52,822 bases of DNA from the NCBI RefSeq assembly GCF_028692895.1, contig NZ_JAQUWN010000020.1, positions 5,491-58,312 on the forward strand, given 5' to 3'. Source of the DNA: Pseudodesulfovibrio sp. (GTDB lineage Bacteria > Desulfobacterota > Desulfovibrionia > Desulfovibrionales > Desulfovibrionaceae). Positions 1 to 52,822 of this stretch are shown here, in pieces; position 1 is the stretch's first letter; each line of letters starts with the position of its first letter. The position numbers and the translations under genes were made by a program. The notes below the pieces were generated by a model, which saw only the letters and a list, made by a program, of their open reading frames with translations, searched no databases and was not told the DNA's origin.

Positions 1-826
1 GCTGCGAAAAGGGCGCACCCTCGCGTATTGAGATACGCGTCGGCCGCGCCCTTTTCTTGCGCCTTGCGCTTGCCCACGCCTACTGCTTCAGGGTCTCGCG
101 CGGGCGCGCGGCGGGGAGGAAGAGAAGAAAAAGAGGGGCGCACCCTCGCGTATTGAGATACGCGTCGGCCGCGCCCTTTTCTTGCGCCTTGCGCTTGCCC
201 ACGCCTACAGCTTCAGGGTCTCGCGCGGGCGCGCGGCGGGGAGGAAGAGAAGAAAAAGAGGGGCGCACCCTCGCGTATTGAGATACGCGTCGGCCGCGCC
301 CTTTTCTCGGGCCTTGCGCTTGCCCACGCCTACTGCTTCAGGGTCTCGCGCGGGCGCGCGGCGGGGAGGAAGAGAAGAAAAAGAGGGGCGCACCCTCGCC
401 TATCGGGATACGCGTCGGCCGCGCCCTTTTCTTGCGCCTTGCGCTTGCCCGCGCCTACTGCTTCAGGGGCTCGCGCGGGCGCGCGGCGGGGAGGAAGAGA
501 AGAAAAAGAGGGGCGCACCCTCGCGTATTGAGATACGCGTCGGCCGCGCCCTTTTCTTGCGCCTTGCGCTTGCCCACGCCTACTGCTTCAGGGTCTCGCG
601 CGGGCGCGCGGCGGGGAGGAAGAGAAGAAAAAGAGGGGCGCACCCTCGCGTATTGAGATACGCGTCGGCCGCGCCCTTTTCTTGCGCCTTGCGCTTGCCC
701 GCGCCTACTGCTTCAGGGTCTCGCGCGGGCGCGCGGCGGGGAGGAAGAGAAGGAAAAGAGGGGCGCACCCTCGCCTATCGGGATACGCGTCGGCCGCGCC
801 CTTTTCTCGCGCCTTGCGCTTGCCTT
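1..826. repeat. Tandem array of a 125-bp hairpin-bearing unit (about 6.6 copies)
   Basis: Near-identical units follow one another with an exact 125-bp period. The inner palindrome CGCGTATTGAGATACGCG (7-bp arms, TGAG loop) starts at 22, 147, 272, 397, 522, 647 and 772. Copies at 397 and 772 carry the variant CGCCTATCGGGATACGCG. In the first unit the palindrome sits inside a second stem, AAAAGGGCGC at 7-16 with GCGCCCTTTT at 46-55. Later units keep GGGCGC/GCGCCC with a purine-rich left arm. The rest of each unit is a GC-rich CGCG tract and a purine tract (GAGGAAGAGAAG). The array is cut by the contig start and loses identity near 826. Units are contiguous without unique spacers, and 125 is not a multiple of three, so the open frames crossing it are not genes. 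The core resembles the elements at 14984-15097 and 24368-24543. Confidence 0.95.
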
Positions 827-949
827 TGCCGGGCCACGGCCCTTTCGCAGCCACCAGGAAATCGGCTCCGCCCGCCCGAATGGGCGCAACGGGAATGTGC
901 AGGGACTCGCCCCGGCGCTGGGAAGGCCCTGACCGCCCTTATCCGTCGC

Positions 950-1750
950 CTAGCTGACGATGTAGCAGGTGGGGAACGCCCGCTTGAGGCGCTGCTGGAC
1001 GCGCTCGGCCTTGTCGCGGCTCGGGAAGCTGCCCGCCACCACGATGTGCAGGGTCAGGCCGTCCCGGTTCTCGATGAGGATGGTCGCGCCGGTGTAGCCG
1101 TCCGAGACCAGGCGGCGCTGGGTGCGCTCCGCGTTGGCGCGCACGGAGAAGGCCCCCACGCGCACGGAATAGAGCTTGCCCGAGGGCTCCGCCCTGGGCA
1201 CGGACCGGGAGGCCGAGGCCGTCATGGTGTCGGGCGCGACCGTGGCGCCGATGGCCGAGATGCGCACCTTGGCCACGCCCTCGTCGAGCATGCCGAGCTG
1301 CCGGGCCGCGCCATAGGAAAGGTCGAGAATCCGGCCGGACACGAACGGGCCGCGATCATTGACCACCAGGACCACGCTGCGGTTGCTGCCCAGATGGGTC
1401 ACCCGGACGCGGGTGCCCAGGGGCAGGGTCTTGTGCGCGGCCGAGACGCCGTACATGTCGTAGGTCTGGCCGTTGGCCGTTGGCTTGCCGTGAAAGTCGC
1501 TGCCGTACCAGGAGGCCATGCCCACCTCGTCGTAGCCCGCGGCGGTCTGGAGGGGATAGTAGGTCCGGCCGAGCACGGTGTAGGGCCTGGTCTTGGCGTC
1601 CGCGCTGCCGGTGTAGCGCGACGGGGCGTCGCGGGTGGAGGAGCCGCTCGGCGGCGTGGAATAGACATGGCTGCGGAGCGGGTTCATGGACCCGCATCCG
1701 GCAAGCATCAGGATGGCCAGCCCGGCCAGCAGCGCGATCAGTCGGCGCAT
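950..1750 (-). CDS. rlpA: RlpA-family septal ring lytic transglycosylase, lipoprotein with SPOR domain
   Basis: The 266-aa protein starts with a lipoprotein signal ending in the lipobox LAGC (Cys19), so it should be lipid-anchored. Residues about 75-160 form the RlpA double-psi beta-barrel, with ASWYG, a histidine in AAHKTLPLGT and the catalytic-type NDRGPF. Residues about 190-266 are a SPOR domain, which in the family binds glycan strands lacking stem peptides at division septa. In characterised members RlpA cleaves such naked glycans during daughter-cell separation. ATG at 1750 follows the ribosome site GAGGAG. It is transcribed toward the repeat array and diverges from the binding-protein gene at 1952. 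Family assignment is firm; catalytic activity is inferred from conserved residues. Confidence 0.93.
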   Translation of the reverse strand: MRRLIALLAGLAILMLAGCGSMNPLRSHVYSTPPSGSSTRDAPSRYTGSADAKTRPYTVLGRTYYPLQTAAGYDEVGMASWYGSDFHGKPTANGQTYDMYGVSAAHKTLPLGTRVRVTHLGSNRSVVLVVNDRGPFVSGRILDLSYGAARQLGMLDEGVAKVRISAIGATVAPDTMTASASRSVPRAEPSGKLYSVRVGAFSVRANAERTQRRLVSDGYTGATILIENRDGLTLHIVVAGSFPSRDKAERVQQRLKRAFPTCYIVS

Positions 1751-1951
1751 GACGCTCCTCGGGGTTGCGGCGAAGCCTTGTCGACTATCTCAAGAAAACC
1801 TAGTGAAAGTCACGACAAATGGCAAGGGGCAACCCGCGATTCCGACAAATATCGCGCGGCCGGACTGTGCGGGCGAGCTCGGCGGGCCCCTTTCCCGGCC
1901 CATTCCCTTCCGGGGACGGCCGTGTTATGTTCTCCCGTGAGGAGAACCGCC

Positions 1952-2734
1952 GTGCACACCATCCGCAATATCTCGATTTCGTTTCTGATCCCGCTGCTGG
2001 CCGCCGTGGCCTGCCTGCTCCCCGCAACGCCCGTCCGGGCCGGGAACGGGACCGTGGTCCTGACCGTCCCGCCCGAGGGGTGGGCCCCCTTCGTCATCCC
2101 CGCGCCGAAGCAGGCCGGGCGAGACGGCATCCTGCTGGAGGTCTTCCGCACCGCGGCCAAGGCGGCCGGGTACGACTGCCGGGTGGAGCCCCGCGCCGAG
2201 CGCGAGGGGCTGATGCTCGTGCGCCAGGGCCGGGCCGACGCCGCGCCCAAGGCGAAGGAATGGGTCTCCGGCCCGGAGCGCTACCTCTGGACCGACCCGG
2301 TCTTCCTGTCCACGGACGTCGTGGCCTCGCCCAAGGGCGCGCCCGTGGCCTATCGCGCCCCTGCGGACCTGAAGGGCCGGACCGTCGGGCTGGTGCGGGG
2401 CTTCAAGTATCCGAAGCTCGCCGAACTCGTGGACGCCGGAGCGTTCACCGCGGTCCGGGCGGCGAGTGTGGAGGAGCTGCTCCTCCTGCTCATGCGCGGC
2501 ACGATAGAATGCGCCGTGGTCAACCCCACGGTGGCCAAGTGGGTCCTGCGCAACCGGGACGACATCGCGCCCGGGGACGTGGTCCTGGACCGCAACCCCG
2601 TGGACGGCGCGCCCTGCCGCTTCGCCTTCACCGGCGGCGACAAGTGGGCGTCCTTCGTGGCCCGGTTCAACGAGGAGCTGGCCGCAATGAAAAAGGATGG
2701 CAGACTGGCCGCCATCCTCAATCATTACCAATAA
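1952..2734 (+). CDS. Periplasmic solute-binding protein, family 3 type
   Basis: This 260-aa protein has a signal peptide with a likely cut after the Ala in PVRA (residue 30). The body is a small bilobed family-3 binding-protein fold: FRTAAKAAGYDC near the first lobe, LKGRTVGLVRGFKYP at the lobe crossover and a C-terminal FARFNEELAAMKKDGRLAAIL helix typical of amino-acid binding proteins. GTG at 1952 is chosen because GAGGAGAA lies just upstream and a clean signal peptide follows. The same frame stays open back to 182 through the repeat array, but that stretch is not protein-like. No permease or ATPase gene is adjacent, so it may serve a distant transporter or act as a stand-alone sensor. The ligand is unknown. 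Its stop is 15 bp from the convergent aspA stop. Confidence 0.85.
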   Translation: MHTIRNISISFLIPLLAAVACLLPATPVRAGNGTVVLTVPPEGWAPFVIPAPKQAGRDGILLEVFRTAAKAAGYDCRVEPRAEREGLMLVRQGRADAAPKAKEWVSGPERYLWTDPVFLSTDVVASPKGAPVAYRAPADLKGRTVGLVRGFKYPKLAELVDAGAFTAVRAASVEELLLLLMRGTIECAVVNPTVAKWVLRNRDDIAPGDVVLDRNPVDGAPCRFAFTGGDKWASFVARFNEELAAMKKDGRLAAILNHYQ

Positions 2735-2749
2735 GCCGGATTTTCCGGA

Positions 2750-4156
2750 TCACTTGCGGCAGATGTACCTCGGCCGGACCATGTTCTCCGGCTTGAGGAT
2801 GTCGTCGAGCTCCTCGCGGGTCAGGTAGCCCTTCTCCAGCACGATGGCGTAGACGGACCCTCCGGTCCTCAGCGCCTCCTTGGCGATCTCGGCGGCCCGG
2901 TCGTAGCCGATGTGCGGATTGAGCGCCGTGACCAGGCCGATGGAGTGCTCCACCAGCTCGCGGCAGCGCTCGCGGTTGGCCGTGATGCCGGACACGCACT
3001 TGTCAGCCAGGGTCAGGCACCCCCGGCGCAGCATGTTGATGGACTGGAACAGGGAATATCCCACCACCGGCTCCATGACGTTGAGCTCCAACTGCCCGGC
3101 CTCGCAGGCCATGGACACCGTGACGTCGTGGCCGATGACGGCGAAGGCCACCTGGTTGACCACCTCGGGAATGACCGGGTTGACCTTGCCCGGCATGATG
3201 GACGAGCCCGGTTGCATGGGCGGCAGGTTGATCTCGTTCAATCCGCAGCGAGGACCGCTGGAGAGCAGCCGCAGATCGTTGCAGATCTTGGAGAGCTTCA
3301 CGGCCACGCGCTTGAGCACGCCCGAGAGCTGGACGTAGGCCCCGGTGTCCTGTGTGGCCTCCACCAGGTCCGGCGAGGTCTTGAGGTTCAGGGTGGTCAG
3401 GGCCACCAGCTTTTCGGTGACCGTGCGGGTGTAGTCAGGATGGCAGTTGAGCCCGGTGCCGATGGCCGTGGCGCCCATGTTGATCTCGTAGACCAGGTCC
3501 TCGGCCTCGTCCACGCGCTGGACGTCCTCGCCGATGGTCACGGACCAGGCCGTGAACTCCTGCCCCAGCGTCATGGGCACGGCGTCCTGGAGCTGGGTCC
3601 GGCCCATCTTGAGCACGTCCGCGAACTCCTCTCCCTTCCTGGCGAAGGACTTCTGCAGGTGGCGCATGGCGTCCATCAGCTCCCTCAGCTCCAGGATCAG
3701 GGCGATGCGCAGGGAGGACGGGTACACGTCGTTGGTGGACTGGGACATGTTGACGTCGTTCAGGGGATGCAGGTGCCGGTATTCCCCCCGTCCGTGGCCC
3801 ATGAGCTCCAAGGCGCGGTTGCAGATGACCTCGTTGGCGTTCATGTTGGCCGAAGTTCCCGCCCCGCCCTGGATGACGTCCACCACGAACTGGTCGTGCA
3901 GCCGCCCGGCCAGCAGGTCCTCGCAGGCCCGGCAGATGGCCCGGCACTTGCCCTCCTCCAGCAGCCCCAGGGAAGCGTTGGCCTCGGCCGCGGCCTGCTT
4001 GACGTAGGCCAAGGCCTCGATGAGCCTCGGGTAGTGGGCCATGGGGATGCCGGTGATGTGGAAGTTGTCCCGGGCGCGCTGGGTCTGGACGCCGTAATAG
4101 GCGTCCGCCGGGACCTGCACGTCGCCCAGGCTGTCGTGTTCGATGCGATATTCCAT
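2750..4156 (-). CDS. aspA: Aspartate ammonia-lyase
   Basis: The 468-aa protein belongs to the aspartase/fumarase superfamily, which deaminates L-aspartate reversibly to fumarate and ammonia. It carries the superfamily signature GSSIMPGKVNP near residue 316, the QGGAGTSANMNANEV block near 100 and the SQSTNDVYP block near 140. QGGAGTSANMNANEV matches aspartases better than class II fumarases, which usually have Q(S/T)GSGTQTNMN. The length fits (the E. coli enzyme is 478 aa). ATG at 4156 has GGAG seven bases upstream. The permease gene at 4160-5398 ends 3 bp before it on the same strand, so the two are probably one transcript. Fumarate made here can feed fumarate reduction or the partial TCA cycle of these bacteria. 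Confidence 0.93.
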   Translation of the reverse strand: MEYRIEHDSLGDVQVPADAYYGVQTQRARDNFHITGIPMAHYPRLIEALAYVKQAAAEANASLGLLEEGKCRAICRACEDLLAGRLHDQFVVDVIQGGAGTSANMNANEVICNRALELMGHGRGEYRHLHPLNDVNMSQSTNDVYPSSLRIALILELRELMDAMRHLQKSFARKGEEFADVLKMGRTQLQDAVPMTLGQEFTAWSVTIGEDVQRVDEAEDLVYEINMGATAIGTGLNCHPDYTRTVTEKLVALTTLNLKTSPDLVEATQDTGAYVQLSGVLKRVAVKLSKICNDLRLLSSGPRCGLNEINLPPMQPGSSIMPGKVNPVIPEVVNQVAFAVIGHDVTVSMACEAGQLELNVMEPVVGYSLFQSINMLRRGCLTLADKCVSGITANRERCRELVEHSIGLVTALNPHIGYDRAAEIAKEALRTGGSVYAIVLEKGYLTREELDDILKPENMVRPRYICRK

Positions 4157-4159
4157 GAA

Positions 4160-5398
4160 TTACTCCACGAAGTTGTAGGAATGATGGGACCAGTACTCCA
4201 CGTCCGGGCTGATCTTCAGCATGCCCAGCTCCTGTCCGCACTCCACCAGCAGGACCACCGTGAAGAAGGCCACGATGAGCCAGCCCAGGAAACGCCTGCG
4301 CGACCCCGGCGCGCCCTGCTTGATGAGCAGGACTCCCGGCAGGATGCCGAACAGGGTGCCGATGCCAAGGCCGCCCACCACGTTCAGGGCGCCAAGGAAG
4401 CCGTTGGGATAGAGCACGCCCACGAGGAGCGGCGGCATGAAGGAGAGCAGCCAGACGGCGCAGCGGCTGCGCAGCCGCTCGCCGGACACGTCGCGGATGA
4501 AGCTCATCAGCCCCGCGCCCGTGCCCATGTAGGATGTGGACATGGCCACCACCGAAAAGGCGATGGACACGTTGACGAAGACCCTGGAGTGGATGAGCCG
4601 GTTGAGCGGCACGGTTGCGGGCAACCCGGCGTTGAAGGCGTGGATGATGTCCACGCCCGAGGAAGACTCCACGGGCAGGGTCAGAAGAACGGCGATGGTC
4701 CAGCTCACGGTCATGAGGAACCCGATGCCCGAGCCGAGCCAGATGGCCTTGTTGATGGCCGCCCGGTCGTTGTTCAGGCTGTGGCAGAGCGTGGGCACCA
4801 CGTTGTGGAAGTTGAAGGCGACCACCAGGATGGGCAGGCCGGAGGTGAAGAAAGACATATCCATCCCCCCCGGGTCCACGCCCTCGAAATGGGGCACGAC
4901 AAGCACCAGCAGGAGGGCGAAGAGCACCCACATGGCGACCATGAGGATGGCGTTGCCCCGCCTGAGAACCGCGTCACCCAGGCTGGTCAGCAGCGTGATG
5001 ACGCAGAAATAGATTATCAACACGCCCCACTCGGGCAGCGGGACGTGGAAGGACTGCACGGCCACGGTGGAGACTCCGGCCAGGTAGGCCGTGAGCAGGC
5101 CGTAGAGGATGAGCAGGTTGGCCGCCACGCTGAACCATTTCCCGGCCTTGCCCAGCACGGATTCGAAGAGCGAGGGCATGTCCGCGTTCTCGTTCTGGAC
5201 AAGAAAGGGCTGGCGGGAGATGATAAGCCCCGTGCAGGTCATGACGAACCAGACGGCCACGGCCCCGCACAGGGCCGGGATGAAGCCGGACGGTCCGAGA
5301 TTGACGGGCAGGGCCAGGATGCCCGCCCCAACCATGTAGCCGGTGAGAACCAGGGCGGTGGACACGATCTTTGAGGCGGGAGGCGTATCGGCGGACAT
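4160..5398 (-). CDS. Aromatic/hydroxy amino acid permease family (HAAAP) transporter
   Basis: The 412-aa membrane protein has about 11 hydrophobic segments. Its N-terminus, [19 protein letters not shown], is the substrate-binding first helix of the Mtr/TnaB/TyrP (HAAAP) group of proton-coupled amino-acid symporters. It is the first gene of a two-gene unit with aspA, with 3 bp between its stop and the aspA start. This suggests import of an amino acid that feeds the lyase, although known HAAAP members carry aromatic amino acids or serine/threonine rather than aspartate. Substrate is therefore open. ATG at 5398 has a GGAG upstream. It diverges from typA; the 176 bp between them should hold both promoters, but I cannot place a convincing -35/-10 pair there. 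Confidence 0.85.
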
Positions 5399-5574
5399 GA
5401 GGTGACTCCATTGTTGCAGCGGTCGCGCGTCGGTGAGAACGTCCTAGCCCAAAAATCGACGAATTTGAATCGGGATTTGCGACGTCACGCATTCTCCGCT
5501 TGCGTCCCGGCACACTTTCGGTTACCCCCACTCCCTGCGCAACCGCGCCCATTACATTATCTACGGGGAAAACC

Positions 5575-7413
5575 ATGAGCAACAAAGTCATCAACGAGAA
5601 GCTCCGCAATATAGCCATTATAGCCCACGTTGACCACGGCAAGACCACCCTGGTGGACGGCATGTTCAGGCAGTCCGGCACCTTCCGCGAAGGCCAGGAA
5701 GTGAACGACCGGGTCATGGACTCCATGGACCTGGAGCGCGAGCGCGGCATCACCATCGCCGCCAAGAACTGCTCGGTCACCTGGAAGGGCGTCAAGATCA
5801 ACATCATCGACACCCCCGGCCACGCCGACTTCGGCGGCGAGGTCGAGCGGTCCCTGTCCATGGCCGACGGAGCCATCCTGCTGGTGGACGCGTCCGAAGG
5901 CCCCCTGCCCCAGACCCGTTTCGTCCTCAAGAAGGCCCTGGAGCGCGGCCTGGCCCTGATGGTGGTCATCAACAAGGTCGACCGCCAGGACGCCCGCCCG
6001 GCCGAGGTCCTCAACGAAATCTACGACCTGTTCATCGACCTGGACGCCAGCGAGGAGCAGCTCGACTTCCCCCTGCTCTACGCCATCGGCCGCGACGGCA
6101 TCGCCATGAAGACCGCCGAGGAGCGCGGCGAGAACCTGCACATCCTCCTCGACATGATCCTCGACAAGGTGCCCGGCCCGGCCCACGACACCGATGAGCC
6201 CTTCCAGATGCTCGTCTCCGACCTCTCCTACTCCGACTACCTGGGCCGCCTGGCCATCGGCAAGGTGCACCACGGCACGGCCCAGTCCAACGACCAGCTC
6301 GTCTGCCTGGCCGCCGAAGGCCGCGACGTGCCGCTCAAGGTCACCAAGCTCCAGACCTACGACGGCCTCAAGGTGGTGCCCACCGAGACCTGCGAGCCCG
6401 GCGACATCATCGTCATCGCGGGCATCGAGGACGTGCACATCGGCGACACCATCTGCACCAAGGACGCCCCGAGCCGCCTGCCGCGCATCACCGTGGACGA
6501 GCCCACCGTGTCCATGCGCTTCGGCATCAACACCTCCCCGCTGGCGGGCCAGGAGGGCAAGCTGGTCCAGTCCAACAAGATCCGCGAGCGCCTCCAGAAG
6601 GAAATCCTGCTCAACGTGTCCATCCAGGTGGAACAGACCGAGAGCCGCGACGCCTTCCTGGTCAAGGGACGCGGCGAGTTCCAGATGGCCATCCTGGTGG
6701 AGCAGATGCGCCGCGAGGGCTTCGAGCTTTCCGTTGGCCGCCCGGAGGTCATCATGAAGGTGCAGGACGGCCAGAAGATGGAGCCCATCGAGCACCTCTT
6801 CATCGACTGCGACGAGGCCTACATGGGCGTCGTCACCGAGAAGATCCAGATCCGCAAGGGCCGCATGACCAACATGGTCAACCACGGCACCGGCCGCGTC
6901 CGCCTGGAGTTCTCCGTGCCGTCCCGCTCGCTCATCGGCTACCGCGACGAGTTCCTGACCGACACCAAGGGCACCGGCATCATGAACTCCTACCTGGAGG
7001 GCTACGGCGAATACCGGGGCGACTTCGTCTCCCGCCACACCGGCTCCCTGGTGGCCGACCGCTCGGGCAAGGGCGTGGCCTACGGCATCTTCAACCTGGA
7101 GCCGCGCGGCCGCATGTTCATCGTGCCCGGCGACCCCATCTATGAAGGCATGATCGTCGGCGAGCACAACCGGGAGAACGACATCAACATCAACCCGGCC
7201 AAGGAAAAGAAGCTGACCAACATGCGCGCCTCGGGCAAGGACGAGGCCGTGACCCTGACCCCGGTCAAGCCCATGACCCTGGAATACGCCATCAACTTCA
7301 TCAAGGACGACGAGGAGGTGGAAGTCACCCCCCTGTCCATCCGCCTGCGCAAGTCCGAGCTCTCCTCGCTGGTCCGCCACCGGCTGGAAGGCAAGAAGAA
7401 AAAGGTCGACTAG
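5575..7413 (+). CDS. typA: Ribosome-associated translational GTPase TypA/BipA
   Basis: The 612-aa protein is a full-length member of the TypA/BipA branch of the EF-G-like GTPases. GTPase motifs are in order: G1 AHVDHGKTT (17-25), G2 [12 protein letters not shown]3 [11 protein letters not shown] and G4 NKVDR. Domain II, EF-G-like domains and the TypA-specific C-terminal region ([20 protein letters not shown], then [10 protein letters not shown]) follow. In characterised bacteria it binds the ribosome and helps large-subunit assembly at low temperature and under stress. ATG at 5575 is chosen over in-frame upstream codons because homology begins there; the upstream GGGG is a modest ribosome site. 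It is a single-gene unit closed by the terminator at 7438-7468. Confidence 0.96.
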
Positions 7414-7437
7414 CCGGCCCTGTCATCAATATCCCCG

Positions 7438-7468
7438 GGGGATGCGCTGCGGCGCATCCCTTTTTTTT
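7438..7468 (+). terminator. Rho-independent terminator of typA
   Basis: GGGATGCGC at 7438-7446 pairs perfectly with GCGCATCCC at 7452-7460 and is followed by eight T. It lies 25 bp after the typA stop and separates typA from the wtp promoter region. Confidence 0.92.
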
Positions 7469-7592
7469 CGTCCCCCCCCCGCCCCGGCCTCGGGCTCTGC
7501 CCCGCGCAGGAGGACCGGACCCGTTGAATTAGTTCACTATTCATATGTACACTCGTTCACATTGGCGTTTTCAATGTAAAATCAGTGAGCTA

Positions 7593-7621
7593 TTGACGAA
7601 ACGTGCTCCGTTGAACATAAT
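7593..7621 (+). promoter_or_regulatory. Sigma-70 type promoter of wtpABC
   Basis: TTGACG (7593-7598) and CATAAT (7616-7621) are separated by exactly 17 bp, close to TTGACA/TATAAT. The predicted start is near 7628, about 40 bp before the ATG at 7669, which has the strong ribosome site AAGGAGG at 7656-7662. The region 7529-7625 is clearly more AT-rich than its surroundings. Two direct GTTCAC copies (7532-7537, 7555-7560) lie just upstream and could be part of an operator. A tungstate- or molybdate-responsive repressor would be expected, but no known motif is recognised. Confidence 0.6.
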
Positions 7622-7668
7622 TCCACACTGCAACCTTTCGCATGTCCATGCCATGAAGGAGGAATCAA

Positions 7669-8643
7669 ATGGCACACATCCGCACCCTTCTCCGCGTCCT
7701 TGCGCTGACGCTGACCCTGACCCTGGCGGCGTCCGTCGCCCTGGCCGAACCGTCCGGGAAACTGATCGTCTTCCACGCCGGAAGCCTGTCCGTTCCCTTT
7801 GCCCAGATCGAAAAGGATTTTGAAAAAATGTACCCCAAGGTGGACGTCCTGCGCGAAGCGGGCGGCTCCACCAAGATGGCCCGGCTGATCTCGGAGGTGG
7901 GGAAGCCCGCCGACATCATGGCCTCGGCCGACTACGTGGTCATCGACAAGAATCTCATCCCGCAATTCGCATCCTTCAACGTCCGCTTCGCCTCCAACCA
8001 GATGGTCCTGTGCTACACGGAAAAGTCCAGGTACGCCGACAAGATCAACGCGGACAACTGGTATGAGATCCTTCAGAAGAAGGACGTGGTCTGGGGCCAT
8101 TCCGATCCCAACCTCGACCCCTGCGGCTACCGCTCGCTCATGGTCCTGCAACTGGCCGAGAAGTTCTACGGCAAGCCCGGCCTGAACGCCGCCCTGCTGG
8201 CCAACCGGCCCGAGAAGAACGTCCGGCCCAAGTCCGTGGAGCTCATCTCCCTGCTCCAGGCCGGGCACATGGACTACGCCTGGGAATACCTGTCCGTGGC
8301 CGTGCAGCACGGCCTCAAGTACGTGGTCCTCGACAAGCACATCAACCTGAGCGACCTCTCCCTGGAGCCCTACTACGCGTCCGCCAAGGTGCAGGTCACC
8401 GGCAAGGAGCCCGGCAGCTTCATCGAGCGCGTGGGCAAGTCCATCACCTACGGCGTGACCATGATCGACAAGGCCCCGAACCCCGAGGCGGCCAAGGCGT
8501 TCCTGCAGTATCTCTTCAACCCCGAGGGCGGCCTCAAGACCCTGAAGGACATGGGCCAGCCCCCCTTCGTGCCGGTGGAGACCACCGCGGCGGGCATGGA
8601 GAAGCTGCCCCCCTGCCTGAAGCCCCTGGCGACCGTGAAGTAG
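7669..8643 (+). CDS. wtpA: Tungstate/molybdate-binding periplasmic protein WtpA
   Basis: The 324-aa protein has a Sec signal peptide (cut likely after SVALA, about residue 26), then [21 protein letters not shown], the first strand and oxyanion loop typical of WtpA/ModA-type proteins. [18 protein letters not shown]-type and DPCGYRSLM blocks match the WtpA subgroup better than classical ModA. It should deliver tungstate or molybdate to the WtpB channel. ATG at 7669 is set by AAGGAGG seven bases upstream. It is the first gene of a tight three-gene operon (4-bp gap to wtpB). Tungstate is favoured over molybdate by the subgroup and by the AOR-family enzyme in this window, but sequence alone does not settle the preference. 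Confidence 0.88.
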
Positions 8644-8647
8644 GCGC

Positions 8648-9475
8648 GTGAACCGTTCGACGACAAAACCGGGAGGCCCCGCCCTGCCGCGGGGCCTCCC
8701 CGGCCGCATCTTTCACGCCTGGATGGCCCTGTCCGCGCTGCTGGTCCTGGTGTTCATCGCCCTGCCGCTGGCCACCATGCTCACGGCCCCCACCTGGGAG
8801 GTCCTGCGGAAAACCCTGGCGGACAAGGAAGTCCTCGACTCGGTATGGCTCTCCATGACCACGGCGGCCACGGCGGCGGGCATCGCCTTCCTCTTCGGAA
8901 CCCCGCTGGCCTACATCCTGGCGCGCAACGCCTTTCCCGGCAAGAAGCTGGTGGAGAGCCTGGTGGACCTGCCGATCATGATTCCCCACCCGGTGGTGGG
9001 CATCGCCCTGCTCAGCCTGACCAGCCCGCGAATCTGGTTCGGCCAGGCGCTCCAGTCCATGGGCATCGAGTTCATGGGCACCCGGACCGGCATCGTCACC
9101 GTGCTCGTCTTCGTGGGCATGCCCTTCTACATCAACGCGGCCAAGTCCGGCATCGAGTCCATCCCGACGAGACTGGAGAAGGTCTCCCGCTCCCTGGGGG
9201 CCGGGGCCGGGGCCACCTTTTTCCGCATCACCCTGCCGCTGTGCTGGCGCTACATGCTGGTGGGGATGATAATGTGCATGGCGAGGGCCATCAGCGAATT
9301 CGGGGCCATCATCATCGTGGCCTACCACCCCATGATCGCGCCGGTGCTGATGTACGAGCGGTTCACCGCCTACGGCCTCAAGTTCTCCCAGCCCGTGGCC
9401 GTGATCCTGATCCTGGTCTCCATGCTCTTCTTCCTGCTCCTGCGCACCCTCTCGCTGCCCAAGGAGAAGGAATGA
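8648..9475 (+). CDS. wtpB: Tungstate/molybdate ABC transporter permease WtpB
   Basis: The 275-aa inner-membrane protein has about six transmembrane segments, and the binding-protein-dependent permease EAA-type loop lies around IPTRLEKVSRSLGAGAGATFFRITLP (about residues 170-195), which docks on the ATPase. DLPIMIPHPVVGIALL is typical of ModB/WtpB/CysT permeases. The GTG start at 8648 is 4 bp after the wtpA stop, and its stop codon overlaps the wtpC start in an ATGA, so the genes should be translationally coupled. A longer-than-usual cytoplasmic N-terminus rich in Pro/Gly precedes the first helix; a later start cannot be excluded. Confidence 0.87.
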   Translation: MNRSTTKPGGPALPRGLPGRIFHAWMALSALLVLVFIALPLATMLTAPTWEVLRKTLADKEVLDSVWLSMTTAATAAGIAFLFGTPLAYILARNAFPGKKLVESLVDLPIMIPHPVVGIALLSLTSPRIWFGQALQSMGIEFMGTRTGIVTVLVFVGMPFYINAAKSGIESIPTRLEKVSRSLGAGAGATFFRITLPLCWRYMLVGMIMCMARAISEFGAIIIVAYHPMIAPVLMYERFTAYGLKFSQPVAVILILVSMLFFLLLRTLSLPKEKE

Positions 9476-10524
9476 TCCGCCTGACCGACCTGTACATGGA
9501 CCTGCCCGGCTTCACCCTGGACCATGTCAGCCTGCACGTCCGCCCCGGCGAGTTCTTCGCGCTCATGGGGGCCACCGGCTCGGGCAAGACCCTGGTCCTG
9601 GAGACCGTGGCGGGGCTGACCCGCCTGGACGGCGGCCGGGTGGATATCGGCGGCCGGGACGTCACCGGGCTCCCGCCCGAGCAGCGCAACGTCAGCCTGG
9701 TCTACCAGGACCACGCCCTGTTCCCGCACCTGACCGTGTTGCAAAACGTCATGTACGGCCAACGCTACCACGGCATCCCGGCCGACGAGGGGAAACGGGA
9801 GGCACTCGCCCTGCTCGACCTGCTGGGCCTCGGCTCCCAGGAGAAGCGCCGCCCCGCCCGGCTGAGCGGCGGCGAGAAGCAGCGCGTGGCCCTGGCCCGC
9901 GCCCTGGCCTGCCGTCCGGACGTCATCCTCCTGGACGAGCCCCTCTCCTCCCTGGACCCGCAGTTCCGGGGCGAGCTCCGGCGCACCTTGAAGGAAGCGC
10001 ACGCCAACACCGGGGCCACCTTCCTCATGGTCACCCACGACTTCGTGGACGCCCTGACCCTGGCCGAGCGGGCCGCTGTCATCAAGGGCGGCGTCCTCCA
10101 GCAGGAGGACTCCGTGACCAACATCTTCCGCCGCCCGGCCACGCCCTTCGTGGCAGCCTTCACCGGCATGACCAACATCCTCCCGGCCACCTACGAGGGC
10201 GCGGGCTGCGCCTTTGCCGGATGCCGGTTCGACGGCCTGCCGGACCTGCCGCACTGGGCCAGGGGCTATGCCGCCGTGCGGCCCGAGGACGTCATCGTGG
10301 GCGCGGAATCGGATTTCCCGGCCGACTGGTGCGTGCTGCGAGGGCGCGTGGAGCGGCTGGAGCGCGAGGGGTTCACCTGGACCGCGTCGGTGCTGTGCGC
10401 AGGGGAACCGATCACCGCCACGGTGGACCACCACCTGGTCCTGGGCGGCCGGCTTGCGCCGGGCACGGAGGTCACCCTCGGCTTCGCCAGGGCCCACCTC
10501 CACCACATGCCCGAGACGGCGTAG
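9472..10524 (+). CDS. wtpC: Tungstate/molybdate ABC transporter ATP-binding protein WtpC
   Basis: The 350-aa ATPase carries Walker A GATGSGKT (33-40), the Q-loop VYQDHALFPHLTV, signature LSGGEKQRVALARAL, Walker B VILLDEPLSSLD and the switch histidine in MVTHDF. The last hundred or so residues have the TOBE/MOP-like shape seen in ModC and WtpC, which in relatives binds oxyanion for feedback inhibition. The start overlaps the wtpB stop by 4 bp (ATGA). It completes the importer. The residues of the oxyanion site cannot be verified by eye. Confidence 0.87.
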   Translation: MIRLTDLYMDLPGFTLDHVSLHVRPGEFFALMGATGSGKTLVLETVAGLTRLDGGRVDIGGRDVTGLPPEQRNVSLVYQDHALFPHLTVLQNVMYGQRYHGIPADEGKREALALLDLLGLGSQEKRRPARLSGGEKQRVALARALACRPDVILLDEPLSSLDPQFRGELRRTLKEAHANTGATFLMVTHDFVDALTLAERAAVIKGGVLQQEDSVTNIFRRPATPFVAAFTGMTNILPATYEGAGCAFAGCRFDGLPDLPHWARGYAAVRPEDVIVGAESDFPADWCVLRGRVERLEREGFTWTASVLCAGEPITATVDHHLVLGGRLAPGTEVTLGFARAHLHHMPETA

Positions 10525-10643
10525 CCGCCCCGGGCCTCCCGCCGCCACGCGACGGGCCCGGCCCCGATTCCGGACCGCTGGGACCGCATATTTTCCCTTG
10601 CCAAGCCGCGCGAATGGCGGCAAAAGCCACGGCGGAAACCACC

Positions 10644-11690
10644 ATGCGACAGATCGACTTCAATTCCACAAAATCCCACATCCGGCACGGCGTCAAGACC
10701 GGCCTGGCCTCCGTGCTGGCCTACGTCATCGCCGAATGGCTGCATTTTCCCTTCGCCTACTGGGCCTCCCTGTCGGCGGTCATCGTCATGCAGATGTCCG
10801 TGGCCGACTCCATCCGGATGTGCTGGTACCGGTTCTCGGGAACGGCCGTGGGCGCGGCCATCGCGGCCATCGCCATCCTGGTCTTCCCGGACAACCAGCC
10901 CATGACCCTGGTGGCCCAGTTCCTGTCCATCGCCTTTTGCGCCTACATGACCCGGTACAACGCCCGCTACAAGATGGCGGCCATCACCACCACCATCGTG
11001 TTCCTGGCCAGCCTGGGCGAGCCCGGCAGGCTTATGTACGGGATGGAGCGGGTCCAGGAGATCGCCCTGGGCGTGACCTGCGCCTTCCTGGTCAGCGTCA
11101 CCCTGTGGCCCCAGCGCGCGGGCCAGGCCCTGCGCCTGAGCCTGCAACGCCAGTTCTCGGCCATGGCCGTCATCTACGGGGAACTGATCGAGGGCTTCCT
11201 CAATCTCCAGTCGTCCGTGCCGCCGGACCTGCTCGACCAGGTCGAAAAGGACATGGCCGCCAACCGGGACCTCTACCGGGGCGTCCTCCACCACGAGCGG
11301 CTGATCTACCGCGACGACACCAGCTCCCTCGATTTCCAGATGCACATCCTGGAGAGCTGCATGCCGCACCTGCGCTCCATGCTCCACTCCCTGAACGATC
11401 CCCAGGAAGAACACTACGAGATCATCATGGGGGCGGAGCTGCGCGCGCTGACCTCGGCCCTCCAAAACGCGCTGGAGGCCATCGGCAAGGGCGAGGTCCC
11501 GGACGGAAGCCGGCTCTCCCTGGCCCTGGACGAGGCCAACGGGAAGCTGGAGGCGCTGCGGCGGCAGGGCGTGATGCGGCGGTTCACCCTGCAGATGATG
11601 ATGAAGTTCTTTTCGTTCTACTACTCGCAGCGGTTCATGGCCCAGGTACTGCTGGACCACATGCCGCAGGAGCCCGCCGCCGGGGAGTGA
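10644..11690 (+). CDS. Aromatic acid exporter (ArAE/FUSC-like) family protein
   Basis: The 348-aa protein has an N-terminal block of hydrophobic helices (FAYWASLSAVIVMQMSVADS, VGAAIAAIAILVF, IALGVTCAFLVSVTLWP) and a soluble helical C-terminal half. This is the architecture of short ArAE/FUSC transporters, which export aromatic acids such as p-hydroxybenzoate in characterised members. Conserved signs are the HxxxxG-type first helix (SHIRHGVKTGLASVLAY) and YWASLSAVIVM. ATG at 10644 is preferred for its upstream GGCGGA; an in-frame ATG at 10614 would add ten residues. It follows wtpC by about 120 bp and is probably independent. Substrate unknown. Confidence 0.75.
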   Translation: MRQIDFNSTKSHIRHGVKTGLASVLAYVIAEWLHFPFAYWASLSAVIVMQMSVADSIRMCWYRFSGTAVGAAIAAIAILVFPDNQPMTLVAQFLSIAFCAYMTRYNARYKMAAITTTIVFLASLGEPGRLMYGMERVQEIALGVTCAFLVSVTLWPQRAGQALRLSLQRQFSAMAVIYGELIEGFLNLQSSVPPDLLDQVEKDMAANRDLYRGVLHHERLIYRDDTSSLDFQMHILESCMPHLRSMLHSLNDPQEEHYEIIMGAELRALTSALQNALEAIGKGEVPDGSRLSLALDEANGKLEALRRQGVMRRFTLQMMMKFFSFYYSQRFMAQVLLDHMPQEPAAGE

Positions 11691-11740
11691 AGGCGGCCCG
11701 CCTGGCCCTTTTCCGACGCCCCCTTTGACCACCGCGCCCG

Positions 11741-12679
11741 TCAGCCGCGCGTCTGCATCCGCACGTAGAGCATCAGCCCGAGCATGGTCAGGGCCATGCC
11801 GGTCCAGCCCAGCGGGCCGGGCAGGACGTGGCCGAGCAGGATCGCCTCCCCGGCCAGGGAGAAGACCACCTCCATGGACTGGGTGCAGTCCGCGGCGGCC
11901 AGCTCGGCCGAGGTCCGCGCCCGGTGACGGGCGTGGAGGAAGAGCGAGGTGGCGATGACGCCGGAGCAGGCGGCCACGATGGCGGTCTGCGCCAGTTGCC
12001 CGGCCGGGGGCGGCGGCGGTTGGACGGCGAGGATGAGCACGATCCAGAGCGGCAGCGACCCCAGGGTCAGAAGCAGGACCCGGCAGAAGGCGTCGTCCAT
12101 GGCAGGATGGTCGATGCGCGGGATGAGCCGGTGCTCGCCCTGGCGCGCCTCCCAGACCATCTGGTTGCCCAGGGGATAGGCGAAGGCCGCCACCAGCACG
12201 GGCAGCGCGCCCCGGAGCGTGGTCGCCAGATCGCCCGCCGACGCCTGCTCCACGTTGACCAGCACCACTCCGACGAAGATGACCAGGGTCAGGGCTATGG
12301 CCCTGAGCGGCACCCGCCGCCCGAACCCGAGAAGGACCAGCGGCGCGGCCAGGATGGTCAACTGCCAGGTGGCCGCCACCACCCAGCCGGGCGTGTAGTC
12401 CGAGGCGAAGGTCAGCAGGGCGTAGAACACGCCGAACCCGATGCTCCCGGCCACGGTCCAAAACCAGATGTGGCGGCGGAACAGGCGCAGCGTGTCGGCC
12501 AGGAGCCGTCCCTTGCCCGTGGCCGCCAGCCACAGGAGCAGGAAGGCGAGCATCCAGAAATAGCGCAGACTGGCCGACCACACCCAGTGGCCGCCCGTCA
12601 GGCTCATGGCCCGGTTGAGGACGAAAGTGGAGCTGAAAAACAGGCTGGCGAGAGCGCCGTAGAGGATGATCTTGAACAT
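11741..12679 (-). CDS. EamA/DMT-superfamily multidrug-type efflux transporter
   Basis: The 312-aa protein has about ten hydrophobic helices in two similar halves, the pattern of the drug/metabolite transporter superfamily. It begins MFKIILYGALASLFFSSTFVLNR and ends LGPLGWTGMAL-like TM10 followed by a short charged tail. This subgroup (multidrug resistance efflux transporter family) is named from sequence only; no substrate can be read out. ATG at 12679 fits the first helix; an upstream in-frame start at 12733 would add 18 hydrophilic residues. It is convergent with the ArAE gene and divergent from the 4Fe-4S gene at 12796. Confidence 0.75.
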   Translation of the reverse strand: MFKIILYGALASLFFSSTFVLNRAMSLTGGHWVWSASLRYFWMLAFLLLWLAATGKGRLLADTLRLFRRHIWFWTVAGSIGFGVFYALLTFASDYTPGWVVAATWQLTILAAPLVLLGFGRRVPLRAIALTLVIFVGVVLVNVEQASAGDLATTLRGALPVLVAAFAYPLGNQMVWEARQGEHRLIPRIDHPAMDDAFCRVLLLTLGSLPLWIVLILAVQPPPPPAGQLAQTAIVAACSGVIATSLFLHARHRARTSAELAAADCTQSMEVVFSLAGEAILLGHVLPGPLGWTGMALTMLGLMLYVRMQTRG

Positions 12680-12795
12680 GGCCTTCCCTTGATCGACCCT
12701 CGCGAAATGCCACGGGGTGAATCGAAAGTCCATTGACTTTCCGCCGCCGCCCGGTACATTTTTATGCAGGAGACGAACCGAAACCCGCCACCGCC

Positions 12796-13722
12796 ATGAA
12801 GCTTCCCTTCGTCAAGCAATCCACCGCCGACTATTACCGGGTCTGCCGCGCGCGCGGCATGTCGCTCCTCCAGTTCCTCCACGGCTACGTCTACGGCCGC
12901 TGGTGCTACCACTACATCGGCCTGGCCGGGGACAAGGACCCATGGTGGCGCTGGCTTTTCGCCCCGCTGGTGGTCCTGGTCAACCATGTGACCCCGTTCA
13001 AGTCCACGCCCGAAAACCGGCTGGGCGACCCGGATCAGAAGAAGCCGGTCTGGGGCGACACCTACCACGGCAAACCCCTGCCGCTGTCCGAGGCCGCCAA
13101 GCTGGTCAAGATCGGCCGGGCGGTGAACACCGAGGTCTCCGAGCAGGTCCTGCCCTTCACCCGCGCCCGGGAGATCGTGCTGGCCAACCCGGCCCGCATC
13201 GTGGTCATCGACTGTCCCTGCCGCTCGGGCATGAAGAACCCGTGCCGGCCGCTGGACGTCTGCCTGATCATCGGCGACCCCATCGCCTCGTTCATGCTGG
13301 AGCACCACCCGGACAAGTCGCGCGAGATCGGCCCGGACGAGGCCGTGCGCATCCTGAAGGCGGAGAACGCGCGCGGCCATGTGGCCCACGCCTTCTTCAA
13401 GGACGTCATGCTCGGCCGGTTCTACGCCATCTGCAACTGCTGCTCCTGCTGCTGCGGGGCCATGCGGGCCCAGCGCATGGGCGCGACCATGCTCTGCTCC
13501 TCCGGCTACCTGGCCGTGGTGGACGAGGAAAAGTGCACCTCCTGCGGCGTCTGCGCCCAGAAGTGCCAGTTCAAGGCCATCGGTTTCCGCGACCGGCACG
13601 CCGTGATCCGCGAGAAGCGGTGCATGGGCTGCGGCGTCTGCGTCGAGGCCTGCTCCAAGGACGCCCTCTCCCTGCGCCTGGCCCCGGAGAAGGGCGCCCC
13701 CCTGCGCGTGGACGCGCTCTGA
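12796..13722 (+). CDS. 4Fe-4S ferredoxin-type protein with an extra Cys-rich domain
   Basis: The 308-aa protein has two C-terminal ferredoxin motifs, CTSCGVCAQKCQ and CMGCGVCVEAC, enough for two [4Fe-4S] clusters. The middle carries two further cysteine patches: CPCRSGMKNPC near residue 140, and CNCCSCCCG near 215 with six cysteines in nine residues. These could bind another Fe-S cluster or zinc. A hydrophobic stretch (WWRWLFAPLVVLVNHV, about 55-70) may touch the membrane. Similar proteins occur in anaerobes, but I know of no assigned reaction; electron transfer is an inference. ATG at 12796 is chosen; a TTG at 12733 would add a poor 21-residue extension. It stands alone between divergent and co-directional transporter/protease genes. 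Confidence 0.8.
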   Translation: MKLPFVKQSTADYYRVCRARGMSLLQFLHGYVYGRWCYHYIGLAGDKDPWWRWLFAPLVVLVNHVTPFKSTPENRLGDPDQKKPVWGDTYHGKPLPLSEAAKLVKIGRAVNTEVSEQVLPFTRAREIVLANPARIVVIDCPCRSGMKNPCRPLDVCLIIGDPIASFMLEHHPDKSREIGPDEAVRILKAENARGHVAHAFFKDVMLGRFYAICNCCSCCCGAMRAQRMGATMLCSSGYLAVVDEEKCTSCGVCAQKCQFKAIGFRDRHAVIREKRCMGCGVCVEACSKDALSLRLAPEKGAPLRVDAL

Positions 13723-13795
13723 TCCCGCCCCCGTTCCCGCTCCCTTTCGGCCCCCGGCGGTGGACGGAATCCGCCGCCTCGGGTACCGTGCGCCC

Positions 13796-14695
13796 ATGAC
13801 GCAGACCCAGAACACCCGCTCCGTGGCCATCTTCCTCGGCCTGACCTTCGCCGCCACCTTCGGCCTGGAGGCCGTACTCATCGCGGGCGGCCTGCGCTTC
13901 GACGACCCCGTGCTGCGCACCGGCCCGACACTGTGGCTGCTGGCCGAGATGTGGATTCCCGGCCTGGCCGCCCTGGTCGCGGTCAAATTCGTGGAAAAGC
14001 GGTCCTGGCGCGAGCTGCGCGAGGACCTGTTGCTGCGCTTCGGCTCGGCCGGCCCCTGGGTGCTGATGCTCCCGCTCGCCCCGCTGCTCTTCGCGGCCAT
14101 GTACGGCCTGACCTGGCTCCTGGGCCTGGGCGCGCCGGACCCGACCCTCGCCACCCTGACCACGGCCACCGGCGCGCAGGGCCTGACCTCGGACGACGTC
14201 TTCAAGGTCATGCTGCCCATGTCCGCCCTGGTGGGGCCGCTGGTCAACTTCGGCTTCGGCCTGGGCGAGGAGCTGGGCTGGCGCGGCTTCCTGCTGCCCC
14301 GTCTGCTCCACCTGGGCAAGGGCAGGGCCTACCTGCTCCTGGGCGTGCTCTGGGGGCTGTGGCACGCCCCGCTCATCCTGGCCGGGTTCGACTATCCCGG
14401 CCATCCAGTGGCGGGCGTGGCCATGATGTGCGTGCTGTGCACGGCCTTCGGCGTCTTCCTGGGGGAAATGACGCTCCACTTCCGCTCCGTGCTGCTGGCC
14501 GGGTTCATCCACGGCGCGGTCAACGCCCAGGGCTACGGCATCTGGCCCTGGCTCTTTCCGAGCGTGAACCCGGTCCTGGGCGGCGGCTCGGGCCTGACCG
14601 GCGCGGCCGTCTGGCTGGCGGCCGGACTGACGGCCTGGTGGTGGTGCGAACGCCGGCGCGAGCGGGACCGGGAGACCGCATACTCCGGCCTGTAA
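13796..14695 (+). CDS. CPBP-family intramembrane metalloprotease (Abi/CAAX type)
   Basis: The 299-aa membrane protein has about eight hydrophobic segments and the three CPBP motifs: EELGWRGFLLPRL (motif 1, catalytic Glu-Glu and Arg), WGLWHAPL (motif 2, His) and FIHGAVNA (motif 3, His). These are the metal-binding and catalytic residues of the CAAX prenyl protease 2/bacteriocin-immunity superfamily. In bacteria, members are linked to protein processing or bacteriocin self-immunity, but no bacteriocin gene is nearby. ATG at 13796 begins at the first credible residue; an upstream GTG at 13760 adds twelve residues unlike the family. The gene ends at the bidirectional terminator 14723-14746. Confidence 0.87.
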   Translation: MTQTQNTRSVAIFLGLTFAATFGLEAVLIAGGLRFDDPVLRTGPTLWLLAEMWIPGLAALVAVKFVEKRSWRELREDLLLRFGSAGPWVLMLPLAPLLFAAMYGLTWLLGLGAPDPTLATLTTATGAQGLTSDDVFKVMLPMSALVGPLVNFGFGLGEELGWRGFLLPRLLHLGKGRAYLLLGVLWGLWHAPLILAGFDYPGHPVAGVAMMCVLCTAFGVFLGEMTLHFRSVLLAGFIHGAVNAQGYGIWPWLFPSVNPVLGGGSGLTGAAVWLAAGLTAWWWCERRRERDRETAYSGL

Positions 14696-14722
14696 CGCCG
14701 CGCCCGCCTCCCCTGCATGAGA

Positions 14723-14746
14723 AAAGCCCCCGTCGCCGGGGGCTTT
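14723..14746. terminator. Bidirectional terminator between the CPBP gene and the rubredoxin gene
   Basis: AAAGCCCCCG (14723-14732) pairs perfectly with CGGGGGCTTT (14737-14746) around the loop TCGC. The A/T ends of the stem give short U runs on both strands, fitting its place between two convergent genes. Confidence 0.85.
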
Positions 14747-14765
14747 CCGTTTCGGCCGGTCCGGC

Positions 14766-14921
14766 CTAGATTTTCTCGAAGTATTCCTTTTCCGCGCCGC
14801 ACTTGGGGCAGACCCAGTCGTCGGGCAGGTCCTCGAAGGGCGTTCCCACCGGAATGTTGTTGTCCGGGTCGCCTTCCGCCGGGTCGTACACGTAGCCGCA
14901 GGGGCATTCCCACTTGTCCAT
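14766..14921 (-). CDS. Rubredoxin with a shortened first metal-binding knuckle (C-x-C)
   Basis: The 51-aa protein is rubredoxin from end to end: [12 protein letters not shown], the [15 protein letters not shown] second knuckle and a C-terminal EYFEKI. Rubredoxins hold one iron with two C-x2-C-G knuckles. Here the second is normal (CPKCG), but the first reads WECPCGY, with one residue between the cysteines instead of two. The frame is intact on both sides, so this is not a frameshift. ATG at 14921 has GGAGGAACTCC upstream. Rubredoxins in this group carry electrons to oxygen- and superoxide-reducing enzymes. Whether this variant holds iron tetrahedrally is unknown. Confidence 0.93.
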
Positions 14922-14983
14922 GGAGTTCCTCCGTATTGCGAATTTCCGCCAGCCTAGCAAGCCATCGGAAAAAGGAAAAGGGC

Positions 14984-15097
14984 ATACTGTTCAAAAAAAC
15001 GGCGGATGCAAGACGCCCCAAAAAGTTCAACCCCGAAGCGTACTCCCGTGCGTGCGGGCTCGAACTATTCGCAGCAACGCCGCAGATCGCCGCTTCC
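14984..15097. repeat. Dispersed hairpin element, degenerate copy
   Basis: This stretch, in the rubredoxin upstream region, aligns with the element at 24368-24543. Both have an ACTGttcAAAAAaaCGGCG-like left end, AAAAAGTTCAA (15020-15030), the core CGAAGCGTACT (15034-15044), a partly complementary right arm TCGAACTATT (15060-15069), GCAGC, and the right-end word CGCAGATCGCCG (15081-15092). The right terminal repeat has decayed and the spacer before it is shorter. The stem pairs 8 of 10 positions. It may affect rubredoxin or downstream transcription, but nothing shows this directly. Confidence 0.75.
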
Positions 15098-15189
15098 CGG
15101 GAGCCTGCTAAAACCCGCAAGCGGCCGCCCCTTCCCCTGGCCGGGCAAACAAGGTAGGCTCGGGCCAACCCATCCCGCCGGAGGATACC

Positions 15190-15534
15190 ATGCCCAAGAA
15201 AATCTCCCTGGCCCTGCTCCCGGTCCTGCTCCTGGCCCTGCTCCTCGCCGCCGACGCCGTGGCCCGCGAGGGCACCCACCTCCTCTTCGGCACCGTCAGT
15301 TGCGACGGCCAGCCCGTGGTCGGCGCGCAGGTCACGGTCACCGGGCTGTCCAGCTACGCCTCCCGCTCCGTGCTCACGGACAGCCGGGGCATCTACATGG
15401 CGGGAAAACTGCCCACGGACGAATACCTGATCCAGGTCGTGGGCCCGGAACTGGGAGTGTTTCTCCCGGCCAGGAGCAACATTTTCGTGCGCAAGGACCG
15501 CAACGAACTGAATTTCAAGCTGAAACGGCGCTAG
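15190..15534 (+). CDS. Small exported protein with a carboxypeptidase-regulatory-like (CarboxypepD_reg) domain
   Basis: The 114-aa protein has a signal peptide (hydrophobic [19 protein letters not shown], cut about residue 25). The rest is one beta-sandwich of the carboxypeptidase regulatory-domain type: [21 protein letters not shown], then [26 protein letters not shown], the standard G-x-V, P-x-x-G-A-x-V, T-D-x-x-G-x-Y pattern. Such modules are usually part of larger exported or outer-membrane proteins, so a free-standing copy probably has a binding or structural role in the periplasm. ATG at 15190 has CGGAGG upstream. Its stop overlaps the convergent ruvB stop by four bases. Function unknown. 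Confidence 0.8.
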
Positions 15535-16517
15535 AGCAGCGGAAGCCGGTCGTCTTCCATCCGAAGCTTGAGGTGCTGGTACGCCTTGGCCGTGGCCACG
15601 CGGCCGCGCGGCGTGCGCTTCAGGAACCCGCACTGGATGAGGTACGGCTCGTAGATGTCCTCGATGGTCCGGACCTCCTCGGCGCAGGCCGCGGCGATGG
15701 TCTTGAGCCCCACCGGCCCGCCGCCGAAGGTCTCCACCACCAGGGAGAGAATCTTGCGGTCCATGTTGTCCAGCCCGTGGCGATCCACGTCGAGCCGCTC
15801 CAGGGAGGACTCGGCGATCTCGCGGGTCACGGTGCCGTCGCCGTGGACCAGGGCGTAGTCGCGCACGCGCCGCAGCAGCCGGTTGGCGATGCGCGGAGTG
15901 CCGCGCGCCCTGCGGCCGATGACCAGGGCCCCCTCGGGCTCCACCCTGACGCCCAGGATGGCCGCCGAGCGCTCCACGATCAGGCCCAGTTCCTCGGGCG
16001 AATAGAATTCGATGCGGAAGATGCAGCCGAACCGGTCGCGCAGGGGCGAGGTCAGCAGCCCGAGCCGCGTGGTGGCCCCCACCAGGGTGAAGGGCTCCAG
16101 GTCGAGCTTCACCGTCCGCGCGCCGGGGCCGGAGCCGATGACCAGGTCTATCTGGAAGTCCTCCATGGCCGGGTACAGGACCTCCTCGACGGTGGCGGGC
16201 ATCCGGTGGATCTCGTCGATGAACAGGATGTCGCCGCGCTCCAGGTTGGTCAGGATGGCGGCCAGGTCGCCGGACCGCTCCATGACCGGGCCGGAGGTGG
16301 ATACCATGTTCACCCCGAGCTCGCTGGCCATGATCCGGGCCAGCGTGGTCTTGCCCAGGCCGGGGTTGCCGTAGAAAAGGGTGTGGTCCAGGGGCCGGGC
16401 CCGCTCGTTGGCCGCGCGGATGAAGACGTCCAGGTTGGCGCGCAAATCGTCCTGGCCGATGAAGTCGGCAAGCCGCCGGGGGCGGACGTTTTCCTCGGGA
16501 AGTGTGCAGTTGCTCAT
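15531..16517 (-). CDS. ruvB: Holliday junction branch migration ATPase RuvB
   Basis: The 328-aa protein has the RuvB layout: N-terminal [18 protein letters not shown], Walker A GNPGLGKT (50-57), Walker [10 protein letters not shown], sensor 1 GATTRLGLL, arginine finger LRDRFG and the C-terminal winged-helix DNA-binding domain ending [16 protein letters not shown]. RuvB hexamers pump DNA through RuvA-bound Holliday junctions. Its start overlaps the ruvA stop by four bases (ATGA), so the two are co-translated. The partner resolvase gene ruvC is not adjacent but lies about 9 kb away (26342-26851). Confidence 0.96.
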
Positions 16518-17131
16518 GAGCGCATCGCGTTGATTTTCTTGAGCACCGCCCGGATGGCTCCGGCGGCGTCGAGGTCGGGCTCCGCGTCGAAAACGTCGAG
16601 GATCAGGGGCCGGACCTCTTCCTCAGCGTATCCCAGCCCCTTGAGGCCCGCAAGGGCGTCCAGGTACTCGGAATGCGGGCCCTGGGGCGCGTCGGCCGCC
16701 TGGCCCGACGGCATGGCCGCCCCCAGCTTGTTCACCATGTCCTTGAGATGCCAGAGAATCTGCTTGGCCGACTTGGGCCCGATGCCCGGCACGCGGGCGA
16801 GCATGTCCGCATCCTCGCGAAAGACGATCTCGCGCAGGTGGCCAGCGTCGTAGAGCGAGAGGATGGCCAGGGCCTTCTTGGGCCCGAGCTTGTCGATGGA
16901 GATGAGGGTCCGGAACAGGGCCAAATCGTCGCTATCCAAAAAGCCGAACAGGTCGATGGACTTCTCGGCCACCTGGGTGTGGACGTGAAGCGCCACCTCC
17001 CCGCCCTTGCCGGGCAGGCGGGCCAGGACCGAGGTGGGCGCGGACACGGCGTAGCCCACGCCGCCGGGCGTGAGCAGCACGAGCCGCTTGTCGTCGGCCG
17101 AAACGAGCGTGCCTCGCAGGTATTCGATCAT
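16514..17131 (-). CDS. ruvA: Holliday junction DNA helicase subunit RuvA
   Basis: The 205-aa protein begins [13 protein letters not shown], the RuvA OB-fold. It then has the [23 protein letters not shown] and [21 protein letters not shown] helix-hairpin-helix motifs that grip the Holliday junction. The C-terminal domain III ([17 protein letters not shown]) contacts RuvB. Length fits the family. It is first in the ruvAB unit and diverges from the 154-aa gene at 17312, with a 180-bp promoter region between them. Confidence 0.95.
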
Positions 17132-17311
17132 GAGTGCAACGTCCTTTTGCTGGTTCGCCTGTAAGTAGCCTACTTCGCCCGCAATGACAAAAGTTTGTTT
17201 GCGCCCCCGCCCCCCGGTCCGGCCGCCCGGCCTTGCCCCGGCGGGCGCATTGGGCTACACTTTTGCCCGCGCCGCAGCGCGCCGAAATCCCGAACCCGCA
17301 GGAGCCGACCC

Positions 17312-17776
17312 ATGGAGCCCACCGCCATCCGCACCCACATATTCTCCGTCATCATGCAAAAGATCGAGGCCCAGGACGAGGCCAAGCGCCGGGAGGCCCT
17401 GGCCGAATTCATGTCCGTCACCGGCACGGCGGGCAACGCGGGCGAGCGCGTGGCCGAGCTCATCCCGCCGATCATGGGCGAGCTCTACGAAAAGTGGGTG
17501 ACCATGTTCGTGGACCGGCTCATGGAGACCGTGGACGCGAAAAACATCGAGCTGCTCTGCGACGGCGCGGACGAGAACAACGCCGCCCTGGTCCTGGCCT
17601 ACATAATGTTCCTGGAGTCCGCGCGCATGGAAAAACAGATCGACGAGGACCTGCGCGCCCAGGGACTGCGCGCTCCGGGCGACGACATGGGCGACCTGGC
17701 CGCCAACTACCTGCGCGCCCAGATGGCCAAGATCGCCCAGAAGACCAACCAGGACAAGCCCAAGGGCAACGCCTAG
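17312..17776 (+). CDS. Conserved-looking hypothetical protein, largely alpha-helical
   Basis: I do not recognise this 154-aa protein. It is acidic and helical throughout, without signal peptide or transmembrane segment, and has a single cysteine (ELLCDG). It reads as a soluble cytoplasmic protein with a helix-rich core (RVAELIPPIMGELYEKWVTMFV, ALVLAYIMFLES). ATG at 17312 has AGGAG eight bases upstream; an in-frame upstream extension is a Pro/Arg-rich non-protein stretch. The LysE-type exporter starts 27 bp downstream on the same strand, so the two are probably co-transcribed. No function is assigned. Confidence 0.75.
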   Translation: MEPTAIRTHIFSVIMQKIEAQDEAKRREALAEFMSVTGTAGNAGERVAELIPPIMGELYEKWVTMFVDRLMETVDAKNIELLCDGADENNAALVLAYIMFLESARMEKQIDEDLRAQGLRAPGDDMGDLAANYLRAQMAKIAQKTNQDKPKGNA

Positions 17777-17803
17777 CTCCCGGCCGGCCGGGCCGCCGAT
17801 CCC

Positions 17804-18421
17804 ATGACGGAATTCCTCACCCTGGGCATGGTCCTCGGCCTGTCCGCCGGGCTCTCGCCCGGCCCGCTGCTGGCCCTGGTCATCTCCGAGACCCTGCGCC
17901 ACGGCGTTGGCGGCGGCGTCCGCGTGGCCCTGTCCCCGCTCTTCACCGACCTGCCCATCATCGCGGTCACCCTGTTCCTGCTGACCCGCCTGGCCGACCA
18001 CCAGCCCGTGCTCGGGGCCGTGGCCCTGCTCGGCGGCGCGTTCATCCTGTCCATGGGGCTCGGCTCGCTCTTTCCCAGGCCGGCGGAGGCGCAGGTCCAG
18101 GCCCAGGCCCCCAGGTCCCTGCGCAAGGGCATCCTGGTCAACCTCCTGAGCCCCCACCCCTATCTCTTCTGGATGACCGTGGGCAGTTCGCTCATGAACC
18201 GGGCCCTGAGCCAAGGCACCGCCGCCCTGGTCCTGTTCCTGGCCGCCTTCTACGTGGCCCTGGTGGGCGCGAAGATCGCCACCGCCCTGCTGGTCGGCCG
18301 CTCGCGCGCCTTCCTGGGCGGCCCGGTCCACCGCACGGTCACCCGGCTCCTCGGCCTGGCCCTGTGCGTCCTGGCCCTGCTCCTGTTCCGCGACGGCCTG
18401 CAACTGCTCGGCGTCCTCTAG
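17804..18421 (+). CDS. LysE/RhtB-family amino acid exporter
   Basis: The 205-aa membrane protein has about six transmembrane segments and the N-terminal LysE pattern GLSAGLSPGPLLALVISETLRHG with the conserved P-G-P near residue 20. The second conserved block is RKGILVNLLSPHPYLFWM (N-x-x-x-P-x-x-x-x-F/W). The family exports basic or small neutral amino acids and homoserine-type compounds; the substrate cannot be read here. It follows the 154-aa gene by 27 bp and is convergent with the ABC exporter at 18450. Confidence 0.85.
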   Translation: MTEFLTLGMVLGLSAGLSPGPLLALVISETLRHGVGGGVRVALSPLFTDLPIIAVTLFLLTRLADHQPVLGAVALLGGAFILSMGLGSLFPRPAEAQVQAQAPRSLRKGILVNLLSPHPYLFWMTVGSSLMNRALSQGTAALVLFLAAFYVALVGAKIATALLVGRSRAFLGGPVHRTVTRLLGLALCVLALLLFRDGLQLLGVL

Positions 18422-18449
18422 CCGACGCCCCTTCCGCCCCTCTCCCGCC

Positions 18450-20156
18450 CTACCGCGCGGGCGCGTATTCGGCCACGGTGATCCGTCGCTCATGGAACGG
18501 CATGAGCGACGAACGGTGCCCCACACTGATGACGGCCGTGTCCGGCAGCCGCTCCCGCAACAGGGCGTAGAGCTCGGCCTCGCCCGCCTCGTCCAGGGCG
18601 GAGGTGGACTCGTCCATGAACAGCCAGTCCGGCTTTTGCAGAAGCATCCGGGCGAAGGCCAGCCGCTGCTGCTCGCCGGGCGAGAGCCGCTGGGCCCAGT
18701 AGCTGGCGTCGTCCAGCCGGTCGGCCAGGCGGGCCAGGCCGCAGTCTGCCAGGGCCGCGCGCAGTTCGTCGTCGGAGAAGCCGCCGGGGGGCGCGGGGTA
18801 GCCGAGCACGGTGCGCAGGTCGCCCACCGGCAGGTACGGCTTCTGGGGCAGGAAGAGAGTCCGCCCGCCGGACGGCAGGAGGATCGAGCCGCCGCCGTAG
18901 GGCCAGAGCCCGGCGATGGCCCGGAAGAGCGTGCTCTTGCCCGCGCCCGAGGGGCCGCTGACCAGCAGCCGCTCGCCCGGCCGCAGGTCCAGGTTCACCC
19001 CGCGCAGCAGGGGCGCGCCGTCGGGCAGGTCCAGGGAGAGGTTCTCGACGCGCAGGGCGTTGTCGCCGTTCTCGCCGCGCGCGGGCCCCTCGCCCGCCCG
19101 GACGCGGTGGGCGGCCTCGATGTCGCGGGTGAAGCCGGTCAGCCGTTCCACGGTGGCCCGCCAGGAGGCGAGTTCGGTGTAGGCGTCCACGAACCAGCTC
19201 AGCGCGCCCTGGACCTGGCCGAAGGCCGAGGCGGTCTGCATCAGCCCGCCCAGTTGCATGGCCCCGGAGAAATAGCGCGGCGCGGCGGCCAGGATGGGGA
19301 AGATGATGGCCACCTGGGCATAGCCGTTGGTCAGCCAGGCCAGCCGCTTCCGGCGCTTCATGATGGCCCACCAGTTGTCCACCACGTGGGCGAAGCGGCT
19401 GCCGAATATCTTGGCCTCGTCCTTCTCGCCGCCGTACAGGGCCACGCCCTCCACGTTCTCGCGGAAGCGGACCAGGCTGAAGCGGAAGTCCGCCTCGTAG
19501 CGCTGCTGGGCGAAGTTCAGGCCGATGAGCGGGCGGCCCACCCGCATGGTCAGCCAACTGCCCACGGCGGCGTAGACGAGGGCGATCCAGACCATGTAGC
19601 CGGGCACGGTCACTCCCACCCCGGCCAGGGAGAAGGAGATGGCGCCGGACAGCCCCCAGAGGATGCCGACAAAGGAGACCAGGGTGACGGCGGACTCCAG
19701 GAAGCCCAGTGTCAACGACAGGGTCTGGCTCACGAAGCCGTCGATGTCGTCGGCGATGCGCTGGTCCGGGTTGTCGGTCTCGCCGCCGTGCATCTGGAGC
19801 ATGTAATAGGCCCGGCCGCCCAGCCAGCGCTCCAGGTAGCGCTCGGTCAGCCAGCGCCGCCAGCGGATTTGGAGCATCTGCTGGAGGTAGAGCTGGTACA
19901 CGGCCACGGCGATGTAGACGAAGGCCAGGATGCAGAACACGCCCAGTTGGTGGACGAAACCCGGCCAGTCGCGATTCTGCAGGGTGTCGTAGAAGGCGTT
20001 GTTCCACTTGTTGAGCAGGACGTTGATGTAGACCAGTCCCAGGCTCATGGAGACGATGACGAAAAGGAGGCCCCGGCCGCGCCAGCGGTCCTCGGAGAAC
20101 CAGTAGGGCTTGGCCAGGCGCCAGGTGTCGCGGAGAAAGTGTTTGGTGCTGTTCAT
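18450..20156 (-). CDS. SbmA/BacA-like ABC exporter half-transporter with fused ATPase (YddA type)
   Basis: The 568-aa protein fuses an N-terminal SbmA/BacA-like membrane domain to a C-terminal ABC ATPase. The membrane part has WNNAFYDTLQNRDWPGFVHQL and WLTERYLERWLGGRAYYMLQ, followed by NPDQRIADDID, all hallmark sequences of this group. The ATPase has Walker A GPSGAGKST near residue 400, signature LSPGEQQRLAFARML and Walker B WLFMDESTSALD. Such proteins dimerise; relatives take up or transport peptides, vitamin B12-like compounds or very-long-chain fatty acyl groups. The substrate is unknown. The OsmC gene lies upstream on the same strand, its stop 117 bp from this start. Confidence 0.9.
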   Translation of the reverse strand: MNSTKHFLRDTWRLAKPYWFSEDRWRGRGLLFVIVSMSLGLVYINVLLNKWNNAFYDTLQNRDWPGFVHQLGVFCILAFVYIAVAVYQLYLQQMLQIRWRRWLTERYLERWLGGRAYYMLQMHGGETDNPDQRIADDIDGFVSQTLSLTLGFLESAVTLVSFVGILWGLSGAISFSLAGVGVTVPGYMVWIALVYAAVGSWLTMRVGRPLIGLNFAQQRYEADFRFSLVRFRENVEGVALYGGEKDEAKIFGSRFAHVVDNWWAIMKRRKRLAWLTNGYAQVAIIFPILAAAPRYFSGAMQLGGLMQTASAFGQVQGALSWFVDAYTELASWRATVERLTGFTRDIEAAHRVRAGEGPARGENGDNALRVENLSLDLPDGAPLLRGVNLDLRPGERLLVSGPSGAGKSTLFRAIAGLWPYGGGSILLPSGGRTLFLPQKPYLPVGDLRTVLGYPAPPGGFSDDELRAALADCGLARLADRLDDASYWAQRLSPGEQQRLAFARMLLQKPDWLFMDESTSALDEAGEAELYALLRERLPDTAVISVGHRSSLMPFHERRITVAEYAPAR

Positions 20157-20273
20157 GGATGGCGCGCCCCGGGCCGGGGTGGCCGACCGGGCGGCCGACG
20201 GCGGGGCGGTACGGATGGAGTTGCGGGTCGGGGCGGCCGGCCCGGACGAATCGCCCGGACCGCCGCCGCGGGT

Positions 20274-20654
20274 CTAGTTTTCTTGCCGTTCAAAGGCCAG
20301 GGGCTTGCTCAGGATGCCGTGGACGGGGCAGCCCTTCAGCGCGGCCAGCAATCGCTTTTCCACCTGGGAGTCCAGCCCCTCGGGCAGCTTGACCCGGTAT
20401 TGAAAGAGGTGGCCCTCCCCGTCCGGGACCAGGGTCACGGAGGTCTCCACGTCGCCAAGGGCGATGCCGTGGTTCTTGGCGTAGACGCGCAGGGTCATGT
20501 TAAGGCAGGCGGCCAGGGAGGCCTCCAGCAGGGAATAGGGGGTGAACCCGGCGTCCCCGCCGCCCAGTCGGGACGGGGCGTCGCACACGCCCGTGTGCGA
20601 GCCGTCGGTGAATTCTGTCAGGTAGTCGGCCGGGTTGCTCTTGGCGGTAATCAT
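20274..20654 (-). CDS. OsmC-family peroxide/redox-related protein
   Basis: The 126-aa protein matches the OsmC/Ohr fold: GGGDAGFTPYSLLEASLAACLNMTLRVYAK includes the conserved helix with the catalytic-type cysteine (LAACLN). The second cysteine is in ALKGCPVHGIL. These two cysteines form the peroxidatic pair in the family, which reduces organic hydroperoxides. The start is set at ATG 20654 because GAGGTG lies eight bases upstream; an in-frame GTG at 20663 would add three residues with no ribosome site. Likely role is defence against peroxides in an oxygen-sensitive anaerobe, or handling of a sulfur compound as in OsmC-like relatives. Confidence 0.88.
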   Translation of the reverse strand: MITAKSNPADYLTEFTDGSHTGVCDAPSRLGGGDAGFTPYSLLEASLAACLNMTLRVYAKNHGIALGDVETSVTLVPDGEGHLFQYRVKLPEGLDSQVEKRLLAALKGCPVHGILSKPLAFERQEN

Positions 20655-20756
20655 GATGCGCACCTCGATGTCGGTTGCGGTTGAACGTCCGGCCGCATTG
20701 CCGGAAGAAAGAAGATAGGACCGGAAGGCGCGAAAGGCAACGCGCCGGGCCCGTCG

Positions 20757-21923
20757 TCAGCGTGACAGGTCGGCGACGCGCTCGAAGTACAGCTCGCGGC
20801 AGCGGTTCTCGAAGCCGAGCAGGCGGGAAAACGGCTCGTTGAAGTCCCGGCGGCCCGAGGCGAAGACGCCGTGCCCGTGGACCACGGCGACGCCCGAGGC
20901 GGCCACGGCGGGCGGCAGGGTGTTGCACAATCCGGTGGGGCCGGTGCCCACCTCGCCCGGCACCACGGGCACGCCCTCCACGGTCCGGCACTCGGCGCAG
21001 GCCACGTGGCAGCGCCCCCGGTTCGGGCAGTCCGCCCGCGCGCAGTCCATGGACAGGATCACGGAAAACCTGGGGTGGCCGTGCAGAATGCAGGCGACGT
21101 CCGCGCTGCGGTACACGCCCTCGTGGGCCGAGAGCTCGGACGAGGCGGTCAGGCCGTGGGTGGTGGACCCGTCCAGCGGGCAGGGGTCGATGCACCCCTC
21201 CAACTCGTCCAGGGAGCTGCCGGTCTGGCTGATGTGGACCACGTCGCCCGCCCGGCAGGAGATGTTGCCGAAAAAGGAGTCCACCAGCCCGTAGCCGACC
21301 ACGGCCCGCCCGGCCTCGGCCATGGCCGCCACCACCGCGTCCTCGTCCGCGAAGGGCCCGTCGGCCAGGTCGGGCGGCTCGGTGCGCAGGGACGGCAACC
21401 CGGCCGCGACCCGTTCGAAGACCCGACGGAATTCGTCGTCCACCGCGCCCCGCCGGAGCGCGGCCAGGTAGTCGGAAAAAAAGAGGACGAAGCAGGAGAA
21501 GAGCGTGGACGAAAAAAAGACGAACCCCTGCTCCGGGCTGACCGTGCCGGGCGCGATGACGCCGTGGCCGGGGATGATGACGGACTTGCGCCGGGCCAGG
21601 GGACCGGCCAGGGCCTCGGCCGAGAACTCGCGGCAGACCGGGATGTCGTGCAGGAAGGTGCGGGTCTCGGTGTCCTCGGGCCGGATGGCCTCGGGATTGC
21701 GGGCGGCCAGGAAGTCGATGATCGAGGTGTAAGGCTCGGCGGGCCGGGCGAAGACCAGGGAGTTGATGGAGAGGCGGTCGAAGAGCCGGGCCAGCTCGGC
21801 CGTGCGCGGGTCCTCGCGGTTCCAGACCAGGACGTCGTCCAGCCCGCCCACCAGGGGCTCGCCGGGCGCGCACACTCCCTGCTCCTCCAGCTTGCGGGCG
21901 TATTTGGCGCAGAGGTCCTTCAC
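20757..21923 (-). CDS. Class II aldolase/adducin family protein with duplicated domain
   Basis: The 388-aa protein has a canonical class II aldolase domain in its C-terminal half: SFFGNISCRAGDVVHIS, then metal-binding HGHPRFS and HGHGVFASG, ending FENRCRELYFERV. The N-terminal half (about 1-190) looks like a diverged second copy, with IIPGHGVIAPGTVSPEQGF resembling the C-terminal HGHGVFASGRRDF. A cysteine cluster between strands of the active domain (DCPNRGRCHVACAEC, with CA upstream) could bind an extra metal. Family members cleave sugar phosphates such as fuculose 1-phosphate, giving an aldehyde. GTG at 21923 overlaps the AOR stop by four bases, so the proteins are co-translated. Substrate unknown. 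Confidence 0.85.
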   Translation of the reverse strand: MKDLCAKYARKLEEQGVCAPGEPLVGGLDDVLVWNREDPRTAELARLFDRLSINSLVFARPAEPYTSIIDFLAARNPEAIRPEDTETRTFLHDIPVCREFSAEALAGPLARRKSVIIPGHGVIAPGTVSPEQGFVFFSSTLFSCFVLFFSDYLAALRRGAVDDEFRRVFERVAAGLPSLRTEPPDLADGPFADEDAVVAAMAEAGRAVVGYGLVDSFFGNISCRAGDVVHISQTGSSLDELEGCIDPCPLDGSTTHGLTASSELSAHEGVYRSADVACILHGHPRFSVILSMDCARADCPNRGRCHVACAECRTVEGVPVVPGEVGTGPTGLCNTLPPAVAASGVAVVHGHGVFASGRRDFNEPFSRLLGFENRCRELYFERVADLSR

Positions 21924-23671
21924 GGTTCCAACTCCAGGTCCAGCCGTCCGGCCGTTTCCGGCGTGGGCCGACCCGATTCGTCCAGGCCGCGCACCCGGTA
22001 ATAGCGGGCCCGGGCGGCCAGGAAGGCCTCGCGGTCCAGGGGCGGCATCTCGACGCCGCCGCCCGAGGCGCCGGGCTCGGAGAAGAAACGCGGGGGCAGG
22101 TCGTCCTCGCAGTCGCCGAACCCGTTGAGGGAATTCATGATCCGCTCCTGGTAGCAGATGCGCTCGCCCAGGGCTTGGAGCTCCCCGCCCGAGGCCTCCA
22201 GGCCGGTCACGGCCGTGTAGGCGCGGGCGTACTCCTCCAGCCCGGCGGCCAGGAAAATCAGGCGGCAGACGCCCAGGGAGTCGGCGGCCGCGTTCTGGTC
22301 CTCGGCGATCTTGAGGATGCGGGCCTTGCCGCTGAAGGTGAACCGGTCCGTGGCCACGGGCTTGCGCAGAACCTCGTGGCTCAGGGGGTTGGCGTGCTGG
22401 TGGCAGCCGCCCCGCGTGTTCACGGCGAAGGCCAGCGCCATGCCGTAGGCCCCGCGCGGGTCGTAGGCGGGCAGGTCCAGTCCCTTGACCGACATGGACA
22501 GCTCCGGCCGGTCGCAGGACTCGGCGAAGTCCAGGGAACCGCCGGAGAGCGGGCCGCCGTGCGCCATGTCGTGCAGGGCCAGCGGCACGGTGCGGCCGTC
22601 GCACGGCTCGCCGGTCAGCTCGCGGCGGCAGGCCATGGCCGAGGCCGCCGATATCGGGTCCAGCCCGAGGCGGCCGCAGAGCGCCGTGGCGCTCATGACC
22701 AGCTCCGGGTCGTCGTTGCCGATGAGCGCGCTGAAATGGGCCATGGCGTCGTAGTCCGGGATGGCCCGGCCGTCCGCCGCGCGCAGCTTGCAGCGGATGT
22801 GGCACCCCTCGCAGCCGAAGGGCTCGGGCCGGTACGCCCGGCGGTAGGCCTCGGCGTTGAGCCGGGGCGCGGCCGAAAATCTGGTGGCGCGAAAATTGTC
22901 CGTAGGCATCATGCGCCGCGAATCCATCAGGTCGTAGAGCGCGCCCGTGCCCCGGCTGGCGAAGCCGTGCCGCCCCATGAGCACGGGCGAGGCGGCCGCG
23001 AGCCGCCGGATGGCCTCGCAGGCGGCCGCGAGCGCCCCCTCGTCGCGCACGCGGACCGCGCCGGTCCCGCGCACCGAAACATACTTGAGCCGCCGGGCCG
23101 CCCAGGCCAGGCCGGGGCCGCCGCGCAGGGCGGCGTGAAAGCGGTCCACCACCACGCTGGCCAGGGGGGAGCCGTTCTCCGCCGCCGGACCCACGGCCGC
23201 CACCGAGGTCCCGGGCCCGGACAGCCGGTCGAAGACCGCGTCCGTGGTCTCGCCCCACAGACCGGTCTCCACCACCCGGACGTCGTCGTCCGCTATCTCG
23301 ATGCCGCAGGGAACGTCGCTCTTGCCGGTGACGATCAGGCCGTCCCAGCCCGCACGCTTGAGCCGGACGGCCAGGCCGCCGCCCACGGAGCAGTCGCTGA
23401 CCGCCGAGGTCAGCGGCGAACGGGTCAGCAGGACGCCCCGGCTGGACGCGGGAGCGGCCGTGCCGGTCAGCGGCCCGGTGAAGAAGCAGAGGGGCAGGTC
23501 GGGATCGTCCCAGTCCAGGGTGCAGTGGGCGCGCAGGTAGTGCCCCGCCACCCCCCGGCCGCCGAGGAGACGGGCGTAGACCCTTGGAGAGGGATGGAAC
23601 ACGGCAGCTTCGCCCGTGGAAAGGTCGACATGCAGGACCCTGCCGGTCCAGCCGCAAAGGGGACTCGCCAT
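21920..23671 (-). CDS. Aldehyde ferredoxin oxidoreductase (AOR) family tungsten/molybdenum enzyme
   Basis: The 583-aa protein starts GWTGRVLHVDLSTGEA, the classic AOR N-terminus. It carries the FTGPLTGTAAPASSRG and SVGGGLAVRLKRAGWDGLIVTG pterin-binding blocks. Its [4Fe-4S] ligands are CEGCHIRC (about 285-292) plus the fourth cysteine in DSLGVC (about 467), as in the Pyrococcus enzyme. Family enzymes oxidise aldehydes to acids with ferredoxin, using a bis-pterin tungsten cofactor. ATG at 23671 fits the homology start, although no good ribosome site precedes it. It overlaps the class II aldolase gene and diverges from the TPR gene at 23757. Which aldehyde and which metal are inferred only. Confidence 0.9.
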   Translation of the reverse strand: MASPLCGWTGRVLHVDLSTGEAAVFHPSPRVYARLLGGRGVAGHYLRAHCTLDWDDPDLPLCFFTGPLTGTAAPASSRGVLLTRSPLTSAVSDCSVGGGLAVRLKRAGWDGLIVTGKSDVPCGIEIADDDVRVVETGLWGETTDAVFDRLSGPGTSVAAVGPAAENGSPLASVVVDRFHAALRGGPGLAWAARRLKYVSVRGTGAVRVRDEGALAAACEAIRRLAAASPVLMGRHGFASRGTGALYDLMDSRRMMPTDNFRATRFSAAPRLNAEAYRRAYRPEPFGCEGCHIRCKLRAADGRAIPDYDAMAHFSALIGNDDPELVMSATALCGRLGLDPISAASAMACRRELTGEPCDGRTVPLALHDMAHGGPLSGGSLDFAESCDRPELSMSVKGLDLPAYDPRGAYGMALAFAVNTRGGCHQHANPLSHEVLRKPVATDRFTFSGKARILKIAEDQNAAADSLGVCRLIFLAAGLEEYARAYTAVTGLEASGGELQALGERICYQERIMNSLNGFGDCEDDLPPRFFSEPGASGGGVEMPPLDREAFLAARARYYRVRGLDESGRPTPETAGRLDLELEP

Positions 23672-23756
23672 GGGGGCACAGTCCCATGAACTCCCTGAAA
23701 AGGCAATAAGTTGACCCGGACGGGAAAACAGGTATCCTTGCGCCCCGGAGGATCGC

Positions 23757-24287
23757 ATGGCCAAGAAGGAAATCGACAAGTCCCGCCGCAACTTCCTGTT
23801 CGGCGCGGTGCGCCGCATTCGGAACGAAAACCCGGACGGCCCGGTGGCAGCCACGGCCTCCACCGTGGACGCCATGAAGGCGGCCAACGCCCTGTACGTC
23901 GACGAGGAGTGGGACGCGGCCCGCGGAAAATACATGGAGTGCATGGAGGCGGACAAGAACGACGCCGACCTGCGCTACCGGCTCGGCGTCTGCCTCTACC
24001 GGCTCGGCAAGCACCTCCAGGCCAAGCTCGAATTCGAACGCGCCCTGCGCATCCGGCGCGACTACCGCGACGCCCTGCTCTACCTCGGCCTGACCCTGGT
24101 CCGCCTGGACCGGGCGGAAAAAGCCGTGGCCCTGTGGAAGCAGTACTTCAACCCCCTGGCCGTGCCCGTCCAGCGCGAGCTGAACCTCCAGATCGGGATG
24201 CTGGAGGAAGGCATGGCCGACCCGCCCGACGCCATCGCCGAGGCCGTGGAAAAGGCCATCGCCGCCTCGACGGGACAGGTGGGCTGA
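23757..24287 (+). CDS. Tetratricopeptide-repeat protein with twin-arginine-like N-terminus
   Basis: The 176-aa protein contains two or three TPR units (ADLRYRLGVCLYRLGKHLQAKLEFERALRI, then DYRDALLYLGLTLVRLDRAEKAVALW, both helix-turn-helix with the W/L/G/Y/A/F/A/P pattern), which form a protein-binding scaffold. The N-terminus KKEIDKSRRNFLFGAVRRI resembles a Tat motif (S-R-R-x-F-L), but no hydrophobic stretch follows, so export is doubtful. ATG at 23757 has GGAGG seven bases upstream. It diverges from the AOR-aldolase unit across an 85-bp gap; a shared regulatory region is possible. Partner unknown. Confidence 0.82.
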   Translation: MAKKEIDKSRRNFLFGAVRRIRNENPDGPVAATASTVDAMKAANALYVDEEWDAARGKYMECMEADKNDADLRYRLGVCLYRLGKHLQAKLEFERALRIRRDYRDALLYLGLTLVRLDRAEKAVALWKQYFNPLAVPVQRELNLQIGMLEEGMADPPDAIAEAVEKAIAASTGQVG

Positions 24288-24367
24288 GCCTCTCGCTCCC
24301 CCGTCCGGGGAAGCGGTTTCCATGTTTTTTGGAAGCGTTACCAACCCATTGGCAAAATCCAAAACAC

Positions 24368-24543
24368 AGACTGCCTAAAAATGGCGAGATGCTAGGCGCA
24401 AAAAAAGTTCAAGGCCGAAGCGTACTTCCTGCACGCGAGGGTTTGAACTTTTTTGCAGCATAACCGGGTCATAAGATCTTGTACGGCTCGAAGACTCGCC
24501 TACAATTCACTTAACGACGCAGATCGCCGTTTTTAAACAGTCT
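24368..24543. repeat. 176-bp hairpin element with terminal inverted repeats (MITE/REP-like)
   Basis: The ends are inverted repeats: AGACTGCCTAAAAATGGCGA at 24368-24387 and, on the other strand, AGACTGTTTAAAAACGGCGA at 24524-24543, matching at 17 of 20 positions. Inside, AAAAAAGTTCAA (24401-24412) pairs perfectly with TTGAACTTTTTT (24443-24454) around a core CGAAGCGTAC...GCACGCGAGGGT. A further unpaired stretch with ATAAGATCTTGTAC follows. There is no open frame. The element sits between the TPR gene and the orphan gene whose stop codon begins at 24547 on the minus strand, 2 bp beyond the element. The same core is in the copy at 14984-15097 and, with different stem arms, in the tandem array at 1-826. 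Confidence 0.88.
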
Positions 24544-24544
24544 G

Positions 24545-24925
24545 TTACGCCAGTTCGATGACGAGCGGAATGGCGTGGGTGGTGCGGTTCACCTCATGCG
24601 TGGCCCCGACGGACCAGGAACCGGCCGCGCGGCCGACCACGGCCGCTAGCCTCTCGGCCAGACCGGCCAGGTCGATGATCGGATGGCGGGAAAACACCGT
24701 GGGCAGCCCGTAGGTCAGGTTGCAGGCCAGACACCGGCCCGGCCGCTGGATCAGCTCCAGCTCGAAGTCGATGGCCTCGCCGTCGTCGTCGCGGTAGCGC
24801 AGGGCGATGTCGTAGCTGCCCTCCTCGGCGTCGCCGAAGAGCGCCTCGAAGAACTGGTCCGTGCGCTCGGCCGGGAACAGGGCGGCCAGGGTTTCCTCGG
24901 TGAATTTCTCTGCGTACTTGGCCAT
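24545..24925 (-). CDS. Conserved-looking hypothetical protein of about 126 aa
   Basis: I cannot assign a function. The 126-aa protein is soluble, with no signal or membrane segment. It begins AKYAEKFTEETLAALFPAERTDQFFEALFGDAEEGSYDIALRY, followed by FELELIQRPGRCLACNLTYGLP with a CLAC pair, and ends ATHEVNRTTHAIPLVIELA. The even composition and conserved-looking RPG and HPIIDL stretches suggest a real small domain of the kind found in Desulfovibrio genomes. ATG at 24925 has GAGGAG eight bases upstream. The minus-strand frame stays open upstream to 25855, but that part is antisense to the DUF401 gene. It is followed directly by the repeat element. Confidence 0.75.
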   Translation of the reverse strand: MAKYAEKFTEETLAALFPAERTDQFFEALFGDAEEGSYDIALRYRDDDGEAIDFELELIQRPGRCLACNLTYGLPTVFSRHPIIDLAGLAERLAAVVGRAAGSWSVGATHEVNRTTHAIPLVIELA

Positions 24926-25038
24926 TCGCGTCTCCTCGGGGTGCAAATACCTACCGTTCCGGAAGGAATTAATTCCCATACAAAAAACCGCGCCGGGCCG
25001 CAAGCGGTCCGTCACGGCTGCGCGCAAAATCCGCGCCC

Positions 25039-26325
25039 TTAGCGCAGGAAGAGAAAGATTCCCACGCCGGCGGCCAGGCAGATCAGGCAGGGGGCGACCA
25101 CCTTGCGCCAGGTCGGGGCCAGGTCGCACCCGAAATACTGGCAGGTCAGGATGAAACAGATGTGGATGGGCGAAATCATGACCCCGATGAAGCCGCAGAA
25201 CTGGGCCAGCACCAGGTAGGGAACGACCTGGTCCTGCATGCCCAGGTTGTGCAGCACGCCGAGCATGAGCGGGAAGGTCGCACCCACGAAGGCCACGTTG
25301 ATGCCCGCCACCATGCCCACCAGGAACGGCAGGAAGGTGGCCGACGCGATGAGCGCCGCGTCGCCGCCCGCCGCGCGGGACATCGCCTCCACCACGTTCG
25401 CTGCCTGCATGACGTCCTTGAAGACGAAGATGGCCACGATGACGAAGACCATGGCCCACAGGCTCCTCTTGGAGAGCACGGCCCGCAGGAACGGCAGCCC
25501 GAGCGAGGTGTTCTGGGCCATGACGCAGACCACGCTGAGCAGCAGGGCCGCGATAACGCCCCACTCGAAATCCAGGCCGGGCAGGAAGGCGGCGATGGTC
25601 GTCTCCAGGCCGATGGCCCCGGCGATGGCGATGAGCAGCGGCAGCCCCTCGCGCAGGACCACCCTCGGGTTGCGCGGCGCGGGCGGGATGTCGAGGGCCA
25701 GGTCGCCCGCGCTCAGCACGCCGGGGCGCAGGAAGAAGAACCAGCCCGTGAGCAGCATGATCGGCGTGGCGGGCCAGGTGCGCGAGATCAGGTCGATGAT
25801 CTGGATGTCGGCCAGGGCCACGGTCAGGATGATGCCGGGATAGAGCGGCCAGCACAGCTCCCAGACATGGCGGAACCAGTAGTTGAGCACGGCCCGGTCC
25901 GCATTGGTGATGCGCATGTCCGCGGACACGGACTTGACCATGGGCGCGGAGAAAACGGCCCCGCCCGGCATGGGCAGGAGCCCGATCAGGGCCGGGAAGA
26001 AGACCAGGCGCAGCCGGGGGCTGGTCAGGTAGCCGGACAGCCCGTCCATGAGCCGACGCGACTGGCCGGACCGCTCCATGGCGTCGGACAGGATCAGGAT
26101 GAGCCCCACGATGGCCACGAGGTAGAGAAACTTCTCCTGGGTCACGGCCAGAGCCCCGGTCCTGACGAATTCCATGGGGCCGAGGCCGAAGAGCAGGGCC
26201 ATGAGCAGGCCGCCAGCCAGGATGGACAGGCCAAGCCCGGCGCGCAGCCGCATCCCGACCAGCATGAGCCCGAAGGAGAGCAGGACCTTGGCGAAGGGGA
26301 GGGACTTGAGGAACAGGGATTCCAC
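25039..26325 (-). CDS. DUF401-family integral membrane protein (putative permease)
   Basis: The 428-aa protein has about ten to twelve hydrophobic segments and the DUF401 pattern: PALIGLLPMPGGAVFSAPMV near residue 115, NYWFRHVWELCWPLYPGIIL, GINVAFVGATFPLMLGVL and a final GVMISPIHICFILTCQYFGCDL. This resembles ion-transporter-superfamily anion permeases, but no substrate is established. GTG at 26325 has GAGG upstream. Only 16 bp separate it from ruvC, so it is probably the third gene of a yebC-ruvC-DUF401 transcript. Confidence 0.82.
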   Translation of the reverse strand: MESLFLKSLPFAKVLLSFGLMLVGMRLRAGLGLSILAGGLLMALLFGLGPMEFVRTGALAVTQEKFLYLVAIVGLILILSDAMERSGQSRRLMDGLSGYLTSPRLRLVFFPALIGLLPMPGGAVFSAPMVKSVSADMRITNADRAVLNYWFRHVWELCWPLYPGIILTVALADIQIIDLISRTWPATPIMLLTGWFFFLRPGVLSAGDLALDIPPAPRNPRVVLREGLPLLIAIAGAIGLETTIAAFLPGLDFEWGVIAALLLSVVCVMAQNTSLGLPFLRAVLSKRSLWAMVFVIVAIFVFKDVMQAANVVEAMSRAAGGDAALIASATFLPFLVGMVAGINVAFVGATFPLMLGVLHNLGMQDQVVPYLVLAQFCGFIGVMISPIHICFILTCQYFGCDLAPTWRKVVAPCLICLAAGVGIFLFLR

Positions 26326-26341
26326 GGGGAGGGCCTCGTGC

Positions 26342-26851
26342 CTAGGAGGCGCCGGTGAGCTTGCGCATACGCCGCTCGTTCAGGTGGCAGATGGCCACGG
26401 CCAGGGCGTCTGAGGCGTCCTCGGCCCAGGAGGGTTTCTTGATGCCCAGGCAGTGGGCGACCATGAAGGCGACCTGGTCCTTGGGCGCGCTGCCCACGCC
26501 GACCAGGTTCTTCTTCACCTTGGATGGTTCGTATTCGGCCACGGGCAGTCCGCGCACGGCGCAGGCGGCCATGGCCGCCCCCCTCGCCTGCCCCAGCTTG
26601 AGGGCGGACGAGGGGTTGCGCGAGACGAAGACGTTCTCGATGGCGGCCTCCACCGGTCCATGGGCCTCGATGAGCTCGGTGAGCCGCTCGAAGATGACGC
26701 CCATGCGGGCGGCCATGGACCGGTTGAGAGGAGTGCGGATGGTGCCCGTGTCCACCAGCTCGGCGCGGCCCGAAAGCTCGCGAACAACGCCGTAGCCCGT
26801 GACCCGCGAGCCGGGGTCCAGCCCCAGGACCACCAGGCAGCCGTCCGCCAC
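26342..26851 (-). CDS. ruvC: Holliday junction resolvase RuvC
   Basis: The 169-aa protein has the RuvC nuclease core: catalytic Asp in VLGLDPGSRVTGYG, Glu in AAIENVFVSRNPSSALKLGQARGAAMAA, and the two C-terminal acidic residues in WAEDASDALAVAICH. Length and order fit the family. It resolves Holliday junctions made and moved by RuvAB. GTG at 26851 is 4 bp after the yebC stop, so the genes are one unit. In many bacteria ruvC is next to ruvAB; here ruvAB is about 9 kb away on the same strand (15531-17131). Confidence 0.95.
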   Translation of the reverse strand: MADGCLVVLGLDPGSRVTGYGVVRELSGRAELVDTGTIRTPLNRSMAARMGVIFERLTELIEAHGPVEAAIENVFVSRNPSSALKLGQARGAAMAACAVRGLPVAEYEPSKVKKNLVGVGSAPKDQVAFMVAHCLGIKKPSWAEDASDALAVAICHLNERRMRKLTGAS

Positions 26852-26855
26852 GGCC

Positions 26856-27599
26856 CTACTCGTCCTCGAAGGCTTCGTCCGGGAAGTCGGCGTTCAGGTA
26901 GACCTTCTGCACGTCGTCGTTGTCTTCCAGGGCGTCGAAAAGATTCATGACCTTTTTCGCCGTGGCCACGTCGACCGGGACCAGGGTCGCCGCCACCTGG
27001 CCGAACTCGGCGGACTCGAACTCCATGCCCGCGTCGGTAAAGGCCTGCTGCACGGTCATGAAGTCGCCGGGCTCGGTGTGCACGGTGAAGGTGTCGTCGT
27101 CGTCCACGATGTCTTCGGCGCCCGCCTCCAGGCCCACTTCCATGAGCTGGTCCTCGGTGTACTTCGTCTTGTCGAAGGTGATGACGCCCTTCTTGGCGAA
27201 GAGGTAGGACACGGAGCCGTTCTCGGCCAGGTTGCCGCCATGCTTGGAGAAGGCGTGGCGGATTTCGGCCACAACGCGGTTCTTGTTGTCGGTGGCCACG
27301 TCAACGAGCATGGCCACGCCGCCCGGACCGTATCCTTCGTAGAGGATCTCCAGGATGTCGCCGCCCGCCAACTCGCCGGTGCCCTTCTTGATGGCGTTGT
27401 CGATCCTGTCCTTGGGCAGGTTGACGGCCTTGGCCTTCTGGATGGCCAGGCGCAGGCCCGCGTTGTCCTCGGGGTTGCCGCCGCCCGCCTTGGCGGCCAG
27501 GATGATGTCCTTGGCGGCCTTGGTGAAGAACTTCGCCTTCTTGGCGTCCTGGCGCCCCTTGCGGTGCTGGATGTTGGCCCATTTGCTATGTCCGGACAT
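26856..27599 (-). CDS. yebC: YebC/PmpR-family DNA-binding/translation-associated protein
   Basis: The 247-aa protein begins MSGHSKWANIQHRKGRQDAK, the YebC signature, with AKAGGGNPEDNAGLRLAIQKAKAVNLPKDRI and YEGYGPGGVAMLVDVATDNKNRVVAEIRH typical of the three-domain family. Members act as transcription regulators or, in recent work on relatives, help ribosomes past proline tracts. It has the strong ribosome site GGAGGCAAT-ATG. It heads the unit with ruvC, an arrangement common in bacteria. Confidence 0.95.
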   Translation of the reverse strand: MSGHSKWANIQHRKGRQDAKKAKFFTKAAKDIILAAKAGGGNPEDNAGLRLAIQKAKAVNLPKDRIDNAIKKGTGELAGGDILEILYEGYGPGGVAMLVDVATDNKNRVVAEIRHAFSKHGGNLAENGSVSYLFAKKGVITFDKTKYTEDQLMEVGLEAGAEDIVDDDDTFTVHTEPGDFMTVQQAFTDAGMEFESAEFGQVAATLVPVDVATAKKVMNLFDALEDNDDVQKVYLNADFPDEAFEDE

Positions 27600-27651
27600 A
27601 TTGCCTCCTCAAATACGCTCTTTTGTTCCGTTAAATAATGGGTTGAGTAGT

Positions 27652-28251
27652 CTACCCGTCAATCCCCGCAAAGCCAAGCGCGACGATGAAGATCTCCTTG
27701 CTTTCGGATCGGGAACTGTAGGGTTTGAAATTCTTCACTTTGTCGAAACAAGGGCGCAGACTTTCGCGATACTCTTTTGTCTCGCCGCCCTCGAAAATCT
27801 TGACCACGAAGTGGCCGCCCTTCTTGAGGCGCTTGCGCGCCACCTCGAAGGCGCGTTCGCACAGCTCAAGGGAGTTGGCCTGGTCCGCGAACTTGATCCC
27901 GGTTGTCTTGGGGGCCATGTCGCTGATAACCAGGTCGAAGGGCGCGAGCGGCTCCATGGCAGCCAGCAGCTCCGGCGAATCGGAGAAGACATCGGCCTGC
28001 AAAAAGGTTATGTTTTCCGCGAAGGTATGCCGGGTCTCCTGGATGTCCACCCCGAGCACGCGGCCCGACGGGCCCACGCGCTCCCCCGCGAACTGGGTCC
28101 AGGAGCCGGGGGCCGCGCCCAGGTCGAGCACGGTCTGGCCGGGCGCAAACAGGGAAAACCGCTGGTCCATCTCCTTGAGCTTGTAGACGGAGCGCGCGGC
28201 GTAGTTTTCCTTTTTGGCCCTTTTGAAGTATTTGTCCTGATATTGTTTCAT
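27652..28251 (-). CDS. rlmE: 23S rRNA (uridine 2'-O) methyltransferase RlmE/FtsJ
   Basis: The 199-aa protein carries the SAM-binding motif [11 protein letters not shown] (about 45-55) and the RlmE K-D-K-E catalytic tetrad: Lys in ARSVYKLKE, Asp in [10 protein letters not shown], Lys in FVVKIFEGG and Glu in [11 protein letters not shown]. coli RlmE methylates U2552 of 23S rRNA at a late step of large-subunit assembly. ATG at 28251 has AGGGAG upstream; the longer frame to 28338 is not family-like. It is upstream of yebC on the same strand with a 52-bp gap. Confidence 0.94.
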
Positions 28252-28320
28252 CTGGCGAACGCTCCCTGATCGGCGTGGAGCGATTCCTAGCCGAATCCGC
28301 CGAAAAAGCCAAGCACAGCC

Positions 28321-29823
28321 GTGAACCGACCGCGCCACGCCACCATAACCGACGAACTGGGCCTGTCAAAGTCCATGCCCGCCGATCCCGCCCGGTTCGA
28401 GTGGGTCGGCCGCCCGCGCGCGGCCGGGACGCCAACGGTCTTCCTGGGTCTCGGCCCGGAGCCGGAGAACCTGCCGGAATGGTTTGACCTTTCGCCGACG
28501 GACGAAGTCCGATTCGTCGAGTGCCCGGCCTTCGCCGCCCAGGTGGACGGCTGGGCGGACCGGGTGCCTTCCCGCTTCTCCCGGCTCGACCCGGAGGCGG
28601 TCTCGGGCTCCCTCGCGGCCTCGGCCAGCGTGGCCCGCTACCTCCCGGCCCAGCGGGCCTTCCCCTCCTTTTTCGCGCCCCTCACGGCCCGACTGGCGGT
28701 CGGCGGCCGACGCAAGCCGCTTGGCCGCACCGTCTGGCTGCCCTCGGGAAAGGCGGACCTCCTTGGCCGCGAGCTGGCACTGGCCTTCCGGGCCGAGGGC
28801 TGGACCGTCCGCTTCCAGGACCACGAATCCCTGGGCAAACACCCCGGCGAGGCCCTGCCCCGGCTGCTCCGGGACGGCGCGCCGGACCTCTTCCTCTCCG
28901 TGAACCTCAAGGGGCTCGACCCCTTCGGCCTGGGCTTCGCCCTGCTGCGCGAGGCCGGGACCAGGGTGGCGGCCTGGCTGGTGGACAACCCGTTCAACCT
29001 GCTGCCCTCGGTCAAGTCCGCCTACTGGCGCGAGCTGCCGCTGTTCGTCACGGACCACACCTTCCTCGGCCCGCTCCGGGAAAACGGCGCGGCCCACGCC
29101 CATCACCTGCCCCTGGCCGCCTGCCCGGAACTCTTCGCGGACGGCACTTTGCCCGAACACGGTCACGGCCTGGAGGACCGGCTGGTCTTCGTTGGCCGCT
29201 CAGCCTTCCCGGACCGCGAGAAATTCTTCGCTGGCCTGGCCCTGGCCGATGACGCCGCCCCGGCCGGGACCACCGTCCGGCGCGATTATTTCTGGTGGCG
29301 CGACCGGCTGGGCATCGCCCCGCTCTGGCCCGGCAACGAGGTGCGGCGGATCGCGGCGGGCGCGGAGTCCAGCGGGTTGGCCTGGAAGCGCGCCTGCCTC
29401 GCTGCGGCCGGGCCGCTGACCATCTTCGGCGACGACGGCTGGCGGGACATCGAAAACGCGGACCTGCGCCCGGTGGTGGACTACTACGCCCACCTGCCCG
29501 CCATCTACCGCCGAGCCTCGGCCGTGCTCAACGTCACGGGCATGCAGCTCCCCGGCGGCCTGACCCAGCGCCACTTCGACGTCTGGTGCGCGGGCGGCTT
29601 CCTGCTCACGGACGCCCACGCGGGCCTCGACATTTTTCCGCGGGAGCTGACCGACCCCATCGCCTTCGCCCGGCCGGACGACATCCGCCCGCTCTTCGAA
29701 CGCTATCGCGCGGAATCGCCCGAAAAACGCGAGCTGCGCAGCCTCTGGCGCGAGCTGATCCTGCGCGAGCACACCTACGCCACCCGAGTGGCGGCGCTGC
29801 TGACCGCCCTGGCTCTGCCCTGA
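28321..29823 (+). CDS. CgeB-like glycosyltransferase family protein
   Basis: The 500-aa protein has a C-terminal glycosyltransferase region of the CgeB/Glyco_trans_1_2 type: [16 protein letters not shown], then [40 protein letters not shown], where the donor-binding acidic and Gly-rich parts lie. The middle has a Rossmann-like [33 protein letters not shown] stretch. The first 100 residues are unassigned. Such enzymes build surface or spore glycans, or modify flagellin. Neither donor nor acceptor can be named. Start is GTG at 28321 with a weak ribosome site; an in-frame ATG at 28375 is the alternative. It diverges from rlmE. Confidence 0.78.
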
Positions 29824-29899
29824 TCGCACGGATTGCACCCGAGGGTGCTGAAAACACTTGTCGAAGGAAGCAAAAAGGGCTATCTCCCTCTTCACCCAC

Positions 29900-29975
29900 G
29901 GGGACGTAGCTCAGCTGGGAGAGCACTGCCTTCGCAAGGCAGGGGTCGAGAGTTCAAATCTCTTCGTCTCCACCA
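29900..29975 (+). tRNA. tRNA-Ala, anticodon CGC
   Basis: A full cloverleaf can be folded. The acceptor GGGGACG (29900-29906) pairs with CGTCTCC (29965-29971), and the D arm is GCTC...GAGC. The anticodon stem CTGCC/GGCAG encloses loop TTCGCAA, giving anticodon CGC. The T arm is GAGAG-TTCAAAT-CTCTT. The discriminator is A, and CCA is encoded (29973-29975). The G3-U70 wobble pair, the alanine identity element, is present. It reads GCG codons, which should be frequent in this GC-rich genome. Confidence 0.96.
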
Positions 29976-29985
29976 GGAAAAAACA

Positions 29986-30018
29986 GGGACTTCGGCATTA
30001 TGCCCGAGTCCCTTTTTC
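29986..30018 (+). terminator. Terminator downstream of tRNA-Ala
   Basis: GGGACTTCGGCAT (from 29986) pairs with ATGCCCGAGTCCC (to 30012) with one mismatch and one G-T pair, followed by TTTTTCTT. It begins about ten bases after the tRNA end. Confidence 0.8.
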
Positions 30019-30085
30019 TTGACCGCCGGGGGCTGGGAACTCGCCGGGAGCCACCGCCCCCTCCGCCATCATCCGAAAAGCAGAA

Positions 30086-30110
30086 GGCCCCGGACGCCGT
30101 GTCCGGGGGC
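30086..30110 (-). terminator. Likely terminator of the bacteriohemerythrin gene
   Basis: CCCCGGAC (30088-30095) pairs with GTCCGGGG (30101-30108). On the minus strand the stem is followed by a T-rich CTTCTGCTTTTCGG. It lies about 30 bp after the hemerythrin stop. Confidence 0.6.
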
Positions 30111-30139
30111 ACTCCCGGCGAAACCGGCGCGCCGCCAGC

Positions 30140-30550
30140 CTAGCGCATACCCCGGCCCCGCAAGTAATCCCCCAGCAGTCGGTCCTCGCCCAGGATATGG
30201 GCCGCCAGCCAGTCGGAAAGGAACCGGAAAAGGTCCTCCCGCCAGGGGGCTCCGGCGTCAGCGGACAACGCCGCGCGCTTGGTCCTGACCTTTATCAGGA
30301 AAAATTCATGCTGACGGCGATGGACTTCCCTGCCGGGATGCTCGAACGCCTCCATGAGCCTCTCCTCGGTGGCGAAGTGCGTGGCGGCATAGGCCGCCAT
30401 GCCGTCGAGCAGGGACAGGCCCGCTTCCGTCGAAGCGCCCCGCTCGATGACCGCGTACGCCTCGTTGAGCAGGTCCACCAGACGCTCGTGCTCTCGGTCC
30501 AGCTCCTCGATCCCTATGGATAGCGCTTCGCTCCATTGCATGTAGGCCAT
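30140..30550 (-). CDS. Bacteriohemerythrin
   Basis: The 136-aa protein is a four-helix-bundle hemerythrin. Di-iron ligands are visible in order: His in the N-terminal helix IGIEELDREHERLVDLLNEAY, the HFATEERLMEAFEHPGREVHRRQHEFF block (H-x3-E and H-x3-H-x-x-F pattern), and His and Asp in WLAAHILGEDRLLGDYL. It reversibly binds oxygen, and in anaerobes it is thought to buffer or sense O2. ATG at 30550 has GGGAG eight bases upstream; an ATG at 30541 is possible. It lies just downstream of the tmc operon but is separated by the terminator 30631-30660, so it is its own unit. Confidence 0.92.
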   Translation of the reverse strand: MAYMQWSEALSIGIEELDREHERLVDLLNEAYAVIERGASTEAGLSLLDGMAAYAATHFATEERLMEAFEHPGREVHRRQHEFFLIKVRTKRAALSADAGAPWREDLFRFLSDWLAAHILGEDRLLGDYLRGRGMR

Positions 30551-30630
30551 TGCTGTTCTCCCGGTGTCACAGGATGGGGGAATGACTGGGTGGAGTCAAT
30601 GAGAACCGACCGGCCGGAACCAAAAAACAA

Positions 30631-30660
30631 GGCGGCCGCCGGAAGATCCGGCGGCCGCCC
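30631..30660 (-). terminator. Terminator of the tmc operon
   Basis: Arms GGCGGCCGCCGGA (30631-30643) and TCCGGCGGCCGCC (30647-30659) pair perfectly over 13 bp with loop AGA. On the minus strand the stem is followed by TTGTTTTTTG; the plus side has ATTTTT, so it can act both ways. It sits about 25 bp after the tmcA stop. Confidence 0.93.
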
Positions 30661-30685
30661 ATTTTTACGATAATGCTCCGGGGAG

Positions 30686-31087
30686 CTACTTGGCGTGGCA
30701 CTGGCCGCAGGCCACCGGGCCCGCGCCCTTGGCCTCGTGGCAGGTGATGCACTGACGGTGGTAGGCCCGCATCAGCGGGGTGGCCCCGTCGGTGGGCTTC
30801 ACCGCGTGGCAGGAGGAGCAGGGATCGCCCTCGGAGGAGTTTTCCTTGTCCATCTTGCCGTCCTCGGTCTTGCCATGGTGGCAGACCACGCATTCCTCGA
30901 TGCCGGCCTTCTCGTTGTGCGCGTCGTGGGCGAATGCCACCCGGGGGCGCTCAAGGGTGCCGAAGGCGTCGGCGGGGACCTGGGTCATGTCGTCCTGCGA
31001 CATGGCGACCGGAACCATGTAAAAGGCGACCAACGCGAGGATGGTCAGCATGGAGGCCGCGAGCTTGACGATGTTCTTCCTGTGCAT
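30686..31087 (-). CDS. tmcA: Four-haem cytochrome c3 (type II) of the Tmc complex, TmcA
   Basis: The 133-aa protein has a signal peptide (hydrophobic to about residue 29, MSQ near the cut) and four c-type haem motifs: CVVCH, CSSCH, CITCH and CGQCH. Axial histidines are in FAHDAHN and AYHRQC. The type II cytochrome c3 of Desulfovibrio is acidic, periplasmic, and takes electrons from hydrogenase through type I c3 to hand them to the membrane Tmc complex. ATG at 31087 has AGGAGGAGGAC upstream. It is the last gene of the four-gene unit, with 12 bp between the tmcB stop and this start. Assignment rests on motifs plus context. Confidence 0.92.
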   Translation of the reverse strand: MHRKNIVKLAASMLTILALVAFYMVPVAMSQDDMTQVPADAFGTLERPRVAFAHDAHNEKAGIEECVVCHHGKTEDGKMDKENSSEGDPCSSCHAVKPTDGATPLMRAYHRQCITCHEAKGAGPVACGQCHAK

Positions 31088-31099
31088 GGCGTCCTCCTC

Positions 31100-32419
31100 C
31101 TAGAGTTCCGGTTTTTCCATCAGCTCGTAAATGATGTCGCCGATGAACTTTCCGTGCATCCCGAGATCATAGTAGCCGATGATGTCTTCCAGGCCGCCGT
31201 GGCAGTTGTGACACGGGATGACCACGTCGTGCACGCCGGTGGCCTTGAGCTGTTCGGCCTTGATCCGGTTGCCTTCCATGCGGGTGTTCTTGAACGGCGG
31301 CCCGCAGTTGATGACGCCGCCGCCCGCGCAGCAGCAGTAGTTGTGTTCGCGGTTGGGGATCATTTCCACCACTTCCTCGCACAGGAAGTGGACGACCTCG
31401 CGCAGCTTGTCCATGAGACCGCGCCCGCGCATGACGTTGCACGGGTCCTGGATGGTGACCGGCTTCTCGTACTTGTGCGTGATCTTGATCTTGCCCTGCT
31501 GGATCAGCTCCCAGTAGAACTCGATGGCGTGGACGATGGGCACCGGGCTGTTCTTGTAGCCGAGCCAGCGGTTGCCCATGTCGTAGACCGAACGGAAGGC
31601 GTGGCCGCACTCGCCCATGACGATGCGCTTGACCCTGAGCTTCTGCGCGGACTCGAAGTGGGCGCGCTTGAGGCGGCCCATGTTTTCGTAGTCACCCACG
31701 AACATGCACATGTCCGAGTTGTCCCAGCCGGGCTCGGAGGGCATGGTGTAGTCCACGCCCGCCGCGTGCATGATGGCCGCGGCCTGGTAGATGAGCTGGG
31801 TCCGGAACTTGGGTTCCGGGGCGATGACCGAGTAGTAGACGTCGGCCCCTTCCTTGTCGAGGGGGATGCGCAGGTCGGGGAACTCGTCCCGGGCCTCGTC
31901 CTCCTGCCACTGGAGGGAGTCGATCCACTCGTCGTCCTTGACCCACATCTGGTTCATGGTCGAGGCGTGGGAGTGGGAGGTGTCGCGAATGTACTGCGGG
32001 ACGACGTCCAGCATGTAGCAGATGCGGCGCACCATGGACATGATGTACCCGGTGTCGATGCCGATGGGACAGTAGTGGGCGCACCGCTTGCAGAGGTTGC
32101 ATTCGGTGAAGGCCATCTGCGCCATCAGATAAATCTGATCGGGAGTGACCTTTCCCTTCTTGTTCATCAGCTCGTACATGGTCTCCGTGGCCTTGTTGAC
32201 CGGAGAGTAACTGGGGTCGAAATCATGGGACATGTAGAAGTGACAGCCCTGCGAACAGAGGCCGCAACGCATGCACGTCTCCTGATATACTTTGAGCTTG
32301 GCCCCGGTCTCACCCTTGAGAACCTGGTTGACCACCTTCTCGATCTTCTCGGGAGTAAGGCTGGCCACCCCGTTCGCAAGGCCGGGATCAGCAACTTTTC
32401 TGTCAGCTATCCGACTCAT
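31100..32419 (-). CDS. tmcB: Cytoplasmic Fe-S subunit of the Tmc complex (HdrD/DsrK-like, CCG domains), TmcB
   Basis: The 439-aa protein has two ferredoxin motifs, CMRCGLCSQGCHF and CNLCKRCAHYCPIG, then a C-terminal CCG-type domain (CCCAGGGVINC near residue 365, preceded by a GECGH and DPCN segment). This is the HdrD/DsrK/GlpC layout. In HdrD the CCG motif holds a special [4Fe-4S] cluster that reduces disulfides. In the Tmc complex TmcB is the cytoplasmic electron acceptor/donor. The order here is tmcD-tmcC-tmcB-tmcA, and TmcC starts 34 bp upstream. The electron partner on the cytoplasmic side is unknown. Confidence 0.93.
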   Translation of the reverse strand: MSRIADRKVADPGLANGVASLTPEKIEKVVNQVLKGETGAKLKVYQETCMRCGLCSQGCHFYMSHDFDPSYSPVNKATETMYELMNKKGKVTPDQIYLMAQMAFTECNLCKRCAHYCPIGIDTGYIMSMVRRICYMLDVVPQYIRDTSHSHASTMNQMWVKDDEWIDSLQWQEDEARDEFPDLRIPLDKEGADVYYSVIAPEPKFRTQLIYQAAAIMHAAGVDYTMPSEPGWDNSDMCMFVGDYENMGRLKRAHFESAQKLRVKRIVMGECGHAFRSVYDMGNRWLGYKNSPVPIVHAIEFYWELIQQGKIKITHKYEKPVTIQDPCNVMRGRGLMDKLREVVHFLCEEVVEMIPNREHNYCCCAGGGVINCGPPFKNTRMEGNRIKAEQLKATGVHDVVIPCHNCHGGLEDIIGYYDLGMHGKFIGDIIYELMEKPEL

Positions 32420-32452
32420 TATTCTTATCCTCGCTTTCTGTTTTAGATGGGG

Positions 32453-33112
32453 CTACCAGTCCTTGGCGTGACGCACCGCGCCGAATTCCGAACCCATGTA
32501 GGACCTGGTGAGCAGGGCGAACAGCGCGTGGCTGAGCCGGGTGAACGGAATCAGGGCGAGCAGGAGTTCTCCCGCCAGTACGTGCAGCGTGGTCATCAGC
32601 AGGACAGGGCCCACCTGATGGTAGGCGAGCACGCCGGTGACGAACGGCAGGGCCACCAGGATCAGGGAGAACCAGTCCTTGGGACGGGTGACGCCCTTGA
32701 CGTGGGGCAGCGCAAGGCGGCGGTAGGCGAAGACCGCGCAGGCGGCGATGACCACGAAGCTCACGGCGTCGCCGAACCCGCCGGGCAGGCTCGGGATGGA
32801 AATCCCGAACGCGGTGTCCCAAAGCACCGCGTGGGCGCCGAGGAACACGGCCACCAGCAGGAAGCCGATGTGGAAGAGGAAGGTCGCGACCGTCATCAGC
32901 GGGTCGGACTTCCACCCCATGGTGTTGAAGGGAATGAGCCAGTTGAGGATGGAGCGCAGGCTGTAGGGCAGGCTCATGTACGCGAGCGACGAACCGTCCT
33001 TGGCCTTGGCCAGGGCGTACATGGACACCAGCCGGTAGATGGAGCCGATGATGAAGAAACCCCAGGCGATCCAGGCCAGGGGGCCGCTGACGAAAACGTA
33101 GAATTCAGTCAT
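32453..33112 (-). CDS. tmcC: Membrane cytochrome b subunit of the Tmc complex, TmcC
   Basis: The 219-aa protein has five clear hydrophobic segments. Paired histidines lie on two of them: FHIGFLLVAVFLGAH (about residues 80-95) and TLHVLAGELLLALIPFTRLSH (about 180-200), which suggests two b haems across the membrane as in NarI/DsrM. It should pass electrons between periplasmic TmcA and cytoplasmic TmcB. ATG at 33112 has AGGAGG upstream. It begins 12 bp after the tmcD stop, so the genes are tightly coupled. Confidence 0.92.
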   Translation of the reverse strand: MTEFYVFVSGPLAWIAWGFFIIGSIYRLVSMYALAKAKDGSSLAYMSLPYSLRSILNWLIPFNTMGWKSDPLMTVATFLFHIGFLLVAVFLGAHAVLWDTAFGISIPSLPGGFGDAVSFVVIAACAVFAYRRLALPHVKGVTRPKDWFSLILVALPFVTGVLAYHQVGPVLLMTTLHVLAGELLLALIPFTRLSHALFALLTRSYMGSEFGAVRHAKDW

Positions 33113-33123
33113 GGCGCGACCTC

Positions 33124-34380
33124 CTAGAACCGGGCCACGTCGGCGACGATGCGGACGTAGCTGTTGTTTTCGATGGCCCGGATGAGCACCTTGGCGCCGT
33201 CCTCGCTGAAGATCGGGGGCCAGGCCATGTCGAAGGAACGCTCGAAGGGCTTGCCGTTGACCAGGATGATCCGCTTGCCGTCCTTCTCGACCATGGCGGC
33301 GACGTTCTTGCCGCCGGGACAGAAGGTGGCGGGCCAGGCCATGTCGTAGACGCCGTCCCAGGCCTTGCCGTCGACCACGATCCGGAAGTTGGTGTTGTCC
33401 TCGTTGCCGATGGCGGCGGCCCGGGTGCCGTCGGGGCTGACCACCAGGTCGGTGACGACCGGGAAGGTCACGTCCCAGGCCGCGTTGTCGCAGGCCACGG
33501 TGAACTCGCCGTAGGAGGGAGCGACCACGGCCCAAAGCTTGTTGCCCGGCTTGCCGTACTGCAGGTAGAGGCACTGGGCGTAGCGCGGTTCCCAGAGGAT
33601 GTTGCCGTCCTTGGCCACGCCCCACTTGCCCGCCACGCGGACCGGGGCGACCACGGAGCCGTCCTTGGGATGGAAGATGGGCTCCCAGACCTGGCCGTAG
33701 GTGGCGGCCCAGGGCTTGTCGTCCACGGCGATGGTGTAGGCGTGCACGGAGGGGCGCACCTGGGCTGCCACGTGCTCGCCGGTGGCGTCGAAGGCCGGCC
33801 CCCAGACGTTGAGGTATTTGTTCGGCCACCGCACGCCGTCAACGACCACGGTGTAGATGCCCTTCTTGAATCCTTCGATGTCCGCCTGGCCCAGGCTCTG
33901 CACCTGCGCCACGCCCGCGGCGTGCGCGCCGTCGGCGGAGAGGGTGTACTGGTTGACGTTCTCGAAGAGTTCTTCCCACGGTTCGCCGTCGACGCAGACG
34001 CCGTATCGCTCCATGCCCTTGTACATGGTGGCGATGACGGAGCCGTCCTCGCTGAACTTGGTTTCCCAGATGTAGTCGGTGGTCTCGCCCATCGGCTCGC
34101 CGTCCACGACCAGCACCCACTCCATGTCCTGCTGACAGATAGCGGTCAGCCGGCCGTCAGGCGAAAATTTGAGTCCCCAGATCTTGTCGAAGGTGTTTTC
34201 CCAGACCGTGTCGTTGGTCCGTACGGAAAACACGCCTTCATCAACCTGGACGATAGCGGCCACGGTTTCGCCGTCGGGCGAAACGTACGGCTCCTCCTGC
34301 CATCCATGTCCTTCGATCGGGGAGAGGGATTCAACGACCGTTTTCTGGCCGGTCTCCCAATCCCATTTCGATATTCCCAT
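33124..34380 (-). CDS. tmcD: Trp-rich beta-propeller-like subunit of the Tmc complex, TmcD
   Basis: The 418-aa protein is built from repeats of about 45-50 residues. Each has a W at the end of one strand and a V-D-G-(K/E)-P-W or F turn, seen in VVDGEPMGE, CVDGEPWEE, VVDGVRWPN, AVDDKPWAA, VVDGKAWDG and LVNGKPFERSF, with SPDG/SEDG turns between. This is the WG/propeller-like pattern of TmcD. It has no signal peptide, so it should sit on the cytoplasmic side; no cofactor motif is visible. Its exact role in the complex is not known. ATG at 34380 has AGGGGGTG upstream. It is first in the operon, behind the unusual 34381-35408 region. Confidence 0.88.
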   Translation of the reverse strand: MGISKWDWETGQKTVVESLSPIEGHGWQEEPYVSPDGETVAAIVQVDEGVFSVRTNDTVWENTFDKIWGLKFSPDGRLTAICQQDMEWVLVVDGEPMGETTDYIWETKFSEDGSVIATMYKGMERYGVCVDGEPWEELFENVNQYTLSADGAHAAGVAQVQSLGQADIEGFKKGIYTVVVDGVRWPNKYLNVWGPAFDATGEHVAAQVRPSVHAYTIAVDDKPWAATYGQVWEPIFHPKDGSVVAPVRVAGKWGVAKDGNILWEPRYAQCLYLQYGKPGNKLWAVVAPSYGEFTVACDNAAWDVTFPVVTDLVVSPDGTRAAAIGNEDNTNFRIVVDGKAWDGVYDMAWPATFCPGGKNVAAMVEKDGKRIILVNGKPFERSFDMAWPPIFSEDGAKVLIRAIENNSYVRIVADVARF

Positions 34381-34448
34381 AGCACCCCCTGTTGTTTTGA
34401 CGCCGCGAAGACCGCGGTCCATGCACCCGCTGGCGCGGGCCGTCTGCC

Positions 34449-34485
34449 GAACGGCTTCCGTTCCATGAACAACGGCTTCCGTTCC
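34449..34485. promoter_or_regulatory. Pair of palindromic operator candidates upstream of tmcD
   Basis: GAACGGCTTCCGTTC (34449-34463) and CAACGGCTTCCGTTC (34471-34485) share a 14-bp stretch. The first has six-bp inverted arms GAACGG/CCGTTC, the second five. They are offset by about 21-22 bp, close to two helical turns, and lie 70-105 bp before the tmcD start. This is typical of a dimeric regulator binding two sites. No regulator family is recognised. Confidence 0.5.
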
Positions 34486-34737
34486 CGTTTTCTGAATCAT
34501 CTGGGAGCGAACACGCACCCCCCTGGTCGTCATCCGACAGGGAGGCGCTCCTTTCCTACCAGCGTTCGTGGCCTCAATTCCGCATTGTTTTCAGCCAGTT
34601 GCCCGTCGGTTTCCCGGGCCGTGGTCGAGATCTCTCACGCGTTCTCCACCCCGAAGCCCGGACAGGCTCGCAGCCAAACAATACGATCTGTTGTGCACAG
34701 TCCACACAAATAAAGTCAAGCCCAATCATCAACTATA

Positions 34738-34771
34738 CCAACAAAAAATGCCTGCCGAAGCCGGTCAGGCA
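34738..34771 (-). terminator. Orphan minus-strand terminator, possible end of a small RNA or leader
   Basis: TGCCTG (34749-34754) pairs with CAGGCA (34766-34771), with an inner CCG/CGG pairing. On the minus strand the stem is followed by TTTTTTGTTGG. No gene ends here: the nearest upstream minus-strand stop is at 35409. A second hairpin, CGGACG/CGTCCG (34781-34797), lies just before it, so a structured transcript of about 100 nt could end here. Confidence 0.6.
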
Positions 34772-34829
34772 CCCCCGGAACGGACGTATACCGTCCGAAA
34801 AAGTGCTCCAGAACACGGTTTTACTATTT

Positions 34830-34846
34830 CATACCATACTGGTATG
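34830..34846. promoter_or_regulatory. 17-bp palindrome, candidate operator
   Basis: CATACCATACTGGTATG has perfect 7-bp arms (CATACCA/TGGTATG) and a 3-bp centre, in the AT-rich part of the tmc upstream region. It lies about 60 bp before the orphan terminator on the minus strand, where a promoter for that transcript would be. It is 450 bp from tmcD. Confidence 0.4.
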
Positions 34847-35070
34847 GAATCTATCATGCATTGAAGCTGTTTTCACAGGCAATTTTAACATGACGCTGCG
34901 AACGTTATTTCCCAATGCATCATCTCGCCATTTGTCAAGGAGGGTCTATTTCTAAATTGCGACAGATGATCGTTTCACCAATTTGCAGAAGGTTCAGACA
35001 TGTCTGGCGCCACACTGAGGATGCAGATTGGCGGCGGCATCTCCCATTCGGGCTCCGTCCGGGCCGTTAA

Positions 35071-35313
35071 CGGTGCATCTCAACGACAACTACCGAAGGC
35101 GCGCCGGTCTACAAGGACGAGGGAATCGTCACCGAGGTCGGCAGCAACGTCGGGAGCAGGCTCATCGGCGACGCCGAGCCGGCCCAGGGGGCCGACCCGG
35201 CCGTTCGACTGAACACTACGTCTTTTCCGGCGAGGCGCCTTGCCTGCGTCGGAGGTCCGGGACGCGAAGGCCACGACGCCCTATCGCCGACGACGCGGCT
35301 CGGTCGTCCATGA
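35071..35313 (+). pseudogene. Possible gene remnant with no start codon
   Basis: An 80-codon plus-strand frame opens after TAA at 35068 and ends at TGA (35311-35313). It has no ATG. Its first half reads like a real protein, with TTTEGAP, VYKDEGIVTEVGSNVG and RLIGDAEPAQG, while the second half is Arg/Pro-rich and not convincing. It may be the decayed end of a gene that was once here, or chance. I do not recognise the family. Confidence 0.2.
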
Positions 35314-35340
35314 GGCGTGCCGCGGACGGCATGACCATCG

Positions 35341-35369
35341 GGGACGCCTCCGATGACCGGAGGCGTCCC
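35341..35369. terminator. Strong hairpin after the thioredoxin-fold gene
   Basis: GGGACGCCTCCG (35341-35352) pairs perfectly with CGGAGGCGTCCC (35358-35369), loop ATGAC. It is about 40 bp downstream of the minus-strand stop at 35409, but no T run follows on either strand. It could end or stabilise that mRNA. Confidence 0.5.
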
Positions 35370-35408
35370 GCGCCGCTTGTCGTGAAAATCGGTCGGGATG
35401 GGCCGGAA

Positions 35409-35732
35409 TCACTTCCGGTCGAGGGCGTCGCGGATGAAGTCCTCCAAGGTCTCGCGGTCGGACTCGCCGATGAGGCGGTCCACCTCGCGGCCGTCCGAGA
35501 AAAGCAGAAAGGTGGGCGTTCCCTTGACCTGGAACCGGTTGAGCTCCATGTCCAGGTAGTCGGTATCGTAGAGAAAACAACGCAGCCGAGCCCCAAAGCG
35601 GACCGACGCCTCGTCCAGGGCGCTGTACTGGCCCCGGAATCGCTCGTTGCGTTTGAGGAAGGCCACGAGCAACGGGACATCGTCGCTTTGCAGCTCCACC
35701 TCGAACGCCTGCGGCTCCAGCACCTTCAGCAT
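35409..35732 (-). CDS. Thioredoxin-fold protein lacking the CxxC motif
   Basis: The 107-aa protein keeps the thioredoxin frame: an N-terminal strand, FLYDTDYLDMELNRFQVKGTPTFLLFSDGREVDRLIGESDRETLEDFI, with the cis-proline in GTPTF and the DG turn. The active site, normally W-C-G-P-C, reads FLKRNERFRGQ with no cysteine. It therefore cannot do thiol-disulfide exchange and more likely binds a partner. ATG at 35732 has GGAGAAGG upstream; an in-frame upstream start would add twenty residues of poor quality. It is 154 bp from the sigma-54 activator gene upstream on the same strand. Confidence 0.8.
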   Translation of the reverse strand: MLKVLEPQAFEVELQSDDVPLLVAFLKRNERFRGQYSALDEASVRFGARLRCFLYDTDYLDMELNRFQVKGTPTFLLFSDGREVDRLIGESDRETLEDFIRDALDRK

Positions 35733-35885
35733 GCCTTCTCCCCCGAAGCCAGGGACCGTGCCCCGGCCAGCGTGCCATGATTCATCGCGCATGGGTCACC
35801 CTAGCAACTGCGGACGGCCGATGCATCATTTTGCTGCATTAGAACGATTATAATTTTCCGCAATGGCGGAGGGTTCCGCGTCAGG

Positions 35886-38768
<2,883 letters not shown>

Positions 38769-38925
38769 CGGCGCGTCTCCTCGGATTTCCATACACGACT
38801 TGGGCCCGCTCCACCACCCCGGCAAAGCGGGTTTGTCCCCTGATTTGGCTATCATTTTTTTTCTCGAAGGTGTAAGGGAGGACGCATGGGGGATTCTTGT
38901 CACACGATTAGCAGGAGGAAAAAAC

Positions 38926-39168
38926 ATGTCCCAGTTCACTGAAGCCGATCTTCCGGTAGACGTTCATCACGGCGAAATGGTCACCCTGGCCGACGGCACC
39001 ACCGTCCGGTTCGAGTCCAACGGCGAAGCCAAGAACATCATGGTCAACGACGGGTTCGAGCCCGCCTGCACCCTGTTCCCCGGCAACGAGTTCGTGGTCG
39101 AGACCGCGCAGGGCAACTACAGGCTGACCTGTGATTTCGGCGACGCCATGCGCGTTGAAAAAATGTAA
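38926..39168 (+). CDS. Small conserved-looking protein, about 80 aa, unknown function
   Basis: The 80-aa protein is acidic, with one cysteine early (EPACTLF) and one late (LTCDFG), and is rich in beta-prone residues. It has no signal or membrane segment and no recognised domain. The very strong ribosome site GCAGGAGGAAAAAAC nine bases before ATG at 38926 suggests high expression. It is divergent from the sigma-54 activator across 157 bp and is a candidate target of it, but no clean -24/-12 promoter was found. A stable hairpin at 39190-39215 follows the stop. Confidence 0.7.
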   Translation: MSQFTEADLPVDVHHGEMVTLADGTTVRFESNGEAKNIMVNDGFEPACTLFPGNEFVVETAQGNYRLTCDFGDAMRVEKM

Positions 39169-39189
39169 CGCCTCACGATTCCTAATTTT

Positions 39190-39215
39190 CGTGCCCGCCC
39201 TTCCGGGCGGGCACG
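39190..39215. terminator. Stem-loop downstream of the 80-aa gene
   Basis: CGTGCCCGCCC (39190-39200) pairs perfectly with GGGCGGGCACG (39205-39215), loop TTCC. It lacks a T run, so it may act as a stabilising or Rho-assisted 3' end. Confidence 0.6.
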
Positions 39216-39357
39216 CCCCTCCCCCCTTCCGCAAATTATAAGTGCCAGTCCTCCCGTCTCCATGGTAGGAGTATAGGCATCCGTCGATGCCCCCGCCGCT
39301 CCGCCGCCGCCGGGACGTCACCGCACAGAACTCCACCCGCAACGGAAGGGAACGCCG

Positions 39358-39765
39358 ATGGCCAAGATACTCATTGCCGAAGATGACCGGATATCGCAGA
39401 AACTGGCCTCCAAGATCGTGGAGGAACTGGGTCACACGGCATTTGTCAGCCCGCACGGCAAGCACGCCTACGAGGCCCTGACCGCCTGCAACGACTTCGA
39501 CCTGCTCATCACGGACATCATGATGCCCGAGATGGACGGCCAGCAGCTCATCCAGACCCTGCGGGGCGACCAGCAGTTCACGAATTTCCCGATCATCATC
39601 ATGTCGGCGGTGGTGGGCCTCGGCGAGATATCCGAACTGCTCAAGCTGGGCGCCACCCTCTTCATGGCCAAGCCCCTGGACCGGGCGGAACTCCAGGACT
39701 ACATCAAGCGCTGCCTGCACAAGAAGGCGGGCAAGCCTGCCCCGGACCGGGCTTCGTCCTCGTAA
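39358..39765 (+). CDS. Single-domain CheY-like response regulator
   Basis: The 135-aa protein is a stand-alone receiver: acidic pair in AEDD (8-10), phosphoacceptor Asp53 in LLITDIMMPEMDG, switch Ser83 in IIIMSAVV and Lys105 in LFMAKPLD. All functional residues are intact, unlike the receiver of the neighbouring sigma-54 activator. No output domain follows, only a short charged tail. It could signal by docking on a partner, as CheY and DivK do. ATG at 39358 has GGAAGG upstream. No kinase gene is nearby. Confidence 0.92.
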   Translation: MAKILIAEDDRISQKLASKIVEELGHTAFVSPHGKHAYEALTACNDFDLLITDIMMPEMDGQQLIQTLRGDQQFTNFPIIIMSAVVGLGEISELLKLGATLFMAKPLDRAELQDYIKRCLHKKAGKPAPDRASSS

Positions 39766-39862
39766 CGGTTGCGCAATCCGTCGGCGGCGGTTATCAAATC
39801 CGGGTATCGAACAACTCCGGCGGGCCAGTGAGCCGCCGGTCAGCCCGCTGCACGGAACCGCC

Positions 39863-41116
39863 ATGCGACTGCTCGTCACCCACAACAACTTCCCCGCCCA
39901 GTTTCGCCACGTCTGCGAATATCTCGGCCGCTCGCCCGGCAACAAGGTGGTCTTCGCCACCAAGAACCCGCGCAAGGAATGGGTCATTCCCGGCGTGGAC
40001 AAGCTGATCTTCACCCCGGACGGCCAGCGGAGCGAGAACGACTACGGCCCCGGCCGCACCTTCGACGAGGCCACCCGCCACGGCGTCGGTCTGCTCCGGG
40101 CCCTCGTCGCCCTCAAGAAGAAGGGGTTCGTGCCCGACGTCATCCTCGGCCACTCCGGCTGGGGCCAGACCCTGTTTCTGCAGGAGGTCTACCCGGACAC
40201 GCCGTTCATCGGCTACTTCGAGTGGTACTACAACGCCAGGGGACGCGAGGCGACCTTCGACAAACGGGAGAAGAGCGAATTCGACAACTCCCTGCTCCGC
40301 CTGCGCAACACCGCCATCCTGCACGACCTGGTCTCCTGCCGGGCGGGCCTCTCGCCCACCAACTGGCAGCGCTCCCAGTTCCCGGTGGAGTTCCAGTCCA
40401 AGATCGTCCAGGCCCACGACGGCATCAACACCCGCTATTTCGCCCCGTACGGCGAGGGGCTCCCGCCCCTGGACAAGCTCGACATCCCGGGCGTGGACCT
40501 GACCGGGGCCAAGGAGCTGGTCACCTACTGCTCACGCGGGCTGGAGCCCTACCGGGGCTTCCCCCAGTTCTACGACGCCCTGCCCGCCATCCTGGCCGAG
40601 CGGCCGGACTGCCACGTCCTCATCGTGGGCGACGACCGCGTCTGCTACAGCCAGAAGCTGCCGGACGGGCAGAGCTACAAGCAGCAGGCCGTCGAACGGA
40701 CCAAGGTGGACGAGAAGCGCGTCCATTTCTGCGGCGCGCTGCCCTACGGCAAATACAAGGAGGTGCTCCTCGCCTCCTCTGTCCACGTCTACCTGACCTG
40801 GCCCTTCGTCCTCTCCTGGTCCTTCCTGGAGGCCATGTCCTGCGGCTGCCTGCTGGTCGGCTCCAACACCGACCCCGTCCGCGAGGTTCTGGTCCACAAG
40901 GAGAACGGCCTGCTGACCGACTTCCACGACCCGCGGAAGATCGCCGGGAGCGTCATCTACGCCCTCAAGCACCAGGACAGGCTGGCCGGGCTGCGGCAAA
41001 ACGCGCGCCGGACCGTGCTGGACCGATACTGCCTGAGCAAATGCCTGCCGCTGCACCTGCGGCTCCTCAACGACGTGGCCCAGGACGGGCCGCGCAAACT
41101 CCTCAAACAACCATAG
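39863..41116 (+). CDS. GT4-family glycosyltransferase
   Basis: The 417-aa protein has the GT-B fold of family 4. The N-terminal part starts MRLLVTHNNFPAQFRHVCEYL, and the donor domain has AHDGINTRYF, VTYCSRGLEPYRGFPQFYDALPAIL, LIVGDD and FVLSWSFLEAMSCGCLLVGSNTDPVREVL, which includes the E-x7-E-like region that grips a nucleotide-sugar. It should add a sugar to a surface glycan or lipid. Substrate is unknown. No cluster of other glycan genes is next to it, but gmhA (43784) is nearby. It is 8 bp upstream of the cyclophilin gene, so the two are likely co-transcribed. Confidence 0.87.
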   Translation: MRLLVTHNNFPAQFRHVCEYLGRSPGNKVVFATKNPRKEWVIPGVDKLIFTPDGQRSENDYGPGRTFDEATRHGVGLLRALVALKKKGFVPDVILGHSGWGQTLFLQEVYPDTPFIGYFEWYYNARGREATFDKREKSEFDNSLLRLRNTAILHDLVSCRAGLSPTNWQRSQFPVEFQSKIVQAHDGINTRYFAPYGEGLPPLDKLDIPGVDLTGAKELVTYCSRGLEPYRGFPQFYDALPAILAERPDCHVLIVGDDRVCYSQKLPDGQSYKQQAVERTKVDEKRVHFCGALPYGKYKEVLLASSVHVYLTWPFVLSWSFLEAMSCGCLLVGSNTDPVREVLVHKENGLLTDFHDPRKIAGSVIYALKHQDRLAGLRQNARRTVLDRYCLSKCLPLHLRLLNDVAQDGPRKLLKQP

Positions 41117-41124
41117 GACACCCC

Positions 41125-41676
41125 ATGAAATCGCTGCTCAAGACCCTGCTCGCCACCCTGGCCGTGCTCGTGCTCACCGCCCTGCCGAGCCGGGCGGCCG
41201 ACCTGGACAACATTCTGCTCATGGACCTCAAGGACGGGCAGGTCGCCATCATGCTGCTGCCCGAAGTCGCGCCGAAGCATGTGGCCCGCATCAAGGAACT
41301 GGTGCGGACGGGCTTCTACGACGGCCTCTACTTCCACCGCGTCATCCCCGGCTTCATGGCCCAGGGCGGCGACCCCGAGGGCACCGGACGCGGCGGCTCG
41401 GGCAAGAACATCCCGGCCGAGTTCAGCAACGTGCCCTTCAAGCGCGGCACCTGCGGCATGGCCCGCGCCCAGGACCCGGACAGCGCGGACAGCCAGTTCT
41501 TCATCTGCTTCGACGCCGCCCCGTTCCTGGACGGCAAGTACACGGTCTGGGGCCGCGTCGTCAGCGGCATGCAGTTCGTGGACAAGATCAAGAAGGGCGC
41601 GGGCCAGTCGGGCCAGGTGCCCTACCCGCCGGACAAGATCCTGCGCATGCGCATAGCGGCCGACGTGAAGAAGTAA
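41125..41676 (+). CDS. Exported cyclophilin-type peptidyl-prolyl isomerase
   Basis: The 183-aa protein has a signal peptide (LLATLAVLVLTALPSRA, cut about residue 24). The cyclophilin domain follows: GLYFHRVIPGFMAQGGDPEGTGRGGSG contains the FHRVIPGFMxQGGD active-site arginine motif. MARAQDPDSADSQFFICFDAAPFLDGKYTVWGRVVSGM carries the MA-(R/M), SQFFI and FLD-x-x-(Y)-x-x-(W/F)-G-R-V motifs. It speeds proline isomerisation for periplasmic folding. ATG at 41125 is 8 bp after the glycosyltransferase stop. The terminator at 41684 ends this unit. Confidence 0.93.
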   Translation: MKSLLKTLLATLAVLVLTALPSRAADLDNILLMDLKDGQVAIMLLPEVAPKHVARIKELVRTGFYDGLYFHRVIPGFMAQGGDPEGTGRGGSGKNIPAEFSNVPFKRGTCGMARAQDPDSADSQFFICFDAAPFLDGKYTVWGRVVSGMQFVDKIKKGAGQSGQVPYPPDKILRMRIAADVKK

Positions 41677-41683
41677 CGAAAAA

Positions 41684-41715
41684 GGCGCGCTCCCCGGAGC
41701 GCGCCTCTGTTTTTT
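41684..41715 (+). terminator. Terminator after the cyclophilin gene
   Basis: GGCGCGCTCC (41684-41693) pairs perfectly with GGAGCGCGCC (41696-41705), followed by TCTGTTTTTT. The plus-strand A run before it makes it usable for the minus-strand acyl-CoA ligase as well. Confidence 0.9.
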
Positions 41716-41730
41716 CCTCTGTCCGCCGGA

Positions 41731-43632
41731 CTAATTGTCCAGATAGACGAATCGCTTGATCTTGTGGGTGGGCGTCTTGTCGAAGGGCTCAACCTGCTCG
41801 CGCACGCGGGCCACCCTGGCGAAGGAGGAGACCTTGGCGTTGACTTCCTTGCGCACCTCCTCCAGCACGGCCTCGACCTTCTTGCGCACGTCGGACTCGA
41901 TCATTCCGTTGACCCCGAAGGCCTCGTCCAGGGCGTCGTAGTTGAGATGGATGCGGGCGCAGACCTGGCCCTCGGCCTCGTAGACCAGGGATTCTCCCAC
42001 GTAGGCGTGCTCGTTGATGATGGACTCGATCTCCTCGGGATAGATGTTCTCCCCGCTGGGACCGATGATGACGTTCTTGAGCCTCCCCTTGATGTAGAGG
42101 AAGCCGTCGTCGTCGAACACGCCGAGATCGCCGGTGCGAAGCCAGCCGTCCTCGGTGAAGGTCGCCTCCGTGTCCTTGGGCGCCTTGTAGTATTCGCGCA
42201 TGATGTTCGGCCCCTTGGCCAGAATCTCGCCTTCGCCCGTCGCCGGGTCGGGGTCGGCGATCATCAGCTCCACGCCGGGCACGGGCGGGCCGATGGCCCG
42301 GAACCGCTGGCGGTCCTGGCTGACCCCGGCGAGCAGCGGCGCCGCTTCGGTCATGCCGTAGCCGATGGCGTAGGGCACGCCGGAATCGGCCAGGAAGGAC
42401 TCCACCTCGGGCGAGATGGCCGCCCCGCCGATGCACAGGCAGCGTATCTCGCCGCCAAAGGCCTCCATGAGCTTCCTGCCGGCGATGCGCGACGCCTTGC
42501 GCCGGGCCGGGCCCAGCTTGAGCACCGCGCCGACGATGCCTTTGGCGTCCAGCTTGGGCTTGATGCGCTTCTTGTAAATTTTCTCGATGATGAGCGGCAC
42601 CACGTTCATGACCGTGGGCCTGACCCGCTCCATGGCGGGCAGCAGGCTCTTGGGCGTGGGCGGCTTTTGCAGGAAAGAGACGGACGAGCCGCACATGATC
42701 GGAATGATGAGCCCCACGGTGCACTCGTAGGTGTGGGACATGGGGAGCACGGACAGGAAGCGGTCGGTGGCTAAGACCGGGATGGTGCGCACGCCCGATA
42801 CCGCGTTGGAGACCAGGTTGCCGTGGGTCAGGACCACGCCCTTGGAATGGCCCGTGGTGCCCGAGGTGTAGAGGATCACGGCGACGCTGTCCGAAGTGAG
42901 CTGAAATTCCTTTTCCTTCTTCCCGTCCGGCTTGGCGAAGCGGCTGCTCAGCCTGTCGAACCGTTCGCCCATGGACTCGCTCAGCTTGTCGAGCCGCTCG
43001 CCCATGGACCCGCTCAGCTTGTCGATCCGCTCGCCCATGGACTCGCCCAGCTTGTCCAGCTTGCCGCTGATGGTCTGGCCGAAGCGGTCGTTCAGTTCGT
43101 CCAGGGCCCGCCCCACCTTGCTGTCGATGAGCTTCTTGGCCGACTCGCTGAAGTGCTCGAACCGCTCGCGAGCGGCCTCAAGGGCTTCGTCGAAGCTGGT
43201 CTTGGGCGCGTCCTCGTTGACGATGGAGAAGTCGTCCATGACCATGACGGTCTTCAGGTGGGGCAGCCCCTCGCCCTCGACCTTCTCCATGTAGCGGTTG
43301 GAGGCCACGGCCAGCTTGGCCTCGGAGTGGCGCAGGATGTGGAGCACGGCGCTGGCGTGGAATTCCTGCAGGATGGGCACTGCGATGGCCCCCATGGAGG
43401 TGACGGCGAAATAGGTCACCGCCCAGTGGGGCATGTTCTCGCCGATGATGGCCACCTTGTCGCCCGGCCGGACGCCGTGCCCGCACATGAGGGTGGCCAC
43501 GTCGCGGACCATTTCCAGAAAACGGGCGTAGGTGATGGGCTGGCCGCCCACGAAGCTCAGGGCCACGCGGTCGGCATGGGCGGCCACCGAGCCTTCCAGC
43601 AGTTGCTTCAGGGTTGATGGTTGGTCGGTCAC
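41731..43632 (-). CDS. AMP-forming acyl-CoA ligase with an inserted 11-residue-repeat coiled coil
   Basis: The 633-aa protein is an ANL-superfamily ligase: P-loop ILYTSGTTGHSKGV, IGYGMTEAAPLLAG, GWLRTGDLGVFDDDGFLYIKGRLKN and the C-terminal catalytic lysine region near KTPTHKIKRFVYL. It activates a long-chain or other fatty acid with ATP and CoA. About residues 180-236 hold an insertion made of four near-copies of an 11-residue unit (LDKLGESMGER, IDKLSGSMGER, LDKLSESMGER, FDRLSSRFA), a likely coiled coil, encoded by a 33-bp tandem repeat at about 42940-43062. GTG at 43632 is chosen for the strong ribosome site GGAGGAACCC just upstream. Substrate unknown. Confidence 0.9.
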   Translation of the reverse strand: MTDQPSTLKQLLEGSVAAHADRVALSFVGGQPITYARFLEMVRDVATLMCGHGVRPGDKVAIIGENMPHWAVTYFAVTSMGAIAVPILQEFHASAVLHILRHSEAKLAVASNRYMEKVEGEGLPHLKTVMVMDDFSIVNEDAPKTSFDEALEAARERFEHFSESAKKLIDSKVGRALDELNDRFGQTISGKLDKLGESMGERIDKLSGSMGERLDKLSESMGERFDRLSSRFAKPDGKKEKEFQLTSDSVAVILYTSGTTGHSKGVVLTHGNLVSNAVSGVRTIPVLATDRFLSVLPMSHTYECTVGLIIPIMCGSSVSFLQKPPTPKSLLPAMERVRPTVMNVVPLIIEKIYKKRIKPKLDAKGIVGAVLKLGPARRKASRIAGRKLMEAFGGEIRCLCIGGAAISPEVESFLADSGVPYAIGYGMTEAAPLLAGVSQDRQRFRAIGPPVPGVELMIADPDPATGEGEILAKGPNIMREYYKAPKDTEATFTEDGWLRTGDLGVFDDDGFLYIKGRLKNVIIGPSGENIYPEEIESIINEHAYVGESLVYEAEGQVCARIHLNYDALDEAFGVNGMIESDVRKKVEAVLEEVRKEVNAKVSSFARVARVREQVEPFDKTPTHKIKRFVYLDN

Positions 43633-43783
43633 GGGTTCCTCCGAAACGAAATTCGCGCCGGGCGCGCCCCTCCATACCATTTCCCGCCCAGGGGTCAAGC
43701 CCGTGAGAGGAAGGTGCGGCGGCTGGCAAGGGAAACGCCCCTCCCGGCCCGGGCCGGACGGGGCGTGGTGTCGCTTCCCGCCG

Positions 43784-44404
43784 CTACGCGTCCTGCGGCA
43801 GGAAGGGGGTCAGTTCGGACACGGCCTCGAACAGGAAATGGTCCACCAGGTGGCAGAGCATGTGCCCGGCCGCGATGTGGATTTCCTGGATGACCGGGGT
43901 GTCGGACGAGGGCACGGTGACCAGGAAGTCGGACACGGTGGCCATCTCGCCGCCGGTCTGGCCGGAGAAGCCCACGGTGACGATGTCGGCCCGGCGCGCC
44001 TCGCGCATGGCCCGGATGACGTTGGCGCTGGCGCCCGAGGTGGACAGCCCGAGCAGGATGTCGCCTGGACGACCCAGGGCCTGAAGCTGCTTGGAGAACA
44101 CTTCCTCGAAGCTGTAGTCGTTGCCGATGGCGGTCAGGGCCGAGGTGTCGGTGGTCAGGGCCAGGCCGGGCAGCGGCGGCCGCTCAAGCTTGAACCGGTT
44201 GGTGAACTCCGCGGCCAGGTGCTGGCTGTCCGCCGCGCTGCCGCCATTGCCGCAGAACATGACCTTGCCGCCGCTGGCCAGGCACACGGCCATGGTCCGG
44301 GCTATCTCCACGATCAGCGGCCCCTTGGCGTCGAAAAACGCCTTGCGCGCGGCCAGCCCGGCGCTGGCGTGGTCCATTACTTTTTTCAGAGCGGCTTCCG
44401 ACAT
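43784..44404 (-). CDS. gmhA: Sedoheptulose 7-phosphate isomerase GmhA (SIS domain)
   Basis: The 206-aa protein is a SIS-fold isomerase with [27 protein letters not shown], the conserved phosphate-binding S-A-D/H-L-A-E of GmhA. The SIS signature [15 protein letters not shown] and [17 protein letters not shown] with metal-binding Glu and His follow. It converts sedoheptulose 7-phosphate to a heptose 7-phosphate for ADP-heptose, the inner-core sugar of lipopolysaccharide. ATG at 44404 has GGAGAACGA upstream. It stands alone; the other heptose genes are not in this window. Confidence 0.93.
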
Positions 44405-44603
44405 TCGTTCTCCTTATCGACACCCGTTCGGTGTGGCAAAAGACCCTATAGGAAACCGTGCCCGTGCGCAACGGGCTTGCGCGGCGGGGCGGGAGGAAAA
44501 AGGCTTTTGTTCGGCCGCGATTTGCGGTACAGCCCTTGGCTGCGCCGGACGGGCAACTCCCCGCCCGGCGAACCTTTTTCCCTTCAGACAGGCAAGACAA
44601 ATC

Positions 44604-45485
44604 ATGACCAATTCCAAGGAAAGCACCGTCCGGCTGCTCATCACCTGCCCGGACCAGCCCGGCATCGTGGCCGCCGTCTCCGGCTTCCTGCACCGCAAGA
44701 ACGCCAACATCATCCACTCCGACCAGCACTCCACCGATCCCGAGGGCGGCCGCTTCTTCATGCGCAACGAGTTCTACCTGCCCGGCCTGGACATGGCGGG
44801 CCTGGAGGGGCTGCGCCGGGAGTTCACCGACGAGGTGACCAACGGCTTCGTCATGGACTGGAGCCTCAACCCGGTCTGGGTGCCCAAGAAGATGGTCGTC
44901 CTCTGCTCCAAGGTGGACCACGCCCTGATGGAGCTGCTCTGGCGCTCGAAGCGCGGCGACCTGGAGACCGAGGTGTCCATGGTCATCTCCAACCACCCTG
45001 ACCTGCGCGCCGACGTGGAGCACTTCGGCGTACCCTTCCACCATGTGCCCGTGGGGCCGTCCCTGCGCGACAAGGTCCACGCCGAGGACCGCATGTTCGA
45101 GCTCATGGAGGGCAATTCCGACCTCATCGTCCTCGCCCGCTACATGCAGATCCTGACCTCGGATTTCGTCTCCCGCTTCCCCAACCGGATCATCAACATC
45201 CATCACTCCTTCCTGCCCGCCTTCGTCGGGGCCGATCCCTACCGCCGGGCCTACGAGCGCGGCGTCAAGCTCATCGGCGCCACTGCCCACTACGTCACCG
45301 CGCAACTGGACGAGGGCCCGATCATCGAGCAGGACGTCATCCGCGTCACCCACAGCCACACCGTGGATGATCTGAAGCGGCTGGGCGGCGACATAGAACG
45401 CCACGTCCTGGCCCGGGCCGTGAAGTGGCACCTGGAGGACCGGGTCATCGTGGACGGCAACAAGACCATCGTCTTCCGCCGCTGA
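44604..45485 (+). CDS. purU: Formyltetrahydrofolate deformylase PurU
   Basis: The 293-aa protein has an N-terminal ACT domain ([21 protein letters not shown], residues about 10-90) and a formyltransferase-like C-terminal domain. The catalytic N-H-D set is visible: Asn and His in [12 protein letters not shown], Asp in [21 protein letters not shown]. It releases formate from 10-formyl-THF, balancing the one-carbon pool. In Desulfovibrio the formate can be used by formate dehydrogenases. ATG at 44604 is the family start; its ribosome site is weak. It ends at the terminator 45509-45544. Confidence 0.94.
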
Positions 45486-45508
45486 CCGGCCGACCGAAAG
45501 GAAACCAA

Positions 45509-45544
45509 GAAGCCCCGCGTCCAACCGGACGCGGGGCTTCTTTT
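45509..45544 (+). terminator. Terminator after purU
   Basis: GAAGCCCCGCGTCC (45509-45522) pairs perfectly with GGACGCGGGGCTTC (45527-45540), loop AACC, followed by TTTT. It lies 23 bp after the purU stop and can also serve the convergent 549-aa gene. Confidence 0.92.
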
Positions 45545-45562
45545 CGGCGAAATTCCGACGCG

Positions 45563-47212
45563 TCAGGACTCTGCCGGGGCGTCCTTCGCCCGGGACGGGG
45601 CGGACGCGGGTTCCGGAGCGGGCTGGGCGGACGCGGCCGACGGGGGCCCGGCTTCGGCCTTCCGGCCCTTGGCCACGCCGTACTTGGCCAGAATCTCGGC
45701 AATGCGCGCGGTCAGGTTGGTGGTGGACCGGGCCACCAGCTCCAGGTTGATGAGGACCATGATGTCCACCCGGAAGATGGCCTCCTTCCACAGCGCGGTG
45801 ACCCCCTTCTGCAGCTCCGGCTCCAGGCTGAGCATGTTCAGAGTCCCGGCCAACTGCTTGGCGGTCTTGGGCTTGAAGAGCAGCGTGCCTTCGCGGGTGG
45901 TGTCGTTGCCGAAGAGCTGCTTCTTGCGGATGCGGGTCATGTGCGGCAGGGCGTCCACGGCCGCCTCGGCTACGCGCCGGGCCCGGCCGCTGCGCACCTG
46001 AATCTTGCCGCCCTCCTCGCGCCCGGCCTCCTTGAGGATCTGGATGGTCTGGTTCTCCATGAGGAAGAAGAGCAGCATCTCCAGGGTGGGGAGGCTGAAA
46101 TCCCTGGCCAGGGGCGCGATGTTGGCGATCTGGTCGGGCACGAACTCCTCCAGCGCCCGATAGAGATGGTCGCTGGTCATGCCGATGGCGATGGCCGCGC
46201 CCACGCCCAGGGCCACCACCTGGTCCATGAGGAACTTGAACCGGGCGTTCTCCTTCTCCGCCTCCTCGGGGTCACGCCGATCCATGGCGGCGGGGTCCGC
46301 CTTGTGGGCCCGCGCCTCAAGCATCCGCTCCTGGTACCGGCTCTCGAAGGTCTCGGCCACCGGGTCGATGCAGGTGATGCGCGCCGCCTGCTGGAACTCC
46401 TTGGGCGCGATGGCGTCCGCCCCGGCCAGGGAGCCGAGCCCCTTCTGGAGCAGGGTCTGGACGAACTTGGCCCGGCGGCGGTTGTCGAACTCCGTGCGGC
46501 TGGCCACGTAGGCCTTCTGGATGCGCGTCTTCTCGATGTTCTGGGTGGTCGGGTTGAGCTTGGCCAGGATGTCGTCGAACAGGAAGCGGATGACCAGGAA
46601 GTTCCGCTCCTTGGAGATGTCGAACTTGCCGCCGTCCAGGATTTCCCGGTGCGCCTCCTTGACCCGGTTGGTGAAGAACTGCTCCACCATGGCCTTCCAG
46701 AAGCGTTGGTCCAGCGGCAGCTTCTCGATAAGGGCGCTGTACTCCTTGAGGGCGTTCTGGCCCAGGTAGCGCAGGACGATCTCCTCGAAGTTGTCCGTGA
46801 TGAGCGCCATGGCGAAGACGATGCCCTGCACGCACTTGAGCAGCAGGGTCTCGACGTTGGTCAGGCCGGACAGGAGCTCCTCGGTCCGCGCCTTGTCGCC
46901 CACCCGGGCCGCCTTTTCGTAGTGGGCCAGCAGGACGATGAAGCCGCCGATCTGCTTGTGGATGTATTCGTAGCCGGGATGGCCGGTGCGGCCGCAGAGC
47001 AGGTCGACCACGGTCTTCTGCTGCGCCTTGAGCAGGGGGAATTCGTTGATGTTGCCGTGGTTGACGTTGATGAACTCCAGCAGCAGCTCGCGTTCCATGA
47101 CCTCTCGCAGGGAGGACCGCTCCTTGAGGGAGCGCAGCTTCCGCTGGTAGGCGGCGAATCGCTGCTCCCGGTCGAGTTTAGGCCCGCTGGGAGCCGGTAC
47201 GGACTGGGTCAT
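45563..47212 (-). CDS. Orphan conserved-looking protein, 549 aa, mostly alpha-helical
   Basis: I do not recognise this protein. It is soluble and helix-rich, with no signal peptide, a possible short hydrophobic hairpin (VVALGVGAAIAIGM, about residue 345) and an Ala/Pro-rich C-terminal tail (about the last 40 residues). The first third contains YQRKLRSLKERSSLREVMERELLLEFINVNHG; the middle has SKERNFLVIRFLFDDILAKLN. Few cysteines, no catalytic motif. ATG at 47212 is chosen; a longer in-frame start at 47251 lacks a ribosome site. It is convergent with purU and downstream of an HD hydrolase gene on the same strand, 120 bp apart. Confidence 0.75.
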   Translation of the reverse strand: MTQSVPAPSGPKLDREQRFAAYQRKLRSLKERSSLREVMERELLLEFINVNHGNINEFPLLKAQQKTVVDLLCGRTGHPGYEYIHKQIGGFIVLLAHYEKAARVGDKARTEELLSGLTNVETLLLKCVQGIVFAMALITDNFEEIVLRYLGQNALKEYSALIEKLPLDQRFWKAMVEQFFTNRVKEAHREILDGGKFDISKERNFLVIRFLFDDILAKLNPTTQNIEKTRIQKAYVASRTEFDNRRRAKFVQTLLQKGLGSLAGADAIAPKEFQQAARITCIDPVAETFESRYQERMLEARAHKADPAAMDRRDPEEAEKENARFKFLMDQVVALGVGAAIAIGMTSDHLYRALEEFVPDQIANIAPLARDFSLPTLEMLLFFLMENQTIQILKEAGREEGGKIQVRSGRARRVAEAAVDALPHMTRIRKKQLFGNDTTREGTLLFKPKTAKQLAGTLNMLSLEPELQKGVTALWKEAIFRVDIMVLINLELVARSTTNLTARIAEILAKYGVAKGRKAEAGPPSAASAQPAPEPASAPSRAKDAPAES

Positions 47213-47332
47213 CGGGTCGTGGTCCTTGTCTGTGGTGGAAGGTCGGCCCACACCTTACGCCAAGTTCCGACGCATTGCAAAACCCTGTTTTGCGGCGGGA
47301 GGTTGCCCTCTCCCGCCCGGGGAGAGGACCGG

Positions 47333-48232
47333 CTAGGCCGCGAGGACGATGGGGTGGCCCTGGCGGTCGAGCCTGCGCCGCAGCCCCGTGGCGTACTGTT
47401 CGCCATACTCTTGCAGCAGATCGGCCAGGTATTCCATGTTCCGGTCCACGGCCTCGGCGTATAAATCCCGGCCCACGCCGTGGCGCTCGCGGAAGTGGAC
47501 GGCCATGGAGGCCGCCACGTTGGAGAGCCGGTTGCGCATCTTGGAGCGCATGAAGGAGTAGAAGCCCAGAGTCTTCATGAACAGGTCGTACTCGCTGGAG
47601 AACTCCGTGATGCCCGCCTCGGAGAACTCCAGGAAGAGCAGCGGCAGCTTCTCCAGGTAGATGTCGTCCGACATCTGGGCCAGGATGTCCGCCGTGCCGA
47701 GCACATGGCCCGCCAGCATGGTCTCCAGGTTGGAAAAGACGATGGTGTCCGGCGACAGTGCCGGGTCCGTGCACAGGATCATGCATTCCAGGTCCATGAA
47801 GTCGCCCATGCTGAAATCGCCGGTCCGCGCATAGTCTTCGAACAGGTCGATGCCGCGCTGGACGTGGCTGGCGGTGAACCGGGCGCCCGGCCCCGGCTCG
47901 TCGCTGCGGCGGATGTAGCCCGCGTCGTGGAACAGGGCGGCGCACAAGCACAGGGAGACGGTGCGCTCCGAAAGGGGCTGCCGCCCCATGTGCACCCCGT
48001 GCAGCAACCGGGCCGTGGCCAACAGGACGCCCAAGGTGTGCGACCAGTCGTGATAGGGCGTGTCGCACGCCTCGAATCCCGGCTTTTTCCCGGAAAAAAG
48101 GAGCTCGATCTCACGGAGCACCTTTGCATACATGGAAAAATCGAAGTCCGGGAACATGCAGCCGATGGTGGTGCGGACCTCCTGGTCAACGGCCTCCGTC
48201 TGCTTGATGTACAGGTGGATGGTCTTTTGCAT
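47333..48232 (-). CDS. HD-domain metal-dependent phosphohydrolase
   Basis: The 299-aa protein has an HD domain: YHDWSHTLGVLLATARLL gives the first His ligand, CLCAALFHDAGY the H-D pair, and later Asp in DILAQMSDD. The pattern H...HD...D binds one or two metals and hydrolyses phosphate esters; the subgroup resembles phosphodiesterase-type HD proteins, so a cyclic nucleotide or nucleotide is a plausible but unproven substrate. The N-terminal 60 residues are unassigned. ATG at 48232 has GAGGT upstream. A Fur-like sequence (48251-48266) lies 19 bp before the start. Confidence 0.83.
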   Translation of the reverse strand: MQKTIHLYIKQTEAVDQEVRTTIGCMFPDFDFSMYAKVLREIELLFSGKKPGFEACDTPYHDWSHTLGVLLATARLLHGVHMGRQPLSERTVSLCLCAALFHDAGYIRRSDEPGPGARFTASHVQRGIDLFEDYARTGDFSMGDFMDLECMILCTDPALSPDTIVFSNLETMLAGHVLGTADILAQMSDDIYLEKLPLLFLEFSEAGITEFSSEYDLFMKTLGFYSFMRSKMRNRLSNVAASMAVHFRERHGVGRDLYAEAVDRNMEYLADLLQEYGEQYATGLRRRLDRQGHPIVLAA

Positions 48233-48250
48233 CTGGGGGTGGACCTCATC

Positions 48251-48266
48251 TGAGTAATGATTATCA
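48251..48266. promoter_or_regulatory. Fur-box-like sequence in a divergent promoter region
   Basis: Read on the minus strand, TGATAATCATTACTCA follows the second half of the Fur consensus (GATAATGATAATCATTATC), with TGATAATCATTA identical. It sits between the HD hydrolase start (48232) and the zinc-ribbon gene, so either could be iron regulated. Confidence 0.4.
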
Positions 48267-48354
48267 GGGCGTGTTTTCCATAGAATCGCCACCCCGTCAA
48301 CCCCATCGGAAGGACTTCCTTGACCGGGCAAAAGGAAAAGGCAATAAAAACGAC

Positions 48355-48663
48355 GTGATCACCTGTACGCGATGCGGGAAAAAAAATGACGATGCGAGCC
48401 GGTTCTGCGAGCGGTGCGGACGGAAACTCCAGTCGTCGCTCATGGCGGGGAGCCAGGCGGGACTCGACCGTCCATCCGACCCCCTTCTCCGCCGCGACGA
48501 CGCGGGCAACCCGAGGCTCCCCCTCGGCCGCATGGTCGAGGCCTGGGCCTACGTGATCGTGCTCGCGGCGGTGGCCTCGGCTTGCGCCTGGAAGGAGGTC
48601 TGGTGGCCCCTCTACCCCGCCGTGGGAATCATCGGGCTGGTGGCCTGGCTCAGGAAAATCTGA
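48355..48663 (+). CDS. Zinc-ribbon protein with two C-terminal membrane segments
   Basis: The 102-aa protein starts with a zinc ribbon CTRCGKKN...FCERCGRKL (two C-x2-C pairs). After a linker of about 35 residues come two hydrophobic segments (AYVIVLAAVASACAW and LYPAVGIIGLVAWL) and a short basic end. This is a common small bacterial architecture whose functions are unknown. I choose GTG at 48355, just before the ribbon, as many such proteins begin MxxCxxCG; an in-frame ATG at 48271 would add 28 residues. It diverges from the HD hydrolase. Confidence 0.7.
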   Translation: MITCTRCGKKNDDASRFCERCGRKLQSSLMAGSQAGLDRPSDPLLRRDDAGNPRLPLGRMVEAWAYVIVLAAVASACAWKEVWWPLYPAVGIIGLVAWLRKI

Positions 48664-48669
48664 CCGGGA

Positions 48670-49176
48670 CTACTGCTTCGGCCCGGCGGGCGCGGTGGCG
48701 TTGCCCGCCTCCAGCGCGTTGCGCAGGTCTTCTTCCAGCAACTCGGGAATGGGACGATCCCAGAACTTCTCGTCCATCTTCTCGTCCACGGTCTTCTCCG
48801 AACAGCAGACGATGCGCTCCGAGCTCGGGCAGTCGGGCACGGAATAATCCACCACCGCGCACTTGGACACGCTGTCGAAATGATACGGAATGCTGCGGGT
48901 TGCGGTCTGGTAGTCCTTGCCCTGCACCCGGATCATGTCCTTGTACACGCCCACGAAGAAGCGGGCCTTGCGGTTGGCGTAGAACACCGTGAACAGATAG
49001 ACGTTGTCCCGGACCCTTGCCACGTAGTCCACGTTTTCGGGCCGCTTGCACAGCACGCGGGCCACGATCTGCCTGCCCAGGCAGATGTCCATGTCCATGT
49101 AGTCCGAGGCCGGGGCCGGCTGCGCCAGGAGGACCAGGGCCGCCAGGCCGAGAATGAGACTCGCTATGCTTCGCAT
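48670..49176 (-). CDS. Exported Cys-containing protein, unknown function
   Basis: The 168-aa protein has a signal peptide (LILGLAALVLLAQPAPA, cut about residue 24). The mature part begins SDYMDMDICLG and contains six cysteines (ICLG, VLCKR, KCAVVDY, PDCPS, VCCSE) that could form three disulfides in the periplasm. Two beta-rich stretches (VYLFTVFYANRKARFFVGVYKDMIRVQG) suggest a compact fold. I do not recognise a family. It is convergent with the zinc-ribbon gene (stops 6 bp apart) and the small Cys-rich gene at 49188 lies upstream on the same strand. Confidence 0.78.
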   Translation of the reverse strand: MRSIASLILGLAALVLLAQPAPASDYMDMDICLGRQIVARVLCKRPENVDYVARVRDNVYLFTVFYANRKARFFVGVYKDMIRVQGKDYQTATRSIPYHFDSVSKCAVVDYSVPDCPSSERIVCCSEKTVDEKMDEKFWDRPIPELLEEDLRNALEAGNATAPAGPKQ

Positions 49177-49187
49177 GTCGCCACCGT

Positions 49188-49394
49188 CTAGTTCAGGTCG
49201 AGGAATAGCTGGAACCCGTCGGGCTCCCGCGTCTCACACTTCTCCTTGCACCCGCAGCACCGGTAGTGCCCGTCCTTCAGGTACCACTCGGCCTTCCAGG
49301 AGCAGTCGCAATTGAAATATTCGTACACCGAGGCGTCCACCGCGCCGCGATAGCGCGCGTAGCCTTCGCTTTTCAGTCTCTGCTTGTATGTCAT
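49188..49394 (-). CDS. Small Cys-rich protein, about 68 aa
   Basis: The protein has six cysteines: CDC in the middle, then CCGCKEKC. These form two C-x-C/C-C-x-x-C-x-x-x-C knots that could bind zinc or an Fe-S cluster. The N-terminal half is MTYKQRLKSEGYARYRGAVDASVYEYFN, basic and aromatic. No family is recognised. ATG at 49394 is used; an in-frame GTG at 49400 adds two residues. The 12 bp to the next gene (49176) suggests co-transcription. It diverges from the FadR-type regulator. Confidence 0.68.
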   Translation of the reverse strand: MTYKQRLKSEGYARYRGAVDASVYEYFNCDCSWKAEWYLKDGHYRCCGCKEKCETREPDGFQLFLDLN

Positions 49395-49510
49395 CGTCAC
49401 TTTTGTTCCGAATGTATAGGGCTGGTCTACACCGGGCCGGGAATTTTTGCAAAACGCAAGTGGGCCTCGCCGGTTTCCACCCCGCGATTACCTCTTGACC
49501 ACTGGGGGTG

Positions 49511-49542
49511 ATTGGTCTAACAGGTCAATTGGTCCAACCAAT
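49511..49542. promoter_or_regulatory. Twin operator of the FadR-type regulator
   Basis: ATTGGTCCAACCAAT (49528-49542) is a perfect palindrome, ATTGGT/ACCAAT around CCA. ATTGGTCTAACAGGT (49511-49525) is a half-conserved copy 17 bp upstream. They lie 17-48 bp before the regulator ATG. TTGGT-N3-ACCAA fits sites bound by FadR-family GntR regulators, including lactate-type ones, so autoregulation and control of the downstream dehydrogenase are likely. Confidence 0.7.
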
Positions 49543-49558
49543 CGCAGCGAGGCAGACA

Positions 49559-50254
49559 ATGGAAATAAAACCGGTCAACCGAAAATCCGTCTACGAGGAC
49601 ATCGTGGCCCAGATTCGCGACATGATCGACCGCGGCGAACTGGCCGTGGGCGACAAGCTGCCGCCCGAGCGGCGGCTGGCGGAGTTGTTCTCGGTCTCGC
49701 GCAACACGGTGCGCGAAGCCATCCGCTCCCTGGCCGAACAGGGGCTGGTGGAAAGCCGACAGGGGGCCGGGACCTTCATCAGCCAGGCGGACTCCAGGGA
49801 TTTCGCCGCCACCTTCGCCGGAGCCATCCTGCGCGGGCAACCGGAGTTACGGGAAATCTTCGAGATCCGCAAGATCGTGGAGCCGGAAATCGCGGGCATG
49901 GCGGCGCGCAACGCCTCGCCCGGCGACATCACCCGGATGGAGGCCATCCTGGCCGACCAGGAACGAAGCGTGGCCAAAGGCGAGAGCACCAGCCGACACG
50001 ACCTGGAGCTGCACGCCACCCTGGCCGAGGCTTCGGGCAACTCCGTCATGCGGGCCATGGTCCGGGTCCTGCACGACGAACTCTACGAGAGCCGTTCGGC
50101 CGGGCTCCAGTCGCCCACCCGGCAGCAGGCGTCGCTGGCCGCCCACAGGGCCATCGTCCAGGCCGTGAAGCACGGGCATGTGCTCCAGGCGGAAAAGGCC
50201 ATGCGCGAACATTTGGAAGAAGTTTCAACCATCGTCTTCAACAAGAAGGGATAA
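49559..50254 (+). CDS. FadR-subfamily GntR transcriptional regulator
   Basis: The 231-aa protein has an N-terminal winged HTH: LPPERRLAELFSVSRNTVREAIRSLAEQGLVESRQGAGTFI (about 35-75). A C-terminal FCD domain begins REIFEIRKIVEPEIAGMAA, with metal- and ligand-type His in DLELHATLAEASGN and AAHRAIVQAVK. FadR-type regulators with FCD sense organic acids (lactate, gluconate, glycolate). ATG at 49559 has GAGG upstream. The next gene, an FMN-dependent 2-hydroxy-acid dehydrogenase, starts 10 bp later. The palindrome at 49528-49542 is its probable site. Confidence 0.9.
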   Translation: MEIKPVNRKSVYEDIVAQIRDMIDRGELAVGDKLPPERRLAELFSVSRNTVREAIRSLAEQGLVESRQGAGTFISQADSRDFAATFAGAILRGQPELREIFEIRKIVEPEIAGMAARNASPGDITRMEAILADQERSVAKGESTSRHDLELHATLAEASGNSVMRAMVRVLHDELYESRSAGLQSPTRQQASLAAHRAIVQAVKHGHVLQAEKAMREHLEEVSTIVFNKKG

Positions 50255-50264
50255 GGAGATCACA

Positions 50265-51281
50265 GTGAAGGACATTCGCGACAACGCTCGGAAACTGATG
50301 CAGGGATTCTGCCGCGTGTGCAAGGTTTGCGACGGCAGGGCATGCGCGGGCGAGGTGCCCGGCATGGGCGGCCTGGGCACGGCCGCCTCGTTCCAGAACA
50401 ACGTCACCGCCCTGGCGGCCGTGAAGCTGAACATGCGCCTGCTGCACGGCAATTCCGAACCCGACACCTCCACCAACGTCCTGGGCCTCGACCTGGACAT
50501 GCCGGTCATGGCCGCGCCCATCGGCGGCGTGTCCTTCAACATGGGCGGCAAGATCAGCGAGGAGGAATACACCGACGCCGTGGTCGGCGGCTGCAAGGAC
50601 AGCGGCGTCATCGGCTGCACCGGCGACGGCGTGCCCCCGTTCATCCACGAGGCGGGCTTCAAGGCCATCGCCGACGCGGACGGACGCGGCATCCCCTTCA
50701 TCAAGCCCTGGGAAGGGGCCGAGCTTGATGAAAAGCTCGAAAAGGCCCGGGCCACCGGCTGCACATGCTTCGGCATGGACGTGGACGCCGCCGGGCTCAT
50801 CACCCTCAAGCAGATGGGCCGTCCCGTCGCGCCCAAGCCGGTCGCCGAACTCAAGGCCCTCATCGCCAAGGTTCATTCCTGGAACGCCAGGTTCATCCTC
50901 AAGGGCGTCATGACCCCGGACGAGGCGCGCCTGGCCGTGGAGGCCGGAGCCGACGGCATCGTGGTCTCCAACCACGGCGGCCGAGTTCTCGACCACACCC
51001 CCGGCACAGCCGAGGTCCTGCCCGCCGTGGCCGCCGAGGCCAAGGGCGAGACCGCCATCCTGGTGGACGGCGGCGTGCGCACCGGCACCGACGTGCTCAA
51101 GCTCATCGCCCTGGGCGCGGACGCAGTGCTCATCGGCCGCCCCATCTCCGTGGCCGCCGTGGGAGGGCTGCGCACGGGCGTCTCCACCTACCTCGGGACC
51201 ATCAAGGGCCAGCTCAAGGGCGCCATGGTCCTGACCGGCTGCGGCTCCATCGCCGACATCACCGGACGCGTCGTCTTCTAA
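50265..51281 (+). CDS. FMN-dependent alpha-hydroxy-acid dehydrogenase with an N-terminal Cys cluster
   Basis: The 338-aa protein is a TIM-barrel flavoenzyme of the lactate/glycolate oxidase family. It has the phosphate-binding GGVRTGTDVLKLIALGADAVLIGRP and the active-site SNHGGRVLDHTPGT with the catalytic His. Family members oxidise L-2-hydroxy acids to 2-keto acids. The N-terminal GFCRVCKVCDGRACAGEVPGMGG adds four cysteines (C16, C19, C22, C27), a possible Fe-S or zinc site absent from the oxygen-using oxidases. This could connect the flavin to an anaerobic electron acceptor. GTG at 50265 has AAGGAG upstream. It lies between its likely regulator and a TSUP transporter. Confidence 0.88.
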   Translation: MKDIRDNARKLMQGFCRVCKVCDGRACAGEVPGMGGLGTAASFQNNVTALAAVKLNMRLLHGNSEPDTSTNVLGLDLDMPVMAAPIGGVSFNMGGKISEEEYTDAVVGGCKDSGVIGCTGDGVPPFIHEAGFKAIADADGRGIPFIKPWEGAELDEKLEKARATGCTCFGMDVDAAGLITLKQMGRPVAPKPVAELKALIAKVHSWNARFILKGVMTPDEARLAVEAGADGIVVSNHGGRVLDHTPGTAEVLPAVAAEAKGETAILVDGGVRTGTDVLKLIALGADAVLIGRPISVAAVGGLRTGVSTYLGTIKGQLKGAMVLTGCGSIADITGRVVF

Positions 51282-51289
51282 CAAAAAAA

Positions 51290-51312
51290 CCGCCCGCCTT
51301 TCGCGGCGGGCA
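51290..51312. other. Intercistronic hairpin
   Basis: GCCCGCC pairs with GGCGGGC (loop TTTCGC) between the dehydrogenase and transporter genes. It has no T run on the plus strand, so it may adjust expression of the second gene rather than end transcription. Confidence 0.5.
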
Positions 51313-51322
51313 GGAAACGAAC

Positions 51323-52123
51323 ATGATCACCACCTATCTCCTCTACATGTGCCTCGGCGCCTTCGCAGGCGTGCTGGCCGGGCTGCTCGGCATCGGCGGC
51401 GGCCTGGTCATCGTCCCCATGCTCAACATCGCCTTCGAGATGCAGCACTTCCCGGACGTGCACATCCAGCACATAGCGCTCGGCACGTCCATGGCCACCA
51501 TCATCTTCACGTCCATCTCGTCCATGCGCGCCCACCACAAACGCGGCGCCATCAACTACAAGGCCTTCTGGAGGCTCGCTCCCGGCATCATCCTCGGCAC
51601 CTACCTCGGCGCCTGGCTCGCCTCGATCCTGTCCACCATGGTCCTCAAAATCGTCTTCGGCCTCTTCCTCTACTACGTGGCCACCAAAATGCTGACCGGC
51701 AAGAAGACCGAAGGGTCCCGCGACCTGCCCGGCTCGCCCGGCATGATCGGCGCGGGCACCGGCATCGGCGTCTTCTCCGCCCTGGTCGGCATCGGCGGCG
51801 GCACCCTGACCGTGCCCTTCCTCTCCTGGTGCAACCAGACCATGCACACCGCCATCGGCACCGCCGCGGCCGTGGGCCTGCCCATCGCCCTGGCGGGCAC
51901 CGCGGGCTACATCGTCCACGGCATCGGCGTGGAGGGCATCCCCGGCCCGCACATCGGCTATGTCTACCTCCCGGCCTTCCTGGGCATCATCGTCATGAGC
52001 GTGCTCACCGCCCCCTACGGGGCCAAGCTCGCCCACTCCCTGCCCGTGGCCAAGCTCAAGCGCATCTTCGCCATCCTGCTCTTCCTGGTGGCCACCCGGA
52101 TGCTCTGGAGCGCCCTCTTCTAA
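51323..52123 (+). CDS. TauE/SafE (TSUP) family membrane transporter
   Basis: The 266-aa protein has about eight hydrophobic helices in two halves, each with the TSUP motif G-x-x-x-G-x-x-x-G-I-G-G-G: GVLAGLLGIGGGLVIVPML and ALVGIGGGTLTVPFL. TSUP members export sulfite or sulfonate-type compounds, or move small organic acids. In this operon with a hydroxy-acid dehydrogenase, transport of lactate or a sulfonated hydroxy acid is plausible but not shown. ATG at 51323 follows the dehydrogenase by 41 bp across the intercistronic hairpin. Substrate unknown. Confidence 0.9.
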   Translation: MITTYLLYMCLGAFAGVLAGLLGIGGGLVIVPMLNIAFEMQHFPDVHIQHIALGTSMATIIFTSISSMRAHHKRGAINYKAFWRLAPGIILGTYLGAWLASILSTMVLKIVFGLFLYYVATKMLTGKKTEGSRDLPGSPGMIGAGTGIGVFSALVGIGGGTLTVPFLSWCNQTMHTAIGTAAAVGLPIALAGTAGYIVHGIGVEGIPGPHIGYVYLPAFLGIIVMSVLTAPYGAKLAHSLPVAKLKRIFAILLFLVATRMLWSALF

Positions 52124-52143
52124 CACCATTGCAACGCGGACTT

Positions 52144-52176
52144 GGGCCGCCCCCCCTCAACGGGAGGGGGACGGCC
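52144..52176 (+). terminator. GC-rich stem-loop after the TSUP gene
   Basis: GGGCCG then CCCCCTC pair with GAGGGGG and CGGCCC across the loop AACGG. No T run follows. It probably marks the 3' end of the regulator-dehydrogenase-transporter operon. Confidence 0.6.
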
Positions 52177-52221
52177 CGTCCGTATTGCCTCCGCCCCCGC
52201 GACGTGATAACCCCCGCCCCC

Positions 52222-52803
52222 ATGAGCTACCTCAAGGAATTCCAGGCGGCCCTGAGCCGCACCCGGCAATGGGACATCGGCGACGTCACCCAGCCCGACA
52301 CCCTCTTTCCCATCGACCGCGCCGTCCTCAACGCCCTGGAGGAAACCGGGCACATCCCCTTCCCCCTGCGCGCAGCCCAGGTCCTCTCGGTCAACTTCGG
52401 CATGTTCCACATGCTCGCCAAGAAATTCCACATCCCCAACGCCGTCATCACCATGGGCAACGTCTCCGTGGACGGCCGCATGCTCCTGCCCGCCACCATC
52501 GACGACTTCCGGCACATGCTCAAACACCGGAACGGCGAAGATACCCTCGGCAGCTACCACATCTGGACCACCCTGCCCGGAGGCGTCATCCTCGACCACG
52601 CCATCCTCTCCACCCTGCACGGCGAAGGACTGGCCCAAATCGACCACGCCGTCCCCGCCGAACGCTACCTCTACGCACCCGGCGATGACCTGCCCCACCA
52701 CCTCGCCTACCACCCCATGGTCGCAGGCCTCGAATTCTTCGTCGCCTCGGGCACCATCGACCCCGAAGCCATGGAATACCTCATGGGCGCACGCTTCCCG
52801 AAA
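52222..52803 (+). CDS. Truncated orphan protein, start of a gene cut by the contig end
   Basis: From ATG at 52222 the frame stays open for 194 codons until the adapter sequence at 52804. The readable part is soluble and slightly acidic. It includes QWDIGDVTQPDTLFPIDRAVL, LSVNFGMFHMLAKKFHIPNAV and GEDTLGSYHIWTTLPGG, with several His residues (HIWTTLPGGVILDHAILSTLHG), but no motif that I recognise. The ribosome site is not evident. The true C-terminus is missing, so its length and function cannot be judged. The KRSEEHT tail produced by reading into the adapter is not real. Confidence 0.7.
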
Positions 52804-52822
52804 AGATCGGAAGAGCACACGT
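52804..52822 (+). other. Illumina TruSeq adapter fragment (assembly artefact)
   Basis: The last 19 bases, AGATCGGAAGAGCACACGT, are exactly the start of the standard Illumina read-1 adapter. Their position at the very end shows that untrimmed reads were assembled there. They are not part of the genome, and the open frame of the last gene is disturbed by them. Confidence 0.97.

Follow-up and report, generated by a model that had tools for sequence, protein, structure and literature searches.

Short, non-coding repeats that carry terminal inverted repeats and direct repeats and lie between genes in many copies are described in prokaryotes as MITEs. The nearest named one to the family reported here is Chunjie of Geobacter uraniireducens, which we liken to it as described in a review (PMC10969869). 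The two share all these traits; unlike Chunjie, given there as 178–235 bp, our element is a nested hairpin with free arms, occurs in many genera of its phylum and forms tandem arrays. The multicopy palindromic sequences of Geobacter metallireducens are likewise intergenic multicopy families of a sulfur/metal-reducing lineage, compared here by description (PMC2700814). REP/BIME elements are also extragenic palindromes able to cluster. A further comparison concerns a process: template switching is a published way for one complementary arm to be copied from the other (PMC8794818), and such mutations in hairpins make and repair stems by reverse-complement copying, giving multi-base compensatory changes (PMC8794818, PMC8604942). 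The former paper, by its abstract, deals with RNA genes; here template switching would act on a mobile repeat and reach gene ends.

The window, a stretch of 52,822 nucleotides of a Pseudodesulfovibrio genome, opens with a tandem array of such hairpins and holds two dispersed copies of the same element. The best fit to the evidence, to which we give a probability of roughly 0.6, is a transposed hairpin that underwent template-switch copying between its arms and was then duplicated in tandem. Roughly one in three of the phylum's sampled genomes carries the repeat family, and literature searches, with subscription papers and supplements mostly outside them, returned no description recognisable as this family.

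The array occupies 1–826 on the plus strand. TRF delimits it to 11–824, with a period of 125 bp, 6.5 copies and 96% matches, and seven hairpin cores start at 11, 136, 261, 386, 511, 636 and 761. The core of the first unit (1–67, plus strand) reads GCTGC, arm GAAAAGGGCGC, loop-side words, arm GCGCCCTTTTC and TTGCGCCTTGC, and is followed at 68–93 by an outer right arm that is an inverted copy of the 3′ end of the upstream gene together with its TAG stop. As the original prediction had it, there are two unit types: the variant unit at 386–510 and the last, partial unit at 761–824 carry the inner word GCCTATCGGGATACGC, which breaks one inner pair (C.C) without compensation and comes with loop changes. 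Modelled as single-stranded DNA, 126–210 folds better than its own shuffles (z −3.36); a shorter stretch with the variant, 385–450, does not (z −0.63).

The array sits between two convergent genes. Upstream is the gene of a small glycine-zipper protein (4809–5243 of the contig, C37), and downstream, at 950–1750 on the minus strand, a gene with DPBB_1 (lytic transglycosylase) and SPOR domains, presumably RlpA-like by its domain make-up. The first array unit starts upstream of the window, immediately 3′ of the TAG of the glycine-zipper gene. Directly upstream of the window lie 100 N, and the sequence ends flanking them overlap exactly over 127 bases; window 1–127 is therefore probably the first unit again. 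The assembly would then contain this unit twice, and the number of units is uncertain. The word CTCGCGCGGGCGCG, at 95–108 on the plus strand, recurs in the second array of the source genome (C30), and a word search of 243 loci met it in none but those spanning the two arrays; CTCGCGCGGGNGCG lies 3′ of the right arm in both arrays (95–108 and repeats in the window; 631–644 of locus L029), and only the eight loci covering the C37 and C30 arrays hold it among the 243.

Dispersed element 1 was originally placed at 24368–24543. The element is there, and its extent is larger: 203 bp on the minus strand, 24342–24544, between copies of TTAC, as read from the sequence and an R1 match. These target-site duplications are perfect on both sides; the one at 24338–24341 reads GTAA on the minus strand, and that at 24545–24548 includes the TAA stop of a minus-strand open frame. 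Within the element, between CGTT and GCTGC, lies a 53-nt insert (24460–24512, minus strand). Dispersed element 2 (150 bp, 14958–15107, minus strand) was recognised by an R1 match; in the minus-strand reading it is flanked by TTAG (15108–15111) and CTAG (14954–14957). The words quoted earlier for the array and for the reverse complement of 24368–24543 are present as written (GCTGC, ACCCTCGCGT, TACGC-TCGGCC and TTGCGCC are common to both), and the complementary stem arms differ in sequence between the two.

The array and both dispersed elements of the window are one hairpin family. Covariance model R1 was built from an alignment of 73 copies (A1), some from arrays of other genomes and none from the three arrays of the source genome. 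It nevertheless scores the first array unit (5234–5353 of L028) at 106 bits (E 5.4e-26) and the two further arrays of this genome, C30 and C77, at 103 and 86.5 bits; the relatedness of array and dispersed elements was thus borne out. BLAST with the array and with the 24368–24543 element gave overlapping sets of sites in the source genome and located the C30 and C77 arrays along with 12 single copies, two of them in the window. Other arrays of the element occur in genomes G004, G022, G027 and G035. R1 matches to single copies and to arrays agree with the earlier statement that the hairpin family both disperses and expands in tandem. A consensus query found the family in 29 of 36 Pseudodesulfovibrio genomes, and R1 matched 93 of 297 sampled genomes of the phylum, from 66 of 199 genera.

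Searches outside this range gave little. Plasmid and phage collections held no family match, nor did viral contigs, the latter searched with one pattern. An Eggerthellaceae record, one of 32 pattern matches, was judged to be chance and has no R1 match at E 1e-6. At the gathering score Rfam yielded tRNAs only, one of them in the window and another among 20 further loci; at a lax threshold, the array gave weak matches to unrelated families only.

By its anatomy, as read from the sequence, the element is a MITE. Complete copies measure 148–151 bp from left end to right flank in nine loci picked for matching flanking 4-mers. From the outside in, a copy has the left terminal repeat CAGRCYGTTGAAAAA, an outer stem, unpaired words, a middle stem of free sequence and an inner hairpin. 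The conserved unpaired words are approximately GYCGTTGCTKC on the left and GCGCCTWGCA on the right, and the inner hairpin is GCGTAC-loop-GTACGC with unpaired CTC/TTC. At the right end stand an inverted copy of the left repeat, about ten bases, and the right terminal repeat. Terminal inverted repeats are present in 44 of 67 loci, where the left outer repeat is accompanied by a right one agreeing in 11 or more of 15 letters, and the terminal-repeat pattern had 52 matches in four genomes against one for the reversed pattern. Copies of 148–151 bp have no coding capacity, nor has the array unit, whose 125 bp is not a multiple of three.

Identical 4-bp flanks were counted in 11 of the 44 loci with a right repeat, a count that leaves out the 23 of 67 loci lacking one; the permutation mean was 2.9, and none of 5000 permutations was as high. 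The flank is CTAG, TTAG, CTAA or TTAA in 21 of 44 loci on the left and 18 of 44 on the right. Insertion at YTAR means that copies often lie directly after stop codons: a stop triplet directly precedes 34 of 63 loci, 32 of these being TAG or TAA, and 24 of the 34 stops close a frame of at least 70 codons. At the one locus searched for an empty site, L083, genome G002 lacks the insertion and its joined flanks align continuously at 87% identity, the TTAA itself not being conserved.

Two inserts met in other copies deserve mention. One is GC-rich, about 80 bases long (ACAAATCCGCAGG...GGGGTGAGCCCC...GGGGCGAATC), and interrupts the left middle arm of L041 (C29, source genome) and of L173, L179 and L181 of P. 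pelocollis. It occupies the same place in the two species and may be another repeat family that is carried along within this one. Another copy of the source genome, L039 (C73), has an insert of about 60 bases in its right arm.

A palindromic, extragenic element in many copies invites comparison with REP/BIME-type elements mobilised by a Y1 (RAYT) transposase, as the original prediction proposed. Y1 (PF01797) does occur in 17 of the 36 genus genomes, two of which, G022 and G024, are rich in the element. However, it is absent from 13 of the 15 genus genomes with at least 19 element matches, the source genome included, and present in six of the seven genomes without the element. Our element is also larger than REP/BIME and has a 4-bp target duplication, which is not expected of Y1 transposition. 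We therefore rejected a REP/Y1 origin, which has become scarcely credible. Searches for Y1, PF13751 and PF01609 yielded no mobiliser for the element: PF13751, which we take to be IS1182-like, was in none of 16 genomes searched, and PF01609, presumably IS4/IS5-like, in three of 14. Duplications of the YTAR kind are, on our assumption, linked to the IS5 group. Exact pattern matches in four genomes, inspected by eye, contained no pair of terminal repeats at the distance of an insertion sequence.

The paired stem changes are real. In the genus alignment A1, 94.5% of cells pair, against 86.7% when shuffled and 40–48% with partners slid, and both sides have changed in 24 of 35 pairs (13.0 shuffled) and in 171 cells (41.5 shuffled), with none of 500 shuffles as high. 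The phylum set, 19 copies aligned to R1 and hence biased towards the model, has 86.0% of its cells paired against 67.2% shuffled, and both sides changed in 30 of 35 pairs (17.7 shuffled) and in 127 cells (36.6 shuffled). Related sequences can beat shuffles without any structure; the slid controls keep the relatedness and pair only 32–48% of cells. The observation that the arms differ and yet stay complementary by changing together holds in genus and phylum alike. Fifty shallow comparisons contained 27 double Watson–Crick changes, where about 1.9 would be expected if the sides were independent, besides 10 other double changes and 124 single changes, the latter exceeding the 27.

The original prediction read these changes as what selection on a folded DNA or RNA would give. 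In that reading the element functions in folded form, either as RNA or as single-stranded DNA to which a protein binds, and its arms are held complementary by compensatory point mutations; strong covariation combined with near-invariant unpaired motifs, in genus and phylum sets, speaks for it. However, an RNA transcribed from the modelled strand should tolerate G.U better than A.C, and there is no preference for G.U on that strand. Mismatches in A1 number 79 A.C and 68 G.U (66 and 41 without two odd columns), and in the phylum set 25 A.C and 12 G.U, with 12 and 1 in the outer stem alone. Since A.C is as common or commoner, selection on such an RNA is not favoured. The excess is mild (p 0.02 and 0.05, from cells that are not independent), and a minus-strand RNA under selection would account for it as well. 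The lack of Rfam matches at the gathering score apart from tRNAs, in the window and the 20 further loci, also counts against a structural role, as do arms apparently overwritten as blocks and gene ends that serve as stem. The paired changes themselves stand, and selection on a folded RNA is neither required nor favoured as their source; a single-stranded DNA or a minus-strand RNA could possibly be what selection acts on. Overall we consider structure selection a possibility of clearly minor weight. The paired changes look more DNA-borne than RNA-selected, and the observation is sound, its reading as selection probably too hasty.

Apparent overwriting of arms is seen at six loci in six genomes, where the normally unpaired CTC/TTC is fully complementary; reversed-pattern controls gave none. 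Five look like copies of the left arm and one like a copy of the right arm. All six lie in recognisable family context, although L235, L236 and L243 have one degenerate side. Counted outward from where the motif begins, the arms pair perfectly over 15 bases in L233 and over 3, 15, 7, 3 and 3 in the others. One locus, L117/L237, is located at a contig end; its arms are not complementary throughout, which makes a fold-back artefact unlikely.

Copying beyond the element is suggested by the arrays. In all three arrays of the source genome the outer stem is an inverted repeat of the flank: 23, 23 and 21 of 30 positions pair with the array's own left flank (23 for the array of the window), compared with 11–13 of 30 for the flanks of the other arrays and a shuffled maximum of 18 in 6000. 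In C37 and C30 the repeated stretch takes in the last part of an open frame, stop codon included; the flank of C77 adjoins a tRNA-Gln gene and may or may not be host sequence. A coding sequence ending in ...GVWHLK(Q/E), or in something close to it, was recognised at 28 of 30 loci with orthologues of the C37 gene, its own included and two having been missed by the script, which makes the downstream inverted copy the derived one. Dispersed copies have weak complementarity past their ends, two bases deep (39 of 72 against 30.7, and 22 of 72 against 13.6; five of the 77 copies, with poorly matched ends, were dropped). A deep extension into their flanks was therefore rejected, the signal being only weakly above chance.

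Our preferred reading, transposition followed by template switching and tandem duplication, would run as follows. Copies would be moved in trans by a transposase into YTAR sites, often at the end of a stop codon. The hairpin may then promote template switching during DNA replication, in which one arm serves as template and the other is replaced by its complement. At the array locus such a switch would have continued past the border of the element and into the gene end, leaving the last bases of the gene, inverted, in place of the right terminal repeat, and tandem duplication would have multiplied the modified unit, in what we infer to be that order. Template switching between arms produces paired changes with no need for RNA selection, and it accounts for the kinds of mismatch, the double changes, the overwritten arms and the outer stems that copy flanks. 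Most copies keep the unpaired motifs, which implies that such copying happens seldom or that the motifs themselves are under selection.

Intrinsic termination offers another reason for keeping the hairpins, which would serve in both directions through the order A-tract, stem, loop, stem, T-tract. In favour of it, convergent frames enclose both the array and element 1, and the array has six minus-strand terminator-like sites against 1.3 in shuffles; by eye, many other species have an ordinary hairpin and T-run at the gene end where the array sits. However, element 2 is placed between two outward-reading frames, and the 63 loci, classified by a longest-frame rule, comprise 17 convergent, 32 same-direction and 14 divergent cases, so that gene ends are not over-represented; the left-hand frame points at the element in 31 of 63 loci and the right-hand one in 35 of 63. 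A GC stem followed by a T-tract is present in many genus copies and absent from many phylum copies (by eye, uncounted), and many of 18 phylum copies, also inspected by eye, have no A/T tracts beside the middle stem. Given the lack of location bias, we discarded a terminator role as the reason for spread, and maintenance as two-way terminators seems improbable to us. The predicted minus-strand sites in the array might, as a by-effect, act on the convergent gene.

Covariation usually counts as the strongest sign that an RNA structure is functional. Its clear occurrence in 73 genus and 19 phylum copies, alongside several signs of DNA-level copying, would make the family a natural test case for separating the two. 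The family also suggests a way for a mobile hairpin to pick up a host gene's end in inverted form and go on to multiply in tandem. A bolder version, which we regard as doubtful, has a mobile hairpin spread across the phylum, with arms regenerated by local template switching from the DNA at the landing site, host genes included; the unpaired motifs would be its only inherited identity, and the covariation would be the record of a DNA process and not of RNA function.

Other genomes add to the history of the array. Judged by eye, related cores with other arms stand at the orthologous gene end in G004 (L140) and, though not as clearly, in G031 (L134); R1 matches L140 at E 5.5e-5 and leaves L134 unmatched. 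The insertion may thus predate the tandem growth in the source genome. In the G035 array adjacent units differ in their complementary arms (GCTCAA/TTGAGC against GGGCAG/CTGCCC), and a single mismatched hybrid unit also occurs, which suggests that units can also exchange halves.

A diverged counterpart of the 53-nt insert of element 1 is present at L140, the site in G004 orthologous to that of the array, and the insert could possibly represent a long form of the element. Apart from the hairpin family, the window has a 33-bp tandem repeat of 3.4 copies at 42946–43056; 33 bp being a multiple of three, this repeat possibly lies within a coding region.
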